In this document: piece after piece, positions 1 through 61,005 of the stretch
Numbering within the stretch: the stretch's first letter is position 1
Layout of the letters: the number at the start of each line of letters is the position of its first letter
NCBI GenBank assembly: GCA_026418055.1
Contig: JAOACB010000011.1
Location: forward strand, 1-61,005
Source: Fimbriimonadales bacterium
GTDB lineage: Bacteria > Armatimonadota > Fimbriimonadia > Fimbriimonadales > Fimbriimonadaceae
Reading direction: 5' to 3'
DNA length: 61,005 nucleotides
Notes under the pieces: generated by a model
Database searches by the model: none
What the model saw: the letters and a program-made list of their open reading frames with translations, nothing else
Told to the model about the DNA's origin: nothing
Program-made: the position numbers and the translations under genes

Positions 1-1367
1 GGAATGTTGTAGCGCTGTCGAACCTCGGGGGTCGGATCGAGCAGCGTGACTCCCAGCTCCGCCTGTCCCGTCCGCACCGGGGGAACGTCGGGGCCAGGCT
101 GCTCCCTCGGCGAGCCGTCGTCGAACGGGTTGCCGAAGGGCCCGAAGAACTCCTCGGGCAGGCGCTCGAACAGTCGGGGCACCGGAAGGCTCCTGCGCTG
201 GGACTGGGGAGCGACGGAGGCGACCCTCTCCTCCGGCACCTTGCCGAGCGTGGCGTTGACGGTCACCTTGCGGTCTCCCCGCAACACCTCGATCTCCACC
301 TTTGAGCCTGGCCCGTAGCGGAGCATGGCGTTGCGGACGTCCTGCTGGTTCGAGACGGGGACGTCTTGGATTCGGAGGATCACGTCGCTCTGGCGAAGGC
401 CGGCCTGCGCGGCCGGACCGTCCGCGGGGATCTCGGCGACGAGCGCTCCTCCCTGGAGGCCGCGCTCCTTCAGCTGGTAGGGCTTGAGGTTCTCGGGAAC
501 CAAGCCGAGGTACCCGCGAACGATCTTGCCCTTCTGGATCAGCGTGTCGGCGACGAGCCGCACGATGTTGCTCGGAATGGCGAAGCCCACGCCGGCGTTC
601 GCGCCCGTGCGGCTGTAGATCGCCGAGTTGATGCCAATCACCTCTCCGTTGATGTTGAGCAACGGCCCGCCCGAGTTCCCTTGGTTCAGCGGGGCGTCGG
701 TCTGGATCAGGTCGGAGTAGTAGCGCAGGTCGCCGAGCCTGGGATCGCCTACCTGGCTCGTTCGCGACAGCGCGCTGATATGGCCGATGGTGACGGAGTT
801 CTCAAGGCCGAACGGGGAACCGATGGCGATCGCGAACTGACCCGGCCGGACGAGCCTGCTGTCGCCGAAGCGGGCGGCCATGAGGTCCTTGGCGTCGATC
901 TTGACGAGAGCCAGATCGAGCGTCCGATCGTCGGCCCTGACGACCTTGCCGGGGAATTCGCGCCCGTCGCTGAGGACGACCGTCACCTTCTCGAACCCGT
1001 TGACGACGTGGTCGTTGGTCACGATCCAGCCATCGGGGCGGTAGATCACCCCCGACCCGACACCAGCGACGCCTCCGAAGTCGAAAGGCCCTTGGCTGTT
1101 GCCGCGGCCCTCCGTGCGGATGTGCACGACGCTCGGCTCGAGGCGGCTCACCAAGTCGGCGAAGGTCTGGTCCATCAGACGCAAGGCATCGAGCCCGCTG
1201 GCCTCCACGCCCGAGATCGGCGCGGCCAGGGCCGGCGTCGGGCCGAGTCGCCAAGGAGTTTCCTTGGGGGCGCGAGAGACGAGGTAGCTGGCCGTCGCGC
1301 CGATCGCCAGTCCGGAGACGAGCGTCGCGACAGCCGCGTGGTTGGAAAGCGCTTTCCAGAAGCTCAT
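1..1367 (-). CDS. htrA: HtrA/DegP-family serine protease, 3' end cut by the window edge
   Basis: Periplasmic quality-control protease. The reading frame has no stop before base 1, so only the first 455 or so residues are visible. An N-terminal membrane anchor or signal (about residues 11-30) precedes a trypsin-like domain with the full triad: His120 (TNDHVVNG), Asp151 (TLDLALVKI) and Ser232 (NQGNSGGPL). A PDZ domain follows at about residues 290-380, and a second begins at the edge (ELGVTLLD). A Gly/Pro-rich linker separates them. The gene ends a minus-strand stress cassette of sigma factor, anti-sigma factor and RseB-like protein, and has its own ECF-type promoter in the 100-bp gap upstream. 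The ATG follows a weak GAGGA. HtrA as a target of a sigma-E-type regulon is well established; that this protease belongs to it here is inference. Confidence 0.95.
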   Translation of the reverse strand, partial: MSFWKALSNHAAVATLVSGLAIGATASYLVSRAPKETPWRLGPTPALAAPISGVEASGLDALRLMDQTFADLVSRLEPSVVHIRTEGRGNSQGPFDFGGVAGVGSGVIYRPDGWIVTNDHVVNGFEKVTVVLSDGREFPGKVVRADDRTLDLALVKIDAKDLMAARFGDSRLVRPGQFAIAIGSPFGLENSVTIGHISALSRTSQVGDPRLGDLRYYSDLIQTDAPLNQGNSGGPLLNINGEVIGINSAIYSRTGANAGVGFAIPSNIVRLVADTLIQKGKIVRGYLGLVPENLKPYQLKERGLQGGALVAEIPADGPAAQAGLRQSDVILRIQDVPVSNQQDVRNAMLRYGPGSKVEIEVLRGDRKVTVNATLGKVPEERVASVAPQSQRRSLPVPRLFERLPEEFFGPFGNPFDDGSPREQPGPDVPPVRTGQAELGVTLLDPTPEVRQRYNI

Positions 1368-1426
1368 GGTTGTGCCAATTCCTCGCGGAATCCGAATGGG
1401 GCGCTTGAACGCGCCTGTAACCTGTA

Positions 1427-1454
1427 GAACGAACAGCTCCGTCGGACGGGTTCC
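1427..1454 (-). promoter_or_regulatory. Candidate ECF-sigma promoter of htrA
   Basis: On the minus strand GGAACC (1454-1449) is followed, after 17 bases, by CGTTC (within 1431-1427). GGAAC-type -35 boxes are typical of group-4 sigma factors. The same hexamer and spacing occur before the sigma-factor gene (3505-3533). The htrA start codon lies about 60 bases downstream. The rest of the rseB-htrA gap (1368-1467) shows nothing else. Confidence 0.55.
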
Positions 1455-1467
1455 TCGGGCCCGCCGG

Positions 1468-2451
1468 TCATCCTCGCACGAACGCGTCGAGCAGCGCGTC
1501 GGACACAGGCTTCGGCACGTCGCCGAGCAGCGCCATGCGCACGCCTTCCGCCTCGCGGAAGAACGGCATGTCGTACGGCCAACCCTTGCGGTTCGGGGCC
1601 GGAGCCCACTGGTAGACGGTCGCCGTCACGAGGCCATCCACCAAGCGCACGGCGACGAAGCGGCGCTTAGGGGGGCCCACCAGCTGGATCTCCTTGACGA
1701 TGAAGCCGAAGGGCAGCGACTTGGGGATCCGGGGAACGAAGCCTGCCGCGGAGCGAGCGTCCTCCGGCTTGGCCAGAGTGACGGGCGGCTGCATCCGCTC
1801 GGTGCTGGCGTCCTTCGGAAGCTCTCGGAGCGCCTTGGGGTCCGGACGGACGTCGAAGTCCACCTGGAGCGTGTCGATCTGCGTCTTCCGCGTGCCGTCG
1901 GGGTAGGCGACGACCAACCTCAACAGGTAGGCGGTTTCCCGATCTAGGAAGTGGTCTCGGATCGGCAGCTCGCGGGACCGCGGCAGGGCCACGACGCGCA
2001 CCGTGCGCCTACCGGCGATCTCCGGTCCGGGCCGCATGCGGAACTGGTAGTTCAGGGAGGCCAGCGACAGTTGGTAACTAGGAAGATCCTGGTGCCGGCG
2101 CGGCGACTCCTGCACAAACACCCTCTTGGCCATCGGGAGGTAGCTCCACCACGTGCGTCCGTCGTCGATGGTGACGGCGCCCGCGGCCGGCGCCGGCTCC
2201 AGAACGGTGTGGCGCGTGACCCCCGTTCGTGCTTGCTCGACGCGCATCTTGGCCTCCATCATGCGCGGGCCGAACGCGGCCACCACGACCGCGGACACGT
2301 CGATCGCCCGGGCCACGGAGAGCGAGCGCTGGAGCCAATCGCGCGCCTCGGCGCTGCCACCGCCCGGACGCCGGTGCCACCCTTGGAAGGCGACGCCGAG
2401 GGTGCCCACGAGGGCCAGGAGAAGAAGCGCGAGTCGCCTAGCGGCGACCAT
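1468..2451 (-). CDS. RseB/MucB-like sigma-E regulatory protein
   Basis: 327 residues with an N-terminal signal or anchor (MVAARRLALLLLALVGTLG). The body has the feel of the LolB/RseB fold: 'TRHTVLEP', 'DDGRTWWSYLP' and 'RETAYLLRLVVAYPDGTRK' resemble the RseB N-terminal domain, which senses lipid or LPS and shields the anti-sigma factor from site-1 cleavage. A smaller C-terminal domain follows. The start overlaps the anti-sigma gene by 14 bp, so the two are probably translationally coupled. Order sigma, anti-sigma, RseB-like, HtrA mirrors rpoE-rseA-rseB-degP loci of proteobacteria. Family assignment is from sequence pattern and neighbourhood; a general outer-membrane lipoprotein-sorting protein is the main alternative. 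Confidence 0.75.
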   Translation of the reverse strand: MVAARRLALLLLALVGTLGVAFQGWHRRPGGGSAEARDWLQRSLSVARAIDVSAVVVAAFGPRMMEAKMRVEQARTGVTRHTVLEPAPAAGAVTIDDGRTWWSYLPMAKRVFVQESPRRHQDLPSYQLSLASLNYQFRMRPGPEIAGRRTVRVVALPRSRELPIRDHFLDRETAYLLRLVVAYPDGTRKTQIDTLQVDFDVRPDPKALRELPKDASTERMQPPVTLAKPEDARSAAGFVPRIPKSLPFGFIVKEIQLVGPPKRRFVAVRLVDGLVTATVYQWAPAPNRKGWPYDMPFFREAEGVRMALLGDVPKPVSDALLDAFVRG

Positions 2452-2896
2452 ACCCCGCCGCCAGAATCACCGGTCCCGGACCGAACGGATCGGCGGCCGA
2501 GACGTACGCTTGGTCGCGATCCACCTCGAAGGTCGAAGGCACCGGGGGAAGGGTCCTCTGAACGACAGTCTGCCTGGGTTCGCTCGAGGCCGCCTGCAGA
2601 AGCGCCAGCGTGGCGCAGGCTGCGGCCGCGGCCGCCGCGGCGGGCACCCAAAGCCGGATGGTCCTGCGCTCGGAGCCTTGCCTTCGGACCGCCGCGAGCA
2701 ACCGGTCCTCGAGACCGGCCGGCGGCTCGGCGTCCGTGAGCTGGCCCAGTGCCAGCTTGAGCGCGCGCAGCTCCCGCCACTCCGCCGAGCATCGGGCGCA
2801 CTGCCTGAGGTGCTCCCGCACCAACAGCGCCTCGTTGCCCCCAAGCTCGCCGTCGAGCAACGCCGAGAGCTTGGCCTGTGCGTTCCTACAGTTCAT
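2438..2896 (-). CDS. Zinc-finger (ZAS) anti-sigma factor, single-pass membrane protein
   Basis: 152 residues. The N-terminus carries the anti-sigma zinc signature with Cys3, His29, Cys33 and Cys36 (H-x3-C-x2-C), followed by an amphipathic linker, an alanine-rich membrane segment (about residues 85-105) and a short outer domain. It should hold the ECF sigma factor encoded immediately upstream at the membrane. I chose the ATG at 2896 because the zinc motif starts at residue 3 and because it overlaps the sigma stop codon by 11 bp. An upstream in-frame extension would only translate antisense-like sequence of the sigma gene. The 3' end overlaps the RseB-like gene. Confidence 0.9.
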   Translation of the reverse strand: MNCRNAQAKLSALLDGELGGNEALLVREHLRQCARCSAEWRELRALKLALGQLTDAEPPAGLEDRLLAAVRRQGSERRTIRLWVPAAAAAAAACATLALLQAASSEPRQTVVQRTLPPVPSTFEVDRDQAYVSAADPFGPGPVILAAGYGRR

Positions 2897-3482
2897 CGAC
2901 CATCCTCGCCACGTAATCCGGGAAGTGCTCCGATAAGTATCGGCGCAGCTGCTTTCTTCCGCGATGGATCCGGGAGCGCACGGTGCCCACCGAGGTGCCC
3001 ATCGTCTGCGCAATCTCCTCGTACTCCATCCCCTCGATGTCGGCCAGCACGACCGCGGTGCGGAACTCCGGCCGCACCGCGGCGAGGCCCTCCTGCAGAG
3101 GATCGCTCACGGACTCCTCGACCATCCTTCGGTCCGGCGTGTTCGACCAGTCGGCGACCTCCGCGACCTGCCTGCCCTCTTCGCTCCGCTGGTCCAGGCT
3201 CGCGATCTTGAGACGTCCCTTTCGCCGCAGGCGATCGATGTTGGCGTTGCACAGGATCTTCGAGAGCCACTTCGCGAAGGGCAGCTCGGGGTCGTACTGG
3301 TGGAAGAAGCGGTAGGCCCGGATGTAGGCATCCTGCAACAGGTCCTCGGCGTCGGCGCCATTGCCGGTCAGGCGGTAGGCCAACGCGTAGGCCTGCCGGT
3401 ACGACTCCCTCAGGAGCCTTTCGAAGTGCTCCCGATCCAGCGTGCTGGCCACGTTCCCGTCCCGAGCGATCGCAAACGACAT
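2886..3482 (-). CDS. ECF (sigma-E-like) RNA polymerase sigma factor
   Basis: 198 residues. Region 2 covers about residues 20-90 (YRLTGNGADAEDLLQDAYIR, then the -10 reading segment WLSKILCNANIDRLRRK). Region 4 covers about 135-185, with the helix-turn-helix EEIAQTMGTSVGTVRSRI. It should direct RNA polymerase to envelope-stress genes. Two starts are possible. ATG 3503 lies only about 2 bases after a candidate -10 and has no good ribosome site. ATG 3482 has GGAAGAGG 10 bases upstream and would lie inside the predicted transcript, so I prefer it. The gene overlaps its anti-sigma factor at the 3' end. Autoregulation is suggested by the GGAACC-N17-CGTACC element upstream. Confidence 0.93.
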   Translation of the reverse strand: MSFAIARDGNVASTLDREHFERLLRESYRQAYALAYRLTGNGADAEDLLQDAYIRAYRFFHQYDPELPFAKWLSKILCNANIDRLRRKGRLKIASLDQRSEEGRQVAEVADWSNTPDRRMVEESVSDPLQEGLAAVRPEFRTAVVLADIEGMEYEEIAQTMGTSVGTVRSRIHRGRKQLRRYLSEHFPDYVARMVDEL

Positions 3483-3504
3483 CCGACCGTATCCTCTTCC
3501 CATG

Positions 3505-3533
3505 GGTACGCTCGCGTCCTCATCCGGGGTTCC
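3505..3533 (-). promoter_or_regulatory. Candidate autoregulatory ECF-sigma promoter
   Basis: On the minus strand GGAACC (3533-3528), 17 bases, then CGTACC (3510-3505), matching the htrA element in hexamer and spacing. It overlaps the last codons of holB and would start transcription near 3497, between the two candidate ATGs of the sigma gene, which supports the downstream start at 3482. Confidence 0.55.
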
Positions 3534-4470
3534 CGTCCGGGGGGTGCATCCTCCTCCGTGCGGAAAGCAATCTCGTGGCTAGTGCGTCCAGGACCATGCC
3601 GGCGTTTCCGTTCGCGAGGATCCGGCGATGGGCCTCGGCGATCGCCTCCAGCGCGTCGAAGTCGGTCGGGCGCAACCGTCGGCAACCCTCCGCCACGAGC
3701 TTCAGAACCTCTGCGCGGGCCTGTCGCGCGGAGAGCCTCTCGGCCTTCTGCAAGCGTTCGGCGAGCAGCTGCAGCTCGTCGGAGACGAGCAGCGCCTCCG
3801 TGACTCCGCGATGGGGAAGGCCCTGCACCCATCGGAAGACCTCCTCGAACAGCTCGGGCTGGCCGGCGCGCCTCTCGGGCTGGCTGAAAGGGCCGAAGAG
3901 CAGCTCCGACGGATCGCCGCCAGGGGCTCGGGCGGGACAGGCGATCCCCACGCAGCGGCTCACCACCGTCGGCAGAACCCATCCGATCTCTCGCGTGGTT
4001 AGGATGAGCCGCTGACTGGGTTGCGGCTCCTCGAGGATCTTGAGCAGCGCGTTGGCGGCGTCGGGGGTCATGCGGTCGGCGTTCTCGAGCAGCGCCACCT
4101 TGGTTTTCGAAACGAGCGGACTGAGCCGGAAGAAGTCGCGCAAGGCGGTGGGGTGAGATTCGTCGCCGCCCGGGGTCGGGCAGATCGCCGAAAGCCGGAT
4201 GAGCGCGCTGGCTCCCTGCGGCGCCAACTCCAGAAAGTCGGGGTTGCCGCCTCCTCGGAACGATCGGCAGGCGGGGCATTGGCCGCAGGGCGGATCCTTG
4301 GACGAGCAGAGCCAGGCCTGGGCTAGCCACTTGGCCAAGGTGGTCTTGCCGGTGGAGGGTCCACCGTAGAACAGCACGGATTGGGCCGAGGATCGGCCGC
4401 CAGAGAGAGCTCGTACGGCCCGCACCGCCCGCTCCAACCCGCTCAGCGAATCCAGCTCAATAGCGCTCAA
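3520..4470 (-). CDS. holB: DNA polymerase III delta' subunit (clamp-loader ATPase-like)
   Basis: 316 residues. Walker A is GGPSTGKT at residues 36-43. The zinc module of clamp loaders is present as Cys55, Cys62, Cys65 and Cys68, and 'DAANALLKILEEPQ' followed by a VVSRC segment are the usual delta'/gamma motifs. Delta' lacks ATPase activity in many bacteria; here the P-loop is intact, so binding remains possible. The start overlaps darA by 14 bp. The darA-holB neighbourhood matches the Bacillus order darA-yaaR-holB. The DNA-binding C-terminal domain is less conserved, as expected. Confidence 0.93.
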   Translation of the reverse strand: MSAIELDSLSGLERAVRAVRALSGGRSSAQSVLFYGGPSTGKTTLAKWLAQAWLCSSKDPPCGQCPACRSFRGGGNPDFLELAPQGASALIRLSAICPTPGGDESHPTALRDFFRLSPLVSKTKVALLENADRMTPDAANALLKILEEPQPSQRLILTTREIGWVLPTVVSRCVGIACPARAPGGDPSELLFGPFSQPERRAGQPELFEEVFRWVQGLPHRGVTEALLVSDELQLLAERLQKAERLSARQARAEVLKLVAEGCRRLRPTDFDALEAIAEAHRRILANGNAGMVLDALATRLLSARRRMHPPDGNPG

Positions 4471-4786
4471 AGCGGGCCACGTCCAGCACGAACACCACGG
4501 CGCCGCCCACCGGAACCTTGACCGGGCTGGGGATGAACGCCCCGGGGGGCGCCGCCTCGATGGGAGTGACGTTCACCAGCTGCTCGCGCGTCTTGCAGTT
4601 CTGCGAGATGAGCCTGAGCACCGCCGGGACCTCGTCTTCCTCGACGCCGATCAGAAACGTCGTGTTGCCCTCGCGCAGAAAGCCGCCCGTCGATCCGATG
4701 ATCGTGAACTTGAACCCGGCCCGAACGAGCTCGTCGACGATCTTGCCCTTGTCCCGGTTGTGGACGATGCAGATGAGCAGCTTCAC
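4457..4786 (-). CDS. darA: Cyclic-di-AMP receptor DarA/PstA family (PII-like)
   Basis: About 109 residues, full length for the family. The fold is PII-like with the characteristic 'FKFTIIGSTGGFLREGNTTFLIGV' region (residues about 27-50), where the TGGFL loop contacts c-di-AMP in characterised homologues. It is probably a cytoplasmic sensor; its downstream partner is unknown. I chose the GTG at 4786; a TTG one codon upstream (4789) is also possible. There is no Shine-Dalgarno sequence, but a perfect TATAAT lies 8 bases before the GTG, so the mRNA may be leaderless. The 3' end overlaps holB. No diadenylate cyclase is seen in the window. Confidence 0.93.
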   Translation of the reverse strand: MKLLICIVHNRDKGKIVDELVRAGFKFTIIGSTGGFLREGNTTFLIGVEEDEVPAVLRLISQNCKTREQLVNVTPIEAAPPGAFIPSPVKVPVGGAVVFVLDVARFERY

Positions 4787-4794
4787 CAACCCGC

Positions 4795-4800
4795 ATTATA
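4795..4800 (-). promoter_or_regulatory. -10 box of a probably leaderless darA promoter
   Basis: A perfect TATAAT on the minus strand, 8 bases before GTG 4786 (5 before TTG 4789). Transcription starting 6-8 bases downstream would begin at the start codon. No convincing -35 box was found. Confidence 0.6.
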
Positions 4801-4834
4801 ACGCGGTGCTTTGCCCGCGGCCAAAGCGGCTCGC

Positions 4835-5161
4835 TCAGCCCGCGCTATCGAGAGACACCGGTTGGGTGCTTCGGGGGCTGTAGGCGGCGGCGACGCGCCT
4901 CCCCTCGAGCGTCTGGCGGAGAGTCCGACCGACGGACGCCCGTGACGAGAGCAGGAGCCCCAGAACGCGCGCCTCGGCCTCTCTGCAGCGTTCGAGCAGA
5001 GGCCTGTCGGAGGGCTGGATCCGGTCGGCATCGAGCCGCTCGAGGAGCTCGCCCCGCTCCCGAAGAAGCGCCTCGGCCTCACCCCAGGCGTCCTGGCGGA
5101 TCGACTCCTCCAGGGCGAGGGTGAGCACCAGCAGACGATCGCAGCACTCCGACGACGCCAT
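4835..5161 (-). CDS. Small helical protein, possible FliT-like flagellar chaperone
   Basis: 108 residues, predicted almost wholly helical with heptad-like leucines (LALEESI, LLRERGELLERL), a signal-less cytoplasmic protein. It sits 6 bp after fliS, the place where fliT, another export chaperone that binds FliD, is often found. No residue-level signature can be claimed; FliT and its relatives are short and diverged. It could equally be an unrelated coiled-coil protein. It is probably co-transcribed with fliS; darA downstream has a promoter of its own. Confidence 0.6.
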   Translation of the reverse strand: MASSECCDRLLVLTLALEESIRQDAWGEAEALLRERGELLERLDADRIQPSDRPLLERCREAEARVLGLLLSSRASVGRTLRQTLEGRRVAAAYSPRSTQPVSLDSAG

Positions 5162-5167
5162 GGCTCT

Positions 5168-5581
5168 TCAGGCGGCCGCGTGGAGCTCCGCGGACGGCTC
5201 TCCGAGCTTCTGTTGACGCTCGATCCGTGCCCATCCGTCGCGAAGCTCGCTGATCACCTTGATCGAGCGTTCGATCGGCTCCGGCTGGTCCTCGACGTTC
5301 GCTGCCACGAGCTCGTTCAGCACATAGCCGTACAGAGCGAAAAGGTTTTTGGCGATCTCGCCGCCCCGCTCCATGTCCAGGGTGCTCATCAGCTCGACGA
5401 TGATCCGCTGCGCCTTCTGCAGGCATTGGTTCTGACGCTGCAGATCCCCGTGCGCCATCGCGTGCCTGCCCTGCTCCATGAAGCGCAGGGCGCCGTCGTA
5501 GAGCATGACGATCAGTTGCACCGGCGAGGCGCCGTTCACGTTGTGCTTCTGATACTCCTGCGTGATGCGACCGTAAGCCAA
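5168..5581 (-). CDS. fliS: Flagellin export chaperone FliS
   Basis: 137 residues, the usual length. The family hallmark is clear: 'YQKHNVNGASPVQLIVMLYDGALRFM' region near the N-terminus (residues 10-35), followed by 'AQRIIVELMSTLDMERGGEIAKNL' with 'LFALYGYVLNELVAAN'. FliS binds the C-terminus of unfolded flagellin in the cytoplasm. The start appears to be TTG at 5581; no ATG precedes the conserved GRITQEYQ segment. It is the only certain flagellar gene in the window, so other flagellar genes must lie elsewhere. First gene of the group fliS, fliT-like. Confidence 0.92.
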   Translation of the reverse strand: MAYGRITQEYQKHNVNGASPVQLIVMLYDGALRFMEQGRHAMAHGDLQRQNQCLQKAQRIIVELMSTLDMERGGEIAKNLFALYGYVLNELVAANVEDQPEPIERSIKVISELRDGWARIERQQKLGEPSAELHAAA

Positions 5582-5641
5582 CTGGACAACCCCCAGCAGG
5601 ATTGTCGGATGGCGGACGGCGATCTGCAGAGGTCGGGCGAG

Positions 5642-6100
5642 TCAGGGCCGCTCGGATCTCGGCAGGCTCGCCGCGGCCGCAAGGACCGCCAGCGCCAACG
5701 CCAGCAGAGGCACCATCCACTGGAAGTCGTCGGGATATTCGGGCTGCGGCAGATCGCGCGAGCCCCGGGCGGCCAAAAACTGCTGGATGCGCAGGTGCAG
5801 GAAGACGGAGAAGGCCATCACCCCTCCGAGGAAGCCGCACGCGCCGGGCAGGCCGAAGCGCCGGGTGGCCACCGCGCCGAGGATGCAGGCGGGCACCAGG
5901 CCGAAGCCCAGCCCGGCGGCCAGCGTCGCAAGTCGGTAGCCCTCGTGGAACACGAGGTGGGGCCAAAGAGCCAGGAAGTAGGTCAGCAACGACGTCGCGA
6001 CGAAGCCTGAGCAACCGGCGATCATGTGGGTGTCCATGTCGCGGGGGCGCTCCGCCTCGTGGTCGAGCTTCTCGTCGGTGCGCAGCGGCTCGAAGGGCAT
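5642..6100 (-). CDS. Small polytopic membrane protein of unknown function
   Basis: 152 residues with about four hydrophobic segments (near residues 30-48, 57-78, 83-102 and 128-146). An N-terminal charged tail (MPFEPLRTDEKLD) probably faces the cytoplasm. I do not recognise the family. The ATG at 6100 is preceded by GGAGGGCGGTC, a good ribosome site, which fixes the start; the frame stays open much further upstream only because it is antisense to the ribosomal genes. It is transcribed away from the S14 operon and sits 60 bp before fliS, with which it may form an operon. Confidence 0.7.
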   Translation of the reverse strand: MPFEPLRTDEKLDHEAERPRDMDTHMIAGCSGFVATSLLTYFLALWPHLVFHEGYRLATLAAGLGFGLVPACILGAVATRRFGLPGACGFLGGVMAFSVFLHLRIQQFLAARGSRDLPQPEYPDDFQWMVPLLALALAVLAAAASLPRSERP

Positions 6101-6140
6101 GACCGCCCTCCAGCATAGCCCAGCCGGGGGCCCGAGTCGC

Positions 6141-6169
6141 TTGAAAACTCCGGGGATCGCGGGTATCCT
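6141..6169 (+). promoter_or_regulatory. Sigma-70 type promoter of the S14-SecY operon
   Basis: TTGAAA (6141-6146), a 17-bp spacer and TATCCT (6164-6169). This is the best -35/-10 pair in the window and precedes S14 by about 100 bp. The leader (6177-6271) is GC-rich and includes GCGGCGCGTCGCGCGCCGC near 6181-6199, which could fold into a hairpin. Confidence 0.65.
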
Positions 6170-6271
6170 TGTTGCTTCGTGCGGCGCGTCGCGCGCCGCC
6201 GTCCCACAACAGTCAGGCCACGGGCGAAGTGCGCCAGAGGCGCAAACCGACCCGGCAACGGCGGTGAACGT

Positions 6272-6457
6272 ATGGCAAAAGAGTGTCTGATCGTCAAGCA
6301 GAAGCGCAAGCCGAAGTTCAAGGTTCGCGCGTACAACCGGTGCAGCATGTGCGGACGTCCGCGCGGCTACTTCCGGTTCTTCGGTCTGTGCCGCATTTGT
6401 CTCCGCGAGATGGCCCACAAGGGCCTTCTCCCCGGCGTCAAGAAGTCGAGCTGGTAG
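6272..6457 (+). CDS. rpsN: 30S ribosomal protein S14, zinc-binding type Z
   Basis: 61 residues, the short zinc form. The four ligands are Cys24, Cys27, Cys40 and Cys43 (CSMC...CRIC), and the C-terminus [11 protein letters not shown] is typical. It assembles into the head of the 30S subunit. I chose ATG 6272 because the frame upstream is not S14-like and GGTGA lies just before. It is the first gene of this spc-type operon; rplN, rplX and rplE, which normally precede it, are absent. Confidence 0.98.
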
Positions 6458-6475
6458 CCCGACGGAGGTCCATCC

Positions 6476-6871
6476 ATGCATAGCGATCCCATCGCGGACC
6501 TGTTGACGCGCATCCGGAACGGCGCCATGTCCGACAAGGACGCCGTCCAGGTTCCCCACAGCAAGCTGAAGGAGCAGATCTGCCGCATCCTCCAGGAGGA
6601 GGGCTACATCGCAGGCTACGAGGTCACGACGGAGAGCCGCTTCCCCACCCTGAACGTGAAGCTGCGCTACGTGGGAAGGCGGCGCCCCGTCATCCGCCAG
6701 ATCCGGCGCGTGAGCAAGCCCGGTCTGCGCATCTACAAGGGTGCCGACGACCTCAAGCCCCTGAAGAGCGGCTTGGCGACGCGCATCGTGTCGACCAGCC
6801 AAGGATTGATGACCGACCGCGAGGCCCGCAAGCGCCGGATCGGCGGCGAGGTCCTCTGCGAGGTCTGGTGA
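6476..6871 (+). CDS. rpsH: 30S ribosomal protein S8
   Basis: 131 residues, full length. N-terminal 'DPIADLLTRIRNG' and C-terminal 'STSQGLMTDREARKRRIGGE' are the S8 signatures. It binds the 16S rRNA central domain and, in enterobacteria, represses the spc operon by binding its mRNA; whether that happens here is unknown. A GACGGAGG ribosome site precedes the ATG. It follows S14 by 18 bp. Confidence 0.98.
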   Translation: MHSDPIADLLTRIRNGAMSDKDAVQVPHSKLKEQICRILQEEGYIAGYEVTTESRFPTLNVKLRYVGRRRPVIRQIRRVSKPGLRIYKGADDLKPLKSGLATRIVSTSQGLMTDREARKRRIGGEVLCEVW

Positions 6872-6881
6872 GGAGGAGTCC

Positions 6882-7442
6882 ATGTCGAGAATCGGACAGA
6901 AGCCGATCCCCGTTCCCGCCGGCGTGACCGTCTCCGTCGGCGAAGGAAACCTCGTGACCGTCAAGGGTCCCAAGGGCCAGCTGAGCGTCCAGGTTTCGCC
7001 GAGGCTGACGGTCAGCGTCGAGGACGGCCAGGTGCTGGTCTCCCGGCCGGACAACGACCGTCTGAACCGAAGCCAGCACGGCCTAGCCCGCACGCTCATC
7101 GCCAACTGCGTCCAAGGCGTGTCCGCCGGGCACACGAAGACGCTGGACATCATCGGCGTCGGCTACCGCGCCGCCGTGGAAGGCAACGCGCTGGTGCTCA
7201 ACATGGGTTACTCCCACCCGGTGCGCATCGATCCGGTCCCGGGAATCACCTTCGAGGTGCGCACGGAGGACCGCAACCGTCTGCAGCGCATCGTGGTGAG
7301 CGGCATCGACAAGGCGCTCGTCGGGCAGGTGGCGGCGGACATCCGCAAGGTCCGAAAGCCCGAACCGTACAAGGGCAAGGGCATCCGCTACACGGGCGAG
7401 GTGGTGCGCCAGAAGGCCGGCAAGCGAGCGGCCAAGAAGTGA
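6882..7442 (+). CDS. rplF: 50S ribosomal protein L6
   Basis: 186 residues with the two repeated L6 domains. '[14 protein letters not shown]' at the start and '[16 protein letters not shown]' near the end are diagnostic; the latter is the C-terminal rRNA-binding signature. AGGAGG precedes the ATG. It lies 10 bp after S8 and ends 14 bp before the start chosen for L18. Confidence 0.98.
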
Positions 7443-7456
7443 GGAGGAACGGACCG

Positions 7457-7810
7457 ATGGCGAAGAGAACCCGCAGAGAGAGCCGCATCATGCGGCACAA
7501 GAGAATCCGGAAGCACCTCTCCGGCACGGCGGAGCGACCGCGCCTGGCCGTGTTCCGCAGCCTCAAGCACATTTCCGCGCAGATCATCGACGACACGACC
7601 GGGCACACGCTGTGCAGCGCCAGCAGCCTGGAGAAGGAGATCGGTGCGACGGGCAACAAGGACGGCGCCAAAAAGGTTGGCCAGGAGCTGGGCCGGCGGG
7701 CGCTGGAGCTTGGCTTGAGGAAGGTGGTGTTCGACCGCGGCGGCTTCCGCTACCACGGTCGCGTGGCGAGCCTCGCCGACGGTGCGCGCGAGGCGGGACT
7801 GGAGTTCTGA
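7457..7810 (+). CDS. rplR: 50S ribosomal protein L18
   Basis: 117 residues, normal length, binding 5S rRNA. '[20 protein letters not shown]' and '[25 protein letters not shown]' are the L18 hallmarks. I chose ATG 7457 with GAGGAGG about 10 bases upstream; the earlier in-frame start overlapping the L6 stop has no ribosome site. Confidence 0.98.
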
Positions 7811-7812
7811 GC

Positions 7813-8388
7813 ATGAGAATGATGAGCCGTATCAGCGGGCGCCGCCAAGCCAACCCGAACATCGAAGGGCCGCAGCTGGACGTCCGCGTGGTGCACACCA
7901 ACAAGGTGTTCAAGACGCACAAGGGCGGCAAGACCGCCTCGTGGTCGATCTTGGTCGTGGTAGGAGACAACAAGGGTCGCGTGGGGATGGGTCTGGGCAA
8001 GGCCCGAGGCATCCCGGACGCGATCCGCAAGGCCGAGGAGGCTGCGCGCAAGTCGATGATCGACGTGCCGCTGGTCGGCGCGACCATCCCGCACGAGGCG
8101 GAGGGCGTTTGGGGCACCTCGAGGGTTCTGCTCCGCCCGGCCAGCCCCGGCACCGGAGTCAAGGCCGGAGGGGCCGCCCGCTCGTGCCTGGAGTGCGCGG
8201 GAGTCAACAACGTGCTGGCCAAGATCCTGGGCAGCCGCAACGCTGTGAACGTCGCCTACGCCACGTTCGAGGCGTTCCGATCGCTGGTGGTGCCGGAGGA
8301 GATGGCCAAGGAGCGCGGGCTGGACGTCAAGGAGCTCGTGCCGTGGCTCGAGAAGGTCCGCAAGGAGGAGGCCGATGTTGCGTATTAA
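7813..8388 (+). CDS. rpsE: 30S ribosomal protein S5
   Basis: 191 residues. The double-stranded RNA-binding-like N-terminal domain is visible in '[20 protein letters not shown]' and the C-terminal domain in '[20 protein letters not shown]' and '[15 protein letters not shown]'. S5 helps decoding accuracy. The ATG is 2 bases after the L18 stop with GGAG inside the L18 end. The 3' end overlaps L30 by 14 bp. Confidence 0.98.
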
Positions 8389-8623
8389 GCTCGTTCGCAG
8401 CCCGATCGGCAACACGAAGAAAAACCGCGCCATCGTGCAGGCTCTGGGTCTGCGCAAGCTCCAGCAGGTGGTGGAGCGGGAGGACACTCCGGGCGTGCGC
8501 GGCATGATCCGCAAGGTGCGGCACATGGTGGAGGTGGAGGAGGTCGCCGAGACCCCCGCCGAGCAGCCCGCCAAGGGCAAGAACAAGAAGAAGATCCAGG
8601 AGGATTCCAATGAGCCTGCATGA
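8375..8623 (+). CDS. rpmD: 50S ribosomal protein L30 with a charged C-terminal tail
   Basis: 82 residues. The first 60 are canonical L30 ('[20 protein letters not shown]', '[16 protein letters not shown]'). The last 20 or so are an extra Pro/Lys/Glu-rich tail (AKGKNKKK) not present in typical 60-residue bacterial L30. The gene overlaps S5 by 14 bp at one end and L15 by 14 bp at the other, so all three are probably translationally coupled. Confidence 0.95.
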
Positions 8624-9062
8624 ACTGCGTCCCGCGCCGGGCAGCACCCGACCCAGGCGTCGCGTGGGTCGGGGCATCGGAAGCGGCATGGGCAAGACCG
8701 CCACGCGCGGCACCAAGGGCCAGAAGGCGCGCCGTCAGATCCACCCGAACTTCGAGGGCGGACAAACCCCGATCCAGAGGCGCCTTCCGGTCAAGAAGGG
8801 GTTCCGCAACATCAACCACAAGGAGTACGCGATCGTCAACCTGGACGACCTGGAGAACCTGTTCCAAGAGGGCGACGAGGTCACTCCCGAGAAGCTGATC
8901 CAAACCGGCATCATCGGCAAGGTGAAGGATGGCGTGAAGGTGCTGGCCTACGGAGAGCTGAAGAAGCGCCTGATCGTGAGGGCGCACAAGTTCAGCAAGG
9001 CCGCGAAGGAAGCCATCGAAAGCGCCAAGGGCGAGGCGCTGACGATCGGACCAGGGGCCTGA
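8610..9062 (+). CDS. rplO: 50S ribosomal protein L15
   Basis: 150 residues. The glycine- and arginine-rich N-terminal arm ('[19 protein letters not shown]') and '[21 protein letters not shown]' are characteristic. The arm threads into the 50S core. Ends 13 bp before secY, with GAAGGAGG between, the usual L15-SecY order. Confidence 0.98.
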
Positions 9063-9075
9063 AGGAGGTTCGACC

Positions 9076-10434
9076 ATGTTTGGCGGCGGCGGAGACATCG
9101 GCGGCAAGGGCCTGAAGCTTCCCCTCACCGAGACCCTGCGGCTCGCCTGGGCTGAGCCGGATCTTCGCGCGAAGATCCTGTTCGTCCTCGCGATGTTCGG
9201 AGTGTTCTCCTTCGGCGTGCACATCCCGGTGCCGATCCCCGGCGTCAAGCCGGACGAGGTCTTCGAGAGCCTGCGCGGCATCCCGTTCTTCCAGCTGCTG
9301 GACGTGTTCGGCGGAGGCGCGATCCGCAGGCTCTCGGTGCTGGCCTTGGGCCTGAACCCTTACATCACGTCGTCGATCATCATGCAGATCCTGCAGACCG
9401 CCATCCCGCAGTGGAAGAAGGACCTGCAGGAGGGCGGCGAGTACGCCCGCCGTGAGCACAACCGGCGCACGCGCCTGCTCACGCTCATCCTGTGCTTCTT
9501 CCAGGGCTGGGGCCTGCTGTCGATGATGGCCAACGTGCTCCCGATCACCACGGGCGCGCGCATCATGGTATGCATCTTCTGGACGGCCGGCGCGATGTTC
9601 ATGCTGTGGCTCGGCGAGCAGATCACCGAGCGCGGCATCGGCAACGGCGTGTCGCTGATGATCTTCGCGGGCATCATCATCTCGCTGCCCAACCAGGTGC
9701 ATCAGATCTGGCTTCGCCTGCAGGAGGGAACCATGGTGTGGTACCAGGTGGTGCTGCTCGCGGCGATCTTCCTGGCCACCACGTGGTTCATCGTGCTGTT
9801 CACCACAGCGCAACGAAGGATCCCGATCCAGCACATGCGGCGGATGGTGGGGACGAAGGCTCTCGGCGGGCAGACCAGCTACCTGCCTCTGTCGGTGAAC
9901 ATGGCGGGCGTGATCCCGATCATCTTCGCCGTTTCGCTCATCTACATGCCGGGCCAGTTCGCCAGCATGTTCCGCCCGGATTCGCCGATCCACAACTTCC
10001 TGGCGGGGATGCAGGAGTACCTGAACCCAGGCAGTCCGAGCTGGAAGGGCCTGATCGGGTGCGGACTCTACACCGTGCTGATCTTCTTCTTCACGTACTT
10101 CTACACCGCGGTGCAGTACAACGTCGAGGACATCGCGAACAACCTCAAGCGTGCCGGCTCCTTCATCCCTGGCGTGCGACCGGGGAAGCAGACGAAGGAG
10201 TTCCTGGATGCCGTGATCTCGCGCATCACGTTCGTTGGGGCGGGCTTCCTGGCCATCGTGGCGCTGATGCAGTACATCGGCCCAATGATCGTCGAGTTCC
10301 TCAGCCCGGCCACGGCGACGGCCCAAGGCATCTACCTGGTGAGCGGAACCTCGCTGCTCATCGTGGTGAGCGTGGCGTTGGAGACGATGCGGCAGATCGA
10401 GGCCAACCTGCTGATGCGCAACTACGGCGGATGA
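9076..10434 (+). CDS. secY: Preprotein translocase subunit SecY
   Basis: 452 residues, ten membrane segments expected. Signatures include 'GVHIPVPIPGV' after the first segment, 'LGLNPYITSSIIMQIL' and 'PFIPGVRPGK'-like 'SFIPGVRPGKQTKEFLDAVI'. It forms the channel of the Sec translocon with SecE and SecG, which are not in the window. Translation starts after AAGGAGG. It is the last gene of the operon; adk, map and infA, which often follow secY, are missing, and the next gene faces it from the opposite strand. Confidence 0.98.
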   Translation: MFGGGGDIGGKGLKLPLTETLRLAWAEPDLRAKILFVLAMFGVFSFGVHIPVPIPGVKPDEVFESLRGIPFFQLLDVFGGGAIRRLSVLALGLNPYITSSIIMQILQTAIPQWKKDLQEGGEYARREHNRRTRLLTLILCFFQGWGLLSMMANVLPITTGARIMVCIFWTAGAMFMLWLGEQITERGIGNGVSLMIFAGIIISLPNQVHQIWLRLQEGTMVWYQVVLLAAIFLATTWFIVLFTTAQRRIPIQHMRRMVGTKALGGQTSYLPLSVNMAGVIPIIFAVSLIYMPGQFASMFRPDSPIHNFLAGMQEYLNPGSPSWKGLIGCGLYTVLIFFFTYFYTAVQYNVEDIANNLKRAGSFIPGVRPGKQTKEFLDAVISRITFVGAGFLAIVALMQYIGPMIVEFLSPATATAQGIYLVSGTSLLIVVSVALETMRQIEANLLMRNYGG

Positions 10435-10451
10435 GCCCCGCGCAAGGGCTC
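10433..10451. terminator. Short hairpin between the converging secY and HD-hydrolase genes
   Basis: A perfect 6-bp stem (GAGCCC/GGGCTC) with a 7-base loop that includes both stop codons. No U-tract follows on either strand, so it would be a weak or factor-dependent terminator. Confidence 0.35.
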
Positions 10452-11052
10452 AGGGAGCGGCGCCTCCGGCCGATTCGGCGGGGGCGCCTCCGTTTTGGGT
10501 GCGCTCTTGGTCCAAGAGCCTTCGGACCGCGTCCCACAAGGGAGGGCACGTCTCCCGAGGGATCGCCTCCAGGATGAGGTAGCTCTGGCGCACGTAGCGC
10601 TCGCGCTTCTCGCCCGAGCGCGTCGCCAGGGCGCACTCCAGGTTCGAGAGTCGGTCGGCGAGCTTGATGCGTTGCGCCCTCGGAGACATCCGACGGATGT
10701 CGTCCAGCAGAAGCGAGCTGCGCAACTCCCACAGCTCCTCGGGAGACAGTCCGGCGCGTCGTTCCTCGTCGGGTTCCGTGCGCGTGAGCTCGCGCACCAG
10801 CGAGGCCACCTCCTCGCCGAACTTCTTCCCAACCTTGGCGAGTCCGACGCCGCACTCCTCGGTCACGTCGTGCAGCAGCGCCGCGCAGAGGTCGACAGGA
10901 TCCTCCACGCCGCCGAGGTAGCGCAGCTTGCAGGCCACGTCCATCGGGTGGGTCACGTACGGCAAGGGTGCGGGTCCGTCCCGTTCCTGTCCGCGGTGCA
11001 GCTTCTCGGCCCACTTCGCCGCACGGTGCAGGACTCCCAGAGGCTCCGACAT
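10450..11052 (-). CDS. HD-domain hydrolase, RelA/SpoT hydrolase (MESH1)-like
   Basis: 200 residues consisting only of the SpoT-type HD hydrolase domain; the ppGpp synthetase, TGS and ACT domains are absent. The metal ligands and their surroundings are visible: His35 (YVTHPMDVA), His61-Asp62 (LLHDVTEEC) and Asp133 (KLADRLSN). Stand-alone proteins of this type (MESH1 and small alarmone hydrolases) cleave the 3'-pyrophosphate of (p)ppGpp with Mn2+; activity here is inferred. The gene diverges from ppx over 31 bp. A TAACAT hexamer lies 6 bases before the ATG with no Shine-Dalgarno sequence, suggesting a leaderless message. Confidence 0.8.
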   Translation of the reverse strand: MSEPLGVLHRAAKWAEKLHRGQERDGPAPLPYVTHPMDVACKLRYLGGVEDPVDLCAALLHDVTEECGVGLAKVGKKFGEEVASLVRELTRTEPDEERRAGLSPEELWELRSSLLLDDIRRMSPRAQRIKLADRLSNLECALATRSGEKRERYVRQSYLILEAIPRETCPPLWDAVRRLLDQERTQNGGAPAESAGGAAP

Positions 11053-11083
11053 GCCCGAATGTTAGCCGATGCCATACTGGGCC
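11053..11083. promoter_or_regulatory. 31-bp divergent promoter region, HD hydrolase / ppx
   Basis: Minus strand: TAACAT (11064-11059), 6 bases, ATG 11052. Plus strand: TGC-CATACT (an extended -10, 11070-11078), 5 bases, ATG 11084. Neither gene has a ribosome site, so both transcripts may be leaderless. Any -35 boxes would lie inside the opposite coding region. Confidence 0.55.
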
Positions 11084-11992
11084 ATGTCCAAGATCCTCGC
11101 GGCTGCCGACATCGGCAGCAACACGGCGCACCTGCTGGTCGCCAGCTCCGACGGTTTCAGCCTGGAGAGGATCGTGAACCGCAACGACTGGATCGCGCTG
11201 GGAGAGGTGGTGGCGAGGCACGGCGTCGTGCCGCCGACGCACGCGACGCGGCTGGTGAGCACTCTGAAGACCTTTCGCACCGCCGCAGGCAAGGCTTTGG
11301 CGGAAGGCATCTACGTGTTCGCCACCGAGGCGATGCGCTCCGCGCGGAACCACGCCGAGGTGTTGCGGCGCATCCGCGAGGCCACCAAGCTGAAGGTGGA
11401 CCTGATCACGCCGGAGAGGGAGGCGTGGCTGAGCCTGCGCGGCGTGTCGCTCGACACGCCGCGCAACGACGTGGCGCTGCTGTTCGAAGTGGGAGGGGGC
11501 AGCGTGCAGGTGGCCTACTGCGTGCAGGGAGAGCTGGTGCAGGACGCTTCCATCCCGATCGGCACGGGAAGGCTGATCGCTCTGGCCGGCATGCGCAACC
11601 CCTGTCCGCCCGATGTGCAGGAGCACGCCGAGCGTCTGATCCAGTCGGCGCTGGGACGTTTGGAGGGCTTTCCGAGCGCCCCGATCGCCGTTGCGAGCGG
11701 GGGCGTCGGGCGCGGCCTTTGGCGCGCCCTGCATCCGGACGGCGAGCGGAAGCTCGTGCTGGAGGAGATCGACTACATCGCCTGGTCGGTCTCCCGCCTC
11801 ACGCCCGAGCTGATCTCGGCGCGCTACGGCGTGCGGTTGAAGCGCGCCGAAACGATGCTGGCTGGCGCGCTCGTGTACCGGGCTCTGCTGCGCCGCTTCG
11901 GCTTGCGGGAGATGATCGTGAGCGAGTACGGCGTTCGCGAGGGGGCCGTGCTGGAGATGGCGGAGGGCAGGATCAAGCCGAGCAGCCTATGA
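11084..11992 (+). CDS. ppx: Exopolyphosphatase, Ppx/GppA family
   Basis: 302 residues from ATG 11084 (an in-frame ATG at 11069 is possible but would lie upstream of the likely transcript start). Actin-like ATPase fold: phosphate-1 loop AADIGSNTAHLL near the N-terminus, 'FATEAMRSARN', and phosphate-2 loop LLFEVGGGSVQVAY at about residues 132-145. The length is that of the short form, without the C-terminal HD-like domain of E. coli PPX. It would cleave terminal phosphate from polyphosphate or pppGpp. ATGA overlap with ppk links it to polyphosphate synthesis. Confidence 0.93.
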   Translation: MSKILAAADIGSNTAHLLVASSDGFSLERIVNRNDWIALGEVVARHGVVPPTHATRLVSTLKTFRTAAGKALAEGIYVFATEAMRSARNHAEVLRRIREATKLKVDLITPEREAWLSLRGVSLDTPRNDVALLFEVGGGSVQVAYCVQGELVQDASIPIGTGRLIALAGMRNPCPPDVQEHAERLIQSALGRLEGFPSAPIAVASGGVGRGLWRALHPDGERKLVLEEIDYIAWSVSRLTPELISARYGVRLKRAETMLAGALVYRALLRRFGLREMIVSEYGVREGAVLEMAEGRIKPSSL

Positions 11993-14061
11993 ACGAGCCT
12001 GCGGCCTCCTTTGGTCCGAGCGAGCGCTACCTCAACCGCGAGCTGAGTTGGCTGCGGTTCAACGAGAGGGTGCTCGAGGAGGCTCGAAACGCCGCCAACC
12101 CTCTGCTCGAGCGTCTGAAGTTCCTTGCGATCTTCGAGTCCAACCTGGACGAGTTCTTCATGGTGCGGGTTTCGGGCTACATCGAGCAGAGGGAGTCGGG
12201 CGTGGACGAGCTGACGCCGGACGGCCTCTCGCCGGTCGAGCAGATCGCCCTCATCCTGCGCGCGGCCCTGCCGCTCCGACAGAAGGCAGGGGCCACGTTC
12301 GACAAGGTCCTCCGGTCGGAGCTCCGCAAGGCTGGGGTGAACATCCGACCGTACTCGGAGCTCGGCGCCAAGTCGCGCTCCAGGCTGTCGGAGCTGTACG
12401 AACGGGAGATCTTCCCCCTGCTCACGCCTTTGGTGGTCAATCCCTCGATTTCGGTTCCGTTCATTTCGGGCCGCAGCCTTAATCTGGCTGTGGAGCTCCG
12501 CGGCGAGGACGGCGCCTCGACGCTCGCCCGGGTGAAGGTTCCGAGCGGCGTGGACCGCTTCGTGCGGATCCCAGGCAAGCGGTTCGAGTTCGTCCCGCTC
12601 GAGGAGCTGATCGCCGCGCACCTGAACCGGCTGTTTCCCGGGGTGGAGGTCGTCGGCTCGTACCCCTTCCGCGTTCTGCGCGATGCAGACATCGAGATCC
12701 GAGAGCTGGATGCGCCGGACCTGATCTCGAGCATTCAGGAGTCGCTGCGGAGGCGGCGTTTCGGCGACGCCGTGCTGCTGCAGATCGTCGAGAGCGCGCC
12801 GATCCACGTGGTGCGGCGCCTGCTGCAGCTGCTGGAGTTGGATCCGGAGTACGTGTTTCCCTTGGCGGGCATCCTAGGAATGGAGGGCTTCTGGCAACTG
12901 GCGGGGCTGGATCTTCCTTCTCTGCGGTTTCCTCCACACGCCGCGTTCCTTCCGGAGAAGCTGAGCTACAGCCACGGGCTGTTCGAGGTCGTCCGCAAGC
13001 GGGATGTGCTGGTGCACCACCCCTTCGACAGCTTTCGGTGCGTCGAGGCTTTCGTGTCGAGCGCGGCCAAGGATCCCCAGGTCGTGGGCATCAAGCAGAC
13101 GCTCTACCGCGTGGGAAGCGAGTCGCCGATCGTGAGCTCGCTCCAGGATGCTGCCATGGCGGACAAGCAGGTCACCACGATGGTGGAACTCAAGGCGCGC
13201 TTCGACGAAAGCAACAACCTCGTTTGGGCGAGGGCGCTCGAGCGTGCCGGCGTTCACGTGACGTACGGCTTTCCCGAGATGAAGACCCACTGCAAGCTCT
13301 GCCTGGTCGTGCGCAAGGAGAGCGGCGGAATGCGGAGCTACGCCCACATCGGAACGGGGAACTACAACCCCGCGACGGCGCGGCAGTACACCGACCTCGG
13401 CTTGTTCACCTGCGACCCCGAGGTCACTCAGGACGTCGCGGAGCTGTTCAACCACCTGACGGGCTTCAGCAAGCCCGGGCCTTTCCGAAAGCTGCTGGTG
13501 GCGCCGCACAACCTGCGGGAGGGCATCCTCGAGCGCATCCACCGCGAAGCCAACTGGGCGCGCCAGACGGGAACCGGACGCATCCTGCTGAAGGTCAATG
13601 CGCTGGTCGATCCCGAGGCCATCGACGCTCTGTACGAGGCGAGCCAGGCGGGCGTCGACATCGATCTCGTCGTCCGGGGGGTGTGTTGCCTCAGACCGGG
13701 TGTGCCGGGGTTGAGCGAACGCATCCGGGTGGTGTCGATCGTGGGAAGGTTTCTGGAGCACAGCAGGGTGTACGCCTTCTGGAACGGCGGCGAACCGGAC
13801 GTGTGGATCGGCAGTGCGGACCTGATGCGGCGCAACCTCGATCGTCGGATCGAGGTCATGGTGCCCATCCGGGACACCCGCATCGTGCGTCACCTGCTGG
13901 AGGCCGTGTTGGAGCCTTGCCTGCGCGACAATCAGCGGGCTTGGGAACTGAGGTCGGACGGAACCTACGCCAGGCGCAAGCCGAAAGCGGGGGAGAAGTC
14001 CTTCGACGTTCAGCGTTGGTGGATGGCGCACCCCTCCACGAAGATGCTCGGTTTCGCCTGA
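11989..14061 (+). CDS. ppk1: Polyphosphate kinase 1
   Basis: 690 residues, normal length. It reversibly transfers the ATP gamma-phosphate to polyphosphate. N-terminal 'RYLNRELSWLRFNERVLEEA' is the family start. The two catalytic-site histidines are seen: His453 in SYAHIGTGNYNP (the phosphorylated one, equivalent to E. coli His435) and His591 in GRFLEHSRVY. 'VELKARFDESNNLVWA' is another signature. ATG 11989 overlaps the ppx stop by 4 bp, so synthesis and degradation enzymes are coupled. Confidence 0.97.
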   Translation: MNEPAASFGPSERYLNRELSWLRFNERVLEEARNAANPLLERLKFLAIFESNLDEFFMVRVSGYIEQRESGVDELTPDGLSPVEQIALILRAALPLRQKAGATFDKVLRSELRKAGVNIRPYSELGAKSRSRLSELYEREIFPLLTPLVVNPSISVPFISGRSLNLAVELRGEDGASTLARVKVPSGVDRFVRIPGKRFEFVPLEELIAAHLNRLFPGVEVVGSYPFRVLRDADIEIRELDAPDLISSIQESLRRRRFGDAVLLQIVESAPIHVVRRLLQLLELDPEYVFPLAGILGMEGFWQLAGLDLPSLRFPPHAAFLPEKLSYSHGLFEVVRKRDVLVHHPFDSFRCVEAFVSSAAKDPQVVGIKQTLYRVGSESPIVSSLQDAAMADKQVTTMVELKARFDESNNLVWARALERAGVHVTYGFPEMKTHCKLCLVVRKESGGMRSYAHIGTGNYNPATARQYTDLGLFTCDPEVTQDVAELFNHLTGFSKPGPFRKLLVAPHNLREGILERIHREANWARQTGTGRILLKVNALVDPEAIDALYEASQAGVDIDLVVRGVCCLRPGVPGLSERIRVVSIVGRFLEHSRVYAFWNGGEPDVWIGSADLMRRNLDRRIEVMVPIRDTRIVRHLLEAVLEPCLRDNQRAWELRSDGTYARRKPKAGEKSFDVQRWWMAHPSTKMLGFA

Positions 14062-14094
14062 AGGGCGGAACGCAGCTTCGGCGCCGATCGCACG

Positions 14095-14100
14095 TATACT
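14095..14100 (+). promoter_or_regulatory. -10 box for the membrane protein-A2M-VanW operon
   Basis: TATACT in the 61-bp gap after ppk, with no clear -35. It is followed by GGAGGA (14108-14113) 9 bases before ATG 14123, so unlike many genes here this one has a normal leader. Confidence 0.45.
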
Positions 14101-14122
14101 GGCTGTCGGAGGAACTCCATCG

Positions 14123-15538
14123 ATGTCTTCTACTTGGCCTTGGGTGGCCGTCGCCGCGGCGGCTCTAGCTTGCGGCCTCCGCGTGCGGCAGAAGGAGAGC
14201 GCACCGCCCGGCAACGACTGGCTTCTCGCCGTTCCGTTCGTGTTGGCCTTGGCGGCCTCCTTCTTGCCTGGGCCGTGGGAGCAGTGGCCCCTGTTCGTTC
14301 GGGGCATGGTGTCGGGCGCCTTTTTGGGGGCCATGGCCGCCTGGTTGCTTCCGAATGGGGTTCAGGCGCCGAGCCACCTAGCGGCTGTTCTCGGGCTGTC
14401 GTCGGTCGCCGCCGTCCCCGCGCACTTCTTGGAAGGCGCCGACCCGTCGAGGTCCGCGCACTTGCAGCTCGGAGTGATCGTCGGCCTGGGCCTGGCCGCC
14501 TTGTTCGCCTCGGGGCGGCGCGCAGAGGTTTCGGGAGCGGGAGCCACGGCGGTGGCAGCGACCGGCTTCCTCTCGGCCGATGCCCTCGGCCGGTTCCGTC
14601 TCGAATCCGTTCAGGATGCCGAAGCCTCGGCTTCGGTCAGCCTCCTCTTGCCTTCCATCGGCCTCGTCCTCGGCATCGCCGCGACGGCGGCTTGGATCGT
14701 CGCCGGCCTTCTGGAGCGCTGGGCCCCAAGGGCGGTCGCGGCGGGCACGGGCTGGGTTCTCAGCCTGTCGCTGGGCCTGCTCGCTCTGCACCGCTACTTC
14801 GGCCTCCCGAAGCTCGCGTGGGTGTTCGGTCTGTCCGCGGCGGTCGGTGGGGCGTGGTGGCTTCTCGGCAGGGTTAGGGAGGCGGACGCCCCATGGGCTT
14901 CGCTGGCGGGGGCGGCTCTCTCCCTGGCCTTGGGAGGCGTGGCCTTCGCCGAGGAAAGGGGGCTCGGGCTCGCGCTGGCGCTCGCGGGCTTGAGCTTCGG
15001 CATGGCGCTGGGGGGCCGATCGGTGCTCTGCCTAGGGCCGCTCGTCGCCGTGGCGGTTCTCAGACTGCTGAGAGAAATGGCGGACGGCCTCCGAACGATC
15101 GACCTCTTGAACCAACAGACGGCCATGGGCTTGCTGGCGGGGTTGCTGCTGCTCGCCTTGGCGGGCTGCGTGGCGGCCGAAACGACCCAAGGGCGATCCC
15201 GCTTCGGCGGCGCCTTGGGTTGGGCTATGGCTCTGAAGGCTTTGTTCCTGGCCACGGCCAGCGCCCTGGGTCCCCGGGCCGCGATGGCGATGGTGCTGGG
15301 GGCGGGGGTGGGTCTCTGCCTGCCTACGACGAAGCGGTTCCTCGGGGATAGGCTCGCGGGACTCGGCATGGTCGCGGCGGGGTCGGTGGCAGCGGCCTTT
15401 GGATGGTTGACGGCTCTGTTCGAGCAGGGCTCTCGAGATGAACGGCTTCGTTGGCTTGGCTTGGCGGCGGCGGTGGGTGTGCTCGCCGCGGCGCTGATCG
15501 CTGCGAGCGCCCCGGCGGCCAGGGAGGAGGGCTCGTGA
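14123..15538 (+). CDS. Polytopic membrane protein of unknown function
   Basis: 471 residues, extremely rich in Ala, Leu and Gly, with about 13-14 hydrophobic segments and short loops. I recognise no transporter signature. The segment 'LRTIDLLNQQTAMGLLAGLLLL' and a C-terminal 'LCLPTTKRFLGDRLAGLG' are the only polar stretches of note. It is coupled to the downstream alpha-2-macroglobulin gene by a GTGA overlap, so it may be a membrane partner of it; that is inference. Confidence 0.75.
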   Translation: MSSTWPWVAVAAAALACGLRVRQKESAPPGNDWLLAVPFVLALAASFLPGPWEQWPLFVRGMVSGAFLGAMAAWLLPNGVQAPSHLAAVLGLSSVAAVPAHFLEGADPSRSAHLQLGVIVGLGLAALFASGRRAEVSGAGATAVAATGFLSADALGRFRLESVQDAEASASVSLLLPSIGLVLGIAATAAWIVAGLLERWAPRAVAAGTGWVLSLSLGLLALHRYFGLPKLAWVFGLSAAVGGAWWLLGRVREADAPWASLAGAALSLALGGVAFAEERGLGLALALAGLSFGMALGGRSVLCLGPLVAVAVLRLLREMADGLRTIDLLNQQTAMGLLAGLLLLALAGCVAAETTQGRSRFGGALGWAMALKALFLATASALGPRAAMAMVLGAGVGLCLPTTKRFLGDRLAGLGMVAAGSVAAAFGWLTALFEQGSRDERLRWLGLAAAVGVLAAALIAASAPAAREEGS

Positions 15539-18500
15539 GCAACGCGATGCGTGGGACCGGCTGGTTCTTGGCCGTGGCGGCGTTGCTGGCGATGCTCGCC
15601 TTGGGCATCGCGCGCGAAGTGCCGCGGGGCGGCCTGCGGGGAACGCTCGTCATGCAGGAGAACGGCCGCCCGTTGCCGGGGGCGACCATCTGGCTGCATC
15701 GGGTGGATCCGTTGACGGTCGAGGACGCCGAGGCGGACAGCGTGCGCGTTCGCACGGATCGCGAGGGTCGTTTCGAGGCCCGGGGCGTGCCAGCGGGCGT
15801 CTATCGGGTGGATCTCACGGCACGAGCCCACCGCTTCCCCGATGAGGAGCGGAGGATTGCGATCGAGGAGGGCAAGGTCACCGCCGTCCGGTGGGTCGCC
15901 GAACCGGTGGAGCCGTTCCTGCAGGTGTACCGCAGCCAGCTCGTCGCCGTGCCCGGCGAGGGCGTCAGGCTGGAGGTCCACGGGTTCGTGCGGCAGGACG
16001 AGCTGCAGCTGAGGGCCTACCAACTGGATGTGATGGAGGTGGCCCGCCGGGGCGGCCTTCAGCGCGCTTTGGAGCCGATCGCCCGCAAGCGGTTCGAGGA
16101 GGTCTCGCCTTCGGACCGGAGCCTGGCGCAGCTCGTCCATTCGAGCGGACTGCCGATCCGCAACCGAGATGCGGAGGGCGTGTTCGTCGAAATGGTGTCG
16201 CTGGGCGCTCTACCGGAGGGCCTGTACCTTGTCCAGGTGCAAGCGGGTCAGACGGTGCTCGGCACGTTCGCCAGCGTGAGCCGGCTGGCCATGATCGCGA
16301 AGAACGACGGGCAGCGCATCGAGGTCCTCGCGACGGACCTCGTCACGGGCCGCCCGGTGGAAGGCGTCAGCCTGGGAGTGGTGCAACAGACCGACGCTCG
16401 AACCGAGGTCGTTCCCCAAGGGGCGACGGACGCGCAGGGTCGCGCCACTCTGCGGTCGGGAGGCTCGCGGAATCCGGTGGTCTACGGAATGAAGGGACCT
16501 TCGGCGGCGTTCGTGGGCAACCTGTGGAACTACAGCGATCCGCCGAGCCCCTATCGGGTCCATTGGCAGACGGACAGGCCGGTTTACCGTCCCGGCGACC
16601 GGGTGTACTTCAAGGGCATCGTGCGACGGAGGGATGGCGGCGCGTACGTGGTACCGCGCGACCTGCCCGTGGCGTTGGAGCTCCGCAACGAGCAGGACGA
16701 TGTGTTGCAGAGGCTGCAGGTTCGACTGGACGACGCGGGCACCTTCGCCGGTTCCGTGGCCACGCTGCCCGAGTCTCCTCCCGGGGCCTATCGGCTGAAG
16801 GCGGCCTTCGAGGGGACGGAGAGCTCCACGCTGGTGTGGGTGCAGGCCTACCGCAAGCCCGAGATCGAGGTGATCGTTCGGCCGGAGTCCCCCAACGTCG
16901 TTAGGGGAACCGCCGCGCGGGTTTTGGTGGAGGCGCGAGCGTTCTTCGGGGCTCCCGTGGCCGGAACCAAGTTCTCGTTGTCCGTTTCCCGACGGCCTGT
17001 TTGGCCGGTCGATCCGGCGTTCTCCGACTCGCCGTTCGAAGGGGAGAGCGGCGGCGAGTACCTGGAGAGCTTCGATGGCACGACGGACGCGGCTGGGCGA
17101 TGTTGGATCGAGATTCCCACCGTCTGGCCTTCCGACCCTCAGGGCCCTGCGGAGTACGACGAGATCTACGACGTGCACGTCGTGGTCGAGCCGGGGCAAG
17201 GCCCCTTCGTGGAGGCGTCTGGCAGCTTCAAGGTGGTGCGGGGGGATCTAGACCTCCGTTGTCTGCCGGTGCGCTTCGTGGGCAGACCTGGATCGGACTT
17301 CCCGGTGGACGTTACGGCCCAAGACCACCAGGGGAACCCCGGCGCGGGGGTCGAGGTGGTCGCGGAGCTGCAGAAGGTGCTGTGGATCGGCAAGCGCCAG
17401 CAGCTGCAGCCGCTTGGGACCGTGAGCGGGAAGACCGACGAGACGGGCCGCGCGACGCTGGTGTTCCGGCCCAGGCTGGCCGGCTCCCTGCGCGTCAGCG
17501 TCCGCGCCAAGGATCGGTCGGGAAGAGAGATCCTCGCACAAGCCGAACTCTGGGCTGAGGGCGACGAGGCGGTGGACGATCCGGCCGCGCCCTCGCTGGC
17601 GCTTCTTTCCGACCGTGCGGAATATAGCGATCGTGACACCGCCAGAGTCTTGATTCGCACCAACAACCCTGGCGGCTTTGCGCTGGTTTCCTTGGAGGCG
17701 GATCGCATCTACCGCGCTTGGGCGGTCGAACTGAAGGAGCAGGTGACCGCGGTGGACATCCCGCTGTCCGGGGAGTTGCGGCCCAACGTGTTCGTCTCGG
17801 TAGCCTACGTCCGAGGCAAGTCGTTCGCGGAGGCGAGCCGTGTGCTGAGGATCAGCGCGGAGAACGAGCGGCTGGAGGTGAGGGTCATCCCCCAGGCGAA
17901 GGTCTTCGAGCCCGGCCAGACGGTGGAATTCGCCATCGAGACGCTGCACGACGGCCGGCCGGTTGCGGCGGATGCCTGCGTCGCCTTGGTGGACGAAGCC
18001 GTGTTCAGCATCCGGGAGGACGAGACGGATATTCTAGAGTCGTTCTATCCGAGGCGCTACAACGCGGTCTCCACCGGGTATTCGTTCCCCGAGCTGTACC
18101 TGGATGGTGGGGACAAGGCCCCGCCGGACCTGCGCGTGCGACGAGACTTCCGCGACACCGCCTACTGGCAAGCGAACCTGAGAACCGGATCGGATGGTCG
18201 GGCGAGCCTGCTCGTTCGTTTGCCGGACAACCTCACGCAGTGGCGAGCCACGGTGACGGCCGCCTCCTTGGATACCCGAGTCGGGAAGGGCGTCGCCAAG
18301 ATCCGCGTGCGCAAGCCGTTGATGGTTCGTCTGCACACGCCGCCGTTGCAAGTCGCTGGAGACCGTCTGCCCTTGTTGGCCACCCTGACGAACGACACCG
18401 GGCACGACCAACGGATCCGCTTGGTGCTGGATGTGCGGGGCATCGCCGTGGACGGTCGGCGATCGTTGGAGGTGGACGTTCCGAAGGGAGCCGAGCGCTC

Positions 18501-20217
18501 CGTCCGATGGCGCCTCCAAGCCGATACCCCGGGAAAAGCGACGCTGACCGCCCGGGCCTGGGTGCAGGGCGGACCGAGCGACGGGGTCGAGGCGCAGGTG
18601 AGCGTCGTGCCCGCCGCTCGGCTTCAGCCTGGGCGGTCGTCTGGGTCGGTCGACGGGAGGGCGGACATCAGCTTCGATTGGGAGCCCGGCGGAACGGGTT
18701 ACGCCCGGGTGACGATCACGCCGGACGCCCGATGGGCGATCGTGCAAGCGCTGGACGAGCTCCTCGACTACCCCTACGGTTGCGTGGAGCAGACGCTGAG
18801 CCGGTTCGTTCCTGCCGTCGTGGCCGATGGGCTCGTGCGGAAGGGCCTCGTGCCCCCGTTCCAGCGGCAGAGCGAGATCCCACGGATGGTAGCGGCCGGG
18901 TTCGCCTTGTTGCGCAGCGCGCAAGGCTCGGGCGGGGGTTGGGGCTGGTGGCCGGGAGATGCGCCGAATCCAACCATGACCGCCATGGTGTTGGAGGGCT
19001 TGGCGCTGGCAAGGTTGGCCGGCCACGAGCCGCCCACCTCGCTGGCCTTCCAAGGGGCCGAGGCCGCGCGCGCCATGCTCTCTGGCAGAGCCTACTTCCT
19101 GCCCGACGAGGGCAAGGGCCTGAAGCCCGACGATCGTGCCTTCCTCGCTTGGGGCCTGTTGGCGCTCGGCGAAGACCCGGTGGCGGTGGAGACCCTTGCT
19201 CGCCTCCGGCCGAGGGACCTCTCGCCGGTGGGGCTCAGCCATGCGATCCTGGCTTGCCACAAGGTGGGACGAGGGCTGTCCGGCAGGTTGGCCGGCTTCT
19301 TGGCGGAGCTACGCTCCAGGGCCCAGGGCACGGACCTGAAGCATTGGACCCAGGAAGCAGAGTTCGGCGTCGAGCCAACGGCCAGGGCTTTGCTGGCGCT
19401 GGCCACCGTGGATCCGCAGGACCCTTGGATTCCCAGCATCGCGCGCTATCTCATGGAGCGCAGGCGCGGCAACGGATGGTTCAGCACGCGGGACACCGCG
19501 GCGGTGGTGATGGCTTTGGGAGGCTCTCTGCGCGGACCTCTGCCAGACCTGGCCGGCCGCCTGGTGTCCATCGAGCTGAACGGCGAGGAGATCGGCCGTC
19601 TGTCTTTGGGCGGGATGGCCCAAGGGAGAGGGGCGCTTCGGTTCGACCTACCGCTGAGCAGGCTGCAGGCAGGGAGGAACCGGCTGACGGTGCGCTCCGA
19701 GGCTCCCGTGTACTGGGCTCTGGAGACGCTGCAGAGCGTCCGCTCGACCGTCGGGCGCGCCGTGCCGAGCGCAGACCTCTCGGTCGAGAGGGCGTACAGC
19801 CTCCTTCGGCTGGAGCGCATGAGCGACGGCGGCTACCGTGCGATGCCGGACCGTAGGCCGCGCACGGCGTTCTCGAAGGGGGACACCGTGCTGTGCACCA
19901 TCACGCTGCGGGCTTCGAAGCCGCTGGAGTTCGTGGTGGTGGAGGACCCGTTGCCCGCCGGGTGGGTGCCGCTCGCGAGCGATCGACCAGAGGGCTCGTT
20001 CGCGATGGGTGACCTATGGTCTGCTTTTCAAGCGCGGGACGATCGCATGAACCTGTTCCTTCGCGAAGTTCCCCGGGGCGTCCATCGGGTTTCGTACCTG
20101 TTGCGGGCGGAGTCGGAGGGGTCGTCCATCGCGCTGCCGACCACGGCCTATCCGATGTACGATCCCGACAGCCGCGCCGGGGGCGCCCTGCAGACGCTGG
20201 AGGTTCGCGGAAGATGA
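15535..20217 (+). CDS. Bacterial alpha-2-macroglobulin with thioester motif
   Basis: 1560 residues, a large envelope protein. An N-terminal anchor (about residues 8-25: GWFLAVAALLAMLALGIA) is followed by a carboxypeptidase-regulatory-like fold ('LRGTLVMQENGRPLPGATIW'), a series of macroglobulin domains ('DRPVYRPGDRVYFKGIVR' is the MG signature), then the thioester domain with Cys1083 in YPYGCVEQTLSRF (Cys-Val-Glu-Gln) and a C-terminal receptor-like domain. Such proteins are thought to trap foreign proteases covalently in the periplasm. GTG 15535 (with GGAGGAGGG before it) is chosen; ATG 15547 is an alternative. Unlike E. coli yfhM, there is no penicillin-binding protein 1C gene next to it. 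Confidence 0.92.
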   Translation: MSNAMRGTGWFLAVAALLAMLALGIAREVPRGGLRGTLVMQENGRPLPGATIWLHRVDPLTVEDAEADSVRVRTDREGRFEARGVPAGVYRVDLTARAHRFPDEERRIAIEEGKVTAVRWVAEPVEPFLQVYRSQLVAVPGEGVRLEVHGFVRQDELQLRAYQLDVMEVARRGGLQRALEPIARKRFEEVSPSDRSLAQLVHSSGLPIRNRDAEGVFVEMVSLGALPEGLYLVQVQAGQTVLGTFASVSRLAMIAKNDGQRIEVLATDLVTGRPVEGVSLGVVQQTDARTEVVPQGATDAQGRATLRSGGSRNPVVYGMKGPSAAFVGNLWNYSDPPSPYRVHWQTDRPVYRPGDRVYFKGIVRRRDGGAYVVPRDLPVALELRNEQDDVLQRLQVRLDDAGTFAGSVATLPESPPGAYRLKAAFEGTESSTLVWVQAYRKPEIEVIVRPESPNVVRGTAARVLVEARAFFGAPVAGTKFSLSVSRRPVWPVDPAFSDSPFEGESGGEYLESFDGTTDAAGRCWIEIPTVWPSDPQGPAEYDEIYDVHVVVEPGQGPFVEASGSFKVVRGDLDLRCLPVRFVGRPGSDFPVDVTAQDHQGNPGAGVEVVAELQKVLWIGKRQQLQPLGTVSGKTDETGRATLVFRPRLAGSLRVSVRAKDRSGREILAQAELWAEGDEAVDDPAAPSLALLSDRAEYSDRDTARVLIRTNNPGGFALVSLEADRIYRAWAVELKEQVTAVDIPLSGELRPNVFVSVAYVRGKSFAEASRVLRISAENERLEVRVIPQAKVFEPGQTVEFAIETLHDGRPVAADACVALVDEAVFSIREDETDILESFYPRRYNAVSTGYSFPELYLDGGDKAPPDLRVRRDFRDTAYWQANLRTGSDGRASLLVRLPDNLTQWRATVTAASLDTRVGKGVAKIRVRKPLMVRLHTPPLQVAGDRLPLLATLTNDTGHDQRIRLVLDVRGIAVDGRRSLEVDVPKGAERSVRWRLQADTPGKATLTARAWVQGGPSDGVEAQVSVVPAARLQPGRSSGSVDGRADISFDWEPGGTGYARVTITPDARWAIVQALDELLDYPYGCVEQTLSRFVPAVVADGLVRKGLVPPFQRQSEIPRMVAAGFALLRSAQGSGGGWGWWPGDAPNPTMTAMVLEGLALARLAGHEPPTSLAFQGAEAARAMLSGRAYFLPDEGKGLKPDDRAFLAWGLLALGEDPVAVETLARLRPRDLSPVGLSHAILACHKVGRGLSGRLAGFLAELRSRAQGTDLKHWTQEAEFGVEPTARALLALATVDPQDPWIPSIARYLMERRRGNGWFSTRDTAAVVMALGGSLRGPLPDLAGRLVSIELNGEEIGRLSLGGMAQGRGALRFDLPLSRLQAGRNRLTVRSEAPVYWALETLQSVRSTVGRAVPSADLSVERAYSLLRLERMSDGGYRAMPDRRPRTAFSKGDTVLCTITLRASKPLEFVVVEDPLPAGWVPLASDRPEGSFAMGDLWSAFQARDDRMNLFLREVPRGVHRVSYLLRAESEGSSIALPTTAYPMYDPDSRAGGALQTLEVRGR

Positions 20218-20948
20218 GGCGTCTGCTCCTCTTGGCGCTCGCCGCTGGCTTGGTGGGGCTTCTCGCGGCTTCCTTGGCAGGCCAGGGCGAGAGATTGGTC
20301 GGAAGCTTCGCCACGTCGTTGGACGGTCGAACCGACAACCAGCGGCGCAACGCCGAGTTGGCCGCACGGCTTCTCAACGGCGCGGTGGTTCCGCCAGGTG
20401 GTGTGTTCTCGTTCAACGCAAGGGTCGGCAGCCTGTCCGTGGACCGGGGTTTCCGGAAGGCTCCTGTGAGCTACAACGGCCAACTGATCGACAGCTGGGG
20501 AGGCGGCGTGTGCCAAACGAGCACGACCCTGTACAACGCCGCGCTCCTCGCCGGCATGGAGATCCTGGAGCGCTCCCGACACCGCTTCGCCCCCAGCTAT
20601 GTGCCGGTGGGTCTCGATGCCGCGGTTGCGTACAACGGGATCGATCTCAAGCTGCGCAATCCGTTGCCCGTGCCCGTTCGCATCGAATCGGGGGTTTCGG
20701 GGGGCCGCTTGGTCGCGCGGCTTTGGGCGCCTCTCCCGGAGGTCCGGCCTTTCAGGATCGTTCGCGAGGTGCGCTCCTTTGTTGCGCCAAGGGAGTTCCA
20801 CCTCGACGCCGAGGGCCATCCCAGACGCGTCCGGAACACCGGCAAGGCCGGAGCCGAGGTCGCCGTGTACCGCATCCGAGGTTCGGAGCGCGAGCTCGTT
20901 TCGGTTGACACCTACCCTGTGATGCACCGCATCGTCGAGCAACCGTGA
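20214..20948 (+). CDS. VanW-family protein
   Basis: 244 residues. A signal peptide (MRRLLLLALAAGLVGLLAASLA) precedes the VanW domain, recognised by 'RRNAELAARLLNGAVVPPGG', 'FSFNARVG', 'GGGVCQTSTTLYNAALLAGMEI' and 'ERSRHRFAPSYVPVGLDA'. VanW occurs in some vancomycin-resistance clusters but its biochemical role is unknown. It probably acts outside the inner membrane. An ATGA overlap with the alpha-2-macroglobulin gene indicates a functional pairing. No G5 or transglycosylase domain is fused to it. Confidence 0.92.
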   Translation: MRRLLLLALAAGLVGLLAASLAGQGERLVGSFATSLDGRTDNQRRNAELAARLLNGAVVPPGGVFSFNARVGSLSVDRGFRKAPVSYNGQLIDSWGGGVCQTSTTLYNAALLAGMEILERSRHRFAPSYVPVGLDAAVAYNGIDLKLRNPLPVPVRIESGVSGGRLVARLWAPLPEVRPFRIVREVRSFVAPREFHLDAEGHPRRVRNTGKAGAEVAVYRIRGSERELVSVDTYPVMHRIVEQP

Positions 20949-21238
20949 GCACGTTCGCGGTCGTGCTGGAGGAGTTCGCCTCGTGCATGGTGGGCGAGGA
21001 GAGGGAGGTCGACCCGCTCCACGACAGCTACGAGTCCGCCCTGCGACGGTGCAGAGAACTGGTCGACGAGAGCCTGATGCGCCTTGCCCCCACCGCCGCC
21101 AGCGCGGAGGATCTTTTCGAGCGCTTTCTGGCGGCGGGGCCCGAGCCGTTCATCGATCCTCCGGGCGAGGAGCCGTTCGTCGCTCGGCGCTACGCGTGGG
21201 AGCGGTGTCGGCGGATGCTCGGCCCAACCAAGCGATGA
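20945..21238 (+). CDS. Small protein of unknown function
   Basis: 97 residues starting with GTG inside the VanW stop (GTGA overlap), which is the main argument that it is real. It is acidic and helical ('LHDSYESALRRCRELVDES'), without signal peptide or known motif. Its last 89 bases overlap the 3' end of lnt on the opposite strand, which is unusual and lowers confidence, although the overlap falls in poorly conserved tails. Confidence 0.5.
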   Translation: MSTFAVVLEEFASCMVGEEREVDPLHDSYESALRRCRELVDESLMRLAPTAASAEDLFERFLAAGPEPFIDPPGEEPFVARRYAWERCRRMLGPTKR

Positions 21239-22658
21239 GCGGCAGCGCCCCAAGGAACAGCCAGGGGAGGACCGCTCGAAGCGGGTTGGGTTCCGCACGC
21301 CGGGGCAGCTGGAGCTCTGCGCGCAACGCGGAGCGTTGGCCGAAAGGGGCCCGGGCGAGGATTCTGCCGCGGGGGTCGACGGCCATGCTCCAACCGAGCG
21401 TGGCGGCCCGGACCGTGGGCAAGCCGGATTCCACGGCTCGCCAGACGGCGTTCGCAGCCAGCTGGTCGGGGGCGGGCGTGCCGACGTACCAGTCGTCGAT
21501 CGCCAAAATCGCCAGCAGCTGGGCTCCCGCCCTTGCGTGGCGATCCGCCAGATCCCAGAACAGGCCTTCGAAGCACAACAGCGGGCCGACCCTCGTGCCG
21601 GCGATCTCCACTTGGCTCAGCCTCTCGCCAGCCGTGAGGTCTCCGGCGGGCAGACGGAAGCGATCCAAGAAGGGCAGCCAGTCCCTTCCGGGGACGAACT
21701 CGCCGAAGACCACCAGCCGCGTCTTGTCCGCGATCGACCACCGCCCGTCGTAGGCGAAAGCCGATTGGTAGACGGGGCCCGTGCCGCGTTGCGCGCCGAA
21801 CAGCACGGGCGGAAGGCCTGGCTTGGCGAACTCCACGTCCGGTTCGCCGAGCGTGGGAACCCGCACCAATCCCTCTGGCAGCACCGTGAACGCCGACCGT
21901 TGCAGCGCGGCGCTCGCAAGAATCTCCAAGATCGCTTCGCGCACCTTCGCCTCCGTCGACCCGTCGGTGAACGCCAGATCCACGCCCGGTTGGCCGATGG
22001 TCACCGAGACGGTTCGGCCCTGCACCGGCGCACCGAAGCGCACCCAAGACACCAGCAACAGAAACACCCACACGAGCACGGGGGATCGCAGTCGGCTCGG
22101 CTCGGCCTTGGAAAGGACCTCCGCGAAGACCACGTTCGCCAGAAGCACCCAGGCGCCCACCAGCACGATCGTTCCGAAGTGGGCGTGTTGGATCAAGGCG
22201 GGATACGGCCATAGAGGGAACCCTGCCAAGCCCCACGGGAATGCCAGCACCGGCATGTAGCTCCGCAGGACCTCCACCCCGGCCCAGGCGGCGGGGACCG
22301 CCAGCAGGCCGATCCTGTAGGCGCGAGCCATCAGCCAGCCGGCGAGGCCGAAGTAGAGCTGACCGACCAGCGCCGCGAGCAGCCACGGCAGCAACGCCAG
22401 CGCTAGGCTGCCGGTCCAGCTCCTCACCAGCACCGGCAACCAAACCATCTGACCCAGCAGGAACACGAAGCCGAACGCGAGCCCGGAGCGGAAAGCCGTG
22501 CGCCCGTCGGCCTCCCGCAGCTGCAACAGCCACGGAACCCAGGCGACGAACGCGACCAGTCCGAGATGCATCGGCGGGAAGCAACAGAGCGCCAGCAGCG
22601 CGCTGAAGATCGCGGGGCCGCAGCCCGTTCGGAATCTAGCTATGGACGCCTTCCACAT
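21150..22658 (-). CDS. lnt: Apolipoprotein N-acyltransferase
   Basis: 502 residues. About seven membrane segments fill the N-terminal 200 residues, followed by a carbon-nitrogen hydrolase domain with the catalytic triad Glu262 (LPEGLV), Lys312 (ADKTRLVVFGEF) and Cys362 (LLCFEGLF). It adds the third acyl chain to lipoproteins, a step typical of diderm bacteria, so it supports a two-membrane envelope. The last membrane segment and a charged tail follow. The start overlaps the histidine phosphatase gene by 23 bp. The 3' tail overlaps the small plus-strand gene. Confidence 0.95.
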   Translation of the reverse strand: MWKASIARFRTGCGPAIFSALLALCCFPPMHLGLVAFVAWVPWLLQLREADGRTAFRSGLAFGFVFLLGQMVWLPVLVRSWTGSLALALLPWLLAALVGQLYFGLAGWLMARAYRIGLLAVPAAWAGVEVLRSYMPVLAFPWGLAGFPLWPYPALIQHAHFGTIVLVGAWVLLANVVFAEVLSKAEPSRLRSPVLVWVFLLLVSWVRFGAPVQGRTVSVTIGQPGVDLAFTDGSTEAKVREAILEILASAALQRSAFTVLPEGLVRVPTLGEPDVEFAKPGLPPVLFGAQRGTGPVYQSAFAYDGRWSIADKTRLVVFGEFVPGRDWLPFLDRFRLPAGDLTAGERLSQVEIAGTRVGPLLCFEGLFWDLADRHARAGAQLLAILAIDDWYVGTPAPDQLAANAVWRAVESGLPTVRAATLGWSMAVDPRGRILARAPFGQRSALRAELQLPRRAEPNPLRAVLPWLFLGALPLIAWLGRASADTAPTRSAERRTAPRPEDR

Positions 22659-23280
22659 CCCCGCTGAGCACCGGCGAATCGGGGTCCAGGTGGGAGACGT
22701 CGTTGTGGCGCACCAGCACCAGCGAGCCGTCGCTGCGGGGCACGATCTCGCTGACTCCCGTGTTGGCGAATCGAAAGGCGCGGGCCATCACCGGTTGCAA
22801 CCCGAGGAGGCGCGCCACCAGCACCGTCGCCGTGCCTCCGTGCGTCACCACCAGCGTGTCTCCGGAGGAGCGCTTCAGATCCTCGGCGACGGGACCGATG
22901 CGCTCCCACACGTCTTGGAAGGACTCTCCCCCCGGGGGTCGGGCCTCGAAGGGGGTGACGCCGGTCTGTTGGGCGATCCTCTCCAGCTCCGCCACCATCT
23001 CCTCGTGGGGTTTACCCTCGAACACCCCCATGTCCCGCTCCCTCAGGCGCGGGTCGGCTTCCACCGGAAGGCTGTGGTGCTCGGCCACAGCTTGGGCGGT
23101 CTGAAGGCTTCTCCGCAGGTCGCTGGACACGATGCGATCCAAAGGGGTGTGGCGGAAGCGGAGACCCAGGCGCCTCGCCTGCATCTTCCCGGTTTCATCC
23201 AGCGGCTCGTCCCTATGTCCGCCGGCAAGCCCCCGCACGTTCCAGTCGGTCTGGCCGTGGCGCACGATGTAGAGGCGCAT
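22636..23280 (-). CDS. Histidine phosphatase (phosphoglycerate-mutase-like)
   Basis: 214 residues. RHG motif with the phospho-accepting His8 (YIVRHGQTDWN), acid/base Glu in 'RERDMGVFEGKP', and second histidine in VVTHGGT. The family covers cobalamin phosphatase CobC, broad acid phosphatases and cofactor-dependent mutases; substrate cannot be read from sequence. ATG 23280 is preferred over the GTG two codons upstream. It overlaps lnt and follows the Clp1-like gene by 10 bp. Confidence 0.9.
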   Translation of the reverse strand: MRLYIVRHGQTDWNVRGLAGGHRDEPLDETGKMQARRLGLRFRHTPLDRIVSSDLRRSLQTAQAVAEHHSLPVEADPRLRERDMGVFEGKPHEEMVAELERIAQQTGVTPFEARPPGGESFQDVWERIGPVAEDLKRSSGDTLVVTHGGTATVLVARLLGLQPVMARAFRFANTGVSEIVPRSDGSLVLVRHNDVSHLDPDSPVLSGDVEGVHS

Positions 23281-23290
23281 GGCCACACCA

Positions 23291-24199
23291 CTATACCTGC
23301 CAAGGTCGGAGCTCCCCGAGCTCGGCTCCTTTGGCGTCCAGCCTCAAACCGCCCAGTTTGAGGATCGGCGCCGACACCGGCGGCACGGCGTCGGTCCACA
23401 CGCGGATCGTTCCCTCCTTGAAGTCGATGCCTTGGAGCACCCCGAGGGCGAAGTCGTCGCCGTTGAGCCTTGCGAGGCCGCAGAGCAGGCCGGCGAATCG
23501 CTCGGTCGGGACGGCCTCCGAGCGATCGCAACCGACGTTCTGGGCCGCCCTCCTCAGGGCTTCGTCCCCCGGAGGCTGCTCGCACACGAGGTACAGCGTG
23601 CCTTCGGTGCGCTCCGCCCAGACGGCGCGGACGCCCGCGTCGGAAAGCGCGGCTGCGTCCAGACGGCTGCCCGATCCGATCCTGGCTCCCATCAGCAGCG
23701 TGTCGTTCAGCGGCAGCTCGCAGAGGGTGGCTCGCGACAGCAGCGCGTGCCAATGGGCCCGGCGCTGCGCCTGCACAACCACCTGGGGGAACGGGTTGGG
23801 CAACTCGATGGTCTGCGGACCGGTCGACCAGCCTCTCTCTTGCAGGGCGTCCGGATCGGCGCAGACGATGCGATCGGGCCGGACGAGGCGGTCCACGACC
23901 AGCGCCAGCTCCCGCGCCAGGGGCGCGCGCCGCCACGGGAACAGCCTCACGAAGCCCTCGCCGCCGAGCAAAGGCAGCAGCTCCGCCAAGGCGCCCAGCA
24001 CAACGTGCGGACTCCGCAGAGGGTTCAGCGAGCCGTAGAAGCGCCACAACCAGCCCTCTTGCCGCTGCAGGGCGATCCGTCCGAGCAGACCGGTGTCAGG
24101 GTCTGCCGGATCCAGGCACAGCCAAGGCGCATCGGGATGCTCCTTGCGCAGCTCGCGAAAGGAGTCGCCCGGCCCACCAACCAGCAGCGTCAGGGGCAT
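23291..24199 (-). CDS. Clp1/Grc3 (NOL9)-like protein with a lost P-loop
   Basis: 302 residues. The whole length can be laid against archaeal polynucleotide 5'-kinases of the Clp1/Grc3 type: 'LDPADPDTGLLGRIAL' (like DaDvGQs-igpP), 'LWRFYGSLNPLRSPHVV' (like yFvGstSP-gh), 'DRLVRPDRIVCADPDALQ' (like iellRPDlviaLqr), the Arg-rich helix QAQRRAHWHALLSRA, and the C-terminal beta domain 'ALGVLQGIDFKEGTIRVWTD' with LKLGGLRLDAKGAELG. The N-terminus reads LLVGGPGDSFREL: the GKST/S of Walker A is missing, so kinase activity is unlikely. This is my own recognition and needs a profile search. It lies between an isochorismatase-like gene (9 bp) and a histidine phosphatase. Confidence 0.65.
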   Translation of the reverse strand: MPLTLLVGGPGDSFRELRKEHPDAPWLCLDPADPDTGLLGRIALQRQEGWLWRFYGSLNPLRSPHVVLGALAELLPLLGGEGFVRLFPWRRAPLARELALVVDRLVRPDRIVCADPDALQERGWSTGPQTIELPNPFPQVVVQAQRRAHWHALLSRATLCELPLNDTLLMGARIGSGSRLDAAALSDAGVRAVWAERTEGTLYLVCEQPPGDEALRRAAQNVGCDRSEAVPTERFAGLLCGLARLNGDDFALGVLQGIDFKEGTIRVWTDAVPPVSAPILKLGGLRLDAKGAELGELRPWQV

Positions 24200-24208
24200 G
24201 TCCGCCCT

Positions 24209-24772
24209 TCAGAGAGGAGCCCGCTTGGTGGCTTGCAGCACGTCGCGGAAGCGCTCGTGGGTCGCGTCTCCCAGCCACTCGTAGACGATCGACTCGGTGT
24301 GCGCGAGAGCGCAACCCGCGGCTCCTGCTCTCTCGAGCCCGGCCGACTTGCGCTCGGCGTCCCGCGACCCGACGGCGTCGATCGCGACGGTGACGTCGAA
24401 CTTTTGGCCAAGGAGGTCCAACGCGGTCTGCAGCACGCAGATGTGCGCCTCGACGCCCGCCAGCACCACCTGGGTCCTCCATGTGGATCGCAGGGCGTCC
24501 ATGAAACCGATCGAACGGGCGCAGCTGAACGCGCTCTTCGGGATGATCTCGGTGCCGTCCAGCTGGTCCGCGATTACGGGCGCGCTCGGACCGAGCTTGG
24601 CTGGGATCTGCTCCGTGGCCAGCACGGGAACGCCGAGAAGCTTGGCGCACCGGATCAAATACTCGGCCCTGGCCAGAACGCGCTCGGCATGGTCGATGGC
24701 CGGCATCATGTTCGTCTGCATGTCCACGACGACAAGGACGGAGTCGCCGGCGTGGTGGAGGATGGAGCCCAT
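24209..24772 (-). CDS. Isochorismatase-like cysteine hydrolase
   Basis: 187 residues with the triad Asp17 (VVVDMQTNM), Lys79 (IIPKSAFSC) and Cys112 (GVEAHICVL). 'ATEQIPAKLGPSAP' resembles the YcaC/ISOC branch rather than nicotinamidase, for which the metal ligands are not evident. Substrate unknown. First gene of a minus-strand operon with the Clp1-like, phosphatase and lnt genes. CATAAT lies 6 bases before ATG 24772 without a ribosome site, so the operon's first message may be leaderless. Confidence 0.9.
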   Translation of the reverse strand: MGSILHHAGDSVLVVVDMQTNMMPAIDHAERVLARAEYLIRCAKLLGVPVLATEQIPAKLGPSAPVIADQLDGTEIIPKSAFSCARSIGFMDALRSTWRTQVVLAGVEAHICVLQTALDLLGQKFDVTVAIDAVGSRDAERKSAGLERAGAAGCALAHTESIVYEWLGDATHERFRDVLQATKRAPL

Positions 24773-24778
24773 GTGCGG

Positions 24779-24784
24779 ATTATG
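24779..24784 (-). promoter_or_regulatory. -10 box of the isochorismatase-lnt operon
   Basis: CATAAT on the minus strand, 6 bases before ATG 24772; fits a leaderless start. It abuts the palindrome at 24784-24798. Confidence 0.5.
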
Positions 24785-24798
24785 GAACGCGGCGTTCC
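24784..24798. promoter_or_regulatory. Perfect palindrome in a divergent promoter region, possible operator
   Basis: GGAACGC-G-GCGTTCC, a 7-bp perfect inverted repeat around one base. It lies between the -10 boxes of the isochorismatase gene (minus) and the beta-barrel-like gene (plus), where one bound protein could affect both. Confidence 0.4.
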
Positions 24799-24822
24799 GT
24801 TCGGCGGCAGGGCGAGTAAAAT
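24795..24822 (+). promoter_or_regulatory. Weak promoter of the beta-barrel-like gene
   Basis: TTCCGT (24795-24800), 16 bp, TAAAAT (24817-24822). The -35 is poor and overlaps the palindrome. A GGGAGG ribosome site precedes ATG 24883. Confidence 0.35.
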
Positions 24823-24882
24823 GGCGAGAACCCGGACCCGCAAGCGGTCGCGGGGAGCCACGCTTAGGGAGGCAGCATCAGG

Positions 24883-25404
24883 ATGACGCAACGACTTTGT
24901 ACGGTGGCCGCGCTGGCGGCCTTTGGAACGGCCGCGTTTGCCCAGGGCGGCTTGGACGTGACGCCGACGAACCTGGCGGTCCGCGGCGGCGGGTTTCTGC
25001 CCTTCGACGACGAGCTGAACGACTTCTCGGAGGGGTTCGCCGGCATCGGCATCGACATCTTCTTCCCGCAGCAGTACCTGCCGAACTCGCGCACCTACCT
25101 ATCGATCGACTGGCTGGGCAAGTCCGCCACCGGTTCGAAGGGGAACTTCTTCCCGATCTGCCTGAACCAGCGGTTCTCGCTCGGCAAGGCCGAGGAGGGG
25201 CAGCCGGGCTCCTACTTCTTCGTGGGCGTGGGCGCGACGGTGTTCGACTTCTACTCGACGAACACGCAGTTCGGCGCGCGCGCCGGCATCGGCATCGACC
25301 TGGGACCGCACGTGTTCGCCGAGGGCACGTTCTTCTGGAGCGACACGTCGACCGGCGGCATCGACGGGACGGGCATCGGCGTGTACCTCGGCTACCGCTG
25401 GTAG
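24883..25404 (+). CDS. Exported protein with beta-barrel-like pattern
   Basis: 173 residues. A signal peptide with an AFA-Q cleavage region (MTQRLCTVAALAAFGTAAFA) is followed by alternating hydrophobic and polar strands rich in Gly and aromatics ('FVGVGATVFDFYSTNTQFGA', 'GIGVYLGYRW'), ending in a terminal aromatic (Trp), as in small outer-membrane barrels recognised by BamA. I do not recognise a specific family. It stands alone between a divergent promoter region and a strong terminator. Confidence 0.7.
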   Translation: MTQRLCTVAALAAFGTAAFAQGGLDVTPTNLAVRGGGFLPFDDELNDFSEGFAGIGIDIFFPQQYLPNSRTYLSIDWLGKSATGSKGNFFPICLNQRFSLGKAEEGQPGSYFFVGVGATVFDFYSTNTQFGARAGIGIDLGPHVFAEGTFFWSDTSTGGIDGTGIGVYLGYRW

Positions 25405-25427
25405 CGACGCCCAAGCTCGGAGAAGGC

Positions 25428-25455
25428 AGGGAGCCGGGCTCAAGCCCGGCTCCCT
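25428..25455. terminator. Bidirectional hairpin terminator
   Basis: A perfect 12-bp stem (AGGGAGCCGGGC pairing with GCCCGGCTCCCT) and a 4-base loop between the converging beta-barrel-like gene and the downstream PEP-CTERM gene. There is no long U-tract, but its strength and location fit termination from both sides. Confidence 0.7.
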
Positions 25456-25479
25456 CGGTGTGTTCGGGGGCGACCTGCC

Positions 25480-26286
25480 CTACGCCGTCTTCCGTCGGCG
25501 CCGCCAAGCGGCGAGACCGACAGCAGCCGCTCCGAGACCCATGGTGACCGGCTCCGGCACGGGCACCCCCGCCCCGTCGATCCTGCCTCCCGTCAATTGG
25601 AAGCTCGGCTCGGAGAGGCTGGTGCCGTACTGCGCCCAAACCTTGTTCGGAGCGAAGCTCAGCTCGCTCGAACCCGTGGAGAACACGAAGCGCACCGAGT
25701 TCGAGACGAGGGGGTTCTTGAGCACAGGCGTGTTCGCGCTCGAAGGCCAACTGGTCAGCGCCGGCAGGATGCCGTACTCCAGGCCTCCCACGTTGGCTGG
25801 GCCACTCAGGTTCTGGCTGGTGTCGAAGCGATCCGACGGCCCGAAGAGGCCCAAGCCGGAGGCCGACACGCCGAAGACGCCACTGTGCCCGGAGTGGCTC
25901 AGGCCGGAGGCGAAGGCCCACTCGCCTCCGACATTCGAGGGATGACCGGAGACGACCGCGCCGTTGTGCCAAACCTGGGAGCCCCCGAGGGACGCGGAGA
26001 CCGGTGAGAGGGCCGCTCCCGAGGGCAACGTCCAATACAGGCCCGTCAGCACGTCGGCGGGCCGCAGGTCGGTGACGTCGCTGCTCGCATTGACGAGCAC
26101 GACATCGAGGAACCAAGAGCTACCGACCTGATAGGTGGCGAACGAGGCGGTGGCGGACAGATTGTTGCCCGTATCGGGCGAGGAGAGCGCGGCGGTGTAA
26201 ACTGCGGTCCAAGCCCAAGAGGACGAGGTCGCGGCGGCAAGCGCGACAACCGGTAGCTTTCGCTGGAGGATTCGGGAAGCGTTCAT
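25480..26286 (-). CDS. PEP-CTERM (exosortase-sorted) surface protein, copy A
   Basis: 268 residues. An N-terminal signal (ILQRKLPVVALAAATSSSWA) and a C-terminal sorting signal: VPEPVTMGLG, a short hydrophobic helix and a final Arg cluster (WRRRRKTA). Exosortase would cleave near PEP and hand the protein to the cell surface. The body is a beta-rich domain shared with the next gene ('DRFDTSQNLSGP', 'NVGGEWAF'). It may belong to one of the NCBI exosortase-dependent surface families (XDD type), unverified. ATG 26286 has GGAG 7 bases upstream. No exosortase gene is in the window. Confidence 0.88.
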   Translation of the reverse strand: MNASRILQRKLPVVALAAATSSSWAWTAVYTAALSSPDTGNNLSATASFATYQVGSSWFLDVVLVNASSDVTDLRPADVLTGLYWTLPSGAALSPVSASLGGSQVWHNGAVVSGHPSNVGGEWAFASGLSHSGHSGVFGVSASGLGLFGPSDRFDTSQNLSGPANVGGLEYGILPALTSWPSSANTPVLKNPLVSNSVRFVFSTGSSELSFAPNKVWAQYGTSLSEPSFQLTGGRIDGAGVPVPEPVTMGLGAAAVGLAAWRRRRKTA

Positions 26287-26418
26287 CAATCTCCAAGATC
26301 CTCAAACCCTGGTGAAACCGGTTCGAGCGACCTTCGGGAGGTTGGACGTCTTCCTCCATGGGCAAGGTTCCTCCTTGGACGACTTTCCGCCAGTGCGGTT
26401 GCCGAATCCCGCAAGAAA

Positions 26419-26447
26419 GCGGGGCCGGAGTGTCCCTCCAGCCCCGC
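26419..26447 (-). terminator. Rho-independent terminator after PEP-CTERM copy B
   Basis: Arms GCGGGGC and GCCCCGC, with an inner GGAG/CTCC extension, 20 bp past the stop of the upstream gene. On the minus strand it is followed by TTTCTTG. It separates the two paralogues into different transcripts. The rest of 26287-26467 contains no gene. Confidence 0.65.
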
Positions 26448-26467
26448 AAACCGGTCCAGAGGAGGCC

Positions 26468-27274
26468 TCAGCGCCGGCGTCGTCGCCAAACGGCGAGGCC
26501 GAACGCCCCCGCGGCGAGCGCGAACGAAGCAGGCTCTGGCACGATCCCCTCCGGCGGGATTTCGTCGCCGGTGAGCCGGAACCTCGGCTCGTCCAGATCC
26601 GTCCCGTACTGGGCCCAGACGCCCGTGGGCAGGACCGTGAGCTCCGTGGAGCCGGTTTCGAACGTGAACAGCACCGCGTTCGAGATGAGCTCCTCCTTGA
26701 TCATCTTTGGGTTCCAGCTGCCTGGCCAGCTCGAGATAGTCGGGATGATGCCGTACTGAAGCCCATCGGGGTTATCCGGGCCAGACAGGTTCTGGCTGGT
26801 GTCGAAGCGGTCATGCGGTCCGAACAGGCCGAAGCCGGCGCTGCCGATGCCGTGCAAACCGGTCAGGGTTCCGATGGACAGTCCGGGTTTGTAGGCCCAT
26901 TCTCCACCGACGTTGGACCCGTGGTTTGTGACGATCGAACCGTCCAGCCAAACCTTCACCCCCGTGGGCAGGACGGCCTGAACAGGGCTGAGCGTTGGGG
27001 ACACCGAGGAACCGAACTCGAAGAACAGTCCGGTGAGGGTGTCCGCCGGAACCAGGTTGGTCACGTCGGTGGAGGTGTTCGTGAGCAACACGTCCAGGTA
27101 CCACGTGGACCCGGACTGATAGGTCTGGAAGAGCGCGGACGCCGCGAGCGTGTTGCCGGAAGGCGCCGCGTAGGTTCCCGTGAACAGGCCGCTGATGGGA
27201 TGGCCGAGGGTCGCGACCACCGTGGCGCCCGCGATCACTGCGATTCGCCTACCGATGGAGCAAGCCGATGACAT
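26468..27274 (-). CDS. PEP-CTERM (exosortase-sorted) surface protein, copy B
   Basis: 268 residues, a tandem paralogue of the neighbouring gene. Both share 'GLFGP-DRFDTSQNLSGP', 'VWAQYGT-L-EP-F-LTG' and the overall length. The C-terminus has VPEPASFALAAGAFGLAVW and a terminal RRRRR cluster. An N-terminal signal precedes the mature beta-rich domain. ATG 27274 follows GGGAGGTG at ideal distance; a GTG two codons upstream overlaps that site and is unlikely. The leader holds two perfect inverted repeats, which hints at specific regulation. Confidence 0.88.
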   Translation of the reverse strand: MSSACSIGRRIAVIAGATVVATLGHPISGLFTGTYAAPSGNTLAASALFQTYQSGSTWYLDVLLTNTSTDVTNLVPADTLTGLFFEFGSSVSPTLSPVQAVLPTGVKVWLDGSIVTNHGSNVGGEWAYKPGLSIGTLTGLHGIGSAGFGLFGPHDRFDTSQNLSGPDNPDGLQYGIIPTISSWPGSWNPKMIKEELISNAVLFTFETGSTELTVLPTGVWAQYGTDLDEPRFRLTGDEIPPEGIVPEPASFALAAGAFGLAVWRRRRR

Positions 27275-27288
27275 TTTCACCTCCCTTC

Positions 27289-27316
27289 AGATAGACCAAC
27301 CGATCTCGGTCTATCT
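27289..27316. repeat. Inverted repeat in the leader of PEP-CTERM copy B
   Basis: Perfect 9-bp arms, AGATAGACC and GGTCTATCT, with a 10-base spacer, ending directly before the ribosome site. It could be an operator or an mRNA stem affecting translation. Confidence 0.6.
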
Positions 27317-27324
27317 TGCCATCC

Positions 27325-27330
27325 ATTGTA
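27325..27330 (-). promoter_or_regulatory. Candidate -10 box of PEP-CTERM copy B
   Basis: TACAAT on the minus strand between the two inverted repeats. No convincing -35 at 16-18 bp. Confidence 0.35.
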
Positions 27331-27354
27331 CGACACATTGCGAATGACCATTTA

Positions 27355-27383
27355 AGAAAATCTCGTTCTGAAAGCGATTTTCT
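27355..27383. repeat. Second inverted repeat upstream of PEP-CTERM copy B
   Basis: Perfect 8-bp arms AGAAAATC and GATTTTCT with a 13-base spacer, in an AT-rich island (27320-27400) unlike the surrounding DNA. Relative to the -10 candidate it lies about where an activator or repressor would bind. Confidence 0.5.
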
Positions 27384-27407
27384 GGACGGCAATCCGTAAT
27401 GAAGGAA

Positions 27408-27430
27408 GGCCTTGCTCGGGGAGCAAGGCC
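27408..27430 (-). terminator. Terminator of the remA-mreBCD-gdhA operon
   Basis: Perfect 10-bp stem (GGCCTTGCTC/GAGCAAGGCC) with a 3-base loop, 28 bp after the gdhA stop; the minus strand continues TTCCTTCATT. Confidence 0.75.
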
Positions 27431-27457
27431 GTTCGTCCTAATTGCAAGTTGTTGCCT

Positions 27458-28711
27458 TTAGGGGAAAATGCCGCGGATTCGGGTGGCGTCCGCGACGCGT
27501 TGTACGCCGATGATGTAGGCGGCCGTACGCATGTCGGTCTTGTGCTGCTGCATCACCTGGTGGACGGCGGCGTACGAGTTGCGCATGATCTTCGTGAGGC
27601 GCGCGTTGACCTCGTTCTCCTCCCAGAAGAAGTTCTGCAGGTCCTGCACCCACTCGAAGTAGCTCACGACCACGCCTCCGGCGTTGGCCAGGATGTCCGG
27701 CACGATGAGGACGCCCTTGTCCCCCAGGATCTGGTCCGCCTCGGGCGTCGTGGGGCCGTTGGCTCCCTCCACGATCAGCCGCGTCCGCAGGCGGTCGGCG
27801 TTCTCCGCGGTGATCTGCGCCGAGAGCGCGGCGGGAATGAGCACCTCGCACTCGAGCTCGAGCAGTTCCGCGTTGCTGATCCGCTCGCACTCCTTGTATT
27901 CCGCGAGCCTCCTGCCGCGCCCGATGTGGTTGTGGACGATGTCCCGGATCGGCAGCCCGTTCGGGTTGTAGCAGCCCCCGTCGACGTCGCTCACCGCGAT
28001 CACCTTCGCGCCGCTCTCCTCGGCCAGCATCGCCGCGACCGAGCCCACGTTGCCGAAGCCTTGGACGACCACCCGGGCTCCCTGCAGGTTGAGGCCGATC
28101 TGTTTGGCCGCCTCCTCCATCGACACGACGACGCCCCGGCCGGTGGCCTCGACGCGGCCCTCGGAGCCGCCGAGGGCCAGCGGCTTGCCGGTCACGACGC
28201 CGGGCGTGGTGTAGCCGGCCGCCATCGAGTAGGTGTCCATGATCCAAGCCATCACCTCGGCGTCGGTGCCGACGTCCGGCGCGGGGATGTCGCTGCGCTC
28301 CCCAACCAGGATGTTGATTTCGGTGGCGAACCTGCGGGTGAGCTTCTCGAGCTCCCGCTTGGACAGCAGCTTCTTGTTGACCCTGACGGAGCCCTTGGCG
28401 CCGCCGTAGGGGATGTTCACCACGGCGCACTTCCAGGTCATCCACATGGCGAGCGCGGTGGTCTCGTCGAGGTCGACCTCGGGATGGTAGCGGATGCCGC
28501 CCTTGGAGGGGCCGCGCGTGATGTTGTGCTGAACCCGGAAGCCCGTGAAGACCTGAACCGAGCCGTCGTCCATGACGACGGGGAAGTTCACGATCAGCTG
28601 GCGCTTGGGCTGGGCGAGGACCGCGTGGAGGCCGTCGTCCAGATCGAGGTACTTCGCGGCGACGGCGAGCTGCTGCCGCGCCATGGCGAGAACGTTCGTA
28701 TGTGTGCTCAT
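27458..28711 (-). CDS. gdhA: Glutamate (Glu/Leu/Phe/Val) dehydrogenase
   Basis: 417 residues, the hexameric short class. Substrate site 'GPSKGGIRYHPEVDLDE', catalytic Lys in IPYGGAKGSVRVNKK, and NAD(P)-binding GFGNVGSVAA at about residues 214-223. It interconverts glutamate and 2-oxoglutarate plus ammonia. 'LIVEGANGPTTPEADQIL' is another family signature. It lies 30 bp after mreD, so it is probably expressed with the cell-shape genes; cofactor preference cannot be read safely. Confidence 0.95.
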   Translation of the reverse strand: MSTHTNVLAMARQQLAVAAKYLDLDDGLHAVLAQPKRQLIVNFPVVMDDGSVQVFTGFRVQHNITRGPSKGGIRYHPEVDLDETTALAMWMTWKCAVVNIPYGGAKGSVRVNKKLLSKRELEKLTRRFATEINILVGERSDIPAPDVGTDAEVMAWIMDTYSMAAGYTTPGVVTGKPLALGGSEGRVEATGRGVVVSMEEAAKQIGLNLQGARVVVQGFGNVGSVAAMLAEESGAKVIAVSDVDGGCYNPNGLPIRDIVHNHIGRGRRLAEYKECERISNAELLELECEVLIPAALSAQITAENADRLRTRLIVEGANGPTTPEADQILGDKGVLIVPDILANAGGVVVSYFEWVQDLQNFFWEENEVNARLTKIMRNSYAAVHQVMQQHKTDMRTAAYIIGVQRVADATRIRGIFP

Positions 28712-28741
28712 GATGCGTTTCCTGGACCCTCCGGCCCGCGG

Positions 28742-29221
28742 CTAGGGTCGCGCCGGGCGGAGGAATCTGCTCAGTAGCGCATACAAGGGGATCGCGAGAA
28801 CTCCGTTGTACGTCGCTGTGCCGATTGTATCCCCAAGCGAACCGAGCAAAGGTTTGGCAGGAGGCAACAGGAGCTCCAGCGCCTCGGCGCCGATCGTGCA
28901 GACGGCCACCGTCAGCGCCGCCACCAGCGGGCTGAGGCGAACCTCCAGCGATCGGGACGCGGAGGATGCGTATCCCGCGAGCGTGCGGCTGAAGGCTAGG
29001 TAACCCAGGTTCGCCCCCACCACGCAGCCGTGCAGAAAGCCCGCGGCGAAGCCGAGCACCGCTCCTCCCGCGGGGCGCCCGAACAGAGCCAGCGTGCAGG
29101 CGACGGTCAAGGGGTAGTCCGCCGAGGCGCCGAGCACCGCGAGCCGCGTCGCGACGCCCTGCAGCGCCGCCGCCACTGCCAGCAAGGCCGCGGCGGTCAG
29201 GAACCCTCCCCAACCCTTCAT
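28742..29221 (-). CDS. mreD: Rod-shape determining protein MreD
   Basis: 159 residues with five or six hydrophobic segments and almost no soluble part. Sequence is poorly conserved in this family, so the call leans on size, topology and position directly after mreC (ATGA overlap). 'GRPAGGAVLGFAAGFLHGCV' matches the common G-x-x-x-G-F pattern of MreD. It should link MreC to the elongasome at the inner membrane. Confidence 0.85.
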   Translation of the reverse strand: MKGWGGFLTAAALLAVAAALQGVATRLAVLGASADYPLTVACTLALFGRPAGGAVLGFAAGFLHGCVVGANLGYLAFSRTLAGYASSASRSLEVRLSPLVAALTVAVCTIGAEALELLLPPAKPLLGSLGDTIGTATYNGVLAIPLYALLSRFLRPARP

Positions 29222-30024
29222 CGGAGCACCCACACCTCCCGAACGGCTCCAAGGTTCGCCAACGGGAACACCTGGGACCTTCTCGAGCCGAACTCGCGGC
29301 TCTCCTCGACTTGGAAGATGCGTCCGATCGGGATGCCGCGCGGGACGCGCTCGGAAAAGCCGGACGTGACCACGAGGTCGTTGTTCGCCACCGGGGCGTT
29401 GAAGTCCAGGAACTCCAGGATGAGCTTCGTCAGGGACTCGCCCCGCAACAGGCCGGCCGCGGGCGGATTTCTCAGCGCCATCGCGCCGAGGCGCAGGGTC
29501 GGCGAGGAGACCATCTCCACCGTGCACGAGCGCTCGCCGGCGTCCCGCACCAGTCCCACGAGCGCGTTGCCGTCGACGACCGGCATGCCTGGCCGAACGC
29601 CGTGCCGCCTTCCGACCGAGAGCACGAGGCGGTTCTCGGAGGGGAACGATGCTGCCACGTCGGCGGCGACGCGGGACCTTCCCGGAACGGGCGGCAGCGA
29701 AACGAACCGGCGCAGGGCGTCGACCTCTCCCAGCAACTCCGACACCCTCTCGTCGTACAGGGCGACTGCCGCCCGCAGGCGGGCGTTCTCGGCACGCAGA
29801 CGCAGCACCTCCGGCGCCGAAGCGATGCCGAAGAGCCATGCGTCGCGCGCGTCGAGGGCCCTGCCGATGAAGGAGGCCAGCGGCACCAGCGCCCCCCGGA
29901 CGAAGCCCGCGAACCACGGAGCCTCGCCCTCGGCGGCGGCCCTGCGCTGGACCGATCCCGTCAGGAGGCTGAGGGCGAGGAGCGCCAGCAGCCAGACCCA
30001 GTCGCGTTGGGGACGCTGTCTCAA
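29218..30024 (-). CDS. mreC: Rod-shape determining protein MreC
   Basis: 268 residues: an N-terminal membrane segment (about residues 9-24), a coiled coil ('[20 protein letters not shown]', about 72-105) and the double beta-barrel domain ('[20 protein letters not shown]', '[20 protein letters not shown]'). It organises the periplasmic side of the elongation machinery. Overlaps mreB by 4 bp and mreD by 4 bp. Confidence 0.95.
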
Positions 30025-31085
30025 GTCTTCGAGGACTTCTCCAGCATGCGCCGCATCATCGGGTTCTCGTGCAGCGCCTCCACGACCTTGCCGGTTCCGA
30101 TCGCCACGCAGCTGAGGGGGTCGTTGGCGATGATCACCGGCATAGCGGTTTCCTCCGAGATGAGGCGGTCGATGCCCCGCAGCAGCGCGCCGCCTCCGGC
30201 CAGAACGATGCCGTGGTTCATCGCGTCGGCAGCCAGCTCGGGAGGGGTGGCTTCGAGCGTGCTCTTGACCGCGTCCACGATGGCGTTGAGCGGTTCGGCG
30301 ATCGCCATGCGGATCTCCTCGCTGCGCACCACAGCGCTGCGCGGCAGGCCCGAAACGAGGTCGCGCCCCTTGACCTCCATCTCGAGCTCGTGCTCCAACG
30401 CGTAGGCGCTGCCGATCTCGATCTTGGTCTGCTCGGCGGTTCTCTCGCCGATGTACAGGTTGTACGCGCGGCGGATGTAGGCGGCGATCGCCTCGTCGAT
30501 CTCGTCTCCCGCCACGCGGATCGACTTGCTGTGCACGATGCCCGCCAGCGAGATCACCGCAACCTCGGTGGTTCCGCCCCCGATGTCCACGATCATCGAG
30601 CCCAAGGGCTCCTCGATGGGCAGGCCGGCGCCGATGGCCGCCGCCATGGGCTCCTCGATCACGTAGGCTTGGGTGGCCCCAGCCCGTCTGGCCGCCTCGA
30701 TGACGGCGCGGCGCTCGACCTCGGTGACGCCGCTCGGGATGCCGACCACGACGGTGCGTCGGAAGAGCACCCGCCGCGCGACCTTGCCGATGAAGTGCCG
30801 CAGCATCGCCTCGGTCTGGTTGTAGTCGGCGATCACGCCGTCCTTGAGCGGCCGGATCGCGACGATGTTGGCAGGCGTGCGGCCGAGCATCCGGCGCGCC
30901 TCCTCGCCGACCGCCATCACCTCGCCGTTGTCCTTGTTGATGGCGACAACGCTGGGCTCGCGGAGAAGGATGCCCCTGCCGGCGACGTGCACGAGCGTGT
31001 TGGCGGTTCCCAGATCGATGCCGATGTCGAGCCCGAAGCGCGAAAGGAAGTGGCGAAAGCCGCCGGCGTGCCCGTTACTCCTCAT
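30021..31085 (-). CDS. mreB: Rod-shape determining actin homologue MreB
   Basis: 354 residues. Phosphate-1 loop [13 protein letters not shown] (about residue 21), phosphate-2 loop [14 protein letters not shown] (about 168) and adenosine motif '[10 protein letters not shown]'. It polymerises under the inner membrane and guides peptidoglycan synthesis, indicating a rod-shaped cell. The N-terminus has a 15-residue lead with HFLSRFG that could be the membrane-binding helix. The start overlaps remA by 11 bp. Confidence 0.97.
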
Positions 31086-31341
31086 CGGCCACCCACTCCC
31101 CGGTCATGAGCCGCTTGGCCAGCGTCTCCTGCGAGATCGCGGAGAGCACGATCGTTCCGCCGTTGGTGAAGATGATCGACTTGGTGCGGCGGCCTTGGGT
31201 CGCATCGATCAGGTTGCCGGACTTGCGGCAGGTCTGGATGAGCCTCCGCATGGGAGCGGACTCGCTGCTCACCAGAGCGATGATCTTGTCGGTCAAGACG
31301 TAGTTGTAGAAGCCGACGTTCAGAACGGTGGGTGCGGGCAT
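31075..31341 (-). CDS. remA: RemA-family (DUF370) regulatory protein
   Basis: 88 residues. '[26 protein letters not shown]' region and '[14 protein letters not shown]' match RemA, a DNA-binding activator of biofilm-matrix and osmotic genes in Bacillus that forms ring-like oligomers. In Bacillus it sits next to gmk; here it leads an operon with mreBCD. There is no obvious ribosome site before ATG 31341. CAAAAT at 31377-31372 is a possible -10. Confidence 0.9.
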
Positions 31342-31385
31342 GGGTCACGCTTCGCCGGGGCGCCTGAGGGCATTTTGAACGAATC

Positions 31386-31417
31386 GGCGGCTCGGGCGCA
31401 AGAAAGCCCGAGCCGCC
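31386..31417 (-). terminator. Strong hairpin terminator after the Gly/Met-rich gene
   Basis: Perfect 12-bp stem (GGCGGCTCGGGC/GCCCGAGCCGCC) with an 8-base loop, 21 bp past the stop. The minus strand continues with GATTCGTTCAAAAT. It separates the upstream gene from remA. Confidence 0.7.
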
Positions 31418-31438
31418 GCCGCGCCACCGGCAGGGCGT

Positions 31439-31828
31439 CTACTGGATGCCCATCGCTCCCGCGCCCTTGCGGCCCGCGCCGGCCGGACCGATGGTCGGTT
31501 GTCCTCCGGCCATGCCCGAGGTGATGCCGCCGGGAGGTCCCATCATCGGACCGCTCGGACGCCCGCCCATCATGCCTCCGGGAGGGCCCATCATGGGGCC
31601 CATGCCCATGGGTCCGCCGGCGCCCATGCCTCCGAAGCCGCGGTTGCCGCCGCCCAGACCGTTGGATTTCGCGACGGTCACCGCAGGCAGAGACGGCGCG
31701 CTCAGCACGGGCGATTCCGGATCGGCGGGCTTCACGGGCGACGGCTTCGTGAGGACCACAGCCGTGATGCCGATGGCGGCCACGAGCACCGCGACGATCA
31801 CCAGGATCAAATCGTTCGTGTTCTTCAC
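31439..31828 (-). CDS. Single-pass membrane protein with Gly/Met/Pro-rich tail
   Basis: 129 residues: a membrane segment at about residues 7-26 (LILVIVAVLVAAIGITAVVL), a Pro/Ser linker, then a low-complexity tail from about residue 57 made of MG, MMGPPGG (twice) and GGM units. Tail function is unknown; Met-rich segments can bind Cu(I), but that is speculation. GTG 31828 is preceded by GGAGAG, and CATAAT (31854-31849) is a likely -10. It is probably a single-gene unit, closed by the hairpin at 31386-31417. Confidence 0.7.
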   Translation of the reverse strand: MKNTNDLILVIVAVLVAAIGITAVVLTKPSPVKPADPESPVLSAPSLPAVTVAKSNGLGGGNRGFGGMGAGGPMGMGPMMGPPGGMMGGRPSGPMMGPPGGITSGMAGGQPTIGPAGAGRKGAGAMGIQ

Positions 31829-31884
31829 GCTGGACTCTCCGCTGTTGGATTATGACGCCGGCCAGCCTGGCCAGGGTTACCGGC

Positions 31885-33417
31885 TCAGTGCCGGAAGTGC
31901 CTCGCCCCGGTGAACACCATCGCCAAGCCGAGCCTGTCGGCGGCGGCGATGACGTCTTGGTCCTTCTTGCTCCCTCCAGGCTGCACGATCGCCGCGATGC
32001 CGGCCTGCGCGGCGGTCTCGATGCTGTCTGGGAACGGGAAGAACGCATCGCTCGCCAGCACCGCGCCTCGCGCCGCCTCCCCTGCCTGCTCGAGAGCCAG
32101 ACGGACGGACTGCACGCGGTTCATCTGGCCCGTCCCAACGCCGAGCAGGCGGGTCGAAGTGCCCACGACGATGGCGTTGGACTTCACGTGCCGCACGACC
32201 GTCCACATCAGTCGCAGAGCGTCCAGCTGGTCCGCCGAGGGTTGGCGTGCGGTCACCGCGCGCCACTCTGATGGCGGCTCCTCGTCGGTGTCCTGCGCGA
32301 GCCAGCCACCCCGAATGGCGCGGACCCTCAGCTCGGGCGTGTCGGAGGGAACCGGAGCCTCCAGAAGCCTCACGTTCTGACCCCAGCCGCTGCGGCTCCG
32401 GAACACATCCAGAGCGGCCTCGGTGAAGGACTCTGCCACCACGACCTCGAGGAAGTTCCCCTTCTCGCACATCGCTTCGGCGAGGGAAGCGTCCGCCATC
32501 CCGTGGAACGCCGCGATGCCCCCAAAGGCCGAGACGGGATCGGAGGCTCGGGCCAGTCGGTACGCCTCTCCGGGGTCCGAGCCGATCGCGGCGCCGCAAG
32601 GGTTCCCGTGCTTGATGATCGCCACCGCTCCCTTCGGAAGGTCCGTGGCGAGCTCCCACGCGGCGTCCGCGTCCAACAGGTTGTTGTAGCTCAGTTCGGA
32701 GCCCCAAACCTGGCGCGCTTGAGCGACCCCGGGAAAACCCAGAGGATCCCAGTAGAGGGCGGCGGCCTGGTGCGGGTTCTCGCCGTAGCGCAGGGTTCGG
32801 GCGAGGCGCATTCCCAGCGTCAGCGTTTCGGGGAAGCCGGGATCCCCGGCGCTCAGGTAGCGCGCCACCAGAGAGTCGTAGTAGGCGGTGTGTCGGAAGG
32901 CCTTGGCAGCGAGCCGGCGCCTCAACCCGGAGAGGCGGTTCTCGCGGATCGCTTCCAAGACGGCGTCGTAGTCCTGCGGATCGACCACGACGGCGACGTT
33001 GGCATGGTTCTTGGCGGCGGCGCGGATCATCGCCGGACCGCCGATGTCGATCGACTCGATGGCCTCGTCGGGCTCGTGCGGACGTGTGACCGTCTCCTCG
33101 AAGCGGTACAGGTTGATCGCGGCCACGGAGATGGGGCGGATGCCGGCCTCCGCCATCTGGCGGCGGTGGTCTTCGGAGCGAACGTCGCCGAGCAGCCCGC
33201 CGTGGACCTTCGGGTGCAGCGTCTTCACCCGGCCGTCCAGCATTTCGGGGAGGCCCGTCAGATCCGCCACGTCGGTCGTCGGGAGGCCAGCATCCCGCAG
33301 CGTCCGGGCGGTTCCGCCGGTGCTCACCAGACCGAAGCCCAGTTCGGCCAGGCCGCGGGCGAAGGCGACGATGCCGGTCTTGTCGGTAACGGAGAGCAGC
33401 GCGAGAGGTTGGCTCAT
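31885..33417 (-). CDS. purH: Bifunctional AICAR transformylase / IMP cyclohydrolase
   Basis: 510 residues, the last two steps of de novo IMP synthesis. N-terminal cyclohydrolase domain: 'ALLSVTDKTGIVAFARGLAE', 'STGGTARTLRDAG', 'GRVKTLHPKVHGGLL'. C-terminal transformylase: 'AIIKHGNPCGAAIG' and 'SDAFFPFPDSIE', and it ends RHFRH as expected. The start overlaps the stop of the upstream Ig-like gene (ATGA), an unusual partner for purH. GGCCAG-C-CTGGCC at 31860-31872 after the stop may contribute to termination. Confidence 0.97.
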   Translation of the reverse strand: MSQPLALLSVTDKTGIVAFARGLAELGFGLVSTGGTARTLRDAGLPTTDVADLTGLPEMLDGRVKTLHPKVHGGLLGDVRSEDHRRQMAEAGIRPISVAAINLYRFEETVTRPHEPDEAIESIDIGGPAMIRAAAKNHANVAVVVDPQDYDAVLEAIRENRLSGLRRRLAAKAFRHTAYYDSLVARYLSAGDPGFPETLTLGMRLARTLRYGENPHQAAALYWDPLGFPGVAQARQVWGSELSYNNLLDADAAWELATDLPKGAVAIIKHGNPCGAAIGSDPGEAYRLARASDPVSAFGGIAAFHGMADASLAEAMCEKGNFLEVVVAESFTEAALDVFRSRSGWGQNVRLLEAPVPSDTPELRVRAIRGGWLAQDTDEEPPSEWRAVTARQPSADQLDALRLMWTVVRHVKSNAIVVGTSTRLLGVGTGQMNRVQSVRLALEQAGEAARGAVLASDAFFPFPDSIETAAQAGIAAIVQPGGSKKDQDVIAAADRLGLAMVFTGARHFRH

Positions 33418-34970
33418 GGCATCGGGAGTTCGGTTTCCGTCGGTGGCTCGGGAGGCACGACGGTGACCGTGATGGCCTTCTCCACGGTCCTACCCTCCGA
33501 GTCGTAGGCGACGAGGCGGAAGGTGGTGGTCTTTTGCACGTCGACCTCCTGGAACCCCTCGGTGGGATCCACCTTCTGCTTCGTGCCGTTGTAGATCAGC
33601 TCGGCCCGCACGGCGTTGGTCAGCTGCCACTCGAGGCGCACGAGGCCCGGTCCGGCGGTGAGTTTCTCCGGGCTCGCCGCGAAGGCCACCACCTTGGCCT
33701 GGCTGGGATCTACGACGGTGACCTTGATGGTCTTGCGGTCGGACTCTCCCTTGTCGTTGACGGCGACGAGCGTGTACTCGATGGTTCCTAGCCTCTCCGG
33801 CTTGATCTCCACCTCGGGAGCGGCTTGGTTGAGGTCGATCCCAGGCGGCGAGAGCGTGAGCCTTGCGGCGTTGCGTGCGCGGTAGCGCACCGCCAGGGGT
33901 TGCCCGAGCTCGATCGTGGTCGGCGAGATCGAGAACTCCTCGATCTTCGGCTTGGGCACCGCTGGAGGCTCCTCGACCGAGAACGGAATCTCGATCCTCT
34001 GGCCTTGGACGGACCCGCGATACGGGATCGCCACCAGCATCCCGGGCGCCTTGGGGAAGAACTGGGTGGTGCCCATGGGCTGCATCACCACTCGCTCTTC
34101 GTCGCCCACCGACAGCTTGAGGCTGTCGGCGCTGTCCAGCCGCCACTGCACGACGAGGGGCGAGTCCCTCAGGATCGAGGAGCTCTCGAGCGTGACGCGA
34201 GCCACGGGTTGGCGCGGCCGGAGGGTCCACCATGCCGAAGCCAGCAGAGCCAGCAGGAAGATGGCCACGAGCCCTGCGGTGGAAATCAGCGGCCGCCTCT
34301 CGAGATGCGCCTGAGCGGAGCAGGACACGGCAGGCTGCGAAACGCTCCGCGCGGTCACGTTGAACGCGAAGAGCTGCACGCCGCCGAAAGGAGGAATGCG
34401 ACGGAGACCCGCCTCGAACGCCACCCTTCGCTGCTGGCCCGGCGCGAGCACCACCTGGTCCGTCTCGAAGCTCAGCACGCACTCGTCTTCGGGATCCGAA
34501 TAGCCGAGGACGAGGGTTTCCTCCGTGTTGCCGAGATTGGCGAGCGTCAGCTCGAAAGCGTCGGTTCGCCGGGTCGGTCCGACCGCGCCTCGGCGGGGCT
34601 CGATGTCGGCGCTCAGGTGGTGGAACGGGGCCACCTCCAGCATCGCCTGGCAGGCGCGCGTCTCGCCGGTGGCGAGCGAACGGACCCGCACGACGAAGGG
34701 GTAGCTGCCCGCGACGCTCTCGCTGGTGCGCGGAGGTCGGAGAACAAGGCGAACCTGGAACGGCTCGGAGCCGGACGGCTGGAACGTCGGCACGGGCACG
34801 GCGACCCACTCGGGATCGAGGCCCTCTTGGGAGAGTTCGAACGTCTCGGGTTCGCTCGCGGGGCCGGAGGTCTCGGCGGGCACGGACCGGCTGACTTCGA
34901 TCGTCAGAGTCGCCGAGCGGCCGGGCTCGACCGAGACCACGTCGCCGTCCAGCTTGACCGTGAAACCCAT
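33414..34970 (-). CDS. Ig-like domain membrane protein of unknown function
   Basis: 518 residues from ATG 34970. Beta-sandwich repeats of the NEW1/COG1470 type come first ('VSVEPGRSATLTIEVSRSV', 'LANLGNTEETLVLGYSDPED'), then one membrane segment at about residues 231-250, then three more Ig-like repeats ('IEEFSISPTTIELGQPLAVR', 'VVAFAASPEKLTAGPGLVRL'). No signal peptide, so the N-terminal part may be cytoplasmic. There is no ribosome site; TAAACT lies 10 bases before the ATG, another possible leaderless start. It is coupled to purH downstream for no evident reason. Confidence 0.75.
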   Translation of the reverse strand: MGFTVKLDGDVVSVEPGRSATLTIEVSRSVPAETSGPASEPETFELSQEGLDPEWVAVPVPTFQPSGSEPFQVRLVLRPPRTSESVAGSYPFVVRVRSLATGETRACQAMLEVAPFHHLSADIEPRRGAVGPTRRTDAFELTLANLGNTEETLVLGYSDPEDECVLSFETDQVVLAPGQQRRVAFEAGLRRIPPFGGVQLFAFNVTARSVSQPAVSCSAQAHLERRPLISTAGLVAIFLLALLASAWWTLRPRQPVARVTLESSSILRDSPLVVQWRLDSADSLKLSVGDEERVVMQPMGTTQFFPKAPGMLVAIPYRGSVQGQRIEIPFSVEEPPAVPKPKIEEFSISPTTIELGQPLAVRYRARNAARLTLSPPGIDLNQAAPEVEIKPERLGTIEYTLVAVNDKGESDRKTIKVTVVDPSQAKVVAFAASPEKLTAGPGLVRLEWQLTNAVRAELIYNGTKQKVDPTEGFQEVDVQKTTTFRLVAYDSEGRTVEKAITVTVVPPEPPTETELPMP

Positions 34971-35026
34971 CGCAAGCTGGAGTTTAGCAGAACCGGAAGC
35001 GTGCCCCGTGCGTTCTACTGAAACGT
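34971..35026. promoter_or_regulatory. 56-bp divergent promoter region, Ig-like gene / ceramidase-like gene
   Basis: Minus: TAAACT (34986-34981), 10 bases, ATG 34970. Plus: TCTACT (35014-35019), 7 bases, ATG 35027. Both lack ribosome sites. Confidence 0.45.
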
Positions 35027-36211
35027 ATGCTGCCGGCATTGCTCGCGCTCGCCTCCGCGACGTTCCGCTTGGCCGACGTCGATCTCACCCCCACGGAGCC
35101 GTTGCCGCTCGGTGGCTACACCGAGCGCGGCGCGGCGGTCTTCGAGCCCGGGGGAGAGCCGCTGATGGCGCGTGCGCTGGTCCTCGAGGCGGGTTCCAAG
35201 CGTCTGGTCTGGCTCGCCGTGGAGGCTCTGACGGTGCCCGAGAGCCTCGTGGCCAGGGTGCGCTCCCAAGCTCCGACCGGCACGGACGTGGTGCTGAGCG
35301 CCACGCACACGCACTGCGCCCCCGACAGCCAGATGCTGAACGAGAGGATGAAGATCCCGGTGCCCGGCGTCGCCACCTACAGGGCTCGGCAGCTCGAATG
35401 GACCGCGGGGCGCCTGAGCGAGGCGATCCGGCGGTCTCTGCAGTCGTCGGCGGTGCCCTTGGGCAGGCTTGAGGCGAGGATCGCAGAGACGGCGGGTCTG
35501 AACCGCGCTCGCCGGGCAGGCGATCGTCCCGACGCTCGCGCCTACCGCATCTCCGCAGGCGGCGCGCCGCTGTTCCAGGCCTTCGCGGCGCATCCGGTGC
35601 TGCTGGGTCCCGAGCACCGGAGATTGGATCCCGAGTGGCCGGGCTGGCTGATGAGGGAGGCCGGGGGCATCGTGCTCACCGGCGCCATTGGAGACGTTTC
35701 TCCGGTGCCGCCGAGCGGTCCGCGGGCGGATCTGCCAAGGTTGTTCGCCCAGGCTCTGCGGTCGGCGCTCGACGCCTCGCCCCCGAGGGACCTCGGGTCG
35801 GGGGTGGCTTGGACGTTCGAGCCGATCCCTCTCGGCACGGCGGTGCCGCACCCCGAGTTCGCGAAGGCCAACCGTGTGCCCGAAGCCCTGGCGCGCCTCG
35901 CGGTGAGCCGCTTCGCGCCGCCGACCGCGGAGCTGATCGTGCTGCGGCTCGGCAGGGCTTTGGTGGTGGGGATACCGGGAGAGCCGACTTCGGCTGTCGG
36001 AAGGCGCCTCGCCGAGGTCGGTCGGCAGAAGGGCTTCGATCCGGTGGTCGTGGCCTCCCACGTGGGTGGCTGGATCGGCTACATCCTAACCTCAGCGGAG
36101 TACGCCGAAGGTGGGTACGAGGCGACGCTGGCGTTCCATGGCCCCGGCTTGGCCGACAGGCTGGAGGGGGCCGTGGAGAGGGCCGTTCAGCGGATTTCCC
36201 AGATGCGGTAG
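35027..36211 (+). CDS. Neutral/alkaline ceramidase-like hydrolase
   Basis: 394 residues, about the length of the catalytic domain. 'ADVDLTPTEPLPLGGYTERG' at the start, SATHTHCAPD (zinc-ligand histidines), 'FAAHPVLLGPEH' and LTGAIGDVSP follow the pattern of neutral ceramidases and their many bacterial relatives, whose real substrates are mostly unknown. The hydrophobic N-terminus is short (MLPALLALASA), possibly a weak signal. No leader; TCTACT lies 7 bases before the ATG. The 3' end overlaps the M48 peptidase by 25 bp. Confidence 0.8.
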   Translation: MLPALLALASATFRLADVDLTPTEPLPLGGYTERGAAVFEPGGEPLMARALVLEAGSKRLVWLAVEALTVPESLVARVRSQAPTGTDVVLSATHTHCAPDSQMLNERMKIPVPGVATYRARQLEWTAGRLSEAIRRSLQSSAVPLGRLEARIAETAGLNRARRAGDRPDARAYRISAGGAPLFQAFAAHPVLLGPEHRRLDPEWPGWLMREAGGIVLTGAIGDVSPVPPSGPRADLPRLFAQALRSALDASPPRDLGSGVAWTFEPIPLGTAVPHPEFAKANRVPEALARLAVSRFAPPTAELIVLRLGRALVVGIPGEPTSAVGRRLAEVGRQKGFDPVVVASHVGGWIGYILTSAEYAEGGYEATLAFHGPGLADRLEGAVERAVQRISQMR

Positions 36212-37377
36212 CTGAGGAAGTACAGGCTCCGCTTGATGGCTTGCACCGAAGCGAACGCGGCGTCCTCCACCGATTGACCCGCGAGGGAAGCGTCGTCCGC
36301 GGTGATGCGGAAGAGCTCCTTGCCGAGTCCCACAACCCTGCCGTCCTCTCGCGCCGACACCTGGAACAGCTCGGGAACGCGGTCGAAGAACGCGTTGAGC
36401 TTGGAGCAGGCCTTTTCGGCGCGAGCCAGCGCGTCCGGTCCCGCCAGAGTGGCGATGCGGCTGCCGTTGAACCGGATCTCGACCGAGCCTTGGGCCTTCC
36501 CCGGCTCCGCCAGAGCGCGGAACGTGCGGGTCACCTTGCTCCGCTCGATCGGGACGCCCGCGGCTCGGATTTTGGCGGCCAGCTCCATCGCGCGGTCCCT
36601 GGAGGGAGGGTGCGTCCGATAGATGCCCCAGTCGATCTTGGGCCGGTTGCGCTCGTCGACCGCGAGCCGCTCCATGAACGTGAGGATTCCCACCGGGTTG
36701 TAACGGCTCTTGAGCATGTACTGCAGACCTCCGTCGTCGGCCGCCTGTTCCGCCTGCTGGCTCCATCCGCTGCCGGCCGCCAGACCGACCAGCTGTCCCA
36801 GCATCATGAGGTCTCCGGTGGCCTGTCCGCCCGAGAAGATCGCCACGAGGATCATCGGCAGCGTGATGGCCTGGAGGCGGCTTTGCTCGCGCTGGAGGGT
36901 CGCCAGGTGGCGGAACGCCGCGTGGGCGATCTCGTGGGCGAGAACCCCCGCCAGCTCATCGTCGCTCTCGGCGTACTCGATGAGCCCTTCGTACACGTAG
37001 ATGAACCCGCCGGGCAACGAGAACGCGTTGACGTCCTTGCCCTCCAGGACCTTGAACGTGTACTCGAACGCGTTCTTGCGCGGGTCTCCCCACAGGACGC
37101 GCGGTTGGAGCGAGTTCGCTATGGCGGCCAGCTCGGAACCGATGCGCTGGACGCGCTCCTGGTACTCCGAGTTCTTCGAAACGCGGTACTGCTTCTCGAC
37201 CTCCGCGGCATACCTGCGTCCGAGCTCCACGTCGCGAGCGAGGTCCTCGGCGTGGGCGTCCCGACGCGCTTGGGCCGCCTGGTCCGCGCGGGCGGCTGGG
37301 ACGGCGGGCGGCTCGTCGGCCCGGCCGCAAGGGGCCAGCACCGCGAGTGCGAACAGGGGGAGGAGGTGGCTCTTCAA
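36187..37377 (-). CDS. M48-family metalloprotease, exported
   Basis: 396 residues. Signal peptide (MKSHLLPLFALAVLAPCGRA; the LAPC is lipobox-like but has Pro at -1). Zinc site HEIAH in 'ELAGVLAHEIAHAAFRH' at about residues 144-148, with the third ligand in 'QQAEQAADDGGLQYM'. This is the BepA/LoiP type used in outer-membrane protein quality control. 'NAFSLPGGFIYVYEGLIEYA' is a family signature. It seems to start with TTG 37377, whose ribosome site AAAGGA lies inside the cupin stop region. Last gene of a four-gene operon. Confidence 0.9.
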   Translation of the reverse strand: MKSHLLPLFALAVLAPCGRADEPPAVPAARADQAAQARRDAHAEDLARDVELGRRYAAEVEKQYRVSKNSEYQERVQRIGSELAAIANSLQPRVLWGDPRKNAFEYTFKVLEGKDVNAFSLPGGFIYVYEGLIEYAESDDELAGVLAHEIAHAAFRHLATLQREQSRLQAITLPMILVAIFSGGQATGDLMMLGQLVGLAAGSGWSQQAEQAADDGGLQYMLKSRYNPVGILTFMERLAVDERNRPKIDWGIYRTHPPSRDRAMELAAKIRAAGVPIERSKVTRTFRALAEPGKAQGSVEIRFNGSRIATLAGPDALARAEKACSKLNAFFDRVPELFQVSAREDGRVVGLGKELFRITADDASLAGQSVEDAAFASVQAIKRSLYFLSYRIWEIR

Positions 37378-37381
37378 CGCG

Positions 37382-37786
37382 TCATCCTTTGGACGTTCCA
37401 GCCGCCTCGTCGGGGTCCAGAAGTTCGGGACGGTCTCGTTCGCGATCCACGACGCAGAGGATCCTCAGGGCGACCGAGCCGTCGTTCGAGAAGCGGTGCG
37501 GCTGGAGGGGATCCACGCGGACGACATCCATGGGGCCGATCGGATGCCAGGCGTCTCCGAGTCTCACGCGACCGCGGCCAGCGAGCACGAGCACGAGGTG
37601 CGAGTGCCGGTGTCGTTCGAAGGACGTGAAGCCGCCGGGCTCGATCTCGAAGCACCGCGCCTCGAATCCGCAGGCGAGGTTGTCGGTGAAGACCCTCCGC
37701 GAGACGCCCACCCAAGTCCCGGGCTCGTCCTTGTAGCGGGTCTGCGCCACGTCGGGCCATTCGCCGTTCTGGAAGCGGTAGATCAC
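37382..37786 (-). CDS. Cupin-domain protein
   Basis: 134 residues. Conserved cupin motif 1 is present ('EPGGFTSFERHRHSHLVLVL' with AGRGRVRLGD) and motif 2 (VVRVDPLQPHRFSNDGS), giving His ligands for a metal. The function may be as an isomerase, dioxygenase or sensor. GTG 37786 overlaps the stop of the upstream dehydrogenase (GTGA) and the 3' end touches the M48 gene. Confidence 0.85.
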   Translation of the reverse strand: MIYRFQNGEWPDVAQTRYKDEPGTWVGVSRRVFTDNLACGFEARCFEIEPGGFTSFERHRHSHLVLVLAGRGRVRLGDAWHPIGPMDVVRVDPLQPHRFSNDGSVALRILCVVDRERDRPELLDPDEAAGTSKG

Positions 37787-38739
37787 TCGAACACCACCAT
37801 CGCCTTGAGCCACTCTCCCCGTTTCATACGCTCGTAGGCCAGCGGCAGGTCCCCGAGAGGGATGAAGTGGCTGACCACCTGCTCGGCGCGCACTCTGCCG
37901 GCCCGCAACCATCGGAGCGCCTCTGCCAGGTCCTCGGGACCGGCCGAATAGGAGGGGATCAGCTCCACCTCTCGGAAGTACAGCCCGGTTTGGTCCAAAG
38001 GCAGGCGGGATCCCGGCGCCATCGGGGCGAACAGCACGACCCTTCCTCCGGGACGAACGAGTTGGATTCCCCGAAGGATCGCGGACTCGGTGCCCGGACA
38101 AACGAACACCACGTCGAAGGAGTTCGCCGCCGGGTCGCGGTCGGTTGCGAGGCCGAGGTTTGCAGCCCACTGCAGGCGCTGCTCCGCGAGGTCGATGCCC
38201 AAGGCGCCGTCCAGCAACAGGAGGTGCAGGAGACCCATGGTTCCGAGCCCTACCACGGCGGCCGGCTCCCCGGGCAGCCATCGGGATCTCCGGATGGACT
38301 TGGCTACGGTGCCCAAGGGTTCGAGGAGCGCCGCATCGATCGGCCGAAGGTCGTCCACCCGGTGGGTGTCGCAAAGGTTGGACGCCGGCACGGCCACCTT
38401 CTCGGACAGGCCGCCGGGGATCAATCGCGTGGACCTCCAGACGGGGCAGTGGACGGGCCGGCCTGAGGAGCACCATAGGCACGAGCCGCAAGGCGCGTGG
38501 TGATGGGGGGCGACCAGGGAGCCTACCGGGAAGCGAGGATCGTCCGACGCCTCCACGACGCCGCACACCTCGTGGCCGAGCACATGCGGCACCTTGGAGT
38601 CCATGTACCAATCCATGAGTTCTCCGGTGCAAAGGCCGCTGGCCAGGGACCTCAACAACAGGCCGCCCTCGGGGAGGCCCGGCTCCTGTTCCCGATCGAT
38701 GACGACCCGGCCGTTTCCGACGTAGCGAGCGAGCCTCAC
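37783..38739 (-). CDS. Zinc-dependent alcohol dehydrogenase-like protein, second of a tandem pair
   Basis: 318 residues. The GroES-like half has Cys (SLASGLCTGELM), GHE (VLGHEVCGVV) and structural zinc cysteines (CGSCLWCSSGRPVHC). The nucleotide-binding half reads VVGLGTMGLLHLLLL and is short, followed by 'VRPGGRVVLFAPM'. It is about 20 residues shorter than its neighbour, with only a short stretch between the glycine-rich loop and DGALGIDLAEQR; it may have lost part of the Rossmann fold. GTG 38739 overlaps the upstream stop. Confidence 0.85.
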   Translation of the reverse strand: MRLARYVGNGRVVIDREQEPGLPEGGLLLRSLASGLCTGELMDWYMDSKVPHVLGHEVCGVVEASDDPRFPVGSLVAPHHHAPCGSCLWCSSGRPVHCPVWRSTRLIPGGLSEKVAVPASNLCDTHRVDDLRPIDAALLEPLGTVAKSIRRSRWLPGEPAAVVGLGTMGLLHLLLLDGALGIDLAEQRLQWAANLGLATDRDPAANSFDVVFVCPGTESAILRGIQLVRPGGRVVLFAPMAPGSRLPLDQTGLYFREVELIPSYSAGPEDLAEALRWLRAGRVRAEQVVSHFIPLGDLPLAYERMKRGEWLKAMVVFE

Positions 38740-39755
38740 GGTTGGAACACGTACTTGATGCCGACGCCATTCCGCAGGCGATCGAACACCGAGGCCGCCT
38801 CCTCCAGGCACGCCGTGCCCGTGATCAGCCGCTCCAACCCGAGCATGCCGCTGGTCAGCCATTCCCGCGCCGTCGCGACGGCCGCGGTGCCGAAGTGGAA
38901 CGGACTCAGAACCGTGATCTGATCGTAGTGCAACCGCCGCGTGTCGAAGCAGGCCTTCGTTCCCGGCGGGCAACCTCCGAACAGCATCAGCCAGCCGCCC
39001 CTGCGGACCCAATCCGAGCTCCGCTCCCACATCGTCGGAACCCCGACGCACTCGATCACCGCATCGAACCCCACGCCGTCCAGCGGACGGAGGTCCTGCA
39101 GGTGCGCGGTCTCGGCTCCCAGGGACTCTCCCACAGCCAGGCGCAGAGGGTTGCGGCCGGCCAGCACCACCTTGCCGACGCCCAGCCGACGGAGGGCCGC
39201 GACGAACATGAGGCCGATCGCGCCGGGACCCACGACGGCCACGGAGCGCTCGCTCGGGGAGGCCCCCGGGAACCCGCACTTCGCGAGCTCCATCAAGCCC
39301 TGGGCCACGCAGGACAGCGGCTCCAAGAGGCTCGCCAAGGGAAACGGCAGGGTCGGCGGTTTTGGGAACACGTTGAGCCGAGCGATCCTGGCGGGAATGA
39401 GCAGCAGCTCCGCGAACGAGCCCAGCACCTTGGTCGACATGAGCGACTCGCAGAGGTTCTCCTGCCCGTCGCGGCACCACCGGCATGCCTTGCAGGGGGC
39501 GGAGTGCACGCCCATGACCTCGTCGCCGGGTCGGAAGCCCGCGCCCTCTCCCGCTTCGACCACCACTCCGGCGTACTCGTGCCCGAACACCCCGGGCATC
39601 GGGATGGCCGGGTGGCCGCGCAGGAACGCCTTGAGGTCCGTTCCGCACGTGGTGGCGGCCCGGACGCGAAGGAGAAGATCGCCGGGCCCTGGCCGGGGGT
39701 CCTCGACTTCCGCATGGACGATCCGGCCTGGCTCCTGCAGGATCACGGCGCGCAT
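38736..39755 (-). CDS. Zinc-dependent alcohol (threonine/sorbitol type) dehydrogenase, first of a tandem pair
   Basis: 339 residues. Catalytic zinc Cys in TTCGTDLKAFLRGHP, GHEYAGVVVEAGEGAGF, structural zinc CKACRWCRDGQENLC and Rossmann loop VVGPGAIGLMFVAAL. It would oxidise a secondary alcohol or polyol with NAD(P); the substrate is unknown. ATG 39755 is chosen because homology begins at MRAVILQEPG. It diverges from the SRPBCC gene over 77 bp; no strong promoter is seen on this strand. Confidence 0.9.
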   Translation of the reverse strand: MRAVILQEPGRIVHAEVEDPRPGPGDLLLRVRAATTCGTDLKAFLRGHPAIPMPGVFGHEYAGVVVEAGEGAGFRPGDEVMGVHSAPCKACRWCRDGQENLCESLMSTKVLGSFAELLLIPARIARLNVFPKPPTLPFPLASLLEPLSCVAQGLMELAKCGFPGASPSERSVAVVGPGAIGLMFVAALRRLGVGKVVLAGRNPLRLAVGESLGAETAHLQDLRPLDGVGFDAVIECVGVPTMWERSSDWVRRGGWLMLFGGCPPGTKACFDTRRLHYDQITVLSPFHFGTAAVATAREWLTSGMLGLERLITGTACLEEAASVFDRLRNGVGIKYVFQP

Positions 39756-39819
39756 AGGTTCTGGGCGCCCCGGAGGCGCCTCGCTCAGGGTACCCGGCCC
39801 GGTGAGGTACCGGCATAGG

Positions 39820-39825
39820 TACACT
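39820..39825 (+). promoter_or_regulatory. -10 box of the SRPBCC gene
   Basis: TACACT, 7 bases before ATG 39833, no ribosome site; leaderless pattern. Confidence 0.5.
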
Positions 39826-39832
39826 GACTCCC

Positions 39833-40297
39833 ATGCCGACCGTGGAGAACACCGTGTGGAGCCGCGCGCCCCTCGAGGTGCTCTACGCCGTCGCCAAGGA
39901 CAACGAGAGGTTCCCGGAATTCATGTCCGACGTCAAGGCGGTGCAGGTCTTGGAGTCGGACGGGCGGCGCGTGGTTTCCCATTGGTCCGCTGTGGTTCCT
40001 ACCTTCCGACTGAAGGTCCGTTGGACGCAGGAGGACGTTTGGGACGATGCCGCGAGGACCTGCCGCTTCCGCCAGCTGGAGGGGGACTACGACCGCCTCG
40101 AGGGGGTCTGGACGTTCCGCGAGGAGAATGGTGGCACCCGCTTCGACAGCTTCTGCGAGTACGAGTACAACGTGCCGACCCTTGGCCCGCTCGTGAAGAA
40201 GGTCGTGCACGCGCTTGTGATCAAGAACCTCGACAACGTGCTGCAGGCGATCGCCAAGCGCGCGGAGTCGATCGCGGACAGAGCGACGGGCTCCTGA
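39833..40297 (+). CDS. SRPBCC (START/polyketide-cyclase, RatA/COQ10-like) protein
   Basis: 154 residues of the helix-grip fold: 'APLEVLYAVAKDNERFPEFM' at the N-terminus and a long C-terminal helix ('VVHALVIKNLDNVLQAIAKR'). Related proteins bind lipids, quinones or polyketides. No catalytic residues can be named. Its stop is 3 bp from the stop of the converging DtxR-type gene, with no terminator visible. Confidence 0.85.
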   Translation: MPTVENTVWSRAPLEVLYAVAKDNERFPEFMSDVKAVQVLESDGRRVVSHWSAVVPTFRLKVRWTQEDVWDDAARTCRFRQLEGDYDRLEGVWTFREENGGTRFDSFCEYEYNVPTLGPLVKKVVHALVIKNLDNVLQAIAKRAESIADRATGS

Positions 40298-40300
40298 GGG

Positions 40301-40699
40301 TCACCTGCCGTCGAGCTCGCGACGGAACGCGTCGATCGTCTGTTCGCTGACGTGGTGCATGATGCCCTCCGCGTCGGCGTCGGCGACCTCCGGCGGCACG
40401 CCGATCTTCTCGAGGTATCTCCGCACCAGGCGGTGGTTCTCGCGCGCCTTCTGAGCCAGCGCCCGTCCCTTCTCCGTCAGCCGCACGGGCCGGTAGGGCG
40501 GGGACTCGAGCAGGCCTTCCCGCTTCAGGCGCTGGATGGTCTTGGAAACGGCGACGTTCGAGACGCCGAGGATCTCCGCGAGGTCGCAAAGGCGCGCGCG
40601 CCCCTTCTCGCGCAGGAGGTCGTCGATCAGTTCGCAGTAGTCCTCCGCATACTCTCTGCGGTGGTCTGCGCGGGTTCGCTGGTATCGGTTGAGCTGCAT
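40301..40699 (-). CDS. DtxR/MntR-family metal-dependent transcriptional repressor
   Basis: 132 residues. Winged helix at about residues 18-70 ('LREKGRARLCDLAEILGVSN', 'ISKTIQRLKREGLL'-like VSKTIQRLKREGLLE), then the dimerisation domain ('RYLEKIGVPPEVADADAEGI' with MHHVSEQTIDAF). Metal ligands include Glu/His in AEGIMHHVSE. There is no SH3-like domain, as in MntR. Probably senses Mn or Fe. GGAGGG lies just before ATG 40699 and TAAAGT (near 40735-40740) is a possible -10. It diverges from ftsE over 95 bp; no classical MntR or DtxR box is visible. Confidence 0.9.
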   Translation of the reverse strand: MQLNRYQRTRADHRREYAEDYCELIDDLLREKGRARLCDLAEILGVSNVAVSKTIQRLKREGLLESPPYRPVRLTEKGRALAQKARENHRLVRRYLEKIGVPPEVADADAEGIMHHVSEQTIDAFRRELDGR

Positions 40700-40775
40700 C
40701 GGTCCCTCCGTTGGGTACTGCCTGCAACCCCACTTTACCTACGCTTTGGGTCTTTCGGCGCGCGGTTTCTGCGGG

Positions 40776-40781
40776 TACGAT
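40776..40781 (+). promoter_or_regulatory. -10 candidate for ftsE-ftsX-envC
   Basis: TACGAT, 13 bases before ATG 40795. No Shine-Dalgarno sequence, giving at most a leader of a few bases. Confidence 0.35.
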
Positions 40782-40794
40782 TCACCGCTGTTCG

Positions 40795-41502
40795 ATGGAT
40801 CTCCCACCCCCATCTTCCGGCCGCCCGTTGGTTGTGTTCGATCGGGTCGAGGTGAAGTACTCGGAGACCGTGGCGCTGGACGGCGTGTCGTTCGAGGTGC
40901 AGAAGGGGGAGTTCGTGTTCTTCGTCGGTCGGACCGGAGCTGGGAAGAGCACCATCTTGAAGGTGATCTCGCGCGAGGTGCAGCACACCGGGGGACGCGC
41001 GCTTCTCGACGGTCGCGAGCTGGGCGAGGTTCGGCCGCGCGAGGTGCCTCACCTGCGCAGGCAGATGGGCATCGTTCCGCAGGACTTCGCGCTCCTGCCG
41101 AGCAAGCGCGTGTGGGAGAACGTGGCCTACGCCATGCGGGCGATCGGCGCGTCCTCCCGCGAGGTTCGTCGCAAGGTGCCCGAGATCCTGGAGCGCGTGA
41201 GCATCGGCCACCGGGCGGACGCCTTCCCCCACCAGCTCAGCGGCGGCGAGCAGCAGCGCGTCGCCATCGCCCGAGCGTTGATCAACAATCCCCTGCTGTT
41301 GCTGGCGGACGAGCCGACTGGCAACCTGGACCCCGAGCACAGCATCGAGATCATGGAGCTGTTGGCGCAGCTGAACGTCCGGGGGACCACGGTGCTGGTG
41401 GCAAGCCACGACATGCTGGTTGTGGAGAGGATGGACAAGCGCGTCATCCGGCTCGAGTCGGGACGGATCGTCGAAGCCGAGGAGGAGGCTGGGCTTGCTT
41501 GA
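40795..41502 (+). CDS. ftsE: Cell-division ATP-binding protein FtsE
   Basis: 235 residues. Walker A GRTGAGKST, ABC signature QLSGGEQQRVAIARAL, Walker B LLLADEPTGNLDP, switch His in VLVASHD. With FtsX it forms a mechanotransmitting ABC complex that activates periplasmic amidase or peptidase control at the septum. ATG 40795 is used because the upstream in-frame residues are not FtsE-like. The 3' end overlaps ftsX by 8 bp. Confidence 0.96.
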   Translation: MDLPPPSSGRPLVVFDRVEVKYSETVALDGVSFEVQKGEFVFFVGRTGAGKSTILKVISREVQHTGGRALLDGRELGEVRPREVPHLRRQMGIVPQDFALLPSKRVWENVAYAMRAIGASSREVRRKVPEILERVSIGHRADAFPHQLSGGEQQRVAIARALINNPLLLLADEPTGNLDPEHSIEIMELLAQLNVRGTTVLVASHDMLVVERMDKRVIRLESGRIVEAEEEAGLA

Positions 41503-42370
41503 CCACCTGGTGTTCCTGATCGGCGAGGCGTTCGTGGCTCTACGGCGCAACCGGATGCTGTCCTTCGCCGCGGTCAGCACGGTGGCCGTTTCGCTGTACC
41601 TACTGGGAGGGCTGGGCTACGTGTACCTACGGGTCAGCGCGTTCGCCGAGAGGATCCCGGGCCAGTTCGACATGAGGGTGTTCCTGAAGGAGGGTGTGAC
41701 GTTCGACCAGATCCGTTCGACTGCCCGGCGCATTCGATCGGTCGACGGAGTCGCGGACGCTCGGCACATCCCCAGGGAGATCGCTTGGCGCAAGATGCGC
41801 GAGCAGATGCCGAAGGAGACGGAGGGTTTGGAGAACCCGCTCCCGGACGCCTTCAAGGTGACGCTGTCAGACCTCGGCAAGGCCGACAGCGTGCGGGCAG
41901 CCATCCAGCGCATCGAGACGGTCGAGCCGAACGGCATCGTGTACGACGAGGCGGCGCGGCAGTACCTGGATCAGGGACTGCGCTTTCTGCGTTGGCTGGG
42001 GGGCACCCTGGGAGGGCTGCTGCTGGTCACGGCCGGCGTGCTGATCTACAACGCGATTCAGCTCACCGTGGTGGCGCGAGCCAGGGAGCTTCGGATCATG
42101 CGGCTCGTGGGGGCGACGGGCTTCACGGTCGGCACGCCTTTCGTGATCGAGGGCGCCTTGCAGGGACTTTTCGGCGGCGCGCTCGCCAACGTTCTCGTCT
42201 GGATGTCCCACACGCACCTCCAGCAGCGGCTGGCGAGCCTGCAGGCGACGGCCGACCTCGGCCCGTACCCGGTCGCGATGGGGTTCGCGGCCTTCTGTGG
42301 GGCTGGGGCGATCTACGGGGCGGTATGCTCCCTCCTGTCGCTACGGAGGGCGATGAGGCAAACGACATGA
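41495..42370 (+). CDS. ftsX: Cell-division membrane protein FtsX
   Basis: 291 residues, starting with TTG 41495 after GAGGAGG. Four membrane segments with the large periplasmic loop (about residues 50-165: 'MRVFLKEGVTFDQIRSTARR') between the first two, and the FtsX permease fold at the C-terminus ('TVVARARELRIMRLVGATG'). The loop is expected to bind the EnvC-like protein encoded next. ATGA overlap with that gene. Confidence 0.95.
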   Translation: MLDHLVFLIGEAFVALRRNRMLSFAAVSTVAVSLYLLGGLGYVYLRVSAFAERIPGQFDMRVFLKEGVTFDQIRSTARRIRSVDGVADARHIPREIAWRKMREQMPKETEGLENPLPDAFKVTLSDLGKADSVRAAIQRIETVEPNGIVYDEAARQYLDQGLRFLRWLGGTLGGLLLVTAGVLIYNAIQLTVVARARELRIMRLVGATGFTVGTPFVIEGALQGLFGGALANVLVWMSHTHLQQRLASLQATADLGPYPVAMGFAAFCGAGAIYGAVCSLLSLRRAMRQTT

Positions 42371-43500
42371 GGCCGTTCGCGCAGTTGCTGGCGGGTGTGG
42401 CGGCGCTTGCGGCCGTCGCATCGTGGGCCGAGCCGTCCAAGAGTCCCCAGTCGCTGAGCCGCTCGCTCAGCTCCGTGCGCACGCGCAAGGCAGAAGCCGT
42501 GCGCGAGTTGCAGCAGACCAAGAGGCAGGTGCGCGCGGTGAGGGGCGACCTGCGCGAGGTGGACGGCCGGATTCAGGACGTGCAGCGGCGCCTGGACGCG
42601 ACGACGCAGAGGTTGCAGGAGGGTCGCTCCCGGCAGGCCCGACTGAAGGCCGAGCTGGAGGACGCTCTGAGGCGCCTGGAGGCCCAGAGGCAGGAGGCCC
42701 GGCGGAGGCTTCGAAGAATCTACATGCGGGGCGAGGGCCTCGTTCTGGCGGCGTTGGTCGAGTCGCGCAGCTTGGGTGAGCTCGCCTCCAGGCAGTACCT
42801 CTACGAGTGCATGGCGCGCCAGGACCGCGCCGTCTTCGAGCAGCTCGACGCGCTGTGCCGCGAGGTTGCGGCGAAGAAGAGGGAGGTGGATGGCCTCGTC
42901 GTGCGGGTGTCCGCGCTCGCGGCGGACCAAAGGCGCGAACAGGCGGAGCTGCGGGAGGTCAAGGGAGAGAAGTCTCGGCTGCTCGGCCAGCTGATCGAGA
43001 GGAAAGAGGACCTCGAGCGGGCCGTCCGCATGCTGGAGGCGGAAGAGCGCGCCATCGAGGCTCGGATCCGAGCCTACTACCGCAAGCAACGGCCCTCGGC
43101 GGCGCTCGCTCCCTTCACCGGTCGGTTTTCGCGCCCGGTCTCCGGTCCGATCACCAGCGGCTTCGGGATGCGCTTCCATCCGATCCTGCGCCGCACGAGG
43201 ATGCACACGGGCATCGACATCTCGGCTCCGCACGGGACTCGGATCCTCGCCGCGGCGGACGGCGTGGTCATCGCCGCCACGTATGGCAACGGCTACGGGA
43301 ACATGGTGATCCTCGATCACGGCGGCGGATACTCGACCGTGTACGCCCACTGTTCGGCGTTGCTGGTGTCGGAGGGCCAAAGGGTTCGGCGGGGCCAGCC
43401 GATCGCGCGCGTCGGGTCCACAGGCCTGAGCACGGGGCCGCACCTCCACTTCGAGGTGCGGGTCAACGGCAGGCCCGTCAATCCGCTCGGTCGGCTCTGA
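42367..43500 (+). CDS. envC: EnvC-like M23 peptidoglycan-hydrolase-domain protein
   Basis: 377 residues: a signal peptide (to about Ala20, SWAEP), two long coiled-coil stretches (about 30-120 and 150-235) and a LytM/M23 domain. Zinc ligands look intact: MHTGIDIS (His, Asp) and PHLHFEV (His-x-His). E. coli EnvC lacks some ligands and activates amidases, so this protein may itself be a peptidase. The FtsEX-EnvC operon order suggests direct coupling. Its last 23 bases overlap the GNAT gene on the other strand. Confidence 0.93.
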
Positions 43501-43906
43501 GCCTGGTTCCCGGCCTCAAGATCCAGCAGGAGTCGTGCCGCTCCATGCCGATGTGCGGGTAGTAGGTTCTGGCAGCTGGTGCGGCGAGAAGGATCAACGT
43601 GGTTTCGAGGCCGGCGGCGCGGTGGGTCTCCTCGATCAGTCTCCTCCCGATGCCTCGACCTGGGAAGGCCCGGTCGACCGCCAGATCCGACAGGTACGTG
43701 CAGTACGCACCGTCGGTCAGCGCGCGGGACACCCCGACGAGGTCTCCCGAGGATCGGGCCGTCACGATCACGTCGGCATTGCGTAGCATGCGCCCGATGC
43801 GCTCGGGGTCGTCGACCGGGCGCCGCTCCGCCAGTCCTGAGCTGGACAGGACGCTCAAGAACTCCACCACGGAGAGGTTCGGCTCGACCGCGTAGCGGAT
43901 CTCCAT
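43478..43906 (-). CDS. GNAT-family N-acetyltransferase
   Basis: 142 residues. The acetyl-CoA loop is visible in '[20 protein letters not shown]' (Q/R-x-x-G-x-G/A), and the start has the usual beta-alpha-alpha-beta pattern. Substrate unknown. '[19 protein letters not shown]' is typical of the end of the fold. It follows comEA by 4 bp on the minus strand, so they may be co-transcribed. Confidence 0.88.
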
Positions 43907-43910
43907 GGGC

Positions 43911-44645
43911 TCAGAGCCTCACGTAGGGCCGGATATCCTCCAGCTTCTTCGGGCCGATGCCGCGCACAGCCAGCAGCTCGTCCACCGAGTTGAATCGTCC
44001 GTGCGTGCGGCGGTACTCGAGGATCTTCTCCGCGGTGGCGGGCCCCACGCCCGGCAGCGCCTGCAGCTGCTCCGCCGTGGCGGTGTTGAGGGAGATCGAG
44101 CCCGGAGCCGGCCTCTGCTTGGCTCCCGACCGCGGCTTCGATGCCGCCGAGGAGTCCATGGCGGCGCCTTGGGAGGCGTAAGCCTGCGGGGAAGGCGCGT
44201 AGACGGGACTGACGGGCGGCTCGGCGGAGCGGGAGGCTGCGAGTTTCGGCACGGCGAGCTGAGTGCCATCCTCGAGCCTCGCAGCGAGGTTGAGCGCGGC
44301 CTGATCCGCGTCCTTCAGAAAGCCTCCCGCCGCCTGGATGGCGTCCTCGACGCGAGAGCCGGAAGGCAAACGGTACACGCCCGGCTTGACGACTCGTCCC
44401 ACGACGTGAACCACCACCTCGGCGGCAGGGACGGTAGGTTCCGAGGGTGCGGCGTCCCCAAGGGCCCCGCCTTCGGAGACCAAAGGCTGCGGTGGAGCGA
44501 GGGAGGCCGAGGACGGCCGCACGACGATCTCGGCCGGCCGACGCAGGTTCCTGCCTCCAAGGAACCCGATCAGAAACAGCGCGCACGCCACCAAGGCCGC
44601 AGCGGCCCACGGCCTGGCGGAGTCCCCCCATCCCCAAGGAGCCAT
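43911..44645 (-). CDS. comEA: ComEA-like competence DNA-binding protein
   Basis: 244 residues. An N-terminal membrane anchor (about residues 13-30), a SLBB domain (about 74-135: '[20 protein letters not shown]') and two C-terminal helix-hairpin-helix motifs ('[20 protein letters not shown]', '[17 protein letters not shown]'). In transformable bacteria ComEA binds incoming double-stranded DNA, fitting the type IV pilus genes at the end of the window. ComEC and ComF are not seen. TAGAAT, which includes the maf stop codon, lies 6 bases before the ATG. Confidence 0.93.
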
Positions 44646-44654
44646 GCCTGCATT

Positions 44655-45263
44655 CTATTCCGAGCGGCCGCGCCAGTAGCCCGCGATCCGTTCCAACCGC
44701 TCCCGCAGCGCCCTCGTAGGCAAGCCGATCACGTTGTCGATCGGACCTTCCACCCGCTCGACCCAAGCCGCGGCCCCGCCCTGGATCGCGTAGGCGCCTG
44801 CCTTGTCCATGGGCTCGCCCGTTCGAACGTAAGCCTCGATCTCCACTTCGGAGAGCGGACGGAACCGAACCACGGATGTCTCGGAGAACGCCTCCCGACC
44901 CCACGGCGTGGCGAGGGCCATGCCCGTGACCACGCAGTGTTCTCGTCCGGACAGCGCTCGGAGCATGCGGACCGCTTCCTCCTCGTCCGCGGGCTTCGCC
45001 AGCTGGAGGAAGCGGCCCGGAGACTCCTCGTACGCGACCACCGTGTCTCCGGCCACCACCACCGATCCGGGGTGGCGCGGGGCAACCTCGAGCGCCTTGG
45101 CCAGAGCGAGGTTCTCCGCCGTCTGCCACGGGTCGTTCGCGACCAGTGAGTGCTCGTCCAGGTGCGCGGGGTCCACCTCGAAGCGGTCGACGATCGTTCG
45201 AAGGAGCTCTTGGCGGCGCGGCGACGCGCTGGCGAGCACGATGGGGAACGGCCACTGCGGCAC
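44655..45263 (-). CDS. maf: Maf-family nucleotide pyrophosphatase
   Basis: 202 residues. LASASPRRQELL is the Maf signature; 'VVVAGDTVVAYEESPGRFL' and 'GGAAAWVERVEGPIDNVIGL' complete the active site (the GxAAxWVExVEG type prefers dTTP/UTP). It prevents incorporation of non-canonical nucleotides and can arrest division in Bacillus. GTG 45263 is the start; CACAAT lies 6 bases upstream with no ribosome site. Confidence 0.93.
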   Translation of the reverse strand: MPQWPFPIVLASASPRRQELLRTIVDRFEVDPAHLDEHSLVANDPWQTAENLALAKALEVAPRHPGSVVVAGDTVVAYEESPGRFLQLAKPADEEEAVRMLRALSGREHCVVTGMALATPWGREAFSETSVVRFRPLSEVEIEAYVRTGEPMDKAGAYAIQGGAAAWVERVEGPIDNVIGLPTRALRERLERIAGYWRGRSE

Positions 45264-45320
45264 AGCGTCATTGTGGCCTCTCGGCAAACGGGGTCGCAGC
45301 TCGTTCACAATCAGCCCAGG
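45264..45320. promoter_or_regulatory. 57-bp divergent promoter region, maf / aminotransferase
   Basis: Minus: CACAAT (45275-45270), 6 bases, GTG 45263. Plus: CACAAT (45306-45311), 9 bases, ATG 45321. The two hexamers are identical and divergent. Confidence 0.45.
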
Positions 45321-46427
45321 ATGAGAGTTCCCTTCGTCGACGTCCGCTCGCAGTACGCCGAGGTTCGAGAGACGCTCGACCCGTGGATCCAGGAGATTCT
45401 GGAGACCGGCGCCTATGTGCTGGGGAAGCACAACCGGGCGCTGGAGGAGGAGGTGGCCCGCCGGCACGGCGTGAAGCACGGCGTGGCCGTGAACAGCGGC
45501 ACCGACGCCCTGCGCATCATGCTCGACGCCTGCGGCGTCGGTCCTGGCGACGAGGTGATCACCACGGCTTTCACGTTCGTGGCGAGCGTCGAGGTGATCC
45601 TTCAGGCCGGCGCGAGGCCGGTGTTCGTGGACATCGAGCCGCAGGGATTCATGATCGATCCCAACCAAGTGGAGGACGCGGTCACCGACCGCACGAAGGC
45701 GATCCTTCCGGTGCACCTGTTCGGTCAGCTGGCGGACGTCGAGGCCCTCGCCGACATCGCGCGGAGGCGGGGACTCATGGTGCTCGAGGACGCGGCCCAG
45801 GCGATCGACAGCTCGCACCACGGCGTGTACGCCGGCAACTTCGGTCTCGCCGCCGGGCTCAGCTTCTACGTGACCAAGAACCTCGGTGCGGCCGGCGACG
45901 CTGGGATGATCCTGACCAACGACGACGACGTGGCCGAGAAGGCTCGCTCGATGCGGGTGCACGGCATGGGTCGCGAACGCTACTACTACGACTACGTCGG
46001 CTACACGTCGCGCATGGACGAGATCCAGGCGGCCGTGCTCCGCGCCAAGCTCCAGCGGCTCCGAGCCTGGAACGAGAGGCGCGGCGAGCTCGCCGCCCTG
46101 TACGGGACCGCGCTCGAGGGCGTGCCAGTTTGTCCGCCGAAGGTGCTTCCGGGCAACAACCACACTTGGCACCAGTACAGCATCGTCACGACGCGGCGCG
46201 ACGAGCTGCAGGCGTTCCTCAAGGATCGCGGCGTCGATTCGATGATCTACTACCCGGTGCCGTTGCACTTGCACAGCCCATACCGCCATCTGGCCAACGG
46301 GCCTGGCAGCCTGCCGGTGACGGAGAGGATCTCCCGGGAGATCCTCAGCCTTCCCATCCAGCCCCACCTCACAGACGAACAGGTGTTGCACGCGGCCGCC
46401 AAAGTCAGGGAGTTCTTCGGGGCTTGA
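45321..46427 (+). CDS. DegT/DnrJ/EryC1/StrS-type sugar aminotransferase
   Basis: 368 residues, PLP enzyme. 'VPFVDVRSQYAEVRETLD' is the family N-terminus; Lys in FYVTKNLGAAGDAG is the Schiff-base residue; 'VLEDAAQAIDSSHHGVYAG' contains the Asp that pairs with the pyridine nitrogen. It transaminates a nucleotide-linked keto-sugar for polysaccharide or glycoconjugate synthesis. It stands before an acyltransferase and a glycosyltransferase, fitting an N-acylated amino-sugar pathway. ATG 45321 has AGG just before it but a CACAAT hexamer 9 bases away. Confidence 0.93.
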   Translation: MRVPFVDVRSQYAEVRETLDPWIQEILETGAYVLGKHNRALEEEVARRHGVKHGVAVNSGTDALRIMLDACGVGPGDEVITTAFTFVASVEVILQAGARPVFVDIEPQGFMIDPNQVEDAVTDRTKAILPVHLFGQLADVEALADIARRRGLMVLEDAAQAIDSSHHGVYAGNFGLAAGLSFYVTKNLGAAGDAGMILTNDDDVAEKARSMRVHGMGRERYYYDYVGYTSRMDEIQAAVLRAKLQRLRAWNERRGELAALYGTALEGVPVCPPKVLPGNNHTWHQYSIVTTRRDELQAFLKDRGVDSMIYYPVPLHLHSPYRHLANGPGSLPVTERISREILSLPIQPHLTDEQVLHAAAKVREFFGA

Positions 46428-46439
46428 GAGCGTCAAGGC

Positions 46440-46445
46440 TATAAT
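46440..46445 (+). promoter_or_regulatory. -10 box of the CelD-like gene, leaderless pattern
   Basis: A perfect TATAAT, 6 bases before GTG 46452, in the 24-bp gap after the aminotransferase. A poor TTCGGG lies 18 bp further up. Confidence 0.6.
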
Positions 46446-46451
46446 GGTGCC

Positions 46452-47531
46452 GTGCTGAGGACGCACATCGTCACCGACGCCGACTGGGCGGACAGGCTTC
46501 GGGGGCCTTGGTCCGACCTGTTCGGGTCGGCGGCGAGCGCGACGCCGTTCCAATCGTGGGAGTGGCAGAGCCTGTGGTGGCGGTGGTTCGGCGGCAGGAA
46601 ACGGCCATGGATCGTGGCGCTGTTCGAGGGGCGGGACTTGGTGGGTCTGGCACCTTTCGCCGTGACCCGAGGACCTTGGAAGGCACTCCGCTGGATCGGC
46701 ACCGGCGCGTCCGACTACCTGCATTCGTTGGCGCGGCCGGGCTATGAGACTCAGGTCGCTTACGCCACGTGGGATGCTGTTCGCGAGTCCAGGGACCACG
46801 ATCTCGCCGACCTGCATCAGGTGCGCGAGACTCATCCCCTCGCAGCGATCGCAGCGGGCGGCGCGTGCTTCGAGCAGGCTCGGTGCCTGGTTCTGGATCT
46901 CCCTCCGACGTACGAGGAGTACCTGGCCGGCCTGGGCAAGAGCCTCCGGTACGACGCGCGGAGGCTGGATCGCGGCGAGTTCGCGAGCGGCGCGGCGAGG
47001 GTTCGGTTCGTCGGGCCGGACGAGACGGACCACGGCATGGAGGTTCTGCTCGCCACGCACCGCAAGCGCTGGCGCGACCGGGGACTGCCGGGTGCGTTCG
47101 TCGGCAGACGATCCGAGGCGTTCCACCGCCAATGGGCGCGGGCGGCGAGCGAGAGGGGCTGGTTGCGGCTGGGAGTTCTGGAGTTCGAGGGGCAGGCGAT
47201 CGGCGCGATCTATGCGATGGCGGTGGGAGGCGCGTGCTACTTCTACCAGTGCGGCTTCGACCCGAGCCGGAAGAGCCTCTCGCCGGGCACGCTGCTCGTG
47301 GCGGCGACGATCCGCCATGCCATCGGCGAGGGCCTTCGGACCTTCGACTTCCTGAGGGGAGACGAACCGTACAAGAGGCGTTGGAAGCCGCAGAACGTCT
47401 TCGCGAACGTCCGCTGGCTGCTGCCGAAGTCAGGGCTGGCGGGAGCCGTGGCTCGCGGCTGGAACCGAGCCGGCTGGCGCATCGAGGAGAGACTGCGGGC
47501 GCGCCTCGAGGGGCGCGGGCTGGTGGGATGA
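46452..47531 (+). CDS. CelD/BcsL-like GNAT-fold acyltransferase
   Basis: 359 residues with the double-GNAT arrangement of the CelD/FemAB-like group: 'ATPFQSWEWQSLWWRWFGGR' near the N-terminus, and the acceptor-side 'LGVLEFEGQAIGAIYAMAVG' plus 'YFYQCGFDPSRKSLSPGTLL' and FDFLRGDEPYKRRW in the C-terminal half, which is the hallmark of this family. Members acylate polysaccharide or peptidyl acceptors. GTG start without ribosome site. Confidence 0.85.
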   Translation: MLRTHIVTDADWADRLRGPWSDLFGSAASATPFQSWEWQSLWWRWFGGRKRPWIVALFEGRDLVGLAPFAVTRGPWKALRWIGTGASDYLHSLARPGYETQVAYATWDAVRESRDHDLADLHQVRETHPLAAIAAGGACFEQARCLVLDLPPTYEEYLAGLGKSLRYDARRLDRGEFASGAARVRFVGPDETDHGMEVLLATHRKRWRDRGLPGAFVGRRSEAFHRQWARAASERGWLRLGVLEFEGQAIGAIYAMAVGGACYFYQCGFDPSRKSLSPGTLLVAATIRHAIGEGLRTFDFLRGDEPYKRRWKPQNVFANVRWLLPKSGLAGAVARGWNRAGWRIEERLRARLEGRGLVG

Positions 47532-48262
47532 ACGCCTCGGGAACGGAACCCCGTCCAACTCCGGCCGGGGAGTCGCGCGATGACCGGCCGAAGGTCGCCG
47601 CGATCCTTCCGGCCTTCAACGAGGCCGAGCGGATCGGCGGGGTCCTGCGCGCGGTCGTCGGCTCCAAGCTCGTGGACGAGGTGATCGTCGTGGACGACTG
47701 CTCCACCGACGGAACCGCCGAGGTCGCCTCCGGCTTCCCCGGCGTCCGCGTCATCCGTTTGCCGAAGAACCTGGGGAAGGGAGGGGCGATGGCTGCGGGC
47801 GTCCAGTCGACCCGGGCCGAGGTGCTCGCGTTCGTGGACGCGGATCTCGAGGGCTTCGAGACCCACCACTTGGACGCCATCGTGTCGCCGGTGTTGAGCG
47901 GCGCGTGCGACATGTGCGTCGGCGTGTTCCGCGGTGGCCGATTCTGGAGCGACACCGCCCAGTGGATCACTCCGTACATCAGCGGCCAGCGCGCCCTGGT
48001 GCGCCGGATCTTCGAGGCGGTTCCGATGATGCGGGAGCTGCGCATGGGCGCGGAGGTCGCCCTGAACGAGGCGGCGCGCCGGCAGAGGGCCGTAGTGCGC
48101 CGGGTGGTGTTGCACGGGGTCAGCCACGCGTTCAAAGAAAGGAAGATGGGACTGGTGAAGGGAGCGGCCGCCCGCGCAAAGATGTACGGCGAGATCGGCA
48201 GGGCGATGGTTCGGATTCGCAGGAGGTATCCCCGGCGTGTTTGGCGTCGCAAGGGTGATTAG
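47528..48262 (+). CDS. Family-2 glycosyltransferase
   Basis: 244 residues, GT-A fold. 'VAAILPAFNEAERIGGVLRA', 'VDEVIVVDDCSTDGTAEVA' and the metal motif LAFVDADLEG are all present. It is soluble with a basic C-terminal tail (VRIRRRYPRRVWRRKGD) that may bind the membrane. It resembles dolichyl-phosphate mannosyltransferase-like enzymes. ATGA overlap with the acyltransferase gene and 26-bp overlap with the TIGR03790 gene. Confidence 0.92.
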   Translation: MNASGTEPRPTPAGESRDDRPKVAAILPAFNEAERIGGVLRAVVGSKLVDEVIVVDDCSTDGTAEVASGFPGVRVIRLPKNLGKGGAMAAGVQSTRAEVLAFVDADLEGFETHHLDAIVSPVLSGACDMCVGVFRGGRFWSDTAQWITPYISGQRALVRRIFEAVPMMRELRMGAEVALNEAARRQRAVVRRVVLHGVSHAFKERKMGLVKGAAARAKMYGEIGRAMVRIRRRYPRRVWRRKGD

Positions 48263-49328
48263 CCTGCTTGCGGCGCTGCTGGCGGCCGGCTGCGCCGCAA
48301 CGTCGGCCCCAGCGAGCGTTCGGCCCCATCCTGACGCCGGGCGGGTGCTGGTGGTGGTCAACACGCTCAGCTCGGAGAGCGTCGAGCTGGGGCGGTACTA
48401 CTCGCTGCGGCGGGGGGTCCCGCCGGAGAACACCCTCGGCGTGAACCTGCCGGTGAGGGACGAGGTCTCCTCGGACGAATTCCGCACCAAGCTGCTGGAT
48501 CCGGCGAGGGCCAAGATCCGCTCGCTGCCCGGACGCATCGACTTCATCGTGCTGACGCGCGGCATCCCGATCCGCATCCGGGAGGGCGGCTACTCCGTGG
48601 ATGGTCGCCTCGCGGCCATGGACCTGCCGGTGCTGTCGATCACCAAGCCCGAGCCCGAGAGCATCCAGCGGTCCATCAACCCGTATTTCGGCAAGAACGA
48701 GAGCTTCGACTCGTCGCGGTACGGCTTCTTCTTAGTGACGAGGCTCGACGGGTGGGACCTCGCCGTGTGCAAGAGGCTCGTCGACAACGCCGTGAACGCG
48801 CGGCCAGCCAAGGGGCTGTTCTTCTTCGACGAGGCGGAGAACCGGAAGTCCGGCGGGTACGGCGCGCTGCAGGAGCTGATGTCCAAGGCCAAGCAGATCC
48901 TGACCGAGAAGGGCTTCAGGGCCCAGCTGGAGACCACGTCCAAGTTCTTGGCGCCTGGCGAGCCGCTGATGGGGTACGTCAGCTGGGGGAGCAACGACGC
49001 CGCCTTCGACCGCGAGGCCTACCGCCGGTTGCGCTTCCACCCCGGAGCGATCGCCGAGACATTCGTCTCCACCAGCGGATACACCTTCGGAAGGAAGGAC
49101 GATCACTGGCAGAGCTTGGTCACCGACCTGATCGCGCAGGGAGTGTCCGGCGTGAAGGGATACGTGAGCGAGCCGTACACGTTCGCGTTGGCGCGGCCCG
49201 ACATCCTCTTCGACCGCTACACCTCGGGCTTCAACCTGGCGGAGAGCTTCTACATGGCGTCGCCTGTCCTCAAGTGGAAGGACATCGTCATCGGCGACCC
49301 GCTGTGCGCCCCCTACCGGGAGCTGTAG
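48237..49328 (+). CDS. TIGR03790-family lipoprotein
   Basis: 363 residues. Lipoprotein signal with lipobox LAAGC. 'VLVVVNTLSSESVELGRYYS', 'RRGVPPENTLGVNLP', 'LTRGIPIRIR' and 'VSTSGYTFG' match TIGR03790, a family of unknown function which, as I recall its description, occurs only in genomes encoding exosortase. That agrees with the PEP-CTERM proteins at 25-27 kb. GTG 48237 follows AGGAGGT. The 3' end stops 1 bp from the argS stop on the other strand. Confidence 0.85.
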   Translation: MFGVARVISLLAALLAAGCAATSAPASVRPHPDAGRVLVVVNTLSSESVELGRYYSLRRGVPPENTLGVNLPVRDEVSSDEFRTKLLDPARAKIRSLPGRIDFIVLTRGIPIRIREGGYSVDGRLAAMDLPVLSITKPEPESIQRSINPYFGKNESFDSSRYGFFLVTRLDGWDLAVCKRLVDNAVNARPAKGLFFFDEAENRKSGGYGALQELMSKAKQILTEKGFRAQLETTSKFLAPGEPLMGYVSWGSNDAAFDREAYRRLRFHPGAIAETFVSTSGYTFGRKDDHWQSLVTDLIAQGVSGVKGYVSEPYTFALARPDILFDRYTSGFNLAESFYMASPVLKWKDIVIGDPLCAPYREL

Positions 49329-49329
49329 C

Positions 49330-51324
49330 TCACATCCGCTCGGGCGCGGAGACGCCGAGCAGACCCAGCGCGCCGCGCAACCCCAAGGCTGCCGCTTGGC
49401 ACAGCGCCAGCCTGGCGCGCGTGAGCGCGGGGTTCTCGGGCTGGAGGACGCGGCAAGTGTCGTAGAACGCATGGTACAGCCGGGCCAGGTCCACGGCGTA
49501 GGTCGTCAGGCGATGCACGCCGAAGTCGTCGGCGCAGCGGCGCGCCTCGTAGGGAAGGTCGGCCACCTTCTTGACCAAGGCGAGCTCCTTGGGGTGCCCG
49601 AGCAGCCGCAGGTCCTCCTCGGCGGCCTGCTCCGGCTGGAATCCCGCCCCTGACGCCTTCCGCAGCACGGAGCAGATGCGGGCGTGGGCGTACTGCACGT
49701 AGAACACGGGGTTCTCGTCCGAGCGCCTCGTCGCCAGGTCGATGTCGAAGTCCATGTGGGTGTCGTGGCTCCGCATGAGATAGAAGAAGCGGGCCACGTC
49801 CTTGCCGACCTGCCGCTGGCGCTCCGGCTCCTCTTCGGGGGCCATCGTTCGCCCGAGCTCCTCGATGAGGTCGATGAGCGCGTAGATGTTGCCGTCGCGC
49901 TTGCGCATCGGCGCAGGCTCGCCGTCCTTCACGAACCGAACGATCTGGAAGATCACGACCTGGAGCCGGCGCCGGGCCTCCTCGAGCGCGCGGCGGTCGG
50001 CCTCCTCTCCCTCGCCGTGGCGTAGGAGCGCCGCCACCACGGCCGTGAGGCGACCGATGTAGCCGTGGTGGTCGGGCCCGAGCACGGTGACCAGACGATC
50101 GGCGTTCGGCGGTCGGTTGAACTTGTCCAGATGGTAGGCAAGGTCGCTGGCGATGTACGTCAGCCGACCGTCCCGCCGGCGCAGAACGCGGTCCTTGTCG
50201 TCGCCGAAGCGCGTGGACCGCAGCCACAGGGTGGGTTGCACGGCCTCCCCCTCGGGCGCGTCGTCGTCCTCGTCGTCCCGGGGTTGCTCCACGCGGACGG
50301 TCTCGAGCACCTCGCCGTTCTTGCCGAGCTTGAGCACGGTCTGGTACGGCTCGGTGTCCGCGATGCCGGCCTCCACGAGCCTCTGCAGGCAGCGCTCCAC
50401 CTCGCCCGCGTCGTGCAGCGACTGCTCCGAGAACCACGTGTCGAAGTGCACGGCGAAGGCCCTCAAGTCGTCGCGCTGCCTCTCGATCATCAGGCTCTCG
50501 CACAGAAGCTTCAGATCCTCGTTCGTCAACGCCCGCGCGCAGGAGCGGGCGTCGGGGGCGGACGATCGCTGGGCCTCGACGCGCGCGAGCGTCTCGAGCC
50601 GCCGTCTCAACACGTGCCTCCGCCAGGGGTCGGCCTCGGCCTCCAGGTCTCGGCGGGTCTCGGCCGCGGCCGGCTCCAACGGCCTGGAAAGGATCTCGGC
50701 GACCCGATCCGCGACGGCCTGCACGTAGTCGCCCTTGTAGCCGCCTTCCGGCAGCGGCTCCCCGAGGATCAGGGCGCGCACGGACTCCGCGAAGAGCCGC
50801 ATCTGCTCCGAATTCACGCCGTCGTTGATGTAGTACTCGCGGTGCACCTGGTGGCCCGCCGCCTCCAGCACGTTGCACAGGGCGGAACCGAAGGCGGCCC
50901 CCCTTCCCGAGCCGACCGTGATGGGGCCGTTCGGATTCACGCTGACGAACTCGACGTTGATGCGCTGGGGAGACTCGTGGCGGCTCTCGGCCAGCCTCTC
51001 CCCCCTCGCGAGGATCTCGCCCACGAAGCCCGCGACGACCTCCGGCCTCAGCCGGAAGTTCAGGAACCCTGGCCCCGCAACCTCCACGGCCTCGAACTCC
51101 GGCGCCGAGGCCAGCTCGGCGGCGAGCCTCTCCGCGAGAGCGCGGGGGGGATGGCCCGCCGCTTTGGCGTTCAGGAGCGCCACGTTGCTGGCGTAGTCTC
51201 CGTGCTCCGCCTGCCTCGTGTCGGACACCTCCGGCGGAGGGAACGACGCGGCCTCCGGCACGCCGGCCTGCGCGAGGCGGAGCAGCGCCTCCTGGATGCG
51301 GCTTCGAACGAGATCTCGAATCAA
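49330..51324 (-). CDS. argS: Arginyl-tRNA synthetase with altered HIGH and KMSKS motifs
   Basis: 664 residues from TTG 51324, which has GGAGG 8 bases upstream; a GTG 30 bases earlier is possible. N-terminal add-1 domain, catalytic domain and C-terminal anticodon-binding domain ('HRLTTYAVDLARLYHAFYDT') are all there. The usual HVGH signature reads TVGS (residues 136-139, in NPNGPITVGSGRG), and the KMSKR-like segment reads PMRKRDGN. A usual 'REYYINDGVNSEQM' follows. The rest of the fold is intact and no disruption is seen, so it is probably a functional, divergent subclass. Confidence 0.93.
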   Translation of the reverse strand: MIRDLVRSRIQEALLRLAQAGVPEAASFPPPEVSDTRQAEHGDYASNVALLNAKAAGHPPRALAERLAAELASAPEFEAVEVAGPGFLNFRLRPEVVAGFVGEILARGERLAESRHESPQRINVEFVSVNPNGPITVGSGRGAAFGSALCNVLEAAGHQVHREYYINDGVNSEQMRLFAESVRALILGEPLPEGGYKGDYVQAVADRVAEILSRPLEPAAAETRRDLEAEADPWRRHVLRRRLETLARVEAQRSSAPDARSCARALTNEDLKLLCESLMIERQRDDLRAFAVHFDTWFSEQSLHDAGEVERCLQRLVEAGIADTEPYQTVLKLGKNGEVLETVRVEQPRDDEDDDAPEGEAVQPTLWLRSTRFGDDKDRVLRRRDGRLTYIASDLAYHLDKFNRPPNADRLVTVLGPDHHGYIGRLTAVVAALLRHGEGEEADRRALEEARRRLQVVIFQIVRFVKDGEPAPMRKRDGNIYALIDLIEELGRTMAPEEEPERQRQVGKDVARFFYLMRSHDTHMDFDIDLATRRSDENPVFYVQYAHARICSVLRKASGAGFQPEQAAEEDLRLLGHPKELALVKKVADLPYEARRCADDFGVHRLTTYAVDLARLYHAFYDTCRVLQPENPALTRARLALCQAAALGLRGALGLLGVSAPERM

Positions 51325-51420
51325 AGGTGGGCCTCCGGATCGTGGGGACGGCACCGGGTTTTACCCGAACCCCGGCCTCGGGCTTGCGTGAACCTTTCTC
51401 CCCGAGGCCCCGTCTGGATG

Positions 51421-51447
51421 TTGTAGCGGGTCGCGAATAGGTAACAT
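51421..51447 (+). promoter_or_regulatory. Weak promoter candidate for the pilus operon
   Basis: TTGTAG (51421-51426), 15 bp, TAACAT (51442-51447), about 80 bases before pilB. The spacing is short. The remainder of the 204-bp gap (51325-51528) is GC-rich without other features. Confidence 0.35.
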
Positions 51448-51528
51448 CGTGCGCGTCCGCCTGGCCGGGGCGAAGTCTGGGGGTGCGGCCTCGGCTGACG
51501 GACGGACGGGCGCAACGGGAGACAAAGG

Positions 51529-53313
51529 ATGGCTGCACAGCGTTTGCCGATGGTTCAGTACTTGATGAACCGTGGCTATCTGAAACCGGAACAGCTCGAG
51601 GAGGCGCAGAAGGTTCAGAAGCAGACGAACAACCCGGATCTCGGCCGGGTTCTCATCGAGCTGGGCATGGTGGGAGAGCGCGAGGTGACGGAGGCCCGGG
51701 CCCAGGAGATGGGGCTGGGCTTCGTGGACCTGGACCGCATGCAACAGATCGACACCAGCGCGGTGAACGTCGTCCCGGAGCGCATCGCCAAGCTGCACGG
51801 CGTTCTGCCGGTGCGCAAGGACGGCATGAGCCTGTGGCTGGCGACGTCCAACCCGAACAACATCCAGGCTCTGGACGACGTGCGCATGGTGTCGGGGTGC
51901 AGGGTGATCCCGGTGCTCGCGGTGCCGGGAGCCATCGAGGACGCCATCCGGCGCGCCTACCCGTCCTCGACGGGAGGAGCGGCGACCCCCGAGCCGGCTC
52001 AGGCCGCGACGCCGGCGGCCCAGCAGGCGACCAATCTCAGCAACGACATCCGTTCGGCCATCGCGGGCGCGCAGATCGCCCGAGGCCGGGACATCGCCGA
52101 GGAGGAGATGGCGGAGCAGGACGCCGAGAAGATGGCGGAGCAGGCTCCGATCATCCGGTTGGCGAACGCCCTGATCCAGCAGGCCATCCTCGACCGAGCC
52201 AGCGACATCCACGTGGAGCCGATGCAGCGCGCGGTTCGGGTGCGGTACCGCATCGACGGCGTGCTCATGGAGGCCATGACGGTCCCGCGCAACCTCATGG
52301 CGCCGCTGATCAGCCGCCTGAAGATCATGGCGGACATGAACATCGCCGAGCGCCGCATCCCGCAGGACGGCCGCATCGAGGTTCGCACGCAGGGCAAGGA
52401 GTACGACCTGCGCGTGAGCTCGATCCCTTGTCCGTTCGGCGAGAAGATCGTCATGCGAATCCTCGACAAGTCGAGCGTCATGATCGGTCTGAACAAGCTC
52501 GGCTTCACGGACGAGAACCTGGCGCAGCTCGAGGAGCTGGTGAGCCAGCCGAACGGCATGTTCCTGAGCACCGGCCCCACGGGCTCGGGCAAGACCACCA
52601 CCCAGTACTCGGTTCTCAACAAGCTGAACACGATCGGCGTGAACATCCTCACCGTCGAGGATCCGATCGAGTACCAGCTGCCGGGCATCAGCCAGGTGCA
52701 GGTGAACCGCAAGGCGGGCCTCTCGTTCGCCACGGCGCTGCGAGCGTTCCTCCGACAGGACCCCGACATCATCATGGTCGGTGAGATGCGCGACCTGGAG
52801 ACGGCCGAGATCGCCATCGAGTCGTCTCTGACGGGCCACCTGGTGCTGTCCACGCTGCACACGAACGACGCTCCCTCGGCCACGATCCGAATGATCGACA
52901 TGGGCGTGGAGCCATACCTCATCTCCGCCACGGTCATCGGCGTTCTCGCCCAGCGTCTCGGCCGCCGCCTGTGCAACGAGTGCAAGGAACCCTACGAGAT
53001 GAAGGCGATCGAGCTGAGGCGCTTCGGCATGACGATGGAGAACCCCGACGAGATCGTGCAGCTGTACCGCGCCGTGGGCTGCGAGGCGTGCCGGCAAACC
53101 GGCTACAAGGGCCGAATCGGCATCTACGAGCTGATGGTGATGAACGCCGAGATCGCCGAACTGGTGGTGCGGCGCGCGCCCCTCGCCGACATCAAGGAGG
53201 CGGCGAAGGCCAACGGCATGAAGGAGCTGAGGGAAGACGGTCTGCACAAGGCCCTGCTGGGCATCACGGACCCCGCCGAGGTGCGGCGCGTGGTGTTCAC
53301 CGCCGGCTTCTAA
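51529..53313 (+). CDS. pilB: Type IV pilus assembly (extension) ATPase PilB
   Basis: 594 residues. N-terminal MshEN-type domain (about 1-150), an Ala/Pro/Glu-rich linker, then the GspE-type ATPase with Walker A GPTGSGKTTT (about residues 347-356), Walker B DPDIIMVGEMRD and His box 'GHLVLSTLHTNDAPSATIRM'. The tetracysteine zinc site of PilB is present (CNEC and CEAC). It powers pilus extension from the cytoplasm. First gene of the pil cluster, starting after GGGAGACAAAGG. Confidence 0.96.
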   Translation: MAAQRLPMVQYLMNRGYLKPEQLEEAQKVQKQTNNPDLGRVLIELGMVGEREVTEARAQEMGLGFVDLDRMQQIDTSAVNVVPERIAKLHGVLPVRKDGMSLWLATSNPNNIQALDDVRMVSGCRVIPVLAVPGAIEDAIRRAYPSSTGGAATPEPAQAATPAAQQATNLSNDIRSAIAGAQIARGRDIAEEEMAEQDAEKMAEQAPIIRLANALIQQAILDRASDIHVEPMQRAVRVRYRIDGVLMEAMTVPRNLMAPLISRLKIMADMNIAERRIPQDGRIEVRTQGKEYDLRVSSIPCPFGEKIVMRILDKSSVMIGLNKLGFTDENLAQLEELVSQPNGMFLSTGPTGSGKTTTQYSVLNKLNTIGVNILTVEDPIEYQLPGISQVQVNRKAGLSFATALRAFLRQDPDIIMVGEMRDLETAEIAIESSLTGHLVLSTLHTNDAPSATIRMIDMGVEPYLISATVIGVLAQRLGRRLCNECKEPYEMKAIELRRFGMTMENPDEIVQLYRAVGCEACRQTGYKGRIGIYELMVMNAEIAELVVRRAPLADIKEAAKANGMKELREDGLHKALLGITDPAEVRRVVFTAGF

Positions 53314-53339
53314 ACCCGAACCGGAGAGACCAACCGAAC

Positions 53340-54542
53340 ATGAACCCGCTGGAACCGAAACCGTTCATCGCCGGAGGCCCGCAGGCGACGCAGGCCAAGG
53401 CGGCGCCCGAGGTGCCGAAGGAGGGATCGGGGGATCCGATCCCGATCGAGGACCTCCACATCGACGAGCTGCTGCACATCGTCGTGGACAAGAACGCCTC
53501 CGACCTGCACGTTTGCACGGACTCCGAGCCGGTCGTCCGGGTGGACGGCGCCCTGATCCGGCTGAACTTCGAGAAGTTCACGCCGCACGTGCTCCAGCGG
53601 ATGCTGTACGACATCCTGTCCGACGAGCAGATCCACAAGTTCGAGTCCACCCTCGAGCTGGACTTCTCCTACGCGCTGCCGCGCAGAGCCAGGTTCCGCG
53701 TGAACTACTATCGCGACCGCGGCGCGATGGCCGCGGCGTTCCGCTTGATTTCCGACAGGATCCCCACGGTTCGGGAGCTGAACCTGCCGCCCATCCTCGA
53801 GACCATCACCGAGCGGCCGCGCGGCCTGGTCCTGGTGACGGGGCCCACCGGATCGGGCAAGTCGACGTCGCTCGCCGCGATGATCGACTGCATCAACACC
53901 TCGCGGGCGGTTCACATCATCACCATCGAGGACCCGATCGAGTACCTGCACCGGCACAAGCTGAGCCTGATCAACCAGCGCGAGCTCGGCGCCGACACGA
54001 AGTCTTTCGCGAACGCCCTGCGCGCCAGCTTGCGGGAGGACCCCGACGTGCTGCTGGTCGGCGAGATGCGCGACACCGAGACGATCGCCTTGGCGATCAC
54101 GGCCGCCGAGACGGGCCACCTGGTGTTCGCCACGCTGCACACGAACAACGCCGCGGAGTCCATCGACCGCATCATCGACGTGTTCCCCCCGGGCCAGCAG
54201 GAGCAGATCCGCATCCAGCTGGCGAACAACATCCAAGCGATCATCTCCCAGCAGCTGCTTCCGCGCGCGTCCGGCCCAGGCCGCGTTCCGGCGACGGAGA
54301 TCATGATCGCCACGCCCGCCATCCGCAACCTGATCCGCGAGAACAAGACGCACCAGATCCCGTCGGTCATCCAGACGAGCGGGCAGTACGGGATGATGAC
54401 CATGGACCAGTGCCTGCGGGACCTGTACCTGCGCGGCTACGTCAAACTGGAAGAGATCATGCAGCGCGCCCAGAACGTGGACGAGCTGAAGAAGATGATC
54501 AGCACGCCGCAGACCACCGGGATGCCGCCGGGGCGGCGCTGA
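53340..54542 (+). CDS. pilT: Type IV pilus retraction ATPase PilT
   Basis: 400 residues; the N-terminus has about 40 extra, Pro/Lys-rich residues over typical PilT. Walker A TGPTGSGKSTS (about 167), Walker B DPDVLLVGEMRD, and the 'IRNLIRENKTHQIPSVIQTS' (AIRNLIRE) motif that marks PilT and is needed for retraction. It disassembles pili for twitching motility and DNA uptake. A CGGAGAG site lies 12 bases before the ATG. Confidence 0.95.
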   Translation: MNPLEPKPFIAGGPQATQAKAAPEVPKEGSGDPIPIEDLHIDELLHIVVDKNASDLHVCTDSEPVVRVDGALIRLNFEKFTPHVLQRMLYDILSDEQIHKFESTLELDFSYALPRRARFRVNYYRDRGAMAAAFRLISDRIPTVRELNLPPILETITERPRGLVLVTGPTGSGKSTSLAAMIDCINTSRAVHIITIEDPIEYLHRHKLSLINQRELGADTKSFANALRASLREDPDVLLVGEMRDTETIALAITAAETGHLVFATLHTNNAAESIDRIIDVFPPGQQEQIRIQLANNIQAIISQQLLPRASGPGRVPATEIMIATPAIRNLIRENKTHQIPSVIQTSGQYGMMTMDQCLRDLYLRGYVKLEEIMQRAQNVDELKKMISTPQTTGMPPGRR

Positions 54543-54565
54543 GCCTGGAAGCCGAGGAGCCTGCC

Positions 54566-55810
54566 ATGCCGATCTACAGCTACGCTTACCGAGACGAGTC
54601 GGGCGCCATCCAGAGGGGCACCGCCGACGCCGAGAGCGAGGAGATCCTCCGCAAACGTTTCGAAGAGCAGGGCCTGATCCTCACGGAAGTGACGATGATC
54701 AAGGCCAAGAGCGCGCGGTTCCGCAGTCCGGGACGCGTGAAGCTCACGAACCTCTCGATCTTCTGCCGCCAGTTCTCCACGATGGTCGACGCGGGCGTGT
54801 CGCTGGTGCGCTGCCTCGACGTGCTCGGCCAGCAGACGCAGGACGCCAAGCTCCGCAGGATTATCCAGGACCTCGGGCAGAGGGTCGAGTCGGGCGAGAG
54901 CCTGTCCCGCGCGATGCAGCGGCACCCCAAGGCGTTCAACAGCCTGTTCATCGGCTTGATCCGAGCCGGCGAGGTGGGCGGCGTGCTCGAGGAGTCGCTG
55001 CAGCGGCTCTCGCAGTTCCTGGAGAAGGACGTGGAGCTGCGCCGCAAGGTGAAGTCGGCGATGACCTATCCGGTGCTCGTGGCCACGATGGCCGTCGGCA
55101 TCACCGGCTTCCTCGTGGCGTGGTTCGTGCCGCAGTGGGTCAACATCCTGGGCGACCTGGGGGTGGGCAAGGAGCTTCCGGCGCCGACGCAGTTCCTGAT
55201 CGACCTCTCGAACCTCATCACCAAGCGCGGCCCGGTGGTGCTGCTCGCGATCGTGGCGGTGGTCATCGCGTGGAGGCTGTTCACCAGCACGCGCTTCGGG
55301 CGGCGCGTGGCCGACCGGCTGAAGCTCAAGGTTCCCGTGTTCGGCAAGCTGCACCACAAGATCTGCATGGCCCGGTTCAGCCGCACGATGGGCACGCTGC
55401 TGACCTCCGGCGTTCCGATCCTCCAGGCGATGGAGACGGTGGCTGGAACCGTCGGCAACTCGGTGATGTCGGACGCGGTTCTGGAGGCGCGGGCGCGCAT
55501 CCGCGAGGGAGACCGCATCGGCGATCCTCTCGAGGCTTCGGGTCTGTTCCCGCCGATGGTCGTGCACATGATCGGCGTCGGCGAGGAGGCCGGTTCGCTG
55601 GACTACATGCTGCAGAAGATCGCGGACTTCTACGAGTCCGAGGTCGACTCCCAGATCGCCTCGCTCACGGCGGCTCTGGAGCCGATCATGATCGTGAGCC
55701 TCGGCTTCATCGTCGGTTTCATCGTCATCTCGATGTTCCTGCCCTTGGCCAGCGCGATCGAGAAGATGTCCGGCGGAGGGGCCGGGGGCGGAATGGACGC
55801 CGGCGAATAG
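54566..55810 (+). CDS. pilC: Type IV pilus inner-membrane platform protein PilC
   Basis: 414 residues with two GspF domains (about residues 73-195 and 275-400), each with cytoplasmic helices and membrane segments; 'FSTMVDAGVSLVRCLDVLGQ' and 'FSRTMGTLLTSGVPILQAME' are the paired repeats. N-terminal 'YSYAYRDESGAIQRGTADA' is typical. The Gly-rich C-terminus (SGGGAGGGMDAGE) is a small oddity. It couples the ATPases to pilin polymerisation. GAGGAG precedes the ATG. Confidence 0.95.
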   Translation: MPIYSYAYRDESGAIQRGTADAESEEILRKRFEEQGLILTEVTMIKAKSARFRSPGRVKLTNLSIFCRQFSTMVDAGVSLVRCLDVLGQQTQDAKLRRIIQDLGQRVESGESLSRAMQRHPKAFNSLFIGLIRAGEVGGVLEESLQRLSQFLEKDVELRRKVKSAMTYPVLVATMAVGITGFLVAWFVPQWVNILGDLGVGKELPAPTQFLIDLSNLITKRGPVVLLAIVAVVIAWRLFTSTRFGRRVADRLKLKVPVFGKLHHKICMARFSRTMGTLLTSGVPILQAMETVAGTVGNSVMSDAVLEARARIREGDRIGDPLEASGLFPPMVVHMIGVGEEAGSLDYMLQKIADFYESEVDSQIASLTAALEPIMIVSLGFIVGFIVISMFLPLASAIEKMSGGGAGGGMDAGE

Positions 55811-55830
55811 CCGGGCTTCCGTGGGTCGGT

Positions 55831-55856
55831 CGGCCCGGACCGGGAAGTCCGGGCCG
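55831..55856 (+). other. Intergenic hairpin between pilC and pilD
   Basis: Perfect 10-bp stem (CGGCCCGGAC/GTCCGGGCCG) with a 6-base loop in the 66-bp gap. No U-tract follows, so it may attenuate or set mRNA stability between assembly and peptidase genes rather than end transcription fully. Confidence 0.45.
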
Positions 55857-55876
55857 GCGCGCAGAAGCGGGGTGCG

Positions 55877-56920
55877 ATGGGGGCGGAACAAGGAAGCGTC
55901 GTCGGTTTTCCAGGATGGACCTGGCTGTTCGGCTTTCTCATCGGCTCCTGCATCGGAAGCTTCCTGAACGTCGTGGTGTACCGCGTGCCTCGGGGGCTGT
56001 CGCTTTCGGAGCCCAAGAGCAGCTTCTGCCCCTCGTGCCGCCATCCCCTGGGGGTGCCGGATCTCGTGCCGATCCTCTCGTGGCTGGCTTTGCGCGGCCG
56101 TTGCCGCCACTGCGGGGCGAGGATCCATCCGAGGTACATGCTCGTGGAGCTGCTGACGGGCGCCCTGTTCGCCCTGCTGTGGCACCAGCACCTGGTTCAG
56201 GCGTTCGACCCAGCCAAAGCGGTGGCCTACGCGCTCGCGTCGGCGACGCTTGTGGCGATCGTGTTCATCGACTTCGAGCTGTACATCATCCCCGACTCCG
56301 TGAATGCCTTCCTGGCGTTGGTCGGAGTCGCATGGAACGTGTGGCTGTACGCCTCCGGCAGGCCCGAGGCGACCACCTGGGGCATCCCCAGCGCGCTCGC
56401 CGGGTGGATCGTCGGCACCGTCGCCATCTGGCTGATCCTGCTGTTCGGGCGCGCGCTGTTCGGCAAGGACGCGATGGGGCATGGCGACATCAAGATGGCC
56501 CGCGGCATCGGGGCGGTGCTGTTCCCCGCCAGCGCCCTGATGAGCTTCGGGCTGGCGGTGGTGGCGGGCGCCGTGCTGGGAGCGCTGCAGGTGCTGCTGC
56601 GCGGCCGGGGGCGCGAGGACGACGAAGCCTCCCCCGAGGACGCCGCCGGCTATGAGCCGGAGTCGTACGCGTCGATCTTCCGGTCGGGGCTGGGCTACCT
56701 GCTCGGGATCGACATCCTGGGGCTGTTCCTGCCGGGCTTGTACCGCCGCTGGTTCGGAGAGGAGCCCGAGGCGGGCTTCGACGAGGAGGAGTTTCAGGTA
56801 GAACCGACGATGATACCGTTCGGCCCCTACCTGGCGCTCGGGGCGATCGCCGCGACCGTCTTCCAAGGGCCCCTGTGGTCGCTGGTGGAGCGCTATCAGG
56901 TTTGGGCTGGGCTGAAATGA
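55877..56920 (+). CDS. pilD: Prepilin peptidase / N-methyltransferase PilD
   Basis: 347 residues, larger than usual because of an acidic insert before the last membrane segments. N-terminal methyltransferase part with zinc cysteines (FCPSCRHPLG and CRHCGARIHPRYMLVE), then the aspartyl peptidase with the two active-site Asp motifs (FIDFELYIIPD and MGHGDIKM). It cleaves prepilins after Gly and methylates the new N-terminus. Ends with an ATGA overlap to a possible upstream start of the first pilin gene. Confidence 0.95.
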   Translation: MGAEQGSVVGFPGWTWLFGFLIGSCIGSFLNVVVYRVPRGLSLSEPKSSFCPSCRHPLGVPDLVPILSWLALRGRCRHCGARIHPRYMLVELLTGALFALLWHQHLVQAFDPAKAVAYALASATLVAIVFIDFELYIIPDSVNAFLALVGVAWNVWLYASGRPEATTWGIPSALAGWIVGTVAIWLILLFGRALFGKDAMGHGDIKMARGIGAVLFPASALMSFGLAVVAGAVLGALQVLLRGRGREDDEASPEDAAGYEPESYASIFRSGLGYLLGIDILGLFLPGLYRRWFGEEPEAGFDEEEFQVEPTMIPFGPYLALGAIAATVFQGPLWSLVERYQVWAGLK

Positions 56921-56979
56921 TCGGGGAACAAGAGGGAATTCGGCTTCGTCAAAGACGCCGAAGGTCGGAGTGTGCGCTT

Positions 56980-57822
56980 ATGGTTCGTAGAAACGGTTTC
57001 ACGCTGCTCGAGCTGCTCACGGTGATCGCCATCATCGCCGTGCTGGCGGCCATCGCCTTTCCGGTCTACTCTCGGGCCAAGGACTCGGCCTACCGCAACT
57101 CGGACCTGAGCAACATGAACGCGCTCCGCACCGCGCTGCAGCTGTACCGGGTGGACCAGGGCGGCTACCCGCCGGCGATCCTCGGCTACGCGACGCTGTA
57201 CGACAGCGGGCCCCTCGCCGGGCAGATCGTCCCCGCCGACAAGCTCCGCGGCTTCCTCTATCCGCGCCGAGTGGACTCGATCAAGACGCTCCAGCCTTCC
57301 TACGCGCGCGCGAGCCTGACGGCGACCGGACCCGCGGTCTGGCCCAACCAAGACCCGCGGGCGGTCGGGTCGGCGCCCATCCTCGACCTCAACGGCGACG
57401 GATCGGTCGACTCCGGCGACGACTTCGCGAACGCCCGCCAGGCCTTCGGGCCGGACGACGGCTGGGCGACGCCCAACGGCGTCACCAACGACTCCGATGC
57501 CGCGCCCCACTACTACCTGGTCAGCGGATACGACGTGGCGCTGACGGACGTGCCTGGAGGAGGCCAGCGGGCCGAGCTCCGCTACGCGCTGTTCTGGACC
57601 ACCTGGGGTCTGACGGGCGGGAGCCTGAACGACGACCCGCGGCAGCTGGGCTACGAGGATCCCCCCGAGTCGACCGTCGTCACGTGGAACAGCTTCTTCC
57701 GCGACGTGCAGAACGGCGTTCCCAGCCATCAGAAGCGCGACCTGGTGCTCTTTCTCGGCGGCTCGGCCCGTCCGTACGACTCCAACGACGTGTTCAACCG
57801 GTCTTGGCGCGTGATGCCCTGA
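56980..57822 (+). CDS. Type IV pilin-like protein with an EF-hand-type loop
   Basis: 280 residues from ATG 56980 (an ATG at 56917 would add 21 residues of basic leader). Prepilin cleavage site RRNG|FTLLELLTVIAIIAVL with Glu5. The globular part includes a complete EF-hand/dockerin-like loop at about residues 136-147 (D-L-N-G-D-G-S-V-D-S-G-D), so calcium binding is likely. It resembles the type II/IV pseudopilin G group rather than a classic short major pilin. Confidence 0.85.
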   Translation: MVRRNGFTLLELLTVIAIIAVLAAIAFPVYSRAKDSAYRNSDLSNMNALRTALQLYRVDQGGYPPAILGYATLYDSGPLAGQIVPADKLRGFLYPRRVDSIKTLQPSYARASLTATGPAVWPNQDPRAVGSAPILDLNGDGSVDSGDDFANARQAFGPDDGWATPNGVTNDSDAAPHYYLVSGYDVALTDVPGGGQRAELRYALFWTTWGLTGGSLNDDPRQLGYEDPPESTVVTWNSFFRDVQNGVPSHQKRDLVLFLGGSARPYDSNDVFNRSWRVMP

Positions 57823-57859
57823 CCAACCGGCCCGCGCCGGTAGACCATCGGAGCCCGAC

Positions 57860-59731
57860 ATGATGAAACGCTGGAATCGAACCGCGGGAACGACGCTCGT
57901 CGAGGTGCTCGTCGTGATGGTCGTTTTCCTGATCGGGATCTTGGCCATCCTGCAGACGTTTCCCGGCGGCTTGCGGATTCTGCGGAACACCCGAGACGTC
58001 TCGGTCGCGGCGGCGCTCGCGCGCAGCGAGAGCGAGAGGCTCAAGGGTAGCCCCGACCGGTTGCCCGAGATGATCCTGCCGGTCAACTACGTCTGGAGCG
58101 CCGGAGGAGTGACCATCGTGGCCGACAGCGCCCGGCGAGAGGGCGATCTCGGGCCGGTGGCGGCGGCCATCGACGCCGACGGGCAGGTTCTGGACCCAGG
58201 CGGCAACGCTCTGGGCCACTGGGGCTACCTCAGCGGGCCGAACGTCGTGCGCCGCGTGATCGGCGAGGGTGGGAGGGTTCCCGCCCCCCGGCCCGTGGGC
58301 TCGCTCTACGGCGGCCTCATGGTGCTGCAGTTCGCGCCGGTGGTGTTCAGCCCGCAGTACACGGAGTTCTTCCAGGTGTACGGCCCGGATCTGAGCAAGC
58401 GCGAGGGCGAGCCCTCGTTCCGAGCCAGGGGATACGAGTACTTCGTCGACGAGGCCGATTCCAGTTCCGCGACGCTGTACGTGCCGAGGGACAGGGTCAA
58501 GCCGCGCACGTACCGCCTGGCGTTCACGGCGTGGGTCCGCGACGGTTCGACGGTGCGCCCCCGGGACGTCGTGGACGTGAACGTCGGGCCGGTCGCGCCC
58601 GATTCGGGCGGAGGGTTCGCCGCGTACCCGTTCTCCGACTTCGCGGGTTTGCAGGGCGGGGAGTCGCTGGTGGCCGTGGAGTGGGACACGATCCGCCTCG
58701 CCAGGCTGTTCGACCGGGTGGCGAGCTTCTCGGACGACCCCTACGAGTACCGCCTGCTCGACACCACCCTCGGCGTGCTGCTGTTCAACCCGGCGGCGTA
58801 CAACGCCACGCAGCGCGTCGGCCGGGGTCGCGTGGTGCCACTGACCGCGCGCGTGAACTACGACGTTTTGGACTGGCGGATCCTCCGCGAGGAATTCCGC
58901 ATCCCACCCTCCGGCGAGCCTTGGCACAAGCTGGTGGTCGGCAGTCTGGCGGTGCAGGGCAACAACGGCCCCGACGGAAGGGCATACCCTGGCTTCCCGT
59001 TGCCCTTCGGCGACGCCGTGCGCCTGACGGACTTCGGTCTGGTGGACCTGGACACCGGAGGCACCGTCCACCCGGACTCGTTCTCGGTGGACAAGTCGCT
59101 GGGCCTCGTGACCTTCCAGGACAAGGACGGCGATCCCGGCAACGGCGTGCAGATCGACCTGATGCTGCCGGGAGCCGCTGGACCGCTGACGGTGGACGGC
59201 AGCGGACGAGCCGTTCGGGCGCTCTACCAAGCGGCCGGGCAGTGGGCCGTGCAGATCCTGACCGCTCCCGCGGTGTTCCGACAATCCTGGGATCGTCCGG
59301 GGGTGGCGCAGTTCTACGTCGGCGGTTCGAGCGCCTTCGGCGGGTTGCCGACGCGCATCTACTTCCCTTGGATGGACGCGGGCAAGAAGGTGCAGATCGG
59401 CGAGATCGTCTACCGGCGGTCCGGGGACACGGCTGGCCGTTTGCTCGAGGGGACCGACTTCCTGATCCAGGGTTCGCCGGCCGATCCGCTCGGCCTGCCC
59501 TACATCGATCTTCGCTCGGTCGACCCGGCGGCGGCGGGGTTCGACTTCGACACCTACGGCTACGCGGTGCGGCGCGTGAAAGGGGCCTCCGTTTCCGTGC
59601 GGGTGCTGTGGAACCCGGCGACCTTCACGCTCGGTCCAAACCTTTCGGAGAACTTGGACGCGTTCCGGCGCTGGCTCGGCAACTGGCGCGTCGTCAAGAC
59701 CGACACGTTCCTCCAGCGGAGTGGAGACTGA
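57860..59731 (+). CDS. Large prepilin-like (minor pseudopilin) protein
   Basis: 623 residues, very long for a pilin. Prepilin site NRTAG|TTLVEVLVVMVVFLIGIL with Glu5, followed by a large beta-rich exterior domain with repeated turn motifs and an acidic Asp/Gly stretch (TFQDKDGDPGNGVQ) that may bind calcium. No known adhesin domain is recognised. It may cap the pilus or be an adhesive tip. It ends with TGATG overlap to the next pilin gene. Confidence 0.8.
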   Translation: MMKRWNRTAGTTLVEVLVVMVVFLIGILAILQTFPGGLRILRNTRDVSVAAALARSESERLKGSPDRLPEMILPVNYVWSAGGVTIVADSARREGDLGPVAAAIDADGQVLDPGGNALGHWGYLSGPNVVRRVIGEGGRVPAPRPVGSLYGGLMVLQFAPVVFSPQYTEFFQVYGPDLSKREGEPSFRARGYEYFVDEADSSSATLYVPRDRVKPRTYRLAFTAWVRDGSTVRPRDVVDVNVGPVAPDSGGGFAAYPFSDFAGLQGGESLVAVEWDTIRLARLFDRVASFSDDPYEYRLLDTTLGVLLFNPAAYNATQRVGRGRVVPLTARVNYDVLDWRILREEFRIPPSGEPWHKLVVGSLAVQGNNGPDGRAYPGFPLPFGDAVRLTDFGLVDLDTGGTVHPDSFSVDKSLGLVTFQDKDGDPGNGVQIDLMLPGAAGPLTVDGSGRAVRALYQAAGQWAVQILTAPAVFRQSWDRPGVAQFYVGGSSAFGGLPTRIYFPWMDAGKKVQIGEIVYRRSGDTAGRLLEGTDFLIQGSPADPLGLPYIDLRSVDPAAAGFDFDTYGYAVRRVKGASVSVRVLWNPATFTLGPNLSENLDAFRRWLGNWRVVKTDTFLQRSGD

Positions 59732-61005
59732 TGGCGAACGGACGGAAGGGCTTCACGCTCGTCGAGCTGCTGACCGTGATGTTCATCACGGCCATCCTGA
59801 TGGGCATCATCATCATCCCGATGGTCCAGGGGTTCAACCTGGTCCGCTCGGCCCAGGCGTTCGCGGATGCCCAGGATCGGGCCAGGATCGTGCTGGACCG
59901 GATCGCCGCCGAGGTGTCCAACAGCGCGGGAGTCCGCGACAACAGCGGGGACCGCGGCTCGCTGGACTTGGCGGTGCCCGGCCGGGACCGCGTGACGCCC
60001 GTGGTCGTCCGCCTCCGGTACACGAAGCTGGACATCCTCAAGCCGGCGCAGGAGGGCCAGCGCGCGGGCGGAGGCTTCGTCAACCCCAGCACCGGGAAGA
60101 TCGACCCCACGCTGAAGGCCCCCAAGGGTCAGGTGGTTCTGCCGGTGGCTCCCGGCGCGACGATCGTGCGGTATTGGATCGGGCTGAGGGACCCGTTCCG
60201 GCCCTACAACAACCCCTACGACGGGCTGCTGATGGACCGCAACGGCGAGCGCGACAACCTCTACGTGCTGTACCGCGCCGAGGTCCAGCCGGTTCTCTTC
60301 CAAGGCGGAGGCTACGTCGTCAACGCGGCGCTGTTCGAGGCGGACTCCGCCGGGAACCCGATTCTGGACGATCCGGCGTTCTTCCTCGCCGACGGCACGG
60401 CCGGCAAGGCGCAGCGCATCCGGAACTGGCTGGCGCGGGCCACGGTGGTGACGGAGGTCAGCCGGTACGACATGATCCGTCCGATCTACGACAAAGGCAG
60501 CCGCCGCGTCGCCTACGACGGGGATCTTCCGAGGATCGTGCCGCTGATCGAGTTTCGGCCGGCGCGCGTCAGCAGCGAGCCCGCCGAGGGGCAGTCGGCT
60601 CTGCGCCTGGGCGAGGAGTCGGAGAGCTCCGACCGGATCGCCAGCGACGTGTTCACCACCAGGATGGGAGGCTGGTCCAGCGCGATCGTGCGCCTGTGGC
60701 CGAGCGGCTGGACTCCTGGTGGGGCCTACAACGAGGCGTTCGTCGACCCCGCCGGATCCGTGCTGTGGACCCGCACGCCAGGCTCCTCGGCTCCCACGTT
60801 CGACTTGGGCGCCTATCTGGCCGCCTCCGCGGCGGGCGCGAGGTACCCGTTCTCGCTGGCCGTCAACGCGGCCGCCCTCGGCGACCCTGCGATCCGCGCG
60901 GCGTTCGCTCCGTTCTGGGTCGAGCCGGAGGCCGGCCGGGTGGTGGCGAGCTTCGCGATCACCGAGCTGGGCCAGGACGAGTCGGCCTGTCTCTTATACA
61001 CATCT
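59731..61005 (+). CDS. PilW-like minor pilin, truncated by the contig end
   Basis: About 418 codons are genuine before the adapter; no stop is reached. Prepilin site NGRKG|FTLVELLTVMFITAIL, then a PilW-type helix 'FADAQDRARIVLDRIAAEVS' and a beta-rich part. Its ATG overlaps the stop of the previous gene. The last codons (from 60987) come from sequencing adapter and must not be counted as protein sequence. Confidence 0.82.
   Translation, partial: MANGRKGFTLVELLTVMFITAILMGIIIIPMVQGFNLVRSAQAFADAQDRARIVLDRIAAEVSNSAGVRDNSGDRGSLDLAVPGRDRVTPVVVRLRYTKLDILKPAQEGQRAGGGFVNPSTGKIDPTLKAPKGQVVLPVAPGATIVRYWIGLRDPFRPYNNPYDGLLMDRNGERDNLYVLYRAEVQPVLFQGGGYVVNAALFEADSAGNPILDDPAFFLADGTAGKAQRIRNWLARATVVTEVSRYDMIRPIYDKGSRRVAYDGDLPRIVPLIEFRPARVSSEPAEGQSALRLGEESESSDRIASDVFTTRMGGWSSAIVRLWPSGWTPGGAYNEAFVDPAGSVLWTRTPGSSAPTFDLGAYLAASAAGARYPFSLAVNAAALGDPAIRAAFAPFWVEPEAGRVVASFAITELGQDESACLLYTS
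60987..61005 (+). other. Nextera Tn5 mosaic-end adapter (sequencing artefact)
   Basis: The final 19 bases, CTGTCTCTTATACACATCT, are exactly the Nextera transposase mosaic-end adapter. On the minus strand it yields the familiar artefactual peptide start MYKRQ. The biological sequence ends at about 60986. Confidence 0.97.

Follow-up and report, generated by a model that had tools for sequence, protein, structure and literature searches.

Genes and Features of the Locus

The window, by which is meant the whole stretch of 61,005 nucleotides that was analysed, harbored on its reverse strand a gene encoding a protein of the Clp1/Grc3 fold, hereafter called the pseudokinase for reasons developed below, which was followed by a histidine phosphatase gene and by lnt, and preceded by a gene for an isochorismatase-family hydrolase (Table 1). 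The pseudokinase ORF started with an ATG, downstream of a GGAG/GAAGGG-like stretch, and its frame was intact over all 302 codons.

Table 1. Genes of the locus and segments of the pseudokinase, with their positions in the window
Feature	Position	Strand	Basis
Clp1/Grc3-fold pseudokinase gene, 302 aa	23291..24199	(-)	ORF; family homologues; fold Z 15-19.5; dN/dS 0.04-0.17
Codons 8-15 (GGPGDSFR), former Walker A site, replaced in register	24155..24178	(-)	G, D, G, K, S/T retained in 55/55 P-loop relatives; [ST]-W-R in the window's family
Codons 28-33 (CLDPAD), former DxDxGQ (Clp1-family Walker B); D30 (second Asp) retained; first Asp, Gly, and Gln lost	24101..24118	(-)	Column counts
Codons 83-96, at the site of the old hhhD[T]xG strand and clasp; Asp and Gly missing; 62/62 with newly fixed P93	23912..23953	(-)	Alignment columns
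Codons 137-150, lid remnant; first lid Arg lost, R146 retained, W150 newly fixed (62/62)	23750..23791	(-)	Alignment columns
Codons 171-177 (GARIGSG), top-conserved motif of the C-terminal half	23669..23689	(-)	R173, G175, and G177 100% conserved in 62 family members
Codons 238-302, C-terminal block LL.GL...ALG...DF...PWQV	23294..23488	(-)	G283, E293, and W300 (nearly) fixed; entropy below that of the active group
Histidine phosphatase (branch 1), ancient downstream neighbor	22636..23286	(-)	PF00300, E 2.8e-57
lnt, apolipoprotein N-acyltransferase, next gene	21150..22658	(-)	TIGR00546, 185.9 bits (cut-off 132.9)
Isochorismatase-family hydrolase, upstream; neighbor in the window's genus only	24209..24772	(-)	PF00857

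The order pseudokinase, histidine phosphatase, and lnt was found in 45 of the 65 loci of the window's family, Fimbriimonadaceae, and in 6/6 loci of its sister family (f5) in the same order, the phosphatase adjoining the pseudokinase in 49/65 and 6/6 loci, respectively. Of 40 representatives from the other families, all of which carried a P-loop, 18 also had the phosphatase directly downstream of Clp1, often with a 1-base overlap (L165, L168, L169, L171, L172, L188, and L200 are among these loci). Since the two genes are adjacent in P-loop-bearing families as well, their pairing predates the loss of the P-loop, and this arrangement suggests an old kinase-phosphatase pair formed by Clp1 and the histidine phosphatase. 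Nonetheless, Fimbriimonadaceae genomes devoid of the pseudokinase mostly retained the phosphatase, several of them beside lnt; at least one genome (G096) encoded the pseudokinase but lacked a close phosphatase, and in about a dozen loci of the family the two genes lay apart. A strict dependence of the phosphatase on the pseudokinase was not supported by this co-loss test.

The first-pass annotation had placed the gene in an operon with lnt, a phosphatase, and an isochorismatase-like hydrolase. The first two proved to be conserved neighbors, but homologues of the hydrolase were found beside the pseudokinase only in two congeners, so that this genus-specific gene is uninformative and was ruled out as part of a conserved unit. 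Other features of the surroundings were also recorded. In 13 Fimbriimonadaceae loci (L079, L083, L096, L101, L108, L114, L115, L119, L121, L123, L124, L131, and L132), a gene that, judged by sequence, may encode an AAA+ ATPase-like protein (cluster c3) was found directly upstream of the pseudokinase and on the same strand. Two further ORFs of the window, at 25480-26289 and 26468-27280 of the reverse strand, ended in a VPEP...AWRRRR-like stretch of the kind borne by PEP-CTERM-sorted secreted proteins.

Relationship to the Clp1/Grc3 Family

The window protein alone gave no match in Pfam or NCBIfam, even at E 10, and its link to Clp1/Grc3 was therefore visible only via its relatives or its fold; a phmmer search with it against PDB chains also returned nothing relevant. 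Homologues were found in 46 of the 61 related genomes searched. Proteins of three other families of the same order (f2, f3, and f4) matched CLP1_P (PF16575) in 14/14 cases, with a best E value of 7.2e-37, and the hhalign comparison of the Fimbriimonadaceae profile with these CLP1_P-positive relatives reached an E value of 4.5e-35 (probability 99.9, 279 columns), while that with the sister family extended over the full length (E 3.2e-52). Moreover, a profile built from all 39 sequences retrieved NOL9 (1.3e-7), Grc3, and Clp1 chains in PDB. As had been claimed from the window sequence, the Clp1/Grc3 blocks could be followed from end to end in an alignment with the 55 relatives that have a P-loop, and the C-terminal GLL..GL...ALG...DF block was among them. 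This alignment and the hhalign E value of 4.5e-35 together indicated that the resemblance was not due to chance.

The AlphaFold model of the window protein (mean pLDDT 94.9, pTM 0.90) led to the same family. The first 21 Foldseek matches were all Clp1/Grc3/NOL9 chains, to which the model was aligned by VIA-align with Z scores of 15.4-19.5 over 214-242 residues (model range 1-292), the next fold, that of the SRP GTPases, reaching no more than 8.0; the alignment behind the model contained P-loop relatives, on which the model consequently depends, whereas the sequence-profile evidence is independent of it. Both the kinase fold and the C-terminal domain fold that characterize CLP1_P members were present in the model. 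The window protein belongs to the Clp1/Grc3 family by descent and fold, as the first-pass annotation had proposed, and by the motif tests described below it stands outside the active kinases.

Replacement of the Kinase Motifs

Motif columns were counted in an alignment of 66 Fimbriimonadaceae, 6 sister-family, and 55 other proteins, using the residue numbers of an f4 protein (L034); a second set, comprising 62 full-length Fimbriimonadaceae proteins, 6 sister-family proteins, and 54 relatives from other families, served for motif and conservation counts. An intact P-loop (GxxxxGK[ST]) was present in 54/54 relatives of other families, in 5/6 sister-family proteins, and in 0/62 Fimbriimonadaceae proteins. 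It took the form GxxDxGK[ST] in all f2, f3, and f4 relatives and GPxxxGK[ST] in the 5/6 of the sister family. In the 55 other proteins, G30, D33, G35, K36, D58, D60, G62, Q63, D129, R196, and R200 were fixed (55/55), as was S/T at position 37.

The Walker A motif had first been taken as deleted in the window protein. This reading was ruled out, as the alignment showed no gap at the motif, which had instead been substituted residue by residue and in register, from G-x4-G-K-S/T to G-x4-[ST]-W-R, with new conserved residues at the site. In the Fimbriimonadaceae, the G35 column was occupied by S or T in 53/66 proteins, that of the catalytic Lys (K36) by W in 60/66 (60/62 among full-length copies), usually followed by Arg, and that of T37 by R in 53/66. 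The window copy itself carried F14 at the Lys site, where nearly the whole family has W.

The other motifs were altered as well. The first Asp of DxD (D58) was mostly replaced by C or V and the Walker B Gln (Q63) mostly by D or E, also by N, while D60, corresponding to D30 in the window protein, was retained in 61/66. The catalytic Asp of the IDT (hhhD) motif, D129, had become Q or L, and T130 and G132 of the clasp, nearly fixed in the active group, were absent. In the lid RxxxxR, the residue at R196 was varied, whereas R200 (R146 in the window protein) was retained in 65/66. Four kinase motifs have been described for the Clp1 family, namely Walker A, Walker B ([DE]hhQ), clasp, and lid (PMC6777427), and all four were lost or broken in the Fimbriimonadaceae; the window protein presented none of Walker A, Walker B [D/E]hhQ, clasp [T/S/L]xGW, and lid RxxxxR.

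The proposal of a retained fold with lost catalysis accordingly stood in its first half, the fold having been kept in a frame under purifying selection while the P-loop and most catalytic motifs disappeared; the loss of catalysis is a prediction from these residues. With Trp at the position of the Lys and Ser or Thr at that of the Gly, the old site would no longer bind ATP, and nucleotide binding there is unlikely. Some ligand binding at this site might persist, since D30 and R146, which correspond to residues of the active site, remain conserved.

Distribution and the Sister Family as an Intermediate

Among 291 Armatimonadota genomes, 134 encoded CLP1_P proteins scoring above the Pfam cut-off (e.g., L164-L203), although bacterial Clp1 had been reported in just 0.9% of complete bacterial genomes (PMC6777427). 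In none of the 85 Fimbriimonadaceae genomes did the search for a second, intact Clp1 yield a CLP1_P protein above this cut-off. The pseudokinase gene was present in 68 of these 85 genomes and absent from 17; as 11 of the 70 high-quality genomes also lacked it, the gene is dispensable in some species. Two irregular copies were noticed. In G090 (L136), a shortened and divergent pseudokinase of 269 aa, matching in two pieces, lay beside the phosphatase and lnt as if decaying. An apparent 802-aa fusion (L085) was rejected as a false gene call, its N-terminal part looking like a wrong-frame read-through.

In the phylogenetic tree, a branch with an SH-aLRT support of 99 separated the Fimbriimonadaceae and the sister family from the remaining sequences, and the Fimbriimonadaceae formed one clade (SH-aLRT 99). 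The sister-family relatives (L026-L031) shared W150, W300, and the LDP motif with the Fimbriimonadaceae and had lost D58, Q63, D129, and R196, but kept D60, like the P-loop, in 5/6. Judged from these residues, the sister family is a living intermediate, in which the P-loop has been kept and the other motifs lost. The single sister-family genome without the P-loop (L029/L141) reads GAPGSGHR at this site and appears to have lost it separately. The simplest account of these sequences would be two separate losses of the P-loop, at the base of the Fimbriimonadaceae and in this lineage.

An additional observation concerned RtcB, for which the best matches in the Fimbriimonadaceae were weak, with E values of about 1e-71 at best, those in f2 and f3 being mostly canonical (near 1e-150 to 1e-181). 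The Fimbriimonadaceae may have altered their RNA repair more broadly.

Selection and Shift of Constraint

The intact frame reported by the first-pass annotation was confirmed, and dN/dS values of 0.04-0.17 among Fimbriimonadaceae gene pairs (dS < 1) indicated purifying selection. Across the 62 full-length proteins, 24 columns were at least 93% identical. They included the Trp at the former Lys position, P64, P93, R146, W150, R173, G175, G177, E196, G283, E293, and W300; this Trp, P93, W150, and W300 are newly fixed in the family. Mean column entropy increased from 1.61 in the other families to 1.93 in the Fimbriimonadaceae for residues 1-60, and decreased from 2.25 to 1.77 for residues 136-180 and from 2.17 to 1.74 for residues 231-302. 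These changes indicated that constraint has been relaxed in the N-terminal kinase half and tightened in the lid helix and the C-terminal half, a shift that, as far as sequences can tell, argues for altered function rather than decay. That the gene is a decaying relic heading for loss is almost certainly wrong, for its absence from 17/85 genomes and the shortened copy in G090 are outweighed by the low dN/dS, the 24 conserved columns, the open frames with no inner stops, and the retention of the gene even where the operon is broken up.

Proposed Function and Alternatives

The product of the window gene is very probably a 'dead' kinase with a new, non-kinase job. The evidence leans, with some reserve, towards an orthologue of the Clp1/Grc3 5'-OH polynucleotide kinases that was kept as a non-catalytic RNA- and/or protein-binding subunit after an ancestral Armatimonadota kinase had lost ATP binding and catalysis in the ancestor of the Fimbriimonadaceae. 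The Trp-Arg at the old phosphate loop would make the domain ATP-independent, and the protein would act through its lid helix and C-terminal domain, including R146, R173, E196, E293, and W300, as a scaffold for RNA and/or protein; such binding is suggested by analogy with other inactive kinases, discussed below. It is plausible, though we would stop short of calling it probable, that the RNA 5'-end kinase of a whole bacterial family became an ATP-independent protein with an RNA-binding or regulatory role when the conserved Trp-Arg took over the P-loop, the sister family representing the half-way stage. If true, this would constitute a bacterial counterpart of yeast Clp1 in which the order of the inactivation steps is readable in living species.

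The conserved gene order could also mean that the pseudokinase is a regulatory or targeting subunit of the adjacent histidine phosphatase, in which case an ancient kinase-phosphatase pair would survive with its kinase half turned into a scaffold. This is unlikely, since the frequent adjacency of the two genes, extending to the sister family and to the P-loop-bearing families, is set against the persistence of the phosphatase where the pseudokinase is missing, the reverse situation in G096, and the loci in which the genes are separated. The phosphatase remains the first candidate for a partner. It is improbable that the C-terminal half has acquired a new, or conceals an overlooked, catalytic activity, the old kinase half being only its structural support. 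Although R173, E196, and E293 were fully conserved in the 62 Fimbriimonadaceae members and this half was under tighter constraint than in active kinases, E196 is fixed, and R173 and E293 are partly kept, in active kinases too, so that these residues may be structural; moreover, the best fold matches were all of the Clp1 family and none was another enzyme. Finally, the protein might still bind a nucleotide by another route, for instance through R15, D30, and R146, and work as an ATP sensor like yeast Clp1, which binds ATP without kinase activity (PMC3245249). The frequent Arg at the S/T site and the near-constant D30 and R146 fit such a sensor, which we nevertheless consider quite improbable, given that almost every member carries Trp instead of the P-loop Lys, that the motif Gly has given way to Ser or Thr, and that both the Gln of Walker B and the Asp of hhhD have disappeared.

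Comparison with Known Systems

Grc3 and NOL9 are active kinases complexed with the Las1 nuclease; the window protein matches them in fold (Z 15-18) but lacks any complete catalytic motif. Among bacteria, Clp1 has been called extremely rare and was characterized solely as an active kinase, Ts-Clp1 of Thermus scotoductus (PMC6777427). The pseudokinase shares with Ts-Clp1 (CLP1_P, PF16575) and with the Armatimonadota orthologues their descent, the end-to-end fold, and the C-terminal block, and with the latter also the ancient downstream histidine phosphatase. It differs from bacterial Clp1 in that all four motifs are lost or broken, no PF16575 match is given by the single sequence, and a new W, P, and W have been fixed. 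It shares its gene order with the sister-family relatives, from which it is set apart by the P-loop that most of them keep. A literature search, most subscription papers being outside its reach, found no study joining Armatimonadetes or Fimbriimonas with Clp1, which these data reveal to be common in one bacterial phylum.

Dead Clp1-type kinases have so far been described in eukaryotes, namely yeast and trypanosomes, the inactive trypanosome Clp1 being a further precedent (PMC10598085). Yeast Clp1 is kinase-dead, retains its P-loop, binds ATP, and is needed for CF IA assembly (PMC3245249). In the window's family, the Clp1 fold has likewise been kept under selection without catalytic motifs, and a structural role may be proposed by analogy; unlike in yeast Clp1, the P-loop itself has been replaced, and the eukaryotic N-terminal domain is absent from the window protein. 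Another dead polynucleotide kinase domain, of the PNKP type, occurs in the RNA-binding protein hnRNPUL1, where Walker A and nucleotide binding are kept and activity is abolished by one Asp-to-Asn change (PMC13066744). The hnRNPUL1 domain serves RNA and protein interactions, as is proposed here for the pseudokinase, but the latter has not kept Walker A. The Fimbriimonadaceae would add to these cases a clade-wide bacterial conversion with a living intermediate, in which the steps of kinase death become open to biochemistry and which suggests that the C-terminal domain of Clp1 has a role independent of kinase activity.
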